From a virus, in IMG/VR virus record IMGVR_UViG_3300039159_000118, positions 1 to 35,814 of that record: a stretch of DNA of 35,814 nt; one strand, 5' to 3'. The position numbers were made by a program, and so were the translations under genes. This document shows, one piece after another, positions 1 to 35,814 of the stretch (positions are counted from its first letter, which is position 1; every line of letters begins with the position of its first letter). Under the pieces are notes generated by a model. That model made no database searches and was not told the DNA's origin. It saw only the letters and a list, made by a program, of their open reading frames with translations.

Positions 1-249
1 AGGTCCAGCTACGACGCTATCCGCTCCTGCCGGTCCTACCGCTCCTGCCGGTCCAGCAGGGCCGGTAGGTCCCGTAGGTCCAGCTACGACGCTTGCGGCT
101 CCGGTGTTGCCGATAGGCCCTTGTGGTCCCGTAGGGCCGGTAGGTCCCGTAGGTCCAGCTACGACGCTATCCGCTCCTGCCGGTCCTACCGCTCCTGCCG
201 GTCCAGCAGGGCCGGTAGGTCCCGTAGGTCCAGCTACGACGCTTGCGGC
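1..249. repeat. 150-bp direct repeat inside the collagen-like gene
   Basis: Positions 1-99 are repeated without change at 151-249, a period of 150 bp or exactly 50 codons, so the unit keeps the reading frame. The unit holds smaller GGNCC-rich repeats. This looks like recent in-frame duplication, and it can also stop an assembler, which may be why the contig ends here. Confidence 0.9.
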
Positions 250-444
250 GCCTTGCGGCCCGTCCAAGCCCTGCGGACCCATAGGCCCCCGTGGTCCTGG
301 TACGGTGCTCGCAGCGCCCGAAGGCCCCGCAGGTCCGGTAGGGCCGGTTACAACGCTCGTCGGCCCTCGTGGTCCTTGCGGCCCCGTCGCGCCTTGCTGC
401 CCGTCATCTCCTTTAGGCCCGCGAGGGCCTGTGAAGTCTGCCAC
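1..444 (-). CDS. Collagen-like repeat protein, probable fibre or appendage (N-terminal part; cut by window edge)
   Basis: The minus strand is open from a GTG at 444 to position 1, 148 codons with no stop, so the C terminus is outside the window. After a short start (ADFT) the protein is almost all Gly-X-Y triplets ([18 protein letters not shown]), broken at intervals by short links such as SVV and STV. Such triplets form collagen-like triple helices and are common in phage tail fibres and adhesins. It starts 22 nt after the terminase stop, in the same direction as all other genes. The GTG is the only start that follows the in-frame TAA just upstream and keeps the full repeat; there is no Shine-Dalgarno (SD) sequence. 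The repeat makes the plus strand read as Gly-Pro-rich too, but that frame has no fitting neighbours. The role as a fibre is inferred from composition and place. Confidence 0.7.
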
Positions 445-465
445 TTGTTATGTCTCGAAAAGGGA

Positions 466-2133
466 TTAAGAAATGTCGGTCCAGTTGTGAGACTTGGGCG
501 ACGATTGGCCGAGCGCGTGCGCGACGAACTTGTCAAGCTCTTTCTGTAGGAGTTCGTTGCGGTGATTCGAGAGTTCTTCCATTGCATCGAGGCTCAAGAG
601 CTTCATCCAATGAGCACACGCACCGGCCACTGATTCCAGACGGTCTTCGTTCGGGAGTGAGCCGCGTTCGCGTGTGATGCGGGACAACTGCTGCACGAAC
701 GAATACTTGCTATCCTCTGCCTGCTTCACGAGATCGTCTTCGATGACGCGCCGGTCCACTACGAGGCGATGCGAGCGCATAATCGGTTCGAGCGTGTCGC
801 AGATGCGAAGCTCTTTCTGTGATGAAGACCACTCTGCGTCGATGATCGTGCAGCTATGCACTTTCCTGACGACAGGCTCAAGCAGCTTCGTGAACATCCC
901 GCCGCCGTAGTTCGGCTCACAGAGAATCGTGCCGACCTTGTGCCGAAGCGCCTTCCCTGCGAGCGCCTTCAGCGTGTCCTCTCCGAAGCCGTCGCGGTAG
1001 CCGCCCACATCGACGAGATACAGCGTGCCGCCGAGGAAGCGCACGATGGCGTAGGCCGTCTCGTCCTTGCCGGTGCCTGACGGGTCGATATACATGGCTG
1101 TGCCGGTGTACTCTGCCATCTCGGGCGAGTGATACGCGGGCATATAGTACGCATCGCCTTCGATCCCGCCGCACTCTAGGTCGTTCCATGCCTTTTGCTG
1201 ATCGTTGCACCACGCCATCTTCATTGGGGCCATCGCATCGTCGCAATCCCACACGATCAGGTCACGACACTTCAGCGGGTGCCGGTCAAGGTCGGCTATC
1301 GACGTGTCCAGCATGAATTGCAGGAAGTAGCCTGCTGATCCATACGAGAGACGGCGCTGTGCCAAGTCTTCGAGGCTGAATCGGTTCGGTTCGAGCGGTG
1401 TCCCCGGCTTCACGCCCGCCGCGAACGCAGCAGCGATAGAAGGCGCAAGTCGGCCATGATACCGCTCCACATTCAGCGGCATCTCAGCAGGCCAGATGCG
1501 CGTAGCGTAGCCGCGCTTCTCTAGGCGCTTGTAGAGAGACGCTTCCGTTTGCGGCGTGCCGAGGTACACAACACGACCACCAGGTTTCAGCACGGCATCG
1601 AACTCTTTCACCAGTTCTGCGACACGCTCGCGGAGTGCGTGCGTGAAGGAGTTCTTCGGAACCTCGATGTCGTCAGGGATGATGATGTCGGCGCGACTTC
1701 CGGTGATCTGCCCGGTGATGCCAGCGGACTTCACAGACGGCGCGGGGTCAGGCTCAGCCGGTCCTACGTCGAACAGGAGATTCGAGGATCGCTGCCACGG
1801 GTTAGGCGACAGGTGTTGCAGGATCGGCACGGTGTCGATCAACTGCTTGACGAATATCGAGAAGTTGTCCGCGAGTACCTGAGACGCTGATACAACGAGA
1901 ATCTTCTTCTGCGGATTGTGCAGCAGAACGAAGCAGACGAACGCTGCTGCGATCCACGACTTCCCTACGCCTCGAAATGCTTGGACGATCTGACGATCCG
2001 GCCCGTTCTGCATCCAGCGGGCGATCTCAAGCTGCGTTGCGGTCGGCTTAGGGAGGCCGAGATGAATCCAGATGTAGTGAAGAAAGCGCCGAAAGTCTGC
2101 AATCTCTGCGAGCGAGTCGGCGTCGGGTGTCAT
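466..2133 (-). CDS. terL: Terminase large subunit (T7 gp19-like)
   Basis: This is the packaging motor: an ATPase that pumps DNA into the prohead and a nuclease that cuts concatemers. The 555 residues are close to T7 gp19 (586). Visible motifs are Walker A FRGVGKS (53-59), Walker B ADIIIPDD (148-155), a coupling motif LGTP (191-194) and an RNase H-type nuclease stretch [12 protein letters not shown] (about 347-358) with Asp350 and Asp357 as likely metal ligands. The ATG overlaps the stop of the small-subunit gene in an ATGA arrangement, so the two are translationally coupled. The N-terminal helix-rich part before Walker A is of normal length. Confidence 0.95.
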
Positions 2134-2444
2134 CCCTGCCTGCGAGTCGCGATGTCGATGACGTGTGCCTCGTCATCATCGGTGAAGACAGGCGTGTCCT
2201 TCAGGTAGTCCTTTAACTCCTTCGGAATCTGTGCAGGGTTGAGAGTCCAGCCCTGTTGACCGAAGAAACGTGCCATTGTTGCGAGGTCTGTTGATGTAGC
2301 CTTGCGCTCTTCGAGCAACCAATTCCAATACTGCAACAGCTTGCCCTTCATGCGGTCGAACAACTGAAGCTGCTCCTTCATCGTCAAGTCCTCGAAAGGG
2401 ACGACGGGCACCTTCTCTTCTGTCTCTTCGTCGAAGTCGGTCAT
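2130..2444 (-). CDS. terS: Terminase small subunit (T7 gp18-like)
   Basis: A 104-residue acidic, mainly helical protein directly before the large terminase, the place of the DNA-recognition subunit. T7 gp18 has 89 residues. The N terminus is acidic (MTDFDEETEEK) and the middle holds QLQLFDRMKGKLLQYWNWLLEE, a likely oligomerisation helix. I place the start at the ATG at 2444 because it overlaps the previous stop (ATGA); a longer reading frame upstream runs through the previous gene and looks spurious. Function is inferred from position, size and helix content rather than a catalytic motif. Confidence 0.8.
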   Translation of the reverse strand: MTDFDEETEEKVPVVPFEDLTMKEQLQLFDRMKGKLLQYWNWLLEERKATSTDLATMARFFGQQGWTLNPAQIPKELKDYLKDTPVFTDDDEAHVIDIATRRQG

Positions 2445-2647
2445 GTGGTGTGGCGGGAAAGGAACTCCTTCGCGATCTGTGCTCCGATAGTCAGCACAGC
2501 AACAGTCGCGGCGATTCGTGCTTGTGCTCGCATCTGCCACGCCTCAATAGCCGTGACTCGCGCTTCAGTGTCCTTGCTGCTTTCCATGAGCGCGTCGATC
2601 TTGGCTTCGATCTGCCCGAGCTTGTGAAAGACCGTAGAGTTATCCAT
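2441..2647 (-). CDS. Small coiled-coil plus single-TM protein, holin-like candidate
   Basis: The 68 residues form a heptad-rich N-terminal helix (FHKLGQIEAKIDALMESS, then ARVTAIEAWQM) followed by one hydrophobic segment, about 47-61 (ATVAVLTIGAQIAKEF), and a short polar tail. This layout resembles XhlA-type and other small phage lysis-associated membrane proteins. Its place, just before the terminase pair, matches T7 gp17.5 (holin). It starts after the hairpin at 2663-2690, so it may be the first gene of a separate lysis and packaging transcript. No SD is present; CCTCC, the anti-SD sequence itself, lies just before the ATG. Holin function is an inference. Confidence 0.7.
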   Translation of the reverse strand: MDNSTVFHKLGQIEAKIDALMESSKDTEARVTAIEAWQMRAQARIAATVAVLTIGAQIAKEFLSRHTT

Positions 2648-2662
2648 CGGAGGAATGAGGAA

Positions 2663-2690
2663 AGCCCCCCGCCATTGCTGACGAGGGGCT
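2663..2690 (-). terminator. Putative terminator after the last ejection-protein gene
   Basis: On the minus strand AGCCCC pairs with GGGGCT across a 16-nt loop and is followed by a short T-rich run (TTTCC). It lies between the gp16-like gene and the holin-like gene. The stem is GC-rich but short and the U-run is weak. Confidence 0.45.
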
Positions 2691-2706
2691 ATCGGTGAGC
2701 GTGCGG

Positions 2707-5700
2707 TTACTTCGCGAAGTCGAGGATGTCCTGTACGCCCTTGTTATCGAGGTACTGTGCATTCGCTTTCGCGAGACGGCGAACTTCGATCTGCTTGTTG
2801 AGTTCGGGGAACTCGCTCAGCATGATGTCCTGTGCGTTCGTTCGCTGCTGCATGATGATCTCTGCGGCAAGCTGGAACTTTGTCCCTCCTGGCGCATACT
2901 GATCGTCGCCTTCGGGGATGTTCTTCCATGCAGGGCTGTTCACAAGCGATGCAAGCTGTTGCCGCAGTGGGGGAAGACCCTTCGAGGCATCGCCCCCATG
3001 CAGTTCGAGCCAGCGGTCGTAAGCGGACTGACCTTTCGCATTCACTATCGCGGGGTTGCTCCGGTCACGCAGCGACAAGCCTTCGAGCATCGGGTTCGGA
3101 AGGTTGATACCGGCACGATCCTCCGAGATGCGGATAAGCTCTTCCATGACATCGCCGTCTACCTGCTCTCGCGAGATAGTGAACGGGTTCACGCGATTCG
3201 CGCCGTACATCGCCGGAGGCTGCAACATCTTCTCTCCGAACAGATTTCGGCGTGATTCGAGGCCGTCACTGAAGCCGGGAATGCGCGACTGCACGAGGTT
3301 GATCGCCTGCTCAACGTCTGCGAAGAAGCCACCAGGGTTCTCCGGTCGCACGTCCTGTACGGTTTCAGAGGGGTTCAGCAGCGGGAGGCCGCTCGGCACG
3401 AGAGACGCAACCGAGTTCGCGAAGAAGCGGGACATCTTCTTCTGCTCGCCTGACGCGATGGCATCGAGTGCATCCACCATGCCCTGCAAGTACGACTTCG
3501 AGAACACAGCCGAAGCGACACCGGCCATTGTAGCCGACACAAGCCCGCCTGCGTCCTGCTCATCCATCTCCCCGAACATCTGCACCATGTCTGCGGTGAG
3601 GGCGAACGGAGCGAGAGACGGCTCAGCACGGCGGTACAGCACATAGCGGTAGCCGTCCGCAGTCGGAACGCGGAAGCTGTATGGCTTCCATCCGGTTGAT
3701 TCCAGCATCGAGCGAAGGTCGGGGTCTTTCGGCCCGCGTCCCGTGATCGCGCCATCCATCGCGAGCATGAAGCCCGTTGTCCAGAGCATCCCGCCCATCT
3801 CCATCTTCGCCGTCGCAATCGCCGCACGCTCGCCACCAGCTTCGATGGCTTCCTTGTACGACTGTGAGACGAACTGCGTCAGCCCTGGCGTGCGATCTCC
3901 GAGGAAGCGCAAGATGTTCGTAGGCACTTTGATGAAGGGCAGCACAAAGCGCACGGCGGCGTTCCCGTTCGCGAGTGCGTTGAGCGAGTGCGCGAGTGTT
4001 CCAGGCTGCAACGGTTCCTGCAACGTCGCCTCCTGCGCGTACTTCATTGCCTTCGCGTTGACGGCTGAGCCACCCTCTGAAACACCGAGCTTGTACGCCT
4101 CACCGATCCGGCGCGAGACTTCCGCAGGGTCCGTGATGCCTTCGAGCCGCGCCTGTCGCAACACATCAGACCGCTGCACCGAGCGGTAGTTGATCTGCTT
4201 GAAGAACTCGTCCTCAGCCACGAGCAACTGACCGGGGGTGTTGAGCAGCCGAGTTCCGAAGCCGGGACGGTTCAGGCCCTCAGCGGCGATCTCCACACCG
4301 TCAACGCCACGGACGTTATCGAGAGCGCCCGTGCCCTGCTGCAACGCAATGCCAGCAAGCCGCAGTGACTCGCGGAAGTTCAGGCCGAGGCCGACCATCG
4401 TATCCCACGCCTCGCCTCGAAGCTCCTTGTTGCCGGTACGGACACCGGCCCAATACGTCTCGGCGGGCTTCTGAATCGCGATGAAGCTGTTCGAGAGGAC
4501 GTTCGCGATGTGAGTCTTCGGGCTGTAGAGCAGCATCGACGTGCGGAAGTTGTTGAACTTCTGCAAGCGAGTCAGCGGTGCCTTCGGTCCTGCTTCGCGT
4601 GCGGCCTTCGAGTGCAGGTCGATAGCGTTGAGAAGGCTCTCGCGCACGCCTTGTTCGTCGCTCGCATAGAAAATCTGACGCATGAATCCCATGACTTCTT
4701 CCTTCGTCCAGTTCCCGTTGTTCACGAGATCGGTGAAGGGGGTTGCCGTGGACGCAGCCTCTTCGAGCACAGCCTTCTCGCCTGCGATGGATGCCGGAGT
4801 ATCGCTCGCCTTGCGCCCCGCTTCCGACAGGCCAAAGAACAGCCGGTCTACCGCGCCTGCTTCCGGCTTGAGTTGCATCTGTCGCAGCCCGCGTCCAAGC
4901 TCAGACGCAATGCGCGTCACGCCGATCTCCGCGCCGAGCAGCGTATCCAGGGTCTTTATCATCGCTTCCATCGCGACGGAGTTGTCCGGGTTCGCTGTCA
5001 TAATTGCGGCCATCTTGCGCGTGTGCTGTTCGAGGCCCGCGATGTACGTCCGGTGCGCGAGCATGAAGGCGTCGATGTTCTTCACGTCGCCGTACTTCGC
5101 TCGAATACCTGCAACCACATCGGCCCCGTTCTCGCCGGGGAACAGCTTCTCGGCGTGTGCGAAGAGTTCATCGTCCGCCCGCACAGCGCCCTTCTCGAAC
5201 TGCTGTGCGAATACGTCAGCCGTCGCCTCGATGAACCGAAGCCCGTCTTCAGGCCGGTCGTAGTAGTTCACGTTCAGCGATGTCTCGTCGAAAATCTTCT
5301 TGATGTCATCAGCCGTTGTCTCTTTGCCGAAGCGAGTCGCGGACTCCATGACCAGACGCAGGGATTCCGCATCGAGGTAGGTCGGCGGCTTCGCAGCGTC
5401 CTTCGAGACAAGGTTGATCGTCGCCGCCATGTTCTCGGCCTGCTCGCGGTTCGTGAAGCTCAGCCCTTCGAGGCCCTGCTTGCCCTCCCGCTCCGCGCCG
5501 TCTAGCACAGCATCGGCGGCTGCGTTCGCCCCATCAGGCTTCGCGGGGTCCGTGAAGTGAATCTCGAAGCCGGTCGTTGTCTCGATGACGCGAACTGACT
5601 CTGTGGCCTTGTCCGCTGCTTGGCCGGTAAGGGCCTCTGTAGCCGTCTGCGGCCCTGCACCCTTACCTGCGCCTGCTGCTGCCCCCGAAGCCCCGTGACG

Positions 5701-6495
5701 GGCACGGTAGAGGGCCTTCACGCCGGATGTCACGCCGTCGATAACCGCGCCACTGACGAAGCCTTCGAGGGCATTCTTCATCCGGCGCTCTGCCTGCGAG
5801 TCGTTCGGGTCCGAGGCGAGGTAGCGCGTCACTGCATTGTTCAGCCAGCGAGGGCCTTGTGAGGCCGAGGCTCGCAGGGCGACATCCGAGACGCGTGCTG
5901 CGTCAGGGTCCACGGTGAAGGCGTCAGCCGCCCCCGCCGCGAGGACCGCATCTCCGAGCTTCGCCGCACGCGCCACGCCCTTGACGGCTGTTCCCGCCGC
6001 CTGTGCGCCCACTACAGCCGCTCGCGTGCCGGTTAGGGCCTGGAGTGGCTTCACGACCTTCGAGAAGCCTACAAGCCCCACAGCGAAGCTCGTGATGCCC
6101 TCGATGAACGACAGCCCCCCTCCGCGATTCGTGCCGAAGGCGTTGCTGATGTCCTCTTCGGTGAAGACGCCATCCACCTTATCCGGCGACTCCCACCACT
6201 TCGCCACGCTGCCAGGGGTTGAATCGAACAGCGCCCCTACGCCCTTCGCGACATAGTTCGCGGAGCGGGTGATCTCGTTCACGCCTCCGGCCACTCCGCG
6301 TGCGAGGGTCGCAGGCAGAGCGGAGAAGATGCTTTCATCCTTCTTTGCGTTGCGTGCAGTGACTCGTTCGAGGTACGTCGCCGGAGAGCCAGTACGCGGC
6401 TGCACAACCTCGCCGTTGTTCGGAGGGGCCTGCTCGCCGTACTGCTCCCCGTCCTTCACAAACCAATCGGGGAGCTTGGGGGGTTTAGTGGACAT
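2707..6495 (-). CDS. Large internal virion / DNA ejection protein (gp16 position)
   Basis: At 1262 residues this is close to T7 gp16 (1318) and holds the same place, last of the gp13-16 set. In T7 gp16 is ejected into the host and, with gp15, forms a trans-envelope channel for DNA entry. The protein is rich in Ala and long amphipathic helices. A central stretch near residue 650 (LLYSPKTHIANVLSN) and the following part are typical of large podoviral ejection proteins. I see no lytic transglycosylase domain at the N terminus, which instead begins with a Pro-rich linker and Ala/Gly-rich helices. The start follows the gp15-like stop by 3 nt; there is no SD. Confidence 0.8.
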   Translation of the reverse strand: MSTKPPKLPDWFVKDGEQYGEQAPPNNGEVVQPRTGSPATYLERVTARNAKKDESIFSALPATLARGVAGGVNEITRSANYVAKGVGALFDSTPGSVAKWWESPDKVDGVFTEEDISNAFGTNRGGGLSFIEGITSFAVGLVGFSKVVKPLQALTGTRAAVVGAQAAGTAVKGVARAAKLGDAVLAAGAADAFTVDPDAARVSDVALRASASQGPRWLNNAVTRYLASDPNDSQAERRMKNALEGFVSGAVIDGVTSGVKALYRARHGASGAAAGAGKGAGPQTATEALTGQAADKATESVRVIETTTGFEIHFTDPAKPDGANAAADAVLDGAEREGKQGLEGLSFTNREQAENMAATINLVSKDAAKPPTYLDAESLRLVMESATRFGKETTADDIKKIFDETSLNVNYYDRPEDGLRFIEATADVFAQQFEKGAVRADDELFAHAEKLFPGENGADVVAGIRAKYGDVKNIDAFMLAHRTYIAGLEQHTRKMAAIMTANPDNSVAMEAMIKTLDTLLGAEIGVTRIASELGRGLRQMQLKPEAGAVDRLFFGLSEAGRKASDTPASIAGEKAVLEEAASTATPFTDLVNNGNWTKEEVMGFMRQIFYASDEQGVRESLLNAIDLHSKAAREAGPKAPLTRLQKFNNFRTSMLLYSPKTHIANVLSNSFIAIQKPAETYWAGVRTGNKELRGEAWDTMVGLGLNFRESLRLAGIALQQGTGALDNVRGVDGVEIAAEGLNRPGFGTRLLNTPGQLLVAEDEFFKQINYRSVQRSDVLRQARLEGITDPAEVSRRIGEAYKLGVSEGGSAVNAKAMKYAQEATLQEPLQPGTLAHSLNALANGNAAVRFVLPFIKVPTNILRFLGDRTPGLTQFVSQSYKEAIEAGGERAAIATAKMEMGGMLWTTGFMLAMDGAITGRGPKDPDLRSMLESTGWKPYSFRVPTADGYRYVLYRRAEPSLAPFALTADMVQMFGEMDEQDAGGLVSATMAGVASAVFSKSYLQGMVDALDAIASGEQKKMSRFFANSVASLVPSGLPLLNPSETVQDVRPENPGGFFADVEQAINLVQSRIPGFSDGLESRRNLFGEKMLQPPAMYGANRVNPFTISREQVDGDVMEELIRISEDRAGINLPNPMLEGLSLRDRSNPAIVNAKGQSAYDRWLELHGGDASKGLPPLRQQLASLVNSPAWKNIPEGDDQYAPGGTKFQLAAEIIMQQRTNAQDIMLSEFPELNKQIEVRRLAKANAQYLDNKGVQDILDFAK

Positions 6496-6498
6496 AAA

Positions 6499-8316
6499 TT
6501 ACGGCTTCTTTGTTGATGTGGGAGTGCGTGCCTGCTGAGCGGTGATGATCCGGCCCGCCTTCAACCGGATGATGCGGACTTGCGACATCGACAGTCCTTC
6601 AGCCACCGTCGTGTTGCCGGAAGCGTAGGCGACTGCGAGTTGATCGTACTCCACCGGAGACAGGTTTCGGGGGGCAGCAATCGCTTGCGCGGGGTCCGCG
6701 TTCGGATCGAAGTTCCCTGCGACAGAATCGGTAGCCGTCTTTCGCGCCTGCGGCCCCATCTCCTGACTCAACTGGAAGGTGATATTCTGGATGACAGAGC
6801 GATTCTCTGGTGCGCCGACGAAGCTCTGGTAGAACTTCTCGAAGAACGGCACGTCAGGCTGTACGCCCGTGCGGGCCATCTCTGCGTTCGCTGCTGCTGT
6901 CACTGCGGCGTAGAAGCGCGTCCGAAGACCGCCCCCGAGGAACTTGTTGCGGTCAGCGTCGGCAATCTTGTTGATGGAGTTGACGACGAAGCCTGAGTTC
7001 TGCATGACGAGCTGTGCGACAGTGCGCTTCTCGTTCCGCGCACGGTCTGTGTTCCGCATTGAAATGCTCGTGTACTCCTGTGCGGACTGAACAAGCCGAG
7101 CATACGTCTCGCGGCTGATCTCCTTCTTCTCCAAGAAACCACCGAGGCCACGGATGTCGATGCGGCCCTCAGTCGCTCGGATGGTGAGATCGTCCACGAG
7201 GGAAGGGTTCTCTTGCGACGTGCGGAGGTTGCTCTCGCGCATCTTCTGAATCGTCTGCGCTGCGTTGATGTCGCCCGCATCGGACATCTGTTGCCGGAGC
7301 TTGTCGTAGTCCGAGTTCTTCAGGAAGTCTGCACGCGGATCGTTGAACAGTTGAATGATGGCAGCGCCGACTTCGTTGCGGACCACAGCCACACGAGCGT
7401 CTACGGCCTGCGCCTGTCGCGTGTCATCCTGAATACGGAGGTCTGCGACGGCCCCCGCAACACGGTCGTAGCTGTTGATGCCCGCGCCGGTCGCCCGCAT
7501 CGTGCCGCCATCGCTGCGCTTCACGCTATCGAGCAGCGCCCGCACGAGCGTGTCGTCGCGCTCCGAGACACCGGCCTCGATGATTGCCTTCGCTACATCC
7601 TCGTCGATGGCTGACGCCTTACCGGGGAGCAGCGCACGCAACGCCGTCGTCTGCTGCTGAATGCCTGCGGCCATCTGCTCAGCCGTGAGGCCGTTCTTCT
7701 TGCCGTCGATGATGACTTGCCGGATAACGGCGGGGTTCCTATCGAGCATCGCCTTCTGTGACTGCACGCCCACAGTCTGAGCCACCTGAAAGCGGAGCCG
7801 GTTGAGTTCGGTTGCGGCCTGTCCCTGGTAGCCCGCCTGAAAGAACTCGCTGCCCGAGGTTGCGCCGAGGCCCTGCTCGAACTGCGTCGTGAACTGTGCC
7901 GCCGCCGCGTCGAAGCCGTCGATGCTCTCGCTTGCGCCGGGGGTCTGCTCGATGTGCTGCGAGAGCCGAGCGCCATAGTCTGCTGATGCGAGCTTGCCGA
8001 ACTGTTCCTCGAAGTAGCCCCAAAACATCGGAGACTCGTGAGGCGCGATGACGCCCCGCTGCACGTCTGCGAGGGTACGCTTGCCATCTTTGTAGTTCTG
8101 TGCGGCGAGCGCCTGCAAGCGATCCTTCGCCTTCTGATCTTCAACGGCTGCAAGCGTGTCGCTGAAGCGTCCGACCTTTGGGGCAACCTCTGCGAGTGCG
8201 CCCGCAAGCTGGCTCAACTGGCTCTGCTGTGCGGGGTACCGAAACGTGTCTACCGGATTCGCTGCGACCGAGAGGCCCCGAGACTGATCCGGTAGACGCA
8301 CCTTAAAACTGGACAT
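6499..8316 (-). CDS. Internal virion protein (T7 gp15-like position)
   Basis: This 605-residue, Ala- and Gln-rich, mostly helical protein lies between the gp14-like and gp16-like genes, so by order it is the gp15 counterpart (T7 gp15 has 747). In T7 gp15 and gp16 form the periplasmic part of the ejection channel. There is no enzymatic motif. The N terminus (MSSFKVRLPDQSRGL) is followed by a long region of predicted helix (LSQLAGALAEVAPKVGRFSD). The ATG comes 2 nt after the previous stop, implying reinitiation. Assignment rests on order, size and composition. Confidence 0.75.
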   Translation of the reverse strand: MSSFKVRLPDQSRGLSVAANPVDTFRYPAQQSQLSQLAGALAEVAPKVGRFSDTLAAVEDQKAKDRLQALAAQNYKDGKRTLADVQRGVIAPHESPMFWGYFEEQFGKLASADYGARLSQHIEQTPGASESIDGFDAAAAQFTTQFEQGLGATSGSEFFQAGYQGQAATELNRLRFQVAQTVGVQSQKAMLDRNPAVIRQVIIDGKKNGLTAEQMAAGIQQQTTALRALLPGKASAIDEDVAKAIIEAGVSERDDTLVRALLDSVKRSDGGTMRATGAGINSYDRVAGAVADLRIQDDTRQAQAVDARVAVVRNEVGAAIIQLFNDPRADFLKNSDYDKLRQQMSDAGDINAAQTIQKMRESNLRTSQENPSLVDDLTIRATEGRIDIRGLGGFLEKKEISRETYARLVQSAQEYTSISMRNTDRARNEKRTVAQLVMQNSGFVVNSINKIADADRNKFLGGGLRTRFYAAVTAAANAEMARTGVQPDVPFFEKFYQSFVGAPENRSVIQNITFQLSQEMGPQARKTATDSVAGNFDPNADPAQAIAAPRNLSPVEYDQLAVAYASGNTTVAEGLSMSQVRIIRLKAGRIITAQQARTPTSTKKP

Positions 8317-8318
8317 GG

Positions 8319-8879
8319 CTATGGGAGCTTGAAGACGGGATCAATCGGGAGCGAGGCGCTTCCGTTCGATTTCATGGTGGACCGGCGCTTGAGCCGATCT
8401 GAGAGTTCGAGCGCCGAGCCTCCGATCTGCAAGCCCGTCGCGAGTGCGCTCGGAGCGGCAACCTGATTCGCTCGGTTGTTCGCAGCAGCCTTCGAGCCTT
8501 CCTTCTGGCGTGTGATCTGATCGAGCGTCGTGCCGAGGTTCGTGTTCACTTCGTCGATCTGTGACGCTCCATCAGCGACGAGCGTATTGAGTGCCGCAGA
8601 CACCGACTGTCCGGTCACGCCCGCTGCACCGCTCATAGTGACGGTCTGCCCCTGCGCTGCCTGCACCTGACGCTGAATACGGCGCACGGCATCCGAGGCC
8701 GATGCCTGCTCCTGCGCGGCGCGTGTGTTGAGATCGTTGTAGTTCTGAAGCAGGCTGTCGGCTGCGCTTCCGGCCATAGCCTTCGCCTGCTTGCCCTTTT
8801 GGATGTAGTCGCCCACAGCGGAGCCGATAGACGCAGCAGTCGAGACAACAGCAAGTCCGGCGCTAACTGGTTCGCACAT
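8319..8879 (-). CDS. Internal virion protein B (T7 gp14-like)
   Basis: The 186-residue protein starts MCEPVSAGLAVVSTAASIGSA, the Met-Cys start and Ala/Gly-rich hydrophobic helix seen in gp14-type ejection proteins, followed by long Gln/Ala-rich helices (RRIQRQVQAAQGQ). T7 gp14 (196 residues) inserts in the outer membrane during DNA ejection. I chose the ATG at 8879, 17 nt inside the end of the gp13-like gene; a longer frame upstream runs out of frame through that gene. The C-terminal portion is polar and ends FKLP. Confidence 0.75.
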   Translation of the reverse strand: MCEPVSAGLAVVSTAASIGSAVGDYIQKGKQAKAMAGSAADSLLQNYNDLNTRAAQEQASASDAVRRIQRQVQAAQGQTVTMSGAAGVTGQSVSAALNTLVADGASQIDEVNTNLGTTLDQITRQKEGSKAAANNRANQVAAPSALATGLQIGGSALELSDRLKRRSTMKSNGSASLPIDPVFKLP

Positions 8880-9345
8880 GGCGTAGGGTGACGGGGGTGT
8901 AGAGTGCGGCGTTGTGCTCGAAAGCATCGCCAAGAGTGAAGCCAACTGCCTTGCACCATTCAACGTGCAGCTTGTTGCCGAGCCACACATGGTTGTAGAG
9001 CGTGCCGTACTTCGCCGCCCACTCAGGGAGCAGCGTGTCGCGGCTGTATTCGATCAGGAAGCGAATGTGGCGCATCGAGAGGCCCTGGCACGCCATCAGC
9101 CAGGGAGACGCCATCTCTTCGGGATGGAAGAAGTTCGTAGCGATGCCGCCGATAGCTACCGCAAAGCCGTAGTCATCGCACAGCACGAAGCACTCCGTCG
9201 ATGCCTCGAACGCGAAGATGACGCCCTCACGCGGTTCCTTCCCGCCGAGCATGACTTCCACGCTGTCAGCGAAGCGGAGCCGATCTGCAACTTCCTTCGC
9301 GTCGTTGAGACACGCCGGTCGAATGTGAGGGGTGCTAGTACGCAC
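8863..9345 (-). CDS. Internal virion protein A (T7 gp13-like, GNAT-type fold)
   Basis: The 160 residues match the gp13 type in order: an N-terminal part with CLNDAKEVADRLRFADSVEV, a core with GFAVAIGGIATNFFH, a helix RHIRFLIEYSRDTLLPEW, and near the end YNHVWLGNKLHVEWCKAVGF. T7 gp13 carries the equivalent YNYVWVGNTSHIRFLK segment. Such proteins look like degenerate acetyltransferases and act in virion assembly. The most credible start is GTG at 9345, overlapping the end of the preceding gene by 11 nt; a longer frame up to 9510 lies wholly within that gene in another frame. There is no SD, so coupling is likely. Confidence 0.75.
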   Translation of the reverse strand: MRTSTPHIRPACLNDAKEVADRLRFADSVEVMLGGKEPREGVIFAFEASTECFVLCDDYGFAVAIGGIATNFFHPEEMASPWLMACQGLSMRHIRFLIEYSRDTLLPEWAAKYGTLYNHVWLGNKLHVEWCKAVGFTLGDAFEHNAALYTPVTLRHVRTS

Positions 9346-9874
9346 GGGTCTGCGGAGAGAAGGTGAAAGAGCACTCGCCGCCCGTGAGACGCAGCGGGAA
9401 GTGTTGGCGGGAGATGGCAGTGAGCACAGAGGTCGGCGCGTTGTGCAGCACCGAGCAGCGAGCTTCGCTGATCTGCGGTTCAGGCTTGCCGTCGAAGTTG
9501 CGAGATTCAAGAGGCCGCTTAAAGCGGGCGATTGTAACCAGGAGCTTCGAGTCTGCGTCGATGTGGAAGACGTACTCCCGCACAGTCGCGGGGCCGCGCC
9601 GATCGGTGATGTTGAAGTCGCGCCTGACGACGACAGGGGGAGACAGCTTCACGCTTGAGACGAAAGGCAGGCCAACGTACACAGCGCCGGTCTGTGGGAT
9701 GCCGACAGCCACACGGTCAAGCGCGGGCCGAGTGGAGTTGATGCGAGCGCCGGTCACGGCATTCACGACGTACAGCGGAATGTTGACCGGCAGGTTGTAG
9801 GGAAGGGTCCACGATGATACGCCCCCCGGCGAGGGGCTGAAGTACACGCGGCGGTCCAGGAAGGGGGGCTTCAT
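9335..9874 (-). CDS. C-terminal piece of tail tubular protein B (gp12), separate frame
   Basis: The 179-residue product begins MKPPFLDRRVYFSPSPGG, then WTLPYNLP, and later VYVGLPFVSSVKLSPP. LDRR, WTLPY and VYVGLPF are all typical of the last quarter of gp12-type nozzle proteins, not of a separate protein family. The preceding 894-residue frame ends LNRVSLERQPYN with TAG 4 nt before this ATG, just where a one-piece gp12 would continue into LDRR. The two frames differ by +1. Options are a real split gene with reinitiation, programmed +1 frameshifting, or a sequencing or assembly error. That this is the gp12 C-terminal domain is my reading of these motifs. Confidence 0.75.
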   Translation of the reverse strand: MKPPFLDRRVYFSPSPGGVSSWTLPYNLPVNIPLYVVNAVTGARINSTRPALDRVAVGIPQTGAVYVGLPFVSSVKLSPPVVVRRDFNITDRRGPATVREYVFHIDADSKLLVTIARFKRPLESRNFDGKPEPQISEARCSVLHNAPTSVLTAISRQHFPLRLTGGECSFTFSPQTRAY

Positions 9875-9878
9875 GTGG

Positions 9879-12563
9879 CTAGTTGTAAGGTTGGCGTTCG
9901 AGGGAGACGCGATTCAGAGACACACTGCTGTCGGGGTGCAAGAGCACAACGCCAAGCGTCTCCTGAAGCACGTCGATGGACTTCACACGATCAGGGAAAA
10001 TCCACTTACACCATGCGGCCTGTGCGAGATCGCCATTCGCGGCCTCTGCGTAGGCGAAGAGGTAGACTGCTGTACCCGAGTCGGTCAGCAGGAAGATGCG
10101 CCGGAGGTTCGGAGCCGCCGCGAGCTTCAGAGGATTGCCGACGAGGTAGCCAGGAATCTTCAGCGTCAGCAGTTCAGCGAGAGCGGGCTGATTCGCGTCT
10201 CTCACGCGCAGCATTGAGACGTGTGTGACGCCCTCGTTGCCCGAAGCGAAGAAGAGAAAGTCACCGCTCGCTACCGGCTCACAGTTGCGCGAGCATGGCT
10301 GTGCCGTCACGCGCTTCAGGTACGCCGATGTTGGCGTCAGCGCCGGATTACCTTCGAGCACATGGATACCGTTGTCACTCGCGAGGTACAGCAGGCCACG
10401 AATCGTGACGGCTGCGCTGAAGTACGCGATCTCCGGCAACGAACTCTGCAAGTCCACCACGTCTGAATCAAGCAGCGCGACAGCGGACACCTTAAAGAAG
10501 TTGCCGTAGCTGTCGGCCTCTGAGCAGATAACACGATCCTCGCTGAGAATGCCAAGTCGGTTCTGCCACACGAATACGCCCGCGACACGCCGGTCAGTGA
10601 ACGAGGGGAACGGCACAGTGATGTCGTCGCCCGCGCCTCGTGGTGCCCACTTGTTCGGCCCGAACACGAAGTAGTCGCCGGTCTGAAATATCGCGATGTC
10701 ATCCGTCGTCAGCGCCGTAGAGCGGGCAGCGCCCCCGAGCACGGCCACAAAATACGGTGCGAGGTAGGCCGTGATGGTTCCGAACGCGCCGGTCGTGAGG
10801 TTGACGAGCTTCCTACCGACGAACGTGCTGAGGTCCGCTCCCCCTGGATTGCTGACGCGAACGTGATTCAGGGGCATCTCTCCGACGACGGTTACCTGCG
10901 GCGTGAGCGACGTTATACGCAGTTGCCCGTTGCCGAGGATGCCGTCGAGCAGGCTGAGGCCCCCCTGACCGTCCACCGCTGTCGCGAAGGCTGTCACCAG
11001 TGCGGTGCCTGTCATCGCTGAGAGGCTTGTGTACGTCCCAAGCAGGACCGGCGTGACGGGGCTCCGGCTTCGCACGGTGATGGTGTAGCCAGCGGGGTAC
11101 ACGACGGTCGGTTCGAGCACCATCAGCGTACTGCCCTCGCCTTCGATCTCGATGTCCGTCACAGTGAAGCTCACCGTCCTCAAGAACGCGGCCTGCTCTC
11201 CCCCTGGTAGCCCGCTGTCTGTGAGGGCGAACAGCCGCACAACGAAGCCGGGAGCGACGGGACGAGCACCAAAGGAACTGAGAGGTATCTCGATGACTTC
11301 AGAGAGGCTAGCGCCTGCGGGCACGCGAACAGACGTGACGAGTTCGCCTCGATACTTGAAGGCGTAGTCACAGGTGAGGTCCAACCACGGGCGAGCCGTC
11401 ATCGTCTCAATGTTGAGCGTGACGCGACACCTGATCGAACGGGGGTTCGGTGAGACTACTCCCACAGGAATCGTTGCGCCCCTTCCATCTACGTTGACGA
11501 TAGAGCCGAACGGAAACGGGGAGCCTACGATGTCGGGAGAGGCGACGATGCCCTGCCCATCGAGGTACACTAACTGCGGAGCCGAGAGCGCGTCAATGTC
11601 TTCGAGCGTCGGGCCGTTGCGCCGGAGGATGTGCGGCATGGTCGCGGGGTTCAGATCAAGCAGGGTTCCCGGCTTCGGGCACTCCCGCCACAGTCCGTTG
11701 CCTGCGTCCGCATTATCCGCAGAGAAGACGACGTAGTAGTCATCCTTCACGGTGCCTGCATCTCCGGCCACCTTCACGACCATTCCCTCGACAGCGCGGA
11801 AAGGCAAGTCCTCGAACCGCTGTACCTGCGACTTGACGACACGCAGCCCGCGATCCGCTACGCCATCACTGACAGCGACCTTAAAGTCCTCTCCGGTCTT
11901 CTTCGTGAGGTAGATGCTAGAGCCGATGACGCGGGCGTTGAACGAGAAGCCGAGCTTCGTATCAATGAGGCCCGCGAGTGCTCGTGCCGACAGGTCCGTC
12001 TTAATGCCTTCGAGAGCGGACGTTGAACCCGCAGGCGTGTCGTACACGACATCCGTTCCATCGAGCGTCAGCGTGTACTTCGTGCTGTAGTCCGTCTGAC
12101 GAAAGTAGACGATGGCTTCAGGGGCACGGGAAGGCGACAGGCGAGCGCCCTTCCGCACAATCTTGTTGCGGTTCGTGATGAAGGTGACATCGCCTGCGGT
12201 GACAGCGCGAAAGCCATCAGCAGCCGTGAGGTAAGCGTCGGCCCCCGGCTGCATGACGACAGTACGCTCAGCGCCCGTGTCGTTGTCGTACACCTTCAGC
12301 AATCCGTTCGCCACGATGACGCGATACTCTTCGACGCCATCACGGTTGACTGCATGGTTGAGCACAGCGTCGTTGTCGCCCACTGCCAAGCCACCGAGTA
12401 CCGCGATGTGGTCGGACGAAGAACGACGCAGCAGGCCGAGCGTTGCGTCCGGCATGAAGTTGTCGCACTCGTTGACTTGAGCACGATCTCGATACTCAGC
12501 AGCTTCCCGCGTGACCCCGCCAATGAGCGGGGGTTGCGGTTGGGAGATAGGGCGACTCGCCAC
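9879..12563 (-). CDS. Tail tubular protein B / nozzle (T7 gp12-like), main part
   Basis: The 894 residues form a beta-rich protein starting ASRPISQPQPPLIGGVTRE, typical of gp12, which forms the hexameric nozzle at the tail tip through which DNA leaves. Other gp12 signs are PFPSFTDRRVAGVFVWQNRL and GILSEDRVICSEADSYGNFF in the last third (about 660-700), and YLKRVTAQPCSRNCEPV. T7 gp12 is 794 residues; here 894 plus the 179 encoded downstream makes a larger total. The start is GTG directly after the TAA of the gp11-like gene, with no spacer. A central region (about 460-580) is additional beta-rich sequence that I cannot assign. Confidence 0.85.
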   Translation of the reverse strand: MASRPISQPQPPLIGGVTREAAEYRDRAQVNECDNFMPDATLGLLRRSSSDHIAVLGGLAVGDNDAVLNHAVNRDGVEEYRVIVANGLLKVYDNDTGAERTVVMQPGADAYLTAADGFRAVTAGDVTFITNRNKIVRKGARLSPSRAPEAIVYFRQTDYSTKYTLTLDGTDVVYDTPAGSTSALEGIKTDLSARALAGLIDTKLGFSFNARVIGSSIYLTKKTGEDFKVAVSDGVADRGLRVVKSQVQRFEDLPFRAVEGMVVKVAGDAGTVKDDYYVVFSADNADAGNGLWRECPKPGTLLDLNPATMPHILRRNGPTLEDIDALSAPQLVYLDGQGIVASPDIVGSPFPFGSIVNVDGRGATIPVGVVSPNPRSIRCRVTLNIETMTARPWLDLTCDYAFKYRGELVTSVRVPAGASLSEVIEIPLSSFGARPVAPGFVVRLFALTDSGLPGGEQAAFLRTVSFTVTDIEIEGEGSTLMVLEPTVVYPAGYTITVRSRSPVTPVLLGTYTSLSAMTGTALVTAFATAVDGQGGLSLLDGILGNGQLRITSLTPQVTVVGEMPLNHVRVSNPGGADLSTFVGRKLVNLTTGAFGTITAYLAPYFVAVLGGAARSTALTTDDIAIFQTGDYFVFGPNKWAPRGAGDDITVPFPSFTDRRVAGVFVWQNRLGILSEDRVICSEADSYGNFFKVSAVALLDSDVVDLQSSLPEIAYFSAAVTIRGLLYLASDNGIHVLEGNPALTPTSAYLKRVTAQPCSRNCEPVASGDFLFFASGNEGVTHVSMLRVRDANQPALAELLTLKIPGYLVGNPLKLAAAPNLRRIFLLTDSGTAVYLFAYAEAANGDLAQAAWCKWIFPDRVKSIDVLQETLGVVLLHPDSSVSLNRVSLERQPYN

Positions 12564-14429
12564 TTAGCTAGTCCATCCAGTGTTGAGGTTGCGGGCGCGA
12601 GAGAGCGGAGCGTTCTCATACGCCTCGAATAGATTGTAGTGCTCCTGAATCCCGAACTGCGATTCAAGTTCGATCCACGCGTGCTGTTCGTCGCTCTGCT
12701 TGAACGACGTGAGTTCACCACTCCCCATCACTTCGCTCGCATACCGGCGAGCAGAGCGGATCGTGATGTAGTTCTTCGCGACTTCCGGCAAGTCCTCGAA
12801 CGGGATAAAGCGCGTAACGTCCATGTAGAGAACGGAGCGTCCCTCGAAGCCGTCCTCGCCGCCAACACGGTTCGCGAAGACTCGCGGCCTGATGCCAGAG
12901 GTGAGGAACGTACGCGCTCGCCGCATCGAGACATCCGGTGTGTTCGGTCCCGTCTGTCCCTCCCGCACAGTGGCGACAGCAGACGCGACGTTATCGGGCA
13001 CGATGAACACACTCCGCTCTACGCCGAGCGTGTCTGCCAGGAAGCCTTCAGGGAGGAACTTTACATTCCTGTCGTAGTTGAACTCCCACGGGCGCAATGC
13101 GAGTTCGCGGAGGCCCTGCTTCAGAATCTCAACTGCGGCCTTCCCATCAGCGGGAAGGTCTTCGAGGTTTTCGAGCGCCGACTCACCAACCGAGCGCATG
13201 ATCGAATTGACAGCATCGAGGAACGTCGCGCCCTGCACGTCACGAATGTTGACTTGCGGGGCAATCACCGTGAACGGGAGTGCAGAGATAGCCGTGCCGT
13301 TCGATGCTTCCACAACAATCTGCCCTGTGACTGCACCGGCAGGGACGTACAGTAGCAGCGAGGCGGCTGACGGGCGCGTGAACACGGCACCGACTCCACC
13401 GAGACTGACTGCGGCTACAGTGTCCGTGTACGCGAGTCCCACGACGATAGGCGTCCCTTCGATGCCGCTATCAGGACCGAAGCCGGTTATCGTCGGAACA
13501 GGGATCGTGAAGTCTGCGACAGATGTTGCCGTGCCGAGCGCACTGACGAGTGTGATGCGCCCCGATCCAGCGCCTACAGGAACCGTCACGATGACGTTGA
13601 GCGAGTCCGGCTGCACGAACGTCGCGGAGATACCGTTAATTGCTGCTGACGTAATCGTGCCGGTGTCTTCGATGCTGACGTTAATGGTGCTCGTGGGAAC
13701 GCCGAGCATCGGCGTGAAGCTCACGATTGTCGGGGGCTGAGTATCCGGCCCGCTTGCGACTGTGGGAGCGGGAAGGAATGAATTGTTCCCGAGCAACATT
13801 GAGACGCCAGAGGGCACAAAGTTCGCGATGGCGCCCACAGACGTAGCGCGGGGCTTCCATGCCGCGATGGGTTGCCGAGTCGCGAGGTTCAAGTCAGAGA
13901 CAACTTCCTGGCACTCAGTAGCCGTGAGCCGCCTATCCCAAACGCCGATGAAGGCGATGTCTGATTTGAAGGCCCCATTGCTAGGGGAGCGCCCGAGCAC
14001 GAACGGAAACGTGTTGTCAGCGCCGAGAAGCCCTGTGCCGCCAAACTCATCGCTGAGGGCCTGCTCAAGAATCGTCCCGTCCTTTACAGCAGTGAATCGC
14101 TTCGCGATGTTCGTTGCAGCGCGTGCGCTCGTGTTGAACACCCAACGCCAGAGCAGCGGTGTTGCGTTGTTAAGAGCCGGACCCCGCCACCGCTGTGATC
14201 CGACAGCAGATGGATAGAAGTCGTACCCCTCGCCTGTCGAGATGGCGCTGAACTTCTGACTGACACCCTTAGAGTAGATCGACTGATTCGTTCCGGGGAG
14301 TGCCCCGTCCCATCGCATGAGTACGCCGACAGTCCGTTCGGCCAAGTCGGCAATCAGCGCGTGCGCCGGAACTGTCCCGTTGTCGTCAGGGTTCCGAAGC
14401 TGGAGATGATGCGTGTAGTATGTCGGCAT
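12564..14429 (-). CDS. LamG + two IPT/TIG domains + tail tubular protein A (gp11) fusion
   Basis: This 621-residue protein has three parts. Residues 1-190 look like a LamG/concanavalin A-like domain, ending in the usual IGVWDRRLTATE motif (161-172). Residues 232-308 and 311-388 are two similar Ig-like IPT/TIG units: each opens with PTI..F.P, has a VPVGAGSGRI or VPAGAVTGQI turn and closes with F.I or F.V. Residues about 400-621 (FLDAVNSIMRSVGESALENL, later RELALRPWEFNYDRNVKF) are a complete gp11-type adaptor ring protein; T7 gp11 is only 196 residues. The adaptor ring joins portal to nozzle. LamG and IPT domains usually bind carbohydrates or surfaces, so this adaptor probably displays 12 copies of a binding arm round the neck. 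The ATG at 14429 follows a purine-rich AAGAGG immediately upstream. Confidence 0.88.
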   Translation of the reverse strand: MPTYYTHHLQLRNPDDNGTVPAHALIADLAERTVGVLMRWDGALPGTNQSIYSKGVSQKFSAISTGEGYDFYPSAVGSQRWRGPALNNATPLLWRWVFNTSARAATNIAKRFTAVKDGTILEQALSDEFGGTGLLGADNTFPFVLGRSPSNGAFKSDIAFIGVWDRRLTATECQEVVSDLNLATRQPIAAWKPRATSVGAIANFVPSGVSMLLGNNSFLPAPTVASGPDTQPPTIVSFTPMLGVPTSTINVSIEDTGTITSAAINGISATFVQPDSLNVIVTVPVGAGSGRITLVSALGTATSVADFTIPVPTITGFGPDSGIEGTPIVVGLAYTDTVAAVSLGGVGAVFTRPSAASLLLYVPAGAVTGQIVVEASNGTAISALPFTVIAPQVNIRDVQGATFLDAVNSIMRSVGESALENLEDLPADGKAAVEILKQGLRELALRPWEFNYDRNVKFLPEGFLADTLGVERSVFIVPDNVASAVATVREGQTGPNTPDVSMRRARTFLTSGIRPRVFANRVGGEDGFEGRSVLYMDVTRFIPFEDLPEVAKNYITIRSARRYASEVMGSGELTSFKQSDEQHAWIELESQFGIQEHYNLFEAYENAPLSRARNLNTGWTS

Positions 14430-14441
14430 CCTCTTACGGCC

Positions 14442-14669
14442 TTACTGTGCAGGCGGGACAGACGGCACGATGAGCTTTGTGCTGTTCGCCGCGATGAGCA
14501 CGCCGATGACAGACGCCGCCGTGTTGATGCCAACCTTCAGTCGCTCGTCATGCACCGGCAACACTTCAGCAACCTTCGCCGCCGTGCCGAGCAGAGAGAG
14601 CACCGTGCCGAGCAGGGCACCGATCTTGTACTTACCCGAGCGGATCGCTCGCCATGTTGCCGAAAGCAT
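14442..14669 (-). CDS. Small membrane protein with two hydrophobic segments (holin-like candidate)
   Basis: The 75-residue product (MLSATWRAIRSGKYKIG...) has two hydrophobic segments, about 17-36 (ALLGTVLSLLGTAAKVAEVL) and 49-62 (AASVIGVLIAANST), with a charged loop HDERLK between. An AGGA motif 6 nt before the ATG at 14669 supports this start over longer frames that run back into the terminator. It lies between the capsid terminator and the gp11-like gene. A two-TM protein of this size could be a class II holin, but T7 has no holin here; I keep the function open. Confidence 0.7.
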   Translation of the reverse strand: MLSATWRAIRSGKYKIGALLGTVLSLLGTAAKVAEVLPVHDERLKVGINTAASVIGVLIAANSTKLIVPSVPPAQ

Positions 14670-14704
14670 AGAAGTTTCCTGAATGAGAAAGTGGGACCAA
14701 ACGA

Positions 14705-14759
14705 GAAAAAAAACCCCTGCTGCGCCTGTGTCGGTGAGGACATGGACACAGCGGGGGTT
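14705..14759 (-). terminator. Strong intrinsic terminator after the major capsid gene
   Basis: On the minus strand AACCCC pairs with GGGGTT, with an inner CTGTGTC/GACACAG stem, followed directly by eight T. It lies 95 nt beyond the capsid stop, the same place as T7 T-phi after gene 10, and would make capsid-region transcripts more abundant than tail transcripts. Confidence 0.85.
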
Positions 14760-14853
14760 CGGGGTACAGCAGGGATATGCTGTGCTTGAAGCAGTCGATC
14801 TACCGTAACTCCATGTCGGAGACGCCACGACGAGCACAACACTCCCTTAACTA

Positions 14854-15807
14854 CTACGGACGGAACGTGCCTGCACCGATGTTGATTTCGACGGCGCAAT
14901 CAGAACGCAGGATGCCGTGACCGACAGCGTACTTGCCGACCATCAGTTCACCCTGGCGCTCGATCTGATACTCGCTCTCCATCGCGAGGTCCAGGAGCTT
15001 GACCGTACCAACAGCCATCGGAGTTGCGATGACAGCAAGCGTCTTCGAGAAATCCCCGTTGTACTTTGCGTACGGGGAAGCCGTGAAGTTTGTACGGGGC
15101 AGGTTGTTCGTCTTCACGATCTCGATGCCAGCGATGCGCTTGATGACGCCAGAGGCCACGGAGCCGTTGCCTTCCGGGTTGACATCGGTGTCGATGAAGG
15201 TGCCGTTGCCCGCAGCGACGAGCCAGTTGTACTCGCTCGGGCGAATGAACAGGCAGCGCGGGCCGGTGACATCCTTCTCGTCGAGGCGCTGAGCCGCGAG
15301 GAAGATAGCGTCACGGAAAGCCGTGATGTCTGTCCCTGCGGTCGTCGAAACGATCTGCGCTCCACCATTGCCGCCTGTAACAGCAGCACCGGCACGAGCC
15401 GCGTTAATCATCACGCGAGCGATGTTCGTATCCATCTGACGCGAGAGGGTCTGCCCCATCTCCTGCGACAGCACACTCCGGAAGTCGTAGTGATTCATCG
15501 CTTCGTCGATGTTCGCCAGGAAGCGGTCAGCCACGAGAAGGTCGTCGATCTCGATGGTGATTTCGTTCGCAGCGACCAGCGAGCCCGCGAGACGAGCGCC
15601 GGGGGTGTGGTAGCCCGCCGTGCCCTTCCACGCTGCCGGGAACTGCGCGGTGCGACCGCTGGCAATCGTGCGAGTCATCGTCTTCGCAAGGAACACGTTC
15701 GTCTCTGCGAACGCCGCCAGCACTTCACCAGCGAACACCTTCAGGAACAGAGCGCGTGCATCGCCCGCAAGGTTCGCCTGACCAATACGGGTAGGGTTGT
15801 TAGCCAT
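14854..15807 (-). CDS. Major capsid protein (T7 gp10-like)
   Basis: The 317-residue protein (T7 gp10A 345) has an HK97-type shell-protein composition and the gp10 landmarks: an N-arm MANNPTRIGQAN, LFLKVFAGEVLAAFAETN, a stretch ASGRTAQFPAAWKGTAGYHTPG and IDDLLVADRFLANIDEAMNHYD, then a C-terminal domain with LFIRPSEYNWL. It follows the scaffold gene and precedes a strong terminator. The start ATG at 15807 has a pyrimidine- and AT-rich leader with no SD, surprising for what should be the most highly expressed gene. A 10-bp hairpin stands 26 nt before the start. Confidence 0.93.
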   Translation of the reverse strand: MANNPTRIGQANLAGDARALFLKVFAGEVLAAFAETNVFLAKTMTRTIASGRTAQFPAAWKGTAGYHTPGARLAGSLVAANEITIEIDDLLVADRFLANIDEAMNHYDFRSVLSQEMGQTLSRQMDTNIARVMINAARAGAAVTGGNGGAQIVSTTAGTDITAFRDAIFLAAQRLDEKDVTGPRCLFIRPSEYNWLVAAGNGTFIDTDVNPEGNGSVASGVIKRIAGIEIVKTNNLPRTNFTASPYAKYNGDFSKTLAVIATPMAVGTVKLLDLAMESEYQIERQGELMVGKYAVGHGILRSDCAVEINIGAGTFRP

Positions 15808-15833
15808 GAAAATCTACAGAGTGGTGAGAGAGT

Positions 15834-15858
15834 GGCTAGCCGCCGAATGCGGCTAACC
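15834..15858 (-). promoter_or_regulatory. Hairpin in the leader of the capsid gene
   Basis: On the minus strand GGTTAGCCGC pairs with GCGGCTAGCC round a 5-nt loop. One pair is a G-U wobble on the minus strand but an A-C mismatch on the plus strand, which favours a minus-strand RNA structure. No T-run follows, so it is not a terminator; an RNase processing or mRNA-stabilising stem is possible. Confidence 0.6.
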
Positions 15859-15882
15859 GGGGGTACAACAGAGAATGCAGAC

Positions 15883-16683
15883 TTAGCGCCCGAAGACACC
15901 CTCGTCCGATACAGCCAAGCGGCCTGACACGACGGCGCGGAATGCGGAGTCGGTCTTGTACTTGCGCGACTGCATATCGTCGAGAATCTGCTGTCGGCTT
16001 TCGTAGGGCTTCGGCCCCGCGTCAGGGCGTGCGGGGGTGACGCTCTCTACGAGGGTAGGCTCGGTGCCCATCTTATCCGAGTAGGTTGCGAGGATGCCAC
16101 GCAAGGCGAGAGCCGCCAGTGCTGTGTCGCCGCTGTCGATAGCGGCATTGTACGCTTGCTTGTCGGCAGCGGTAAGGTTCGTCCCTTCACCGGCCCACTT
16201 CATCACCGCATCGAGCTTGTCAGAGCCTCCGGCGAGTGCGTTGAACTCCTGACGCAGCAAGGTCGAACGCGCCTTCTGTCCGTCGATGTAGGCGCTCACA
16301 TCGGCGCGAGTGATTCCGGCCTGCTCGAACGCTGCAAGACGATCTTCAGACAGCACGCCGTTCTCGGCGTACTCAGCCCGAAGTGCCGCCATGTCGAAGC
16401 CCTTCTCCGCAACGATCTTCTCCGCTGAATCCGCGTCAGGGGCAGGAGGCTTCGGTGCAGCGGGGGTATCTTCGACAGGCTTGGGTTCGGGAGCAGGGAC
16501 AGCGGGAGCAGTCGCAGGGGCTTCAGTGGTCGCGGCAGGAGGCGTCGGCGGCTCTGCGGCTGGAATGTCTGAACTCTGGACTACTACCCGCGTGCCCTTG
16601 CTCCCTACGGTTGACACAATGCCTTCGACCGGCTTCGCCGTATCAGCAGGCAAAGGCGCGGGAGGGGCAACAATGCGTGCCAC
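15883..16683 (-). CDS. Capsid assembly / scaffolding protein (T7 gp9-like)
   Basis: The 266-residue acidic, Pro- and Ala-rich protein lies directly before the capsid gene. It has a disordered N half (EPPTPPAATTEAPATAP), a helical middle (EKGFDMAALRAEYAENGVLS, then RLAAFEQAGITRADVSAYID) and a basic C-terminal end (SRQQILDDMQSRKYKTDS), the pattern of scaffolds, whose C terminus contacts the shell. A similar LAAFEQAGI..A.V..YI region is typical of phage capsid assembly proteins. Its start is GTG at 16683, 2 nt after the previous stop; no better start is available. Confidence 0.85.
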   Translation of the reverse strand: MARIVAPPAPLPADTAKPVEGIVSTVGSKGTRVVVQSSDIPAAEPPTPPAATTEAPATAPAVPAPEPKPVEDTPAAPKPPAPDADSAEKIVAEKGFDMAALRAEYAENGVLSEDRLAAFEQAGITRADVSAYIDGQKARSTLLRQEFNALAGGSDKLDAVMKWAGEGTNLTAADKQAYNAAIDSGDTALAALALRGILATYSDKMGTEPTLVESVTPARPDAGPKPYESRQQILDDMQSRKYKTDSAFRAVVSGRLAVSDEGVFGR

Positions 16684-16685
16684 GC

Positions 16686-16994
16686 TTAGCCCTCCACGCT
16701 GATAACGCCATTGCTGGCACGATGAGCCGCGCCCCGGAGAAGTCTGCCCTCCACATCGAGCGCGGGAGGATCGTAGAGCGGAACCTCCACGCCATCGCTC
16801 GTGGTATACGTCTCCACGGCTACAGCAGCATCAGGGGCAGGCCCCGGCTCCACTCGCGGAGTGCGCCCAGGGGCAGCGCCGGACGTGACTTCCAGTTCAA
16901 GCGCGTCCTCTGCTTCGGCTTCCGAAGTCAGGGCTTCCAGCGCGTCTTCGATTAGCTCGATAGCTTCCGTCTTTGCTTCGGTCTTCCTGCTCAT
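16686..16994 (-). CDS. Small acidic protein between portal and scaffold genes
   Basis: I do not recognise this 102-residue protein. It begins with a Lys/Glu-rich helix (MSRKTEAKTEAIELIEDALE), then a Glu/Ala/Leu-rich stretch, a Pro-rich linker (GRTPRVEPGPAPD) and a beta-like tail (TYTTSDGVEVPLYDPP). The ATG overlaps the portal stop in an ATGA, and the scaffold gene begins 2 nt after its own stop, so it is made together with portal and scaffold. A role in head assembly is plausible from place alone. Confidence 0.75.
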   Translation of the reverse strand: MSRKTEAKTEAIELIEDALEALTSEAEAEDALELEVTSGAAPGRTPRVEPGPAPDAAVAVETYTTSDGVEVPLYDPPALDVEGRLLRGAAHRASNGVISVEG

Positions 16995-18577
16995 GCTGGA
17001 ACCTCTTGGGGTTGTGGTTGTGCAGCAGCGTCCCCGGCCAGCTTCACAGCGCCGGGAATCGCCTTGTCTACCATCGACTGCTGCTGAGCGGCCTGTCGTG
17101 CGGCCTGTACGTCCTCTTCCGAACGGACAAGCCCTGGAACGTTGAGTGCGAGCTTTGTTGCCCGAGTCGTGAAGTAGACGCCAGGGTTGATGTACTCTTG
17201 AACAGCTTGGGGTCCGAGGGCTTGTGCCGCGCCCGCAACGAACACATCCAGCTTGTTCAGGTCTGCCCCTCGTCCGAGAGCTTCGAGTCCTGTGACGATC
17301 TGAAGGCTCACTGACTTGTCGGGCAGAGATGGAATCGAGCCGTCCTTCTGCATCTGGAAGAGCATCACCGACAACAGCGGGCGCTGTACCTCTTCCGCGA
17401 GAATCGAGTAGGTTCCCCCGAGCGAGCTATCAAGCTCTTGCGCGGTGTAGCGAATCTCTTCTGCGGTCACACGCTCAGCCTGTCGCGTCTCGTTGATGAG
17501 GAACGCGGATTTCAGCCGATCTTCGACGCCCTTCGTCACACCGGCTACGACTTGGAAGTCCGCGAACTTGTCAAGCTGCAACGTGTTCACGTCTTCCTTA
17601 CGTCCCGGCACGAAGTCGCCGCTGCGAGCCTTCGCTAGCTTCTCGGCCTTCGTTGCGGTTCCCGGCTCCACGAGGAAGAGAATCTTCGCAGCAGCGTCAG
17701 CGAAGCGCATGACCGCGCCTTGCCCGCCTTCTGCTGAGCGCAAGTCACCGAGGTATTCCTCACAGTGTCCGCGCCCGTAGTCCTCTCCATCGAGCCGCTG
17801 CCACCGAAGCGCGAGCCACGGGCAGCGATCCACCGGATATGTGCCTTCGGACTTCGGCACGCGCTCCCCGAGGACTTCCTGATAGATGCGGAACTTCTTC
17901 GCCTTGCCGTCACGCATGATGCGTGTGTAGAGAAAGATCGGCTCTTCATCCGACTCTTCCTCTCCTGGCGCTGCGGCTGCTGCTGTCGATGCACTGCGCT
18001 TACGGTCGATGATCTCGCGAACGACTTCGGGCACCGTCTCGCGATCTAACTCTTCCTTCAGCACAATGTCGAGGACATCCCCGGCACCATCGCGCTTCAC
18101 GACATATTGATCCATCTTGTAGAATCGGAGCTTCCCCTTCGGCATGATGAACAGCAGGACATTGCCTGCCACGATCAGTTGCCGGAGTGCCTGAAAGAAG
18201 GGACTGCGAAGCCCTTTCGATTCCATCAGCGATGTGGCTTCGCTCTCGATGTCCGTCAGCGCCTTCTCGAACTCGCTCGGCACGGTCGGATCATCCGGCG
18301 CGGCCTGCTGAAGTTCCTGCTGCACAATCCGCGACATACGGAGGCGAAAGAACGACGTACCGGGGGGGAGCAGCGCAAGCAGCAGCTTCGCCGCCAGGGT
18401 GTTCACGCCCCGTGCGCCAATGGAAGACCACGGGGTTTCAAGCTCGGCACCTGACGCGAGGCCCGAAGGCGGCATCAGATGCGGGATGGTGTACTGAGAG
18501 CACTCCCGCGCCCGCTTGAGAAAGTTCTCGCGGACGAGGGTGAGGTTCAGATACCGAGTCTCTGCGGTCTGTGCCAT
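16991..18577 (-). CDS. Portal / head-tail connector protein (T7 gp8-like)
   Basis: At 528 residues this matches T7 gp8 (536). The N-terminal part contains ECSQYTIPHLMPP and TPWSSIGARGVNTLAAKLLL, with LLPPGTSFFRLRM, all characteristic of T7-type connectors, and the central region holds YPVDRCPWLALRWQRLDGE and YGRGHCEEYLGDL. The C terminus is Gln/Ala/Pro-rich and disordered (AAAQPQPQEVPA). The dodecameric portal sits at one vertex and is the channel for DNA packaging and exit. The start overlaps the preceding stop (TAATG). Confidence 0.95.
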   Translation of the reverse strand: MAQTAETRYLNLTLVRENFLKRARECSQYTIPHLMPPSGLASGAELETPWSSIGARGVNTLAAKLLLALLPPGTSFFRLRMSRIVQQELQQAAPDDPTVPSEFEKALTDIESEATSLMESKGLRSPFFQALRQLIVAGNVLLFIMPKGKLRFYKMDQYVVKRDGAGDVLDIVLKEELDRETVPEVVREIIDRKRSASTAAAAAPGEEESDEEPIFLYTRIMRDGKAKKFRIYQEVLGERVPKSEGTYPVDRCPWLALRWQRLDGEDYGRGHCEEYLGDLRSAEGGQGAVMRFADAAAKILFLVEPGTATKAEKLAKARSGDFVPGRKEDVNTLQLDKFADFQVVAGVTKGVEDRLKSAFLINETRQAERVTAEEIRYTAQELDSSLGGTYSILAEEVQRPLLSVMLFQMQKDGSIPSLPDKSVSLQIVTGLEALGRGADLNKLDVFVAGAAQALGPQAVQEYINPGVYFTTRATKLALNVPGLVRSEEDVQAARQAAQQQSMVDKAIPGAVKLAGDAAAQPQPQEVPA

Positions 18578-18780
18578 TACAAGCGAGGCAGCAGAGGGTT
18601 GAGCATTCCACTACGCAGGGACGAAGCCGTCTGCGGTGCCGCTGCCTGTCCTGCCTTCGGCATGGCGTCAGCCGCCACAGGGAGACGGAGGCCGAACAAG
18701 GGCATCGCGTCCGGCAAGGCCGGGGGAGCGGCCTTCAGTGTAGCCGCCACATTCGCAGGCGGCGAGTTCGAGATGCACAT
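18577..18780 (-). CDS. Small virion protein with MCxS start (T7 gp7.3-like position)
   Basis: The 67-residue product starts MCISNSPPANVAATLKAAPP and is rich in Pro and Ala, ending SSLRSGMLNPLLPRL. Short Pro-rich proteins starting Met-Cys-(Ile/Phe)-Ser directly before the portal gene are common in T7-like phages, and T7 gp7.3 (tail-associated, needed for adsorption) has this place. I start at the ATG at 18780, 4 nt after the previous stop, rather than at an upstream GTG that overlaps that gene. The stop overlaps the portal ATG. Confidence 0.75.
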   Translation of the reverse strand: MCISNSPPANVAATLKAAPPALPDAMPLFGLRLPVAADAMPKAGQAAAPQTASSLRSGMLNPLLPRL

Positions 18781-18784
18781 GAGT

Positions 18785-18976
18785 TTAGGTTTTGAGGGTG
18801 CGCGATGCAGCGTCCTCCGCGTCATTCGCGAGGGCCTGCTGTGCGCGGGCGAGGATGTGCTGTTTGCCAGCGTCGAACATGATCTGCGACTTTGAGGTGT
18901 GCGGTGTAACGGGCTTCACTGCACACTCAGTCGCTAGCCAGTCGAGGACGCCCTGAGAGATCGGAGATCGGCTCAC
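18785..18976 (-). CDS. Small unknown protein, first gene after promoter P2
   Basis: I do not recognise this 63-residue protein. The sequence is SRSPISQGVLDWLATECA at the N terminus, then a basic and Ala-rich helical part (GKQHILARAQQALANDAE), typical of small phage structural or accessory proteins. The longest start, GTG at 18976, would be only a few nt after the predicted start of P2 transcripts, leaving practically no leader; the ATG within SQIMFD (codon 33) is an alternative start giving 31 residues. Confidence 0.6.
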   Translation of the reverse strand: MSRSPISQGVLDWLATECAVKPVTPHTSKSQIMFDAGKQHILARAQQALANDAEDAASRTLKT

Positions 18977-18978
18977 AC

Positions 18979-19004
18979 GCCCTACTCAACGGTATGGACT
19001 ATTA
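18979..19004 (-). promoter_or_regulatory. Putative phage RNA polymerase promoter P2 (late / virion block)
   Basis: This 26-bp sequence agrees with P1 (31364-31389) and P3 (28173-28198) at 18 positions; all three share ATACCKTTGRRTARRGC on the minus strand. P1 and P2 share 17 unbroken bases. It overlaps the stop of the gene before it and lies ahead of portal, scaffold and capsid genes. A start near the GGGC at about 18982 would resemble the GGG start of T7-type promoters. Confidence 0.7.
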
Positions 19005-19303
19005 CAATCGTCCTCTTCCCGCTCAGGAGCGACCGTTGCCTTGCCCGCCGCCCACACTCGCAGGACACGGCCATGCTGCGCCTTCCGGTGACTCTTCCGA
19101 TAGCCGATGAAGCTCAGCCCGAGACGAGAGGGGAGCGCCCCAAGCGCCGAGACGAGGCTGAGGGACGCGTCAGCCGCCAGAAGGCCAAGTCGTTCGGCCT
19201 CGTCACGGACATCAGCGATAGTGATCCCCACAGGCCCCACACGACGAGCCATGCGAACGACGAGCGGTTCGAGCAATCGAAGAGTGTTCTCTGTCTCACT
19301 CAT
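18986..19303 (-). CDS. Unknown protein, last gene before promoter P2
   Basis: The 105-residue protein has an acidic-to-helical N half (MSETENTLRLLEPLVVRMAR, then ITIADVRDEAERLGLL) and a basic C half (FIGYRKSHRKAQHGRVLRVW). The helical segments followed by a basic beta-like stretch could be a small winged-helix DNA-binding fold, but I see no clear family signature. The ATG overlaps the previous stop (ATGA), and its last codons form part of promoter P2. Confidence 0.75.
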   Translation of the reverse strand: MSETENTLRLLEPLVVRMARRVGPVGITIADVRDEAERLGLLAADASLSLVSALGALPSRLGLSFIGYRKSHRKAQHGRVLRVWAAGKATVAPEREEDDCNSPYR

Positions 19304-19662
19304 ACCATCCCCGCACGAGAGGCGCGGCGTGCCATCTTCTCTTCACGGCGCTGCACGGAGCGGAGATGTTGACGTGTGCGGCTTACTGCAATCGAGACGA
19401 CATCAGCGTCCCGCCGACCGAAGACCGTATCGAGGATGACGCGCCGGAGGATTGCCTCAGAGCGAAGCAGGACGAAGAAGGTAAGAGCGAGCACCATCGA
19501 GGCGATCCAGTATAGGCCGCACAGTGGCGCGAAGAGGAACGTGAACACGATGAGGCCGAAGAACTTGTTCCGCAACACGCCATCGCGTGAGTACGAGTTC
19601 CAATAGCCGACAGCGGTGAGGGCTGTGAGCACGAGGTATCCAACAACGAATGCGGTGAGCAT
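19300..19662 (-). CDS. Membrane protein with a basic cytoplasmic tail
   Basis: This 120-residue protein starts with a hydrophobic segment (residues 3-20, TAFVVGYLVLTALTAVGY), then a short polar loop, then a long hydrophobic region (about 33-67, KFFGLIVFTFLFAPLCGLYW and VLALTFFVLL) that could form two TM segments, and ends in a very basic tail (QHLRSVQRREEKMARRASR). A three-TM class I holin is one possibility; a superinfection or host membrane-modifying protein is another. The ATG overlaps the stop of the DUF6378-like gene (TGATG). Confidence 0.75.
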   Translation of the reverse strand: MLTAFVVGYLVLTALTAVGYWNSYSRDGVLRNKFFGLIVFTFLFAPLCGLYWIASMVLALTFFVLLRSEAILRRVILDTVFGRRDADVVSIAVSRTRQHLRSVQRREEKMARRASRAGMV

Positions 19663-20168
19663 CAGACGTTCTCCGAGAGTCGTTCGGCACAGCGAGCGTA
19701 GCCCGCAATGTCGAGAATGTTGTCGCGCTGTGGCTTGTGCGTATCTCGCACGAGCTTCATGCCGATCATCAGCCGAGCAACGTCGCGGTCTGAAATCGCT
19801 GCGTTATCCTTCAGCTTCTCCTTCAGCAGCGTCGTCCACACTTCCGCGATCTTGCCGAAGTTGTGGCGCGGGTGATCGTAGCTGTCGTTCCGGTCGCCCC
19901 CGTTGCCGGTGATCTGATTCGCTTCGACGAGGATGTTCTGTGCGGGAGGGCCTTGTATATAGTCGGGAACCGCAACCTCTTCGACGTAGAAGAGCGGATC
20001 GCTCTTCTTGTCATACGCTCCTTCGAGGCCGAACTTGTTGCGGTATGCGCGGGCCTTCTCTTCAGCCGTGCGGTTCGTCTCGCAATTCCAATAATACTGA
20101 GCGCAACCACACGGGCACAGGTCGGATGCCCTCTCTACTTCTGTTTGAGTGTTTCTCGCGATCCCCAC
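19662..20168 (-). CDS. DUF6378-like protein with Cys-rich N terminus
   Basis: From the GTG at 20168 the product is 168 residues. The C-terminal 85 match the DUF6378 pattern of phages: RNDSYDHPRHNFGKIAEVW, then SDRDVARLMIGMKLVRD and DNILDIAGYARCAERL, a helical fold with acidic and His residues that may be related to MazG-type nucleotide pyrophosphohydrolases (inference). The N-terminal part has LCPCGCAQYYWNCE, four Cys that might bind a metal. I chose GTG because AGGAG lies 8 nt upstream, inside the end of the exonuclease gene; the longer frame to 20294 has no such signal. The gene overlaps the exonuclease end by 34 nt. Confidence 0.8.
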   Translation of the reverse strand: MGIARNTQTEVERASDLCPCGCAQYYWNCETNRTAEEKARAYRNKFGLEGAYDKKSDPLFYVEEVAVPDYIQGPPAQNILVEANQITGNGGDRNDSYDHPRHNFGKIAEVWTTLLKEKLKDNAAISDRDVARLMIGMKLVRDTHKPQRDNILDIAGYARCAERLSENV

Positions 20169-21028
20169 AGTCGAATCTCCTGCGTCTTCGGGTTGTAGTC
20201 GCTGTGCCGCAGGATGCGAGCGCAACGCGCCATCGTCAATGCGTACTCTTCCGAGAGGCCCTTCGAGGCGTACACAGACTTCACGATCTCCCATCGGTTA
20301 GTGGATTCCTCTTCAGCTTCGATCCACTCTTCGATCATCTCGCCCTTGCGAGGGCCGCCCTTCATCGCTCGCGTCTGCTTCACGAGCACGCGGTTCGCAT
20401 CGAGCAGCTTCTTCGCAGTGACGAGGCCGCAGCCGGGAACGCCCGGGTATCCGTCTGTAGGGTCGCCGGAGAGCGTCTGGATCAGGTGCAGGTACTGCGC
20501 CTCATCGTCCGTCGTGTGGTCGATGTAGTCTTCGAGCGTTGTTGAAGGGTCAAGCGTCATCATCTTGTGCGCGTGCATCTCGTTCAGGTTGAAGCCAGGA
20601 ACGGTCTGCAAGTCCTTGTCAATAGAGATGATGAGCTTCTGATAGCCGGGGAAGAAGTCGGGGTCCGTCGCGAGGATGCCGAGTACGTCATCGCCTTCGA
20701 GCGTCGGGCGCGTGTAAACGACACCAATGTCCGTCAGGTACTCCTTCAGTTCTGGCAGGCACAGGGGCTTCCGTACAGCCTTGCGGTTGCTCTTGTACTC
20801 CGGGTACACGCCGAAGCGAAAGTTCGGAGACGAAGAGAGCGCAATGTGTACCGACTCTGCATTCAACGCCGCCTTGAAGTAGGCGATGCGTTCTACGAGA
20901 CGATCACGCGCCTCGTTAAAGTGCGAGTGAAGGGTCCAAGTGTCCTCATCCCACTGGATAGGGACTTCGCACGCGGCAGCAATCTGGTAGCACCAGACAT
21001 CGCCGTCGATCAGCAGGACTCTTTTCAT
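20135..21028 (-). CDS. 5'-3' exonuclease (T7 gp6-like, flap nuclease family)
   Basis: The 297 residues (T7 gp6 has 300) show the FEN-type nuclease motifs: RVLLIDGDVWCYQ at the N terminus, the arch region YPEYKSNRKAVRKPLCLPEL, acidic metal ligands in TRPTLEGDDVLGILAT and IISIDKDLQTVPG, and the helix-hairpin-helix segment LSGDPTDGYPGVPGCGLVTAKK. In T7 this enzyme removes RNA primers, degrades host DNA and aids recombination. The ATG overlaps the preceding stop (ATGA). Its place between polymerase and virion genes agrees with T7 gene 6. Confidence 0.93.
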   Translation of the reverse strand: MKRVLLIDGDVWCYQIAAACEVPIQWDEDTWTLHSHFNEARDRLVERIAYFKAALNAESVHIALSSSPNFRFGVYPEYKSNRKAVRKPLCLPELKEYLTDIGVVYTRPTLEGDDVLGILATDPDFFPGYQKLIISIDKDLQTVPGFNLNEMHAHKMMTLDPSTTLEDYIDHTTDDEAQYLHLIQTLSGDPTDGYPGVPGCGLVTAKKLLDANRVLVKQTRAMKGGPRKGEMIEEWIEAEEESTNRWEIVKSVYASKGLSEEYALTMARCARILRHSDYNPKTQEIRLWGSRETLKQK

Positions 21029-21240
21029 GTTACGGGGTTCTCTCCGGTAGGCCCGAGGCCGCAGTAGAAGTAGAAGTCAGTCGTGCCGTCACGACAGGTG
21101 AGGTCTTCGACTGACTGAAGCTGATAGGACCAGCCTCGCTCTTTCAGCAGCCTATTGTGAAAGAGAAATTGGGGGGTGTGCTGGCGAACGTCTGCGTGCA
21201 GCGGCCCGCCGACATACACCGTCTTAAACGTCTCCGGCAT
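21025..21240 (-). CDS. Small unknown protein (GG-P-L-type)
   Basis: The 71-residue product starts MPETFKTVYVGGPLHADVRQ and has an aromatic C-terminal half (DGTTDFYFYCGLGPTGENP). VGGPL near the N terminus is a recurrent feature of short phage beta-rich proteins, and the next gene upstream has VGGLFDG in the same place, so the two may be diverged copies. I start at the ATG at 21240, which overlaps the end of the preceding gene by 17 nt; the stop overlaps the exonuclease ATG. Confidence 0.7.
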   Translation of the reverse strand: MPETFKTVYVGGPLHADVRQHTPQFLFHNRLLKERGWSYQLQSVEDLTCRDGTTDFYFYCGLGPTGENPVT

Positions 21241-21469
21241 CGCCCGCCACTCGCAGCGAATACACCGTCTCGAATGCACACGACACGCCGACCACAGTAG
21301 GAGCAGGCAAGTCGAGGGTCACACGGTCGTACATCAGCGTCTTCATGCTGATCGTGCCATCGTCTTCGCTCTGAGAGAGGCCGGTCGCGAAGGCAATCGA
21401 GGAAAGACCATCAGGCGTCTCTACGAACATGCCGTCGAACAATCCGCCGACGATGCGGTACTTATTCAT
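21224..21469 (-). CDS. Small unknown beta-rich protein
   Basis: The 81-residue product starts MNKYRIVGGLFDGMFVETPD and continues with alternating hydrophobic and polar residues that suggest beta strands (VTLDLPAPTVVGVSCAFETV). No family is recognised beyond the VGG-x-x-DG start shared with many short phage proteins. The ATG overlaps the previous stop (ATGA), so it is coupled in a run of small genes between phosphoesterase and exonuclease. Confidence 0.7.
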   Translation of the reverse strand: MNKYRIVGGLFDGMFVETPDGLSSIAFATGLSQSEDDGTISMKTLMYDRVTLDLPAPTVVGVSCAFETVYSLRVAGDAGDV

Positions 21470-21642
21470 GGGGAGGCCCGCAACGCTGCGAGGACTTCGG
21501 AGAGGTTAGCGCGTGCGGCCTCGTCAGTGGGGCCGTACGCAATCCTGTTGCTCCCCGCGAACCACACTGTTGCGAGATACTTGCGGGAAGGCTGTTCCCG
21601 GCGAATCAGGTTCACTGCGAATGTTGTCGTCGTCTCATCCAT
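21466..21642 (-). CDS. Small unknown protein
   Basis: From ATG at 21642 the product is 58 residues: MDETTTTFAVNLIRREQPSR, KYLATVWFAGSNRIAYGP, then an amphipathic helix TDEAARANLSEVLAALRASP. The strand-strand-helix layout resembles small beta-beta-alpha phage proteins. Longer TTG and GTG starts exist in frame (to 21741) but lie inside the inverted-repeat element at 21663-21753, so I prefer the ATG. There is no SD. Its stop overlaps the next ATG. Confidence 0.65.
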   Translation of the reverse strand: MDETTTTFAVNLIRREQPSRKYLATVWFAGSNRIAYGPTDEAARANLSEVLAALRASP

Positions 21643-21662
21643 TGGGTTGTGTGAAGTGCGCG

Positions 21663-21753
21663 TGCCGGTAGGGGTTGCAGGACACACCACCCCTGATAAG
21701 TCTGATCCCTGTCTCGCATGAGTGTCTGACAGGGCATTCAACCTCTACCGGCA
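21663..21753. repeat. Long inverted repeat with inner hairpins (possible structured RNA or regulatory element)
   Basis: Fifteen bases at 21663-21677 pair with 21739-21753; the one non-Watson-Crick position is G-U if the plus strand is transcribed and A-C if the minus is. Inside are a 7-bp hairpin (21707-21713 with 21728-21734) and a 4-bp one (21678-21681 with 21692-21695), giving a junction-like fold. It fills the 118-nt gap between two small genes. No known ribozyme or riboswitch core was recognised. Confidence 0.6.
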
Positions 21754-21760
21754 ACACGAG

Positions 21761-21925
21761 TTAGTTCGAGCGACGCCGCATCGCCCTGTTGATCTTGGTG
21801 AGCCGTTCGATGAGTTCCCTGAGACGCCGCACGGCCACCATATCACCGGCACGCCGTGCATGACTCTCGTTGTGCTGCGCCACTGCAAGCTGCTCCGCAG
21901 CGTCCGGGTAACAGATGCCGTCCAC
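21761..21925 (-). CDS. Small basic helical protein (54 residues)
   Basis: This short gene starts with GTG at 21925, 3 nt after the phosphoesterase stop, with AGAGG 9 nt upstream. The product begins MDGICYPDAAEQLAVAQHNE and ends in a strongly basic amphipathic helix (VRRLRELIERLTKINRAMRR). The helix could bind nucleic acid or a partner protein. A longer frame in another phase (81 codons, 21745-21990) covers the same DNA but overlaps the phosphoesterase deeply and has a low-complexity Ser/Arg product, so I reject it. Confidence 0.7.
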   Translation of the reverse strand: MDGICYPDAAEQLAVAQHNESHARRAGDMVAVRRLRELIERLTKINRAMRRRSN

Positions 21926-21928
21926 GAG

Positions 21929-22855
21929 TTACTTCCTCTTTGCTTTGGAGTCGGGTGTAGCGCGGAGCACCTGTCCGCGAAAGATTGCAATGCCGTTGTC
22001 GATCACGACGGGTTCGTACGAGCGAGCACCGGAGTCGATGTCGATGGTGACGACTACGCAGCCCTGAAGCCAATCAGGTGACGATGTGTACTCCGGGTTC
22101 AGCTTCATCAGCGTTCCCGTTTCGAGCCAAGCGTGATAGCCGTGCGAGTTGCGATGCGAGAATAGCGACAGCCGGTGCGTGTGGCCCGAGGCCCCGCTCC
22201 GTCCGTACTTCCGAAACTCTGCATTCGCGGTGTAGCCTGCATTCTGCCGCACGATGCTTCCGTGCTTGACCACATGCCCCGGCAGGATGTTGTTGTTCTT
22301 CCCCTGCTCTTCGTACGGCACGAACTCAATGTCGAGTTCTTCGAGGCCGAGCAGCCGGGGCCATGTGAGTTCCTTCTTGACGTTCGTGAGCGCGGCAAGA
22401 GCGGCAGCAGGGCCGAACATATTCCACAGCACACGAGTCAGCCTGTTCTCGTGATTGCCTTCGAGCAGAACGAAACGAGCCGAAGGAGCCGCGTACCGCA
22501 TCCGTGCAAGGTGAAAGCGGGAGCCGTCGATCTCGTCTTGCAGCGTCTCCGTTCGCTCGGGGTTCGAGCGGAACTTCTCGCTGAGCAGGGCCGCGTCTAC
22601 GAGATCGCCCATGCACACAAGCAGTGTCGGCTGTAGTAGGGCTGCAAGCGCCTCTACGACACGCACAGCCCTCTCATCCTGGAAGGGATAGTGTACGTCA
22701 CCCCACAGAAGGGCGATCATGGTATGGGGGTTCGTATCGAGCTTCGCCGCCTTTGGGAATTGCACCGAGAGGCAGGGAACCGGCAAGCGAAGAACGGGCG
22801 CTGCTGCCGCGTATAGAGCCGCCTCTTCGTCGAGGTAAGGCGAATCTTCAGACAT
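21929..22855 (-). CDS. Calcineurin-like metallophosphoesterase
   Basis: The 308-residue protein has the complete metallophosphoesterase motif series: GDVH (52-55), GDLVD (83-87), GNHE (133-136) and GHTH near residue 223, which bind two metal ions. The family hydrolyses phosphomono- or diesters; the substrate here is unknown, though a DNA-end or nucleotide role is plausible because the gene lies between DNA polymerase and exonuclease. The first 35 residues (MSEDSPYLDEEAALYAAAAP...) precede the fold and look like an extension. The ATG is 21 nt after the polymerase stop with no SD. Confidence 0.9.
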   Translation of the reverse strand: MSEDSPYLDEEAALYAAAAPVLRLPVPCLSVQFPKAAKLDTNPHTMIALLWGDVHYPFQDERAVRVVEALAALLQPTLLVCMGDLVDAALLSEKFRSNPERTETLQDEIDGSRFHLARMRYAAPSARFVLLEGNHENRLTRVLWNMFGPAAALAALTNVKKELTWPRLLGLEELDIEFVPYEEQGKNNNILPGHVVKHGSIVRQNAGYTANAEFRKYGRSGASGHTHRLSLFSHRNSHGYHAWLETGTLMKLNPEYTSSPDWLQGCVVVTIDIDSGARSYEPVVIDNGIAIFRGQVLRATPDSKAKRK

Positions 22856-22876
22856 CGAGAATTGTGAAAGAGTGAC

Positions 22877-24781
22877 TTAGTGAGTGTCAGCCCACGATTG
22901 GCCGAGTGAAGCCGAGCCGTCGAGAGGACACCGAAAGGAGAAGCGTTCGGTCTGCTTCTGGATTGTGCTGATGGCGAACTGTGTTGCGAGGTCTGCGATG
23001 TCGGGGCGCACGGCGACTTGGATTTCGTCGTGGACCCAAGCACACGCAGCCCACTTACCCTTCCATCCCTGCGAGCCGAAGGAGCGGTGCATCGCTTCTG
23101 CGTAGTCCACGATCCACGACTTGCAGATGATCGCGCCGGTTCCTTGCAGCAGCGTGTTGAGTGCCGCGTGTTGGTGCCGCACATACGCCTTGCGGCCATC
23201 GGGCAGGTAGAGGTAGCCTATCTTCTTGGCGCGGGCCTTGACGCCCTTCGTGAGCAGCCCGAGAGCCGGGAGGCCCTGCTCGAACTTCTTGCGGAGTTCC
23301 TTCCCGATCTTCTTTTGGCTGGCTTCACTAGACAGCGGTTCGAGAATGCTGCCGAGCTTGGCGTCTCCGGCTCCGTAGAGGTAGGCGTAGATGAATGTCT
23401 TGGCAGCATCGCGGCCTGCCTTGCCACTCAGCCCGAGCGCGTCTCTGTTGACGCTGTGAACGTCCGTGCCGTCTTCTGACTTCCCATGCACCACAGTCAG
23501 GCCGTACGCCCCGCCATCGTACCGCGCCATGAAGTGTGCGAGACACCGGAGTTCGAGGCCCGCTGCATCGGCCCCGAGAAGCCGCCATCCCCGAGGAGCG
23601 ACGAACAAGCCGCGACAGTCAGCCCCATAGGTCGTTCCCATCTTCGGGACTTGCCCCATGTTCGGGCTACTGTGTGTCCCGCGATGCGTCACGGCACCGT
23701 TCTGATTGATGCGACCGTGAATGTGCTCCATGCCGGTCAGCTTGCCGCCTTGATACTCTTTCGAGGTCAGGAACTTCAGCCACGCCTTGTTCCCCTCTGC
23801 GGACATCCCGATCAGCTTCTCCGTCTCGAAGTTGTCTGCGAGCAGGGCCGCTTCGGGGTACGCCATCGCACGAAGAATGTCGTCGTCAATCTGTGGCTCG
23901 CCTGTTGTTGTGAAGTCCGCAGGCTCCCATCCGTATCTCTGATTCAGCCGGTGTGCGATATGGGGCCGGGAGGTTGGATTGAACTCCACCACCTTCCGCT
24001 TAATGAACGGGACGCCTTCGACGTATCCTCTCGTGCGGTTGTTGCGCTTCGGGATGAACACTTCTTCGACGGTTCCAGGCGGGAACACTTCACCGAGCAC
24101 CTTCCGCGTTGCGTCCCGCTTGGCCGCAAGTTGTGCGTACAGGGAGGCGAGCTTATCCGCGTTGACCGGGAAGCCGTTGCGTGTCTGTGCCGAGAGGTAG
24201 TGCGCGAGCTTGTGTTCGATCTCCGCTGCCAGCGGAAACTCCGCAATCCCCGGCGCGACGATCTTCTGGAACAGGGTCCAGGTGACGCGAGTATCCTGCA
24301 CGCAATAGACTTGCATCTCAGGCGTCCATGTCGCCCACTTGTTCGCCTCGTCGGGGGGCGTGAAGCTCCCCTTGTGCAGCCGGAGCCTGTGGCCCCACGC
24401 TTCGAGCGAATGCCGCCCGATGAACTCACCGGGAAGACGCTTACGCCGCCACAGCGCCATGTCGCTCTCTGCGATGTGTGCGTGCAGGAAGGACGCCGAG
24501 ATGAAGGTGTCAATGTGATCCTTCGGCGGAACCCATCGCGGGTACAGCTTCTCAAGGACCGGCACATCGTAGCCGATGCTGTTGTGCCCTATGATACATG
24601 ACGCAGTGGAGAGCATATCAAGGCCCCTCTCGATGTCGGCGTAGGCCGCGTCGTGAGCGCAATTCAATATGCCCTTGCCGGTGTCGGCATCTCGCAGCAC
24701 GAGCGAGTGAACCTTTGTGGCTTCCGTCAGCAGGCCGTCCGTCTCACAGTCGAACACGATACGCCCGCCGTTGTCAGCCAC
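22877..24781 (-). CDS. DNA polymerase, family A (T7 gp5-like)
   Basis: The 634-residue protein carries an N-terminal proofreading exonuclease (VFDCETDG, Asp11/Glu13; IGHNSIGYD, 64-72) and a T7-type polymerase domain with motif A ADAAGLELR (404-412), motif B RDAAKTFIYAYLYGAG (457-472) and motif C VHDE (583-586), ending in the usual terminal His. T7 gp5 is 704 residues. Most of the deficit is in the thumb: between TVEEVFIPKR (237-246) and VVEFNPTSRPHI (264-275) only about 17 residues occur where T7 has the thioredoxin-binding insertion. The start is GTG, overlapping the primase stop (TAGTG). Confidence 0.95.
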   Translation of the reverse strand: MADNGGRIVFDCETDGLLTEATKVHSLVLRDADTGKGILNCAHDAAYADIERGLDMLSTASCIIGHNSIGYDVPVLEKLYPRWVPPKDHIDTFISASFLHAHIAESDMALWRRKRLPGEFIGRHSLEAWGHRLRLHKGSFTPPDEANKWATWTPEMQVYCVQDTRVTWTLFQKIVAPGIAEFPLAAEIEHKLAHYLSAQTRNGFPVNADKLASLYAQLAAKRDATRKVLGEVFPPGTVEEVFIPKRNNRTRGYVEGVPFIKRKVVEFNPTSRPHIAHRLNQRYGWEPADFTTTGEPQIDDDILRAMAYPEAALLADNFETEKLIGMSAEGNKAWLKFLTSKEYQGGKLTGMEHIHGRINQNGAVTHRGTHSSPNMGQVPKMGTTYGADCRGLFVAPRGWRLLGADAAGLELRCLAHFMARYDGGAYGLTVVHGKSEDGTDVHSVNRDALGLSGKAGRDAAKTFIYAYLYGAGDAKLGSILEPLSSEASQKKIGKELRKKFEQGLPALGLLTKGVKARAKKIGYLYLPDGRKAYVRHQHAALNTLLQGTGAIICKSWIVDYAEAMHRSFGSQGWKGKWAACAWVHDEIQVAVRPDIADLATQFAISTIQKQTERFSFRCPLDGSASLGQSWADTH

Positions 24782-26421
24782 TAATAGTCTCCGTTGGATT
24801 CATCGTCGAAAGCCTTGCCGCGTGTGTCGCCCTCTTCAGGGATTGCACACTCTACGAGCAGGCCAGTGTCGTGTTCATAGTGCAAGCCAAACTTCTTGCC
24901 GGTCGCTCTGCCGGTGAAGCGGTCCTTCAAGCAGCGCACAATCGTGATGTCGCTGTGCTGCTCGCTCTGCTGATCTCGTTCGAGTCCGTAGACAAGTGAA
25001 GACCACATTGCGACAGCGTTGCTCCCTCGAAGGTGCCGGAGCATTACGCGCCCGCCTTCCTCGTGAGACTTGGACTTGCCATCGGGCCGCGACAGGTGCG
25101 TGACGAGCAGGAGAGACACTTCGAGTTCCGTGACGAGGCCCCCGAGTGCAGCCATGATCCGGTCAAGCCCGAGCCGTTCGTCTTCCTCAGCCGCCGCGAG
25201 TGCCGTGAGGTTATCGAGCACGAAGAAGCGCACGTCCTCTACGTTCGCGAGGTAGCGCATACGCTCTTCGATCTGATCCCACTTCACAGCGCCGAAGCTC
25301 TCGAACAGGAACACTTTGTCATCGAGTTCGAGGGCATCGAGAGCGCCTTCGAGTTCAGGCTGTGTCCATGTCCCATCGGGAATGTGGAACGTCTTCCTGG
25401 CGTGCATCCCGGCGAGGCGCAAGAGCGTGTCAGCGGGCGAGGCTTCGAGGAAGAACAAGCCGACCTTCTCGTTCTGCTGCGTGATGGCGTGCTCTGCTAT
25501 CTGAAGCAGCACCGTGGTCTTTCCGATGCCGGTGCCCGCGCCAACCGTGATGATCTCGCCGCGACGACGCCCGTAGGTCTGCTTCGTCAGCGCCTCCCAC
25601 GGCCAGGGCACTCCGATCTTCGGGCCGTTGAGTACCTGCTCTCGCAACGAGGTAGGCACAACGATTCCGTCAGGCCGGTAGCGATCCGCACGCCACATCG
25701 CGTTGACGAGTTCTTCGGCGCGTCCCGCAACAAGCATCTCGTTCGCGTCTTTCAACGGGAGGCGAGTGATGAGTGCGGTAGGGCCGATGACTTCAGCCGC
25801 AGTCTGAGCAGCAAGGGTTCCTACGGTGTCGTTGTCGAAGCACAGCACAACCTGATCGAAGCCGAGCAGGTACTCGCGCATCGCTCCAATGTTCTTCCGT
25901 ACCTGTGGTCCCGCGCCGGAGGCAATCGAGACGACGGGCCACTTGTTCCCCTGAATCTGCGAGACAGAGAGCGCGTCGATCTCGCCTTCCGTCACGATGA
26001 TCCTCTTGCCAGCACGCGACCACTTATGAGCACCGAAGGGCAGGGCCTTCTTCGTCACATCCCCTAGCACCTTGAACGTCTTATCCGCGAACCGGAGCTT
26101 CTGCCCTACGAGCATTCCATCAGGCGCATAGTAGTTCGCCACCTGACACTTCCGGCCCCGATATTCAGACTTGAAGTAGCCGAAGAACTGACACGTCGCT
26201 GCGCTGATCTGTCGTGCCGGGAGTCCTGAGACTTCGCCGCGCAAGAAATCAACGCCCTCAGCTTCCTTCGTGACGTGATGCTCTGCACCCTCACCGTCGC
26301 CATGCTCGTAGTAGCCGCAGCCGAAGCAGTAGGCGTGACCGTCCGAGTAGCGTCCGAGATTGTCACGCGAGCCACACTTAGGGCACGATTCTTTTGCTAC
26401 GCAGATGCTCTCGTCGCTCAT
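24781..26421 (-). CDS. Primase-helicase (T7 gp4-like)
   Basis: From ATG at 26421 the product is 546 residues (T7 gp4A 566). Domains: zinc-binding (Cys13, Cys16, Cys32, Cys35), TOPRIM primase with TEGEIDA (144-150) and LCFDND (193-198), linker, and RecA-type helicase with Walker A GAGTGIGKT (294-302), Walker B FFVLDN (399-404) and LLVTHLSRPDGKS (438-450). It ends in an acidic tail with an aromatic last residue (DDESNGDY), as in T7, where this tail docks on the polymerase. I prefer 26421 to an in-frame GTG at 26460, because AAGGA lies 7 nt upstream and the ATG overlaps the stop of the small peptide gene. Confidence 0.94.
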   Translation of the reverse strand: MSDESICVAKESCPKCGSRDNLGRYSDGHAYCFGCGYYEHGDGEGAEHHVTKEAEGVDFLRGEVSGLPARQISAATCQFFGYFKSEYRGRKCQVANYYAPDGMLVGQKLRFADKTFKVLGDVTKKALPFGAHKWSRAGKRIIVTEGEIDALSVSQIQGNKWPVVSIASGAGPQVRKNIGAMREYLLGFDQVVLCFDNDTVGTLAAQTAAEVIGPTALITRLPLKDANEMLVAGRAEELVNAMWRADRYRPDGIVVPTSLREQVLNGPKIGVPWPWEALTKQTYGRRRGEIITVGAGTGIGKTTVLLQIAEHAITQQNEKVGLFFLEASPADTLLRLAGMHARKTFHIPDGTWTQPELEGALDALELDDKVFLFESFGAVKWDQIEERMRYLANVEDVRFFVLDNLTALAAAEEDERLGLDRIMAALGGLVTELEVSLLLVTHLSRPDGKSKSHEEGGRVMLRHLRGSNAVAMWSSLVYGLERDQQSEQHSDITIVRCLKDRFTGRATGKKFGLHYEHDTGLLVECAIPEEGDTRGKAFDDESNGDY

Positions 26422-26486
26422 TCTCGTTCCTTCAGACAGGTGATGGTCGCTGCGATACACGCGCCGATGATGAGTGCAGCGAGCAT
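26418..26486 (-). CDS. 22-residue membrane peptide between amidase and primase
   Basis: This tiny frame has a hydrophobic core LAALIIGACIAATIT and a charged end CLKERE. Its ATG overlaps the amidase stop (TGATG) and its stop overlaps the primase ATG (ATGA), so it has no spare bases on either side; its last codons also form the SD of the primase gene. Such exact fitting suggests that it is translated. It is long enough for one TM helix. Small lysis peptide, membrane anchor, or only a coupling device are all possible. Confidence 0.6.
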   Translation of the reverse strand: MLAALIIGACIAATITCLKERE

Positions 26487-26992
26487 CAGGCGAGGCCCGC
26501 TTCCTTCAGCCACGTCTTTACGTCGAACGACGGGCAATACTTGGCGACTCTTGGGAGATCGCGATGGCCTTTCACAGCGCCAGGAGCCTGCGTCAGCGGG
26601 TACTTCGCCCTCAGCCCCACGATGACAGCCTTCAGCGTCACCCATTGCTCGGGAGTGAAGTTGTTCTCCGGCTCTGCCGGTGCGCCCTTCGGCGTCTTCT
26701 TCTTCCCTCCGGCGAGGCACACGCCGACCGAGGTGAGGTTGTGTCCTGCGGCGTGTGCGCCGATGACATCGAGAGCACGCCCGCCTTCGAGGGTGCCGTC
26801 GCGCTTGATGAACAGGTGATAGCCGATGGCGGCGAAGCCCCGCTCAGTCGTGTGCCACACGTTCACATCAGCCGCCGAGGTATTCATCGTGGCGAGTGTG
26901 TCGGCGCAATGCACAATGATGGTCGAGGTACGCGGGCGCTTCGGGCCGGTTGGAAGGTAGAACTTCAGCTTGTCAAACAGTTTCGTGCTCAC
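26486..26992 (-). CDS. N-acetylmuramoyl-L-alanine amidase (T7 lysozyme gp3.5-like)
   Basis: From GTG at 26992, overlapping the endonuclease stop (GTGA), the product is 168 residues (T7 151). It is an amidase_2 enzyme with zinc ligands His28 (TIIVHCADT), His143 (KGHRDLP) and Cys153 (KYCPSFD), plus Tyr58 (IGYHLFI) and Lys151 matching T7 Tyr46 and Lys128. A loop KKKTPKGAPAEPENNFTPEQW is a little longer than in T7. In T7 this protein both cuts peptidoglycan and inhibits the phage RNA polymerase; the second role here is an inference. The longer frame to 27028 overlaps the endonuclease without a start signal. Confidence 0.93.
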   Translation of the reverse strand: MSTKLFDKLKFYLPTGPKRPRTSTIIVHCADTLATMNTSAADVNVWHTTERGFAAIGYHLFIKRDGTLEGGRALDVIGAHAAGHNLTSVGVCLAGGKKKTPKGAPAEPENNFTPEQWVTLKAVIVGLRAKYPLTQAPGAVKGHRDLPRVAKYCPSFDVKTWLKEAGLA

Positions 26993-27375
26993 TTGCACCA
27001 CTCCTGCGGGATGTGACGATGCGCCCACTGAAATCCGTGCTTATCGCACCAATCAGCGTAGGTCGTCTTTGAGGTTTTTGAGAGCCGCGCCTTCGCGTTC
27101 TGGAAGACGAAGCGGAGATCGAGAGAGGGGTGTTGCTGCTTCACGAGCAGATGCTTCGAGCGGTCCTCTGCGTCGAAGATGCCCTTCGCTTCGATGATGA
27201 CCCCGCTTGGAAGAACAAAGTCGGGGGTGTACTTGTGAGACGACGAAGGCCGGTCGAATGCGATGACCCGCTCTTCGTAGTCGTAGTCGGTGAGAAGGCG
27301 AATCTCCGCAGCAAGCCCTTGCTCGAACTTGCTACGGAAACCCCCGACCGTTCTCTTGACGGCCTTCAGCGCCAT
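26989..27375 (-). CDS. Endonuclease I, Holliday junction resolvase (T7 gp3-like)
   Basis: The 128-residue protein has the phage endonuclease I fold: Glu18 (SKFEQG), Asp52 and Glu62-x-Lys64 in YTPDFVLPSGVIIEAKG, then RSKHLLVKQQHPSLDLRFVF and a C-terminal HIPQEW. These are the metal ligands and conserved surface of the T7 enzyme (149 residues), which cuts branched DNA and helps degrade host DNA. The shorter C terminus lacks the basic tail of T7. The ATG overlaps the SSB stop (TGATG). Confidence 0.94.
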   Translation of the reverse strand: MALKAVKRTVGGFRSKFEQGLAAEIRLLTDYDYEERVIAFDRPSSSHKYTPDFVLPSGVIIEAKGIFDAEDRSKHLLVKQQHPSLDLRFVFQNAKARLSKTSKTTYADWCDKHGFQWAHRHIPQEWCK

Positions 27376-28103
27376 CAGAAGTCGTCGCTGTCTTCCGCGC
27401 CGTCTTCCGATGCAGCGCCCTCTTCGTCGCTGTCATCCGACTCGCTCTCGTCTGCGTCGTCGTCCTCGCTCTCGGAGACAACGAAGGCGTCCACGTCGAA
27501 CGCATCCTCTTCGATGTCGAACTCGTTGCCGCTGCGTGCGCCGAAGGCTTCCAGCGTGAGCAACTGCACACCGAGGATGTAGAGCGTGACGTACACAACG
27601 GGGTTCGGGGCTGCGACGAAGTTCGAGCCAGCTACATAGCTAACGCGGACAATCGAGCCGTTGCCGATCTCGATGTTCTTCGTGATGGGAGTGCGCTTGG
27701 AGTCGAACAGCGCGACCTTCCGCTTCGTCTCCTTGCCAGTGTCCTTGTCCTTCTTGACCTGATCCAGCTTGAACGAGAAGATGAAGTCACCGTCTTCCGT
27801 CTCTGCATACGGAAGGTGCTGCTGCACTTCGAGAGGCTTCGCAGACGCCTTCTTCTTCAGGCCGGACTTCGCGGTCTTCGCTTCGGTCTTCGATGCGTAC
27901 TCGATTTCTGCCTCAGCGAACGCCTTCTCCATGATGGCGTCGATGTGCTCGATGTGCGCCGCCGCCATGTCAGCGGTGAGCTTCTGCTTGATGGTGAACG
28001 TGCCTTCCTTGTTGAACTTGTAGTCGGCCTTGTTCAACTTCGCCCACATTGCGGGGGCCTTCGGCGTCACCATCTGTACGAGGTCGCCCTTCTTCTCTGC
28101 CAT
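27375..28103 (-). CDS. Single-stranded DNA-binding protein (T7 gp2.5-like)
   Basis: The 242 residues (T7 232) start MAEKKGDLVQMVTPKAPAMW and have an OB-fold core, with KRTPITKNIEIGNGSIVRVS and VTLYILGVQLLTLEAFG, both typical of gp2.5. The last 45 residues are very acidic (ESEDDDADESESDDSDEEGA) and end in Phe, as in T7, where this tail contacts DNA polymerase and primase-helicase. It is the first gene after promoter P3 and the hairpin at 28127-28156. No SD lies before the ATG. Confidence 0.92.
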   Translation of the reverse strand: MAEKKGDLVQMVTPKAPAMWAKLNKADYKFNKEGTFTIKQKLTADMAAAHIEHIDAIMEKAFAEAEIEYASKTEAKTAKSGLKKKASAKPLEVQQHLPYAETEDGDFIFSFKLDQVKKDKDTGKETKRKVALFDSKRTPITKNIEIGNGSIVRVSYVAGSNFVAAPNPVVYVTLYILGVQLLTLEAFGARSGNEFDIEEDAFDVDAFVVSESEDDDADESESDDSDEEGAASEDGAEDSDDF

Positions 28104-28126
28104 TGATCTACGGGTAAAAGTGAGAA

Positions 28127-28156
28127 GACCCCTCAGCCGTTAGTGGCCGAGGGGTC
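28127..28156 (-). terminator. Hairpin between promoter P3 and the SSB gene
   Basis: On the minus strand GACCCCTCGGCC pairs with GGCTGAGGGGTC around ACTAAC; the one non-standard pair is G-U on this strand and A-C on the other. TTCTCACTTTT follows. It is downstream of the RNA polymerase gene, so it may stop host-polymerase transcripts, but it also lies inside the P3 transcript leader and so must be read through or serve as an RNA processing site there. Confidence 0.6.
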
Positions 28157-28172
28157 CGAGTGAAACCGAGAT

Positions 28173-28198
28173 GCTTTATCCAAAGGTATAGCCTATTG
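28173..28198 (-). promoter_or_regulatory. Putative phage RNA polymerase promoter P3 (replication block)
   Basis: This is the most diverged of the three 26-bp copies: ATACC, TTGG and ATAAAGC in place of TTGA and GTAGGGC. It lies in the 118-bp gap between the RNA polymerase stop and SSB start, directing leftward into SSB, endonuclease, amidase and primase. A start at the purines around 28173-28177 is expected. Confidence 0.65.
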
Positions 28199-28221
28199 CT
28201 AACCAGTGGCTAGCCACCGAC

Positions 28222-30753
28222 TTAGCAGAAGAAGTATTCCGACTCCAATACGCCGCTCAAGTCGAACCGACCCATCTCCGGCATCTCTGGAAACTCGTCC
28301 TGCTCCTTCTCGGACCACTGCGCTTTCAACTGCGCGGAGATGTCCGTCGCCACATTGCCACTGTCATAGAGGCGAAAGAACGAATCGCGGGTGCAGCGGT
28401 ACATCGTCTCCGCTTCGCCAGGAGTCGTCGCGTAGCTGTCATGCACCATGCCGAAGGACCGGACGCCGAGCGAGTGCGCCTGCGACACCGTGAGCATGAG
28501 AGCAGCGGCATCGAGCGAGTGGACGATGTTCGGCGCAATGGCTGACCGCTGCTTCGAGGCATTGACTTCTGCGCCCTCGTCGTACACGGCAGGATGATAC
28601 GCTTGGCCTGCGAGCACGGTCTTGATCTGCTTGAGGTTCGGGATGAAGTAGTTCTGACGGACGACGAAGCCGGTGAGGGGCACCGTCCATTCGACAGCCT
28701 TCCCGGTACGCGAGATGCCTGACGCTGTGCTCTGCATCCAATCCATAGCCTGCTGTGCCTTCGTCACCGTCTTGCCGAGGGCATCCCACATCTCGGACGC
28801 CAACAAGGAGCACGCAGCCCCGAGCACTGTGCGATCCCCGAGTTCGTCACGGAAGAGCGTGCGGAGTTCGCCGGTCTTCCACAGCGGGTTCGAGACGACG
28901 GTATCGCGTATCTGCTCCCCGAAGCCGAACTTCTTCGAGCCATAGGCGAACGTCATCGTCGGTGACTTCGCGAGCGAGCGATCCACGAGGCCGGAGTTCA
29001 GCCACAGGCGAGCGTACTGATTGTCCACGGCCTGCGCTTCGAGCGAGGTCTTCACGAAGTCAGCGACGGCACGGTAGATGTCCTTCGGGCGCTGATTCGG
29101 TGCGACGTTCACTGAGACGGCACCGACTTCATCACGGAACATGGCGCTGAGATGCTGTAGGCCGTTGCAGGAGCCATCCTGCGCGACCGGCAAGGCACAG
29201 ACATGCTTCGGGTCATACTTCGCGTCGTGGAAGTCTGTCCAGGCGTAGCAGGCGGCGAGCGTCATAAAGGGCGAGTCAGCATCCATCCACCAACTGTGCG
29301 CGAACGGGTCTGCCGCCGCTGCCAGGATGCTCGGTGTGTTCGCTTGAACCCATGACACGCGCTCTTCCCGCGTCATCGTGTTGGCCTTCACGCCATCGAG
29401 CTTGTCGATGCAGTTCGCGAGATGCAGCGCGAGGAACGAGGCCCCGCCTGAACCCATCGGCGTCCCCTCTGCGAACTGAAGCACGGCCTTGCCGAAGTCA
29501 TTCCCCTGCGGAGACAGGTGCTCGCACTGAGGATACACGCGCCCTCGAAAGTCGAGGGTGTGCGGAAACCAGATGGCCGAGTGCTCCACGAATCGGCGGG
29601 CCGTGCCTGCAACACGCATCGGAGCGATACAGTCGAGCTTCCGCTGATAGTTCTCTTCATGTGCTGCGTGCGCGAGCTTCTTCCACGCCTTCAGGGACTC
29701 CGGCTTCGTGTCCATGTCAGGTGTCCGCTTCGGTATCGGCACCGGCTCGAAGGCCGGGAGGCCCGCACGCGCCCCGCCGAGTTTAATCAACGCTTCAGCC
29801 ACTTCGAGTACGCGGGTGTTGATTTTCCAGGGTGTGTTCTGAATGGCGTTCAGGCTCTCGTAGACCACCGGCATTGCTTCGCGATCCTTGATGCCGCACG
29901 CCTGCACGCCGCGCACGAGCTTCCACTTCGCGTTGAGCGCATAGCGGTAGCCTCCGTCTGAGCCGTGCGACCAGGGCATAGGAGGAACGACCATCGGCAA
30001 CTGTGCGGGGTGCATGTCGGCAAGCCGGTTGTCACGCTTGTTGATCCAATCCAGCGTCTCCTGACCGGCCTTCAGGAACATGCGCGTCTTCCGCATACTC
30101 GTCCCGCGTGACGGGTCACGGATCGCCTCACGGAACACGACTTCCGGGTTCGCCTGCATGAACACTTCGATGGCCTGCACGCCGAGCAGCGTCCGGTCCC
30201 TGTTCGAGAGTACAAGGTCGCTCATATCCACTTCCTGCATGATCTCGTTCTTCCCCATGATCGCGAGCAGGCTGCGACTCATGTGCGTGTACGACTTCGT
30301 GTTCATGCGGGACAGCGCCCGCCGAAAGCCGTCCTTGTCGTGGAGCTTGAAGCGCCGGTAGCGCATCTCGTCGAAGCAGAGCGCCGAGATACCGAGGGCG
30401 ACAAGCCGTACCTCATTGCCGTGCTGGAAGAGTGTCGAGAGGATGGTCTTCGCGGTCAGATACGCAAACTCGTCGAAGCCCACTCGTGCGGCCCAAGTGT
30501 GGATCAGGGGACGAGGGCCGGGAATGCCCTCCCGCTGCTCTGCGTTGGCTTCCAGGAGGAGCACCATCCGAGAGAGGCAAGTCCCGAGCAGATACTTCGT
30601 CGAGCCGGAGTGTGATCCGCGTCCTCCCTTTCTGGCAGCTTCGAGTTGCTTCTTGAAGCGATGCACCCCGGTTCCGATGGCTTCCTCTTCCAATTCACGC
30701 TGCGTATCGAGCAGGTACGACAGGTCTTCCGTAGTCACTTCGGGTGCCGTCAT
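28222..30753 (-). CDS. Single-subunit DNA-directed RNA polymerase (T7 gp1-like)
   Basis: The 843-residue enzyme (T7 883) transcribes middle and late phage genes. Catalytic motifs are clear: motif A QDGSCNGLQHLSAMFRDEVG with Asp526, motif B DRSLAKSPTMTFAYGSKKFG with Arg592, Lys596 and Tyr604, and motif C MVHDSYATTP with Asp772. TLDFRGRVYPQ (399-409) is also typical. The promoter-specificity loop should lie at about 684-706 (GKAVEWTVPLTGFVVRQNYF). The C terminus ends ESEYFFC, comparable to the terminal foot of T7 (FAFA) but with Cys. The ATG is 2 nt after the stop of a small upstream ORF; there is no SD, which suggests coupling to that ORF. Confidence 0.97.
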   Translation of the reverse strand: MTAPEVTTEDLSYLLDTQRELEEEAIGTGVHRFKKQLEAARKGGRGSHSGSTKYLLGTCLSRMVLLLEANAEQREGIPGPRPLIHTWAARVGFDEFAYLTAKTILSTLFQHGNEVRLVALGISALCFDEMRYRRFKLHDKDGFRRALSRMNTKSYTHMSRSLLAIMGKNEIMQEVDMSDLVLSNRDRTLLGVQAIEVFMQANPEVVFREAIRDPSRGTSMRKTRMFLKAGQETLDWINKRDNRLADMHPAQLPMVVPPMPWSHGSDGGYRYALNAKWKLVRGVQACGIKDREAMPVVYESLNAIQNTPWKINTRVLEVAEALIKLGGARAGLPAFEPVPIPKRTPDMDTKPESLKAWKKLAHAAHEENYQRKLDCIAPMRVAGTARRFVEHSAIWFPHTLDFRGRVYPQCEHLSPQGNDFGKAVLQFAEGTPMGSGGASFLALHLANCIDKLDGVKANTMTREERVSWVQANTPSILAAAADPFAHSWWMDADSPFMTLAACYAWTDFHDAKYDPKHVCALPVAQDGSCNGLQHLSAMFRDEVGAVSVNVAPNQRPKDIYRAVADFVKTSLEAQAVDNQYARLWLNSGLVDRSLAKSPTMTFAYGSKKFGFGEQIRDTVVSNPLWKTGELRTLFRDELGDRTVLGAACSLLASEMWDALGKTVTKAQQAMDWMQSTASGISRTGKAVEWTVPLTGFVVRQNYFIPNLKQIKTVLAGQAYHPAVYDEGAEVNASKQRSAIAPNIVHSLDAAALMLTVSQAHSLGVRSFGMVHDSYATTPGEAETMYRCTRDSFFRLYDSGNVATDISAQLKAQWSEKEQDEFPEMPEMGRFDLSGVLESEYFFC

Positions 30754-30755
30754 GG

Positions 30756-31019
30756 TCAGAGAGAGCGGAGAGTGACAAGTAGATCGCGGAGAGTTCCGAA
30801 CGCTTCCAGGGTGTAGCCCTTCCCATCTTCCTCTCGAAGAATTGCAGCGCGTGACCTTCCAATGAAGAACAAGTAGAAAGTCGCTAGGCGCTTGCTCTTC
30901 TTCGCGAATGCGTCGTTGATGTGTGAGACAAGTTCGTCGGTCAGCGAATTGTCACGCCCGAATCTGCTAGGGTGATTCTGAAGGCTCCTAGCTTGCGAAA
31001 CACTGATGAAGTCGTTGAT
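30756..31019 (-). CDS. Small ORF before the RNA polymerase without a normal start codon
   Basis: The frame is open from 31061 to a TGA at 30756-30758, 2 nt before the RNA polymerase ATG. The product looks like a folded protein: AINDFISVSQARSLQNHPSR, SLTDELVSHINDAFAKKSKR, LATFYLFFIGRSRAAILRE and EAFGTLRDLLVTLRSL. But the first part has no ATG, GTG or TTG. Candidates are ATC at 31019, 6 nt after AGGGGA, or CTG at 31058; an in-frame TAG at 31062-31064 separates it from a purine-rich GAGGGGGAG. It may use a rare start, or be a gene that has lost its front. The protein family is not recognised. Confidence 0.5.
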   Translation of the reverse strand: MNDFISVSQARSLQNHPSRFGRDNSLTDELVSHINDAFAKKSKRLATFYLFFIGRSRAAILREEDGKGYTLEAFGTLRDLLVTLRSL

Positions 31020-31230
31020 GGCTTTCCCCTGAGGATGTGAAACGGAAACAGTAGTCAGTGACTAGCGCACAAGCAATAGGTTCTCACACTCTCCCCCTCT
31101 AATAACCGATAGGCGTCTTCAGTCTGCTCTTAGGTAACTAAGTCCCCCAAGTCCTTCAGGTATCTCTTAGGTGTTCTAAGGGTGTGCTTCTTTCTCGCTT
31201 CGCTCGTTGATGGATGTGGCGATTGCAGTC

Positions 31231-31270
31231 TCCTACAGGCTCCTTCAGGCTCCTTCAGTCCCTTCAGGTA
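31231..31270. repeat. 10-bp tandem repeat array
   Basis: Four units in a row on the plus strand: TCCTACAGGC, TCCTTCAGGC, TCCTTCAGTC, CCTTCAGGTA. The CCTTCAGGC core recurs in reverse orientation in the array at the right window edge. Confidence 0.8.
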
Positions 31271-31363
31271 CTAGATATAGGCTTCATTGGGGCGATTTCT
31301 GCACAGAGGACTCTGAACCGTCAGAACCATGTCGTATCGCGAACGTCCCGGCGAGAAGGCGAT

Positions 31364-31389
31364 GCCCTACTCAACGGTATTGCCTATTT
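31364..31389 (-). promoter_or_regulatory. Putative phage RNA polymerase promoter P1
   Basis: Minus strand AATAGGCAATACCGTTGAGT, followed by AGGGC. It is identical to P2 over 17 bases (31364-31380) and similar to P3. It lies 610 nt before the RNA polymerase ATG, in the gene-free region next to the iterons, so it could serve autocatalytic polymerase expression and, as in T7, priming of replication. Confidence 0.68.
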
Positions 31390-31579
31390 CACTTTCGAGG
31401 GGGGTGCCGTTCGTTTAGTCCTGACGCTGCAACGAGTTAGGCCCTCTTCGATCCCGCGAAAATCTGGGTGGGGTAGGGAAGAGGCTTTTCCTGCGTCATC
31501 AGAAAAGCGAGGTGAGGCAAAAAGCGAGGTGCGTTCGTGCGCGTGTGTGCGTGCGCCAGCGCACTCGCGTTTATATGTG

Positions 31580-31630
31580 TTTCGGGTTTTGTTCAGTTTC
31601 GGGTTTTCTTCGGTTTCGGGTTTTCTTCGC
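31580..31630. repeat. Three 17-bp iterons, candidate origin element
   Basis: Three consecutive units begin TTTCGGGTTTT on the plus strand (31580, 31597, 31614) and differ at only a few bases (GTTCAG, CTTCGG, CTTCGC endings). They are T-rich on one strand and lie 190 nt from P1. In T7 the primary origin is an AT-rich region beside a phage promoter, close to gene 1; hence the suggestion. They may instead bind a protein. Confidence 0.75.
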
Positions 31631-31810
31631 TCCCACTCTCGGCTCCCGCCCTCTCGGCTCTGTGTGGAAGAGGCTTGCTCTAGTGGTCCCTGCGTTCGCT
31701 GTAGGCTCGCTGTAGCCTCTTGCTAGCGTCTCCCTATGTCCTAGCCTTCCCTCCCTGCGTTCGGGCTTCAGAGAGGCTATTACAGGCGAGAGATGAGAGC
31801 GGAAACAACG

Positions 31811-31840
31811 AAGCCCGGAACCTGGAAAGGCTTCGGGCTT
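31811..31840 (-). terminator. Putative terminator at the end of the early gene block
   Basis: On the minus strand AAGCCCGAAGCC pairs with GGTTCCGGGCTT round TTTCCA (one mismatch, one G-U), followed by a T-rich CGTTGTTTCC. It is 11 nt after the stop of the last early gene. Confidence 0.65.
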
Positions 31841-31850
31841 GCTCGCTTGC

Positions 31851-32225
31851 TTAGTTGTGGTAGAGTTTCCCGTCGTCACCTGCGTATAAGTCAAAAGCTC
31901 CGTATGGCTTGCAATCGGCTGTGAGTGTGTCGCCTGCGTCACCTAAGCCTCTATCCCAAAAGCCTGTACCGTGGTCGTTCTGCGTTAGAAAGAGGTTGTG
32001 TCCTGCGTCTTCGTCCGACATTCCAACAGAGCGCCACAACTCCCGAGACTGTTGCACGAAGTCCACACACTGTTGTCGGATTGCCGCAACAGTTTCCGGG
32101 CTTAGGTCTGAAGCTTCGTAGGTGTCGGGCTTGCCCTCTTCAGTGTAGGTGAGCCATAGAGCGCACGCAGTGAAACCCTGTACTACGTCTTCAGTCCCTT
32201 CCGTCTCTTCGTTGTCTTCAGTCAC
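31851..32225 (-). CDS. Conserved phage protein with FWDRGLG motif
   Basis: The 124-residue acidic protein has the motif series DEDAGHNLFLTQNDHGTGFW and DRGLGDAGDTLT, then FDLYAGDDGKLYHN. This GH-x-x-x-LTxNxHGxGFWDRGLG signature occurs in a common small-protein family of phages from many hosts; its biochemical role is unknown to me. The N terminus is acidic (MTEDNEETEGTED). It starts with a GTG that overlaps the previous stop (GTGA) and is the last gene of the early block. Confidence 0.8.
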   Translation of the reverse strand: MTEDNEETEGTEDVVQGFTACALWLTYTEEGKPDTYEASDLSPETVAAIRQQCVDFVQQSRELWRSVGMSDEDAGHNLFLTQNDHGTGFWDRGLGDAGDTLTADCKPYGAFDLYAGDDGKLYHN

Positions 32226-32344
32226 TTTGTAGGCTTCCGGGTAAAGAGAGGGAGAATAAAGGCGAACAACAGAGCCGTAGCGAACACAGAGCCGAGAAAG
32301 GCGAGCACACAGAATAACAGAGCGAGCATATCGGAAACTCGCAT
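32222..32344 (-). CDS. 40-residue single-TM protein
   Basis: From ATG at 32344, overlapping the previous stop (TGATG), the product is 40 residues: MRVSDMLALLFCVLAFLGSV, then FATALLFAFILPLFTRKPTK. Nearly all of residues 7-34 is hydrophobic, with a short basic end that would face the cytoplasm. The longer frame to 32473 runs through the Cys-rich gene in another phase and is Arg-rich, so it is not credible. Function unknown; early membrane peptides often act in exclusion or host takeover. Confidence 0.65.
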   Translation of the reverse strand: MRVSDMLALLFCVLAFLGSVFATALLFAFILPLFTRKPTK

Positions 32345-32544
32345 CACTCTAACTCCGATAGGCAATCTTCGCAGACTTCCGGTTCTCCCTCTTCGTTCGT
32401 CTCGTCTGTACTGAATACCGGGTGCGGCTCGTTCCCGTCTGCGTCTCTCGCACATCCCGTATCTAGCAAGCATCCGAAGCGAGAGTAGCTACAGTATTCG
32501 CAGTGTAGGGCTGCGTCGAAAGCGTATCCGATAACTCGCGACAT
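32344..32544 (-). CDS. Cys-rich, probably zinc-binding early protein
   Basis: The 66 residues have two Cys pairs, HCEYC (14-18) and CEDC (58-61), plus single Cys between, separated by DADGNEPHPVFSTDET. This is a widely seen small phage protein with a zinc-ribbon-like layout; the segment GNEPHPVFS is typical. Such proteins may bind host factors or nucleic acid, but no function is established here. It starts 2 nt after the preceding stop. Confidence 0.8.
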   Translation of the reverse strand: MSRVIGYAFDAALHCEYCSYSRFGCLLDTGCARDADGNEPHPVFSTDETNEEGEPEVCEDCLSELE

Positions 32545-32546
32545 AT

Positions 32547-32954
32547 TCAGTAGCCTCCGAACGTGCCGCGAGTCTGCCCACTAATCCACGAAGCTACAGC
32601 TTCCGCTCCGAGAGTGTGCGCGAGAGTGTCCAGCAAGTGAAACCGCATATCCATTCCACAACCTCCGACCACTACAGCCGTTTCAGCCTTGTTCAACTTC
32701 CATCCGAGTGCATACGCGACGAGCCAGGACACGTTAGAAACTCCGACAGTCTCGGACTGCGTGCCGTCTGCGAGTGTGTCAGTCCGAGAGTAGGGAAGGT
32801 AAACCGCAATGTGTCGCGACATTCCAGACGCAGAAACGTGCATAACTTCCGCATGGAACTTCCTATTCACTCCGTCCTGCGTCTCTCTACGAGCCTTCAG
32901 GTTGTTGATACACTCTACCTTCCGGGCTTCGCGTTCTTTCTTCGTCTGCGTCAT
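32547..32954 (-). CDS. Conserved early phage protein (VSASGMSR type)
   Basis: The 135-residue protein has a basic N-terminal helix (MTQTKKEREARKVECINNLK), then EVMHVSASGMSRHIAVYLPY, VSWLVAYALGWKLNKAETAV and VVGGCGMDMRFHLLDTLA. The 'xSxSGMSR' motif with a later 'GGCGMDM' recurs in many phages. The role is unknown. The ATG overlaps the previous stop (TAATG). Confidence 0.8.
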   Translation of the reverse strand: MTQTKKEREARKVECINNLKARRETQDGVNRKFHAEVMHVSASGMSRHIAVYLPYSRTDTLADGTQSETVGVSNVSWLVAYALGWKLNKAETAVVVGGCGMDMRFHLLDTLAHTLGAEAVASWISGQTRGTFGGY

Positions 32955-33268
32955 TAGGCTACAGCCTCCGTATAAGTGAGATACTGCGCCGCTTCGCGTT
33001 CCAGCGTTTCCAGTTTTCCAGCAGAGAAAGATAGAGCGTTAGCAGAGACGAGCACACCTACGGCTAGGCCCTTAGAGCGGAGCAGTTCAGCCGAACGACG
33101 AGCGGAGTAGCTTGCGCCTGCGTAGTACAGGGCGCGAGAAAGGCTATCCGAAGTGACCACGTAGAACGTAACAGAGAACGCAGGAACCGGAACGCGAGTG
33201 TGGTACTTGTTCGTACGCAGGATAAACCGTAGAGCGTTCTTTAACTCGTCTCTTGTCTGTGTTTTCAT
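32954..33268 (-). CDS. Small unknown early protein
   Basis: From the ATG at 33268 (TGATG overlap with the previous stop) the product is 104 residues. It has a basic N-terminal helix (MKTQTRDELKNALRFILRTN), a beta-rich middle (PAFSVTFYVVTSDSLSRALY) and helical C half (GKLETLEREAAQYLTYTEAV). I do not recognise a family; the mix of strands and helices suggests a compact domain. Confidence 0.75.
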   Translation of the reverse strand: MKTQTRDELKNALRFILRTNKYHTRVPVPAFSVTFYVVTSDSLSRALYYAGASYSARRSAELLRSKGLAVGVLVSANALSFSAGKLETLEREAAQYLTYTEAVA

Positions 33269-33480
33269 CACTTTGACGTATCCGGGAAAAGAGAGGCGAG
33301 CGAACGAACGTATTCCAGTTGTACGAGCAGGTGTTTGCGGGCTTCCTTTACTGCGTTCCAGGAAGCATGCCCTTCCCTGTAGGCTAGCGTGATATTCTCT
33401 ACCTCTACGGCTGCGGTGTGCGCAGTCCTGCGAGCGTCTGCTAGTCCGCCTGCGAGTGTGTTTAACTCTGTGAGTTTCAT
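33268..33480 (-). CDS. Small helical early protein
   Basis: The 70-residue product is almost all helix: LNTLAGGLADARRTAHTAAV, ENITLAYREGHASWNAVKEA, RKHLLVQLEYVRSLASLF. It could form a coiled coil or helical bundle. Start and stop both overlap neighbours (TAATG and TGATG). Unknown function. Confidence 0.75.
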   Translation of the reverse strand: MKLTELNTLAGGLADARRTAHTAAVEVENITLAYREGHASWNAVKEARKHLLVQLEYVRSLASLFPDTSK

Positions 33481-33842
33481 TAGATAGCCTCGCCCTCTTC
33501 GTCGTTCTCTTCGTCGTTCTCTTCGTCTGCGTAACTCTCGTTATACTCGTCCTCAGCTTCGCGATAGCTACGGGATACGGCTGCGAGCTTCCCGTATTCT
33601 TCCAGGTAAACGAAGCCTAGATAATCATATCGGAGTAGTGCGGCCCTACTCTCTCCGATATGGAAGAGAATGTAATATCCGTGGGGCATATCTTGTTCTC
33701 CGTGCTCGTCTGCTGCGTATTCTGTGTGCATGTCCAGACGTTCAGAGAGCGCATTATCATACTTATAAGAGTCTGCGGAAGTCTTCGAGAGCTTCGTCGC
33801 TTCGCGTGCGGTGGGGTACGTCTCTTCAGTCTGCGTATCCAT
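33480..33842 (-). CDS. Small acidic early protein with Asp/Glu tail
   Basis: The 120 residues include a Tyr-rich middle (MPHGYYILFHIGESRAALLR, then YDYLGFVYLEEYGKL) and a very acidic C terminus (YADEENDEENDEEGEAI) coded by a short in-frame DNA repeat of the TCGTTCTCT type. Acidic early proteins of phages often mimic DNA or bind host RNA polymerase; that is only a possibility here. ATG overlaps the stop before it (TAATG). Confidence 0.75.
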   Translation of the reverse strand: MDTQTEETYPTAREATKLSKTSADSYKYDNALSERLDMHTEYAADEHGEQDMPHGYYILFHIGESRAALLRYDYLGFVYLEEYGKLAAVSRSYREAEDEYNESYADEENDEENDEEGEAI

Positions 33843-34630
33843 TAGTAGCGAGCCTCTTCCGGGTTATTCAGTAGTGTGAGGTTGTACTCTGCGATAGTGA
33901 ATGGAACCTGCGAGAGAGTCGCTATCTCTTCGTCCGTACAGTTGAAACCGTAATCCTGGAACCGGAGGGCTGCGCGAGCCTGCTCATCTGTGACTTCGCG
34001 ATAGTCTCGCGACATCAGTAGAAGTGCAACGCAGGCGAGCATATCGCCTGTAGCCTCTTCGCGTACTTTCTTTCTCAACTCTCGCAGCATATTAGCACGC
34101 TCGTTCCGCTCGTTCTCTTCCTCTTCCTTTCGGATACGCTCGTTCTCTTCCTCTCGGATACGCTCGTTCTCTTCCGCCTGGAACTCGCGTTCTTTCTCGG
34201 CTTCGTGTGCTGTGTAGTTGTGTGCTGCGAGTCTCGCAGAGTCTCTATCGCTGTAGCTATGGCTGTACGCGAGCGTGATACACTCGCCTCCGTCCGACAT
34301 ACGGTATCCGACAATAAAACCGCGAGAGCGAGAGAGCCGAGCCACTACAGGAACGAACACTTTGAAGCCCTCTTCGTCTCCGTAATATCCCGTAGTTCCT
34401 CTATAGGCTTCGCCTGCGTCTTCTACTCGCAGGCTACAGCCGTAGATCCCTCGCGTATCTAGAGAGACGTTCGGTTCCTTCCCTGAAGCTTTGTAATAGC
34501 CTCCCACTGTGGGACTCTTCGTGTCTGTTGCGGGCTTGTCTGCGAGTGTCGGAACTCGATAGGCTCCGAGAACGAGTCTCCCTCCCTTAGTTGGATCGGA
34601 GAGGAAAGAGGGAGCAAGCTTGTTAGTCAT
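33842..34630 (-). CDS. Early protein with a charged coiled-coil repeat
   Basis: The 262 residues have a beta-rich N half (GGRLVLGAYRVPTLADKPAT, then FKVFVPVVARLSRSRGFIVG), a highly charged central helix with about two and a half copies of ENERIR(K)EEE, then a helical C part (LRELRKKVREEATGDMLACV) and YREVTDEQARAALRFQDYGF. The repeat is at about residues 150-185. It is the largest early gene, and its ATG lies 8 nt inside the end of the preceding gene. Family not recognised. Confidence 0.8.
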   Translation of the reverse strand: MTNKLAPSFLSDPTKGGRLVLGAYRVPTLADKPATDTKSPTVGGYYKASGKEPNVSLDTRGIYGCSLRVEDAGEAYRGTTGYYGDEEGFKVFVPVVARLSRSRGFIVGYRMSDGGECITLAYSHSYSDRDSARLAAHNYTAHEAEKEREFQAEENERIREEENERIRKEEEENERNERANMLRELRKKVREEATGDMLACVALLLMSRDYREVTDEQARAALRFQDYGFNCTDEEIATLSQVPFTIAEYNLTLLNNPEEARY

Positions 34631-34859
34631 GTAGCGTCTCTGTGTGTGGATGAAAGGAAGACAATTCAGCCCGTAGAGCCTTTAGAGTATTCAGACTCTC
34701 GCTTATGCTTTCAGCAAGCTCTGTAGCGTTGTCGTTGCTAGATAAGTTGTATCCGCTCGGAGTGTGTTCGAGCGTAGTGAACAACTCGCTACACTCGTAC
34801 TTCAGGTGTTCGGCTTCCTCTCCGATAGTGCGGAGTAGCTTGCGATATTCGCTCGTCAC
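34623..34859 (-). CDS. Small helical early protein
   Basis: From GTG at 34859, overlapping the previous stop (GTGA), the product is 78 residues: VTSEYRKLLRTIGEEAEHLK, then YECSELFTTLEHTPSG, ATELAESISESLNTLKALRA. It is mainly helical and acidic. A longer frame (to 34952) begins inside the previous gene in another phase and has an Arg-rich start, so I reject it. Function unknown. Confidence 0.7.
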   Translation of the reverse strand: MTSEYRKLLRTIGEEAEHLKYECSELFTTLEHTPSGYNLSSNDNATELAESISESLNTLKALRAELSSFHPHTETLHD

Positions 34860-35044
34860 TTTGACGTACCTCCCTCTACAGCCGTCCAACCTTTCGCGTA
34901 CTTCCGGGCTTCGTCTACGTCTGCCTGGTACTGTCGCAGGCTTCGCACACACTGTGTTCGGACTTCAGGTGATGACGTGCGATCTAAGAGGGCTTCAGTT
35001 TCCGCAATTTTCTGCGAGAGCAGCGCGAGGGAGAGAGGCGACAT
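34856..35044 (-). CDS. Small helical early protein, downstream of duplicated leader
   Basis: The 62-residue product starts MSPLSLALLSQKIAETEALL and continues SPEVRTQCVRSLRQYQADVD, two amphipathic helices. The 32-bp leader sequence, repeated before the gene upstream, ends 5 nt before this ATG. There is no SD. The function is unknown. Confidence 0.7.
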   Translation of the reverse strand: MSPLSLALLSQKIAETEALLDRTSSPEVRTQCVRSLRQYQADVDEARKYAKGWTAVEGGTSK

Positions 35045-35049
35045 TAGAA

Positions 35050-35081
35050 GAGTCTCTGTTTAGGAAGCGAACGCGAAGACG
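35050..35081 (-). promoter_or_regulatory. Duplicated 32-bp leader element, copy 2
   Basis: Identical over 32 bp to 35321-35352. On the minus strand it reads CGTCTTCGCGTTCGCTTCCT and on to CAGAGACTC, 5 nt before the ATG at 35044. Its constant place before two start codons suggests a translation or transcription start signal. Confidence 0.75.
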
Positions 35082-35121
35082 GAGGGACGGAGAGCGATAT
35101 AGGAAAGTCTTTCTCCGCTCG

Positions 35122-35316
35122 TCACTTGCCACACTCTCTAATAAGCGCGGCTCGCGTTGCGGGCTTCGCGTTGTCGCAGGCAGTTTTCAGGCGAACAAGA
35201 GAGGCCTCCAGGGAGTGGCGAACTCTTTCCCGGCTCTTCGCATCTTCGTGCAACAGAGTAGCGAGCGACAACAGAGCGAACGAAGAGAGAACGAACGTCC
35301 GAAGAGGCTTATGCAT
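35122..35316 (-). CDS. First early gene: small protein with N-terminal hydrophobic segment
   Basis: The 64-residue product has a basic start (MHKPLRT), a hydrophobic segment (residues 8-22, FVLSSFALLSLATLL) and a charged helical remainder (HEDAKSRERVRHSLEASLVR, LKTACDNAKPATRAALIREC). It would be a signal-anchored membrane protein or possibly secreted. It lies nearest the presumed left (early) genome end, preceded by the first copy of the 32-bp leader. Confidence 0.65.
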   Translation of the reverse strand: MHKPLRTFVLSSFALLSLATLLHEDAKSRERVRHSLEASLVRLKTACDNAKPATRAALIRECGK

Positions 35317-35320
35317 ATCG

Positions 35321-35352
35321 GAGTCTCTGTTTAGGAAGCGAACGCGAAGACG
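35321..35352 (-). promoter_or_regulatory. Duplicated 32-bp leader element, copy 1
   Basis: Identical over 32 bp to 35050-35081; ends 4 nt before the ATG at 35316 of the first early gene. Confidence 0.75.
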
Positions 35353-35525
35353 AACGAAGCAACGAAGAGGGAGCCTACTGCGACACCTGAAGCGATACGG
35401 GAGAGGCTGGACACAGGTGAGAACCGGAAGAGAGAGGCTAGCAACTCTGGACGGAAAACCCTAGTGCATGTAGTGTGCCACTAGCTTCCGTAGAGTGAGA
35501 GGCTACCTAGAGGCTAGCCACAGTG

Positions 35526-35561
35526 TGTCGCAATCTGCGAGACTTCGGGCAACTTGCGACA
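35526..35561. repeat. 8-bp inverted repeat, possible operator or hairpin
   Basis: TGTCGCAA at 35526-35533 and TTGCGACA at 35554-35561, separated by 20 nt. It lies before the first early gene and could be a binding site for a dimeric protein. Confidence 0.45.
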
Positions 35562-35632
35562 GTGTAGCTATCTAGCGCCTCCCTTAGTGCGAGCCGAGAG
35601 GAAGCCTCTAGGTAGTCTGTAGGGATACGCAA

Positions 35633-35734
35633 GGGAGCGTGCGGGCTTCCAGTAGTGCGAGCCTCTAGGAAGCCCGTAGGGAGCCTGTAGGAAGCCTCTA
35701 GGGAGCGTGCGGGCTTCCAGTAGTGCGAGCCTCT
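35633..35734. repeat. 34-bp direct repeat
   Basis: Positions 35633-35666 recur unchanged at 35701-35734 (68-bp period), beginning GGGAGCGTGCGGGCTTCCAG. The DNA between is made of related AAGCC/GAGCCT units. Confidence 0.85.
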
Positions 35735-35735
35735 C

Positions 35736-35814
35736 GGAAGCCTCTCGGAAGCCTCTCGGAAGCCTGAAGGAAGCCTCTCGGAAGCCTGAAGGAAGCCTCT
35801 CGGAAGCCTGAAGG
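35736..35814. repeat. 11-bp tandem repeat array at the window edge
   Basis: Seven consecutive units GGAAGCCT plus CTC or GAA, and the start of an eighth, run to the last base; from the second unit on, CTC and GAA alternate. T7 has short tandem repeats next to its terminal redundancy, so this may mark the genome end; it may also be where assembly failed. Confidence 0.9.

Follow-up and report, generated by a model that had tools for sequence, protein, structure and literature searches.

A T7-like phage gene joining TIG-like and probable LamG-like domains to a gp11-type tail adaptor

The tail adaptor gene of an uncultured T7-like phage was found to encode one protein of 621 residues, in which a gp11-type adaptor is preceded by two tandem TIG-like domains and very probably by an N-terminal LamG-like domain. 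Judged by sequence, this would be a known adaptor joined to known binding-type domains, in a combination and at a place that were not found elsewhere. The window analysed was the whole of a linear IMG/VR virus record (IMGVR_UViG_3300039159_000118; 35,814 bases), which is incomplete at its left end. In addition to the genes listed below, the record encodes a T7-type RNA polymerase, DNA polymerase A, a helicase-primase and endonuclease I. Around the fusion gene the order is capsid, gp11, nozzle, flanked upstream by the portal and scaffold genes and followed by those for gp14, gp15, gp16 and terminase. The features referred to in the text are as follows.

12564..14429, minus strand: LamG-TIG-TIG-gp11 fusion gene, one ORF of 621 codons with its ATG at 14429
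13851..14429, minus strand: residues 1-193, probable LamG/pentraxin-like jelly roll (Laminin_G_3 and model)
13737..13850, minus strand: residues 194-231, linker without a domain match and with low pLDDT in both models
13503..13736, minus strand: residues 232-309, first IPT/TIG-like Ig domain of the tandem repeat
13254..13502, minus strand: residues 310-392, second IPT/TIG-like Ig domain
13230..13253, minus strand: residues 393-400, short junction containing GTG codon 398 (13238-13236)
12567..13229, minus strand: residues 401-621, gp11/tail tubular protein A adaptor (PF17212, PHROG 446, AF2 model)
14854..15807, minus strand: major capsid protein gene, upstream neighbour (PF21703, E 1.2e-63)
9879..12563, minus strand: N-terminal piece of nozzle gp12, 894 aa, the partner of gp11 (PF25675, E 4e-122; PHROG 457)
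9335..9874, minus strand: C-terminal piece of nozzle gp12, a 179-aa ORF (PHROG 457 positions 593-791)
1..444, minus strand: collagen-like Gly-X-Y ORF after the terminase gene, a probable fibre gene, cut by the record edge

Domains of the fusion protein

The C-terminal part was matched by the Pfam family PF17212 (E 9.9e-21, residues 404-589, 74.8 bits against a curated cut-off of 22.3) and by PHROG 446 (E 9.6e-26, residues 401-611). An AlphaFold (AF2) model of this part, generated using an alignment with 40 gp11 relatives, had a pLDDT mostly >90 over residues 401-590 and was superposed on the solved adaptors of P-SCSP1u (8i4m_G; VIA Z 17.6, rmsd 2.9 Å, 181 residues aligned) and T7 (7box_M; VIA Z 17.4). 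The gene is also sited between the major capsid and nozzle genes, the gene order of T7-type gp11 adaptors. The preliminary description had placed a gp11-type adaptor in the last third of the protein (about residues 400-621); Pfam, PHROGs, the model and the solved adaptors all agree with this, so that both the adaptor family and the adaptor fold were recovered by the profile and structure checks of that region. The domain boundaries proposed there were correct to within a few residues.

Two IPT/TIG units had likewise been proposed at residues 232-308 and 311-388, and these were borne out by a repeat comparison and by a profile search, each of which exceeded shuffled sequences. The two repeats were aligned without gaps over 77 residues with a score of 135, compared with 34.7 ± 6.3 for 2000 shuffles, a difference of 16 standard deviations. 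A viral TIG profile was constructed from proteins retrieved by a DNA pattern that was derived from the second unit. Against this profile the whole protein scored 70 bits (best of 1000 shuffles, 11.4), the first unit scored 39 bits although it does not fit the fetch pattern, and the second unit scored 48.7 bits, or 29.2 bits once the search motif was masked. The Pfam TIG family (PF01833) was detected in the second repeat only (14.8 bits, E 0.029), below its cut-off of 20.9, and neither repeat reached that cut-off, so the units are named TIG-like here. Across the 39 records searched, TIG matches at E up to 1 were obtained in three, one of them the window, and matches over the cut-off in none. 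AF2 predicted strands in this region with mostly low pLDDT from an alignment without homologues. At the level of sequence, the protein thus carries two tandem TIG-like domains.

Residues 1-193 have with high probability a LamG-type fold, and this is the least secure of the domain calls. The estimate is based on an independent Pfam lead, the strand order and a structural model. The Pfam lead is a match to Laminin_G_3 (PF13385; E 0.027, 15.1 bits) that covers residues 131-172 only and falls below the cut-off of 27.6. Phage LamG proteins fetched using the query's DIAFIGVWDRRL motif were aligned over the whole domain 1-193, and the end strand of the domain (PIAAWKP) lines up with the end strand of other phage LamG domains (PVGWWRMG). 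The model (m6597c71ccb1d) was built from an alignment of 35 phage LamG rows that is biased, having been gathered by the query's own motif, and had a pLDDT of 59.8, a pTM of 0.60 and core strands at pLDDT 70-87. Its best structural matches were the LamG domain of PAPP-A (VIA Z 13.1), followed by pentraxins and the sialic-acid-binding module CBM40, and its viral matches bear LamG or ConA-like annotations. For the N-terminus, AF2 with the single sequence as input gave a pLDDT of about 30, and phmmer searches of the N-terminal parts against the PDB returned no credible match.

A LamG profile hit of 33.9 bits was rejected as proof because it was driven by the fetch motif and dropped to shuffle level when that motif was masked. 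Residues 1-150 alone scored no better than shuffles on the LamG profile, and only 4.8 bits were obtained with a LamG profile made from T7-like relatives chosen independently of the motif. The LamG alignment A3 was too diverse for scanning and was left out, and a mixed LamG and TIG alignment was dropped because MAFFT aligned the TIG rows with the LamG region. The earlier assignment of a LamG-like domain to residues 1-190 is moderately supported: the model, biased as it is, and the sub-threshold Pfam lead speak for the fold, whereas the missed cut-off and the masked profile do not.

Integrity of the fusion and its occurrence among relatives

The frame is open throughout all 621 codons, as had been described, and constitutes one uninterrupted gene. 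GC content (0.60) and GC3 (0.68-0.73) are uniform over the three parts of the gene and similar to those of the neighbouring genes, and the junction contains neither a stop codon nor a good start codon. An assembly or sequencing error that fused a separate LamG-TIG gene to gp11 would account for a fusion seen in a single contig and absent from the other phages found, and the record also has its nozzle gene in two pieces, perhaps owing to a base error. Such a chimera is nevertheless judged very unlikely, given the constant GC and GC3 across the junction, the unbroken frame, the preserved capsid-gp11-nozzle order and the lack of a good second start. A different possibility is that initiation near codon 398 yields mostly plain gp11, with the fusion as a minor component at a few positions of a mixed ring. 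The GTG at codon 398 falls near the usual start of related gp11 proteins in the alignment, but the predicted anti-Shine-Dalgarno pairing there is -0.2 kcal/mol, compared with -5 to -10 kcal/mol for most GTG-started genes of this phage. Such pairing is also missing from several structural genes of this phage, those for capsid and portal among them, so plain gp11 may be made from an internal start beside the fusion. A ring composed mostly of plain gp11 is regarded as rather improbable; internal initiation could nonetheless leave a virion with fewer than 12 arms.

The rarity of the fusion was assessed in 209 gp11 ORFs from fetched IMG/VR loci, two of which were copies of the window and some of which came from contigs represented twice. 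The best 80 loci per scan were retained, so that rarity is a lower-bound statement on the loci examined. Within these loci, no N-terminal arm was seen on any of the other 207 ORFs, the gp11 domain starting at or before residue ~91 of the stop-to-stop frames. In INPHARED, 331 records matched gp11 and none covered 80% of the query; residues 1-391 gave no match at E 0.01 and only chance-level matches at E 10. Peptide patterns identified no close relatives of the full protein in IMG/VR or in GTDB genomes, and the same fusion was not found in a literature search that covered mostly openly accessible papers. The search of phage sequences for the same fusion, which the preliminary description had proposed, thus produced no second case in the IMG/VR loci or INPHARED. 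The solved adaptors of the T7 gp11/tail tubular A family (PF17212; 7box, 6r21 and 8i4m) resemble the C-terminal 220 residues in fold, at ~22-26% identity, but neither the known gp11 structures nor the 207 other ORFs have the 400-residue N-terminal module present here.

Fibre and nozzle genes and the proposed role of the arms

The T7-type fibre anchor PF03906 was not detected in the 35.8-kb record with its incomplete left end, and was over the cut-off in 21 of the 29 records searched. The fibre gene lay upstream of the terminase gene wherever both could be placed, some records being cut in circular order, and between gp16 and terminase the window has only a 136-aa ORF. The collagen-like ORF cut by the record edge starts directly with collagen-like repeats. 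Three relatives (G003, G014 and G015) are also without PF03906, and in each of them terminase is followed directly by a long fibre-like ORF; G014 and G015 are the top-ranking records in the terminase comparison and near the top in that of gp11. All three have a gp11 without the N-terminal arm, and in G003 the gp11 domain is doubled. Given the collagen-like edge ORF and the long fibre-like ORFs at the same place in relatives, the idea of a phage without any fibre was dropped; a fibre probably exists, and the arm more likely supplements it than takes its place.

Fibre-like ORFs after terminase were recorded at L411:13360-15090, L412:2-1249 and L413:1-3375, and share a short N-terminal motif (LLPSHPGEPY / NLPSHPGRPY) that is perhaps an anchor other than PF03906. 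The motif is absent from the collagen-like ORF of the window. Repeat arrays occur at both ends of the record (window 1-252 and 35577-35814), with 75-base units inside the collagen-like ORF at the left and 11- and 68-base units at the right; no repeats common to both ends were listed.

The nozzle gene is a single ORF of 1110-1309 aa in the relatives L086, L090, L091 and L112. In the window the 179-aa ORF, which holds the fibre-dock/platform end, lies in a different frame, with its ATG a few bases past the stop of the 894-aa piece. The split may be either a real fission or a base error. The nozzle also contains an insert of ~300 residues (~325-640; window ~10644-11588, minus strand) that is covered by 3-15 of ~110 relatives and has no Pfam match.

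The best reading overall, with slightly better than even confidence, is that the N-terminal domains form twelve neck-mounted auxiliary adhesion arms. The gp11 part would form the 12-fold ring that normally sits between portal and nozzle, and ring building should persist since this part is intact and confidently modelled. The LamG and two TIG domains would project outward at the head-tail joint as jointed arms. Each TIG pair would act as a spacer for a terminal LamG domain, which would recognise a glycan or some other ligand on a surface. Through many weak contacts of this kind the phage could attach to the envelope or capsule of its host, or to the matrix around it, either ahead of the fibres or alongside them; mucus is one of several conceivable targets, and nothing favours it over the host surface. 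We infer the outward projection, the 12 copies, the ligand binding and the adsorption role, the copy number from the T7 adaptor, which is a dodecamer that forms a 12-fold ring (PMC6702177). In T7, comparison of 6r21_M with 7box_M identified 35 residues ahead of the native gp11 start, and a HisTrap column was used to purify the portal-adaptor-nozzle complex (PMC6702177). T7 gp11 therefore tolerates an N-terminal extension in the assembled complex, and its N-terminus is probably reachable from the outside, which we infer from the sequence lengths and the column and which is not a claim of that paper.

The resemblance of the LamG model to pentraxins, the PAPP-A LamG domain and CBM40 favours an adhesion arm. 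The adhesion reading is weakened by the low LamG sequence support and by the use of the query's own motif to gather the model alignment. Purely structural roles are also known for LamG and TIG folds, and the arm was found in one contig only. The arm could instead fold along the capsid vertex or nozzle, where it would strengthen the head-tail joint or dock an unusual collagen-like fibre, its ligands being virion proteins rather than host glycans; this structural alternative is considered unlikely. In T7 the groove between adaptor and nozzle is the fibre dock (PMC6702177), and in the window the T7-type anchor found in most searched records is missing, the candidate fibre opens with collagen-like repeats, and the nozzle is also altered, by its split and its lineage-specific insert. 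However, LamG and pentraxin folds usually bind ligands, and G003, G014 and G015 combine fibre-like genes after terminase with armless gp11-type adaptors, so such fibres need no arms. It is very improbable that the arm serves as the chief receptor-binding device in place of the T7-type tail fibre: the missing anchor and the lone 136-aa ORF between gp16 and terminase, on the side of terminase where relatives carry the fibre gene, would fit, but the nearest relatives have their long fibre-like ORF right after terminase and the collagen-like ORF occupies the same place here. A 12-fold adaptor ring that carries out most of the receptor binding through twelve arms with LamG tips, in place of the missing T7-type fibres, is likewise given a very low probability.

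An adhesion role for the arms is plausible by analogy with several known systems. Lactococcal 936 phages have a neck passage structure with carbohydrate-binding modules, one of which binds the host (PMC6669499), so that binding modules sit at the phage neck, as proposed here. As described in that paper, the 936 structure is a separate siphophage neck protein, whereas the modules here are fused to a T7-like adaptor ring. Ig-like domains on gut phages give adhesion (PMC13370021), on other carrier proteins, with other Ig families and tested on epithelium. For the tail tubular protein A of Klebsiella phage KP32, a second, polysaccharide-directed activity was reported (PMC5440376); it is a gp11-family protein with an extra activity but without extra domains, whereas any extra role here would sit in the added domains. 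A natural 400-residue N-terminal fusion would show that the adaptor, a fixed 12-fold scaffold, can bear adhesion modules, and it would allow a direct test of whether phages supplement their binding with weak contacts at the neck.

LamG genes and gp11 variants in related loci

LamG modules were found as separate genes in eight T7-like relatives (L034, L041, L048, L050, L053, L056, L061 and L067; one or two genes each), mostly 230-270 bases upstream of the portal gene. As this module recurs there, it appears to be common stock in T7-like relatives. These stand-alone LamG proteins of T7-like marine phages (261-510 aa) are encoded in the structural region, as here, but by genes of their own rather than fused to gp11.

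Upstream of the fusion ATG in the window, a 75-aa ORF (14442-14669) and an intrinsic terminator, the latter judged by eye, were noted. Between the scaffold and capsid genes of L004, two ORFs (13152-14456 and 15586-16182) look by eye like SGNH-type hydrolases.

Some gp11 ORFs of relatives carry insertions within the gp11 domain, before the last strands and helices (L164:4335-5351, L046:10698-11507 and L112:3976-4887). Others consist of two gp11 domains in tandem (L012:14096-15376, 427 aa; L138:1515-2657, 381 aa), which might assemble into rings of doubled adaptors or into rings of only six copies.
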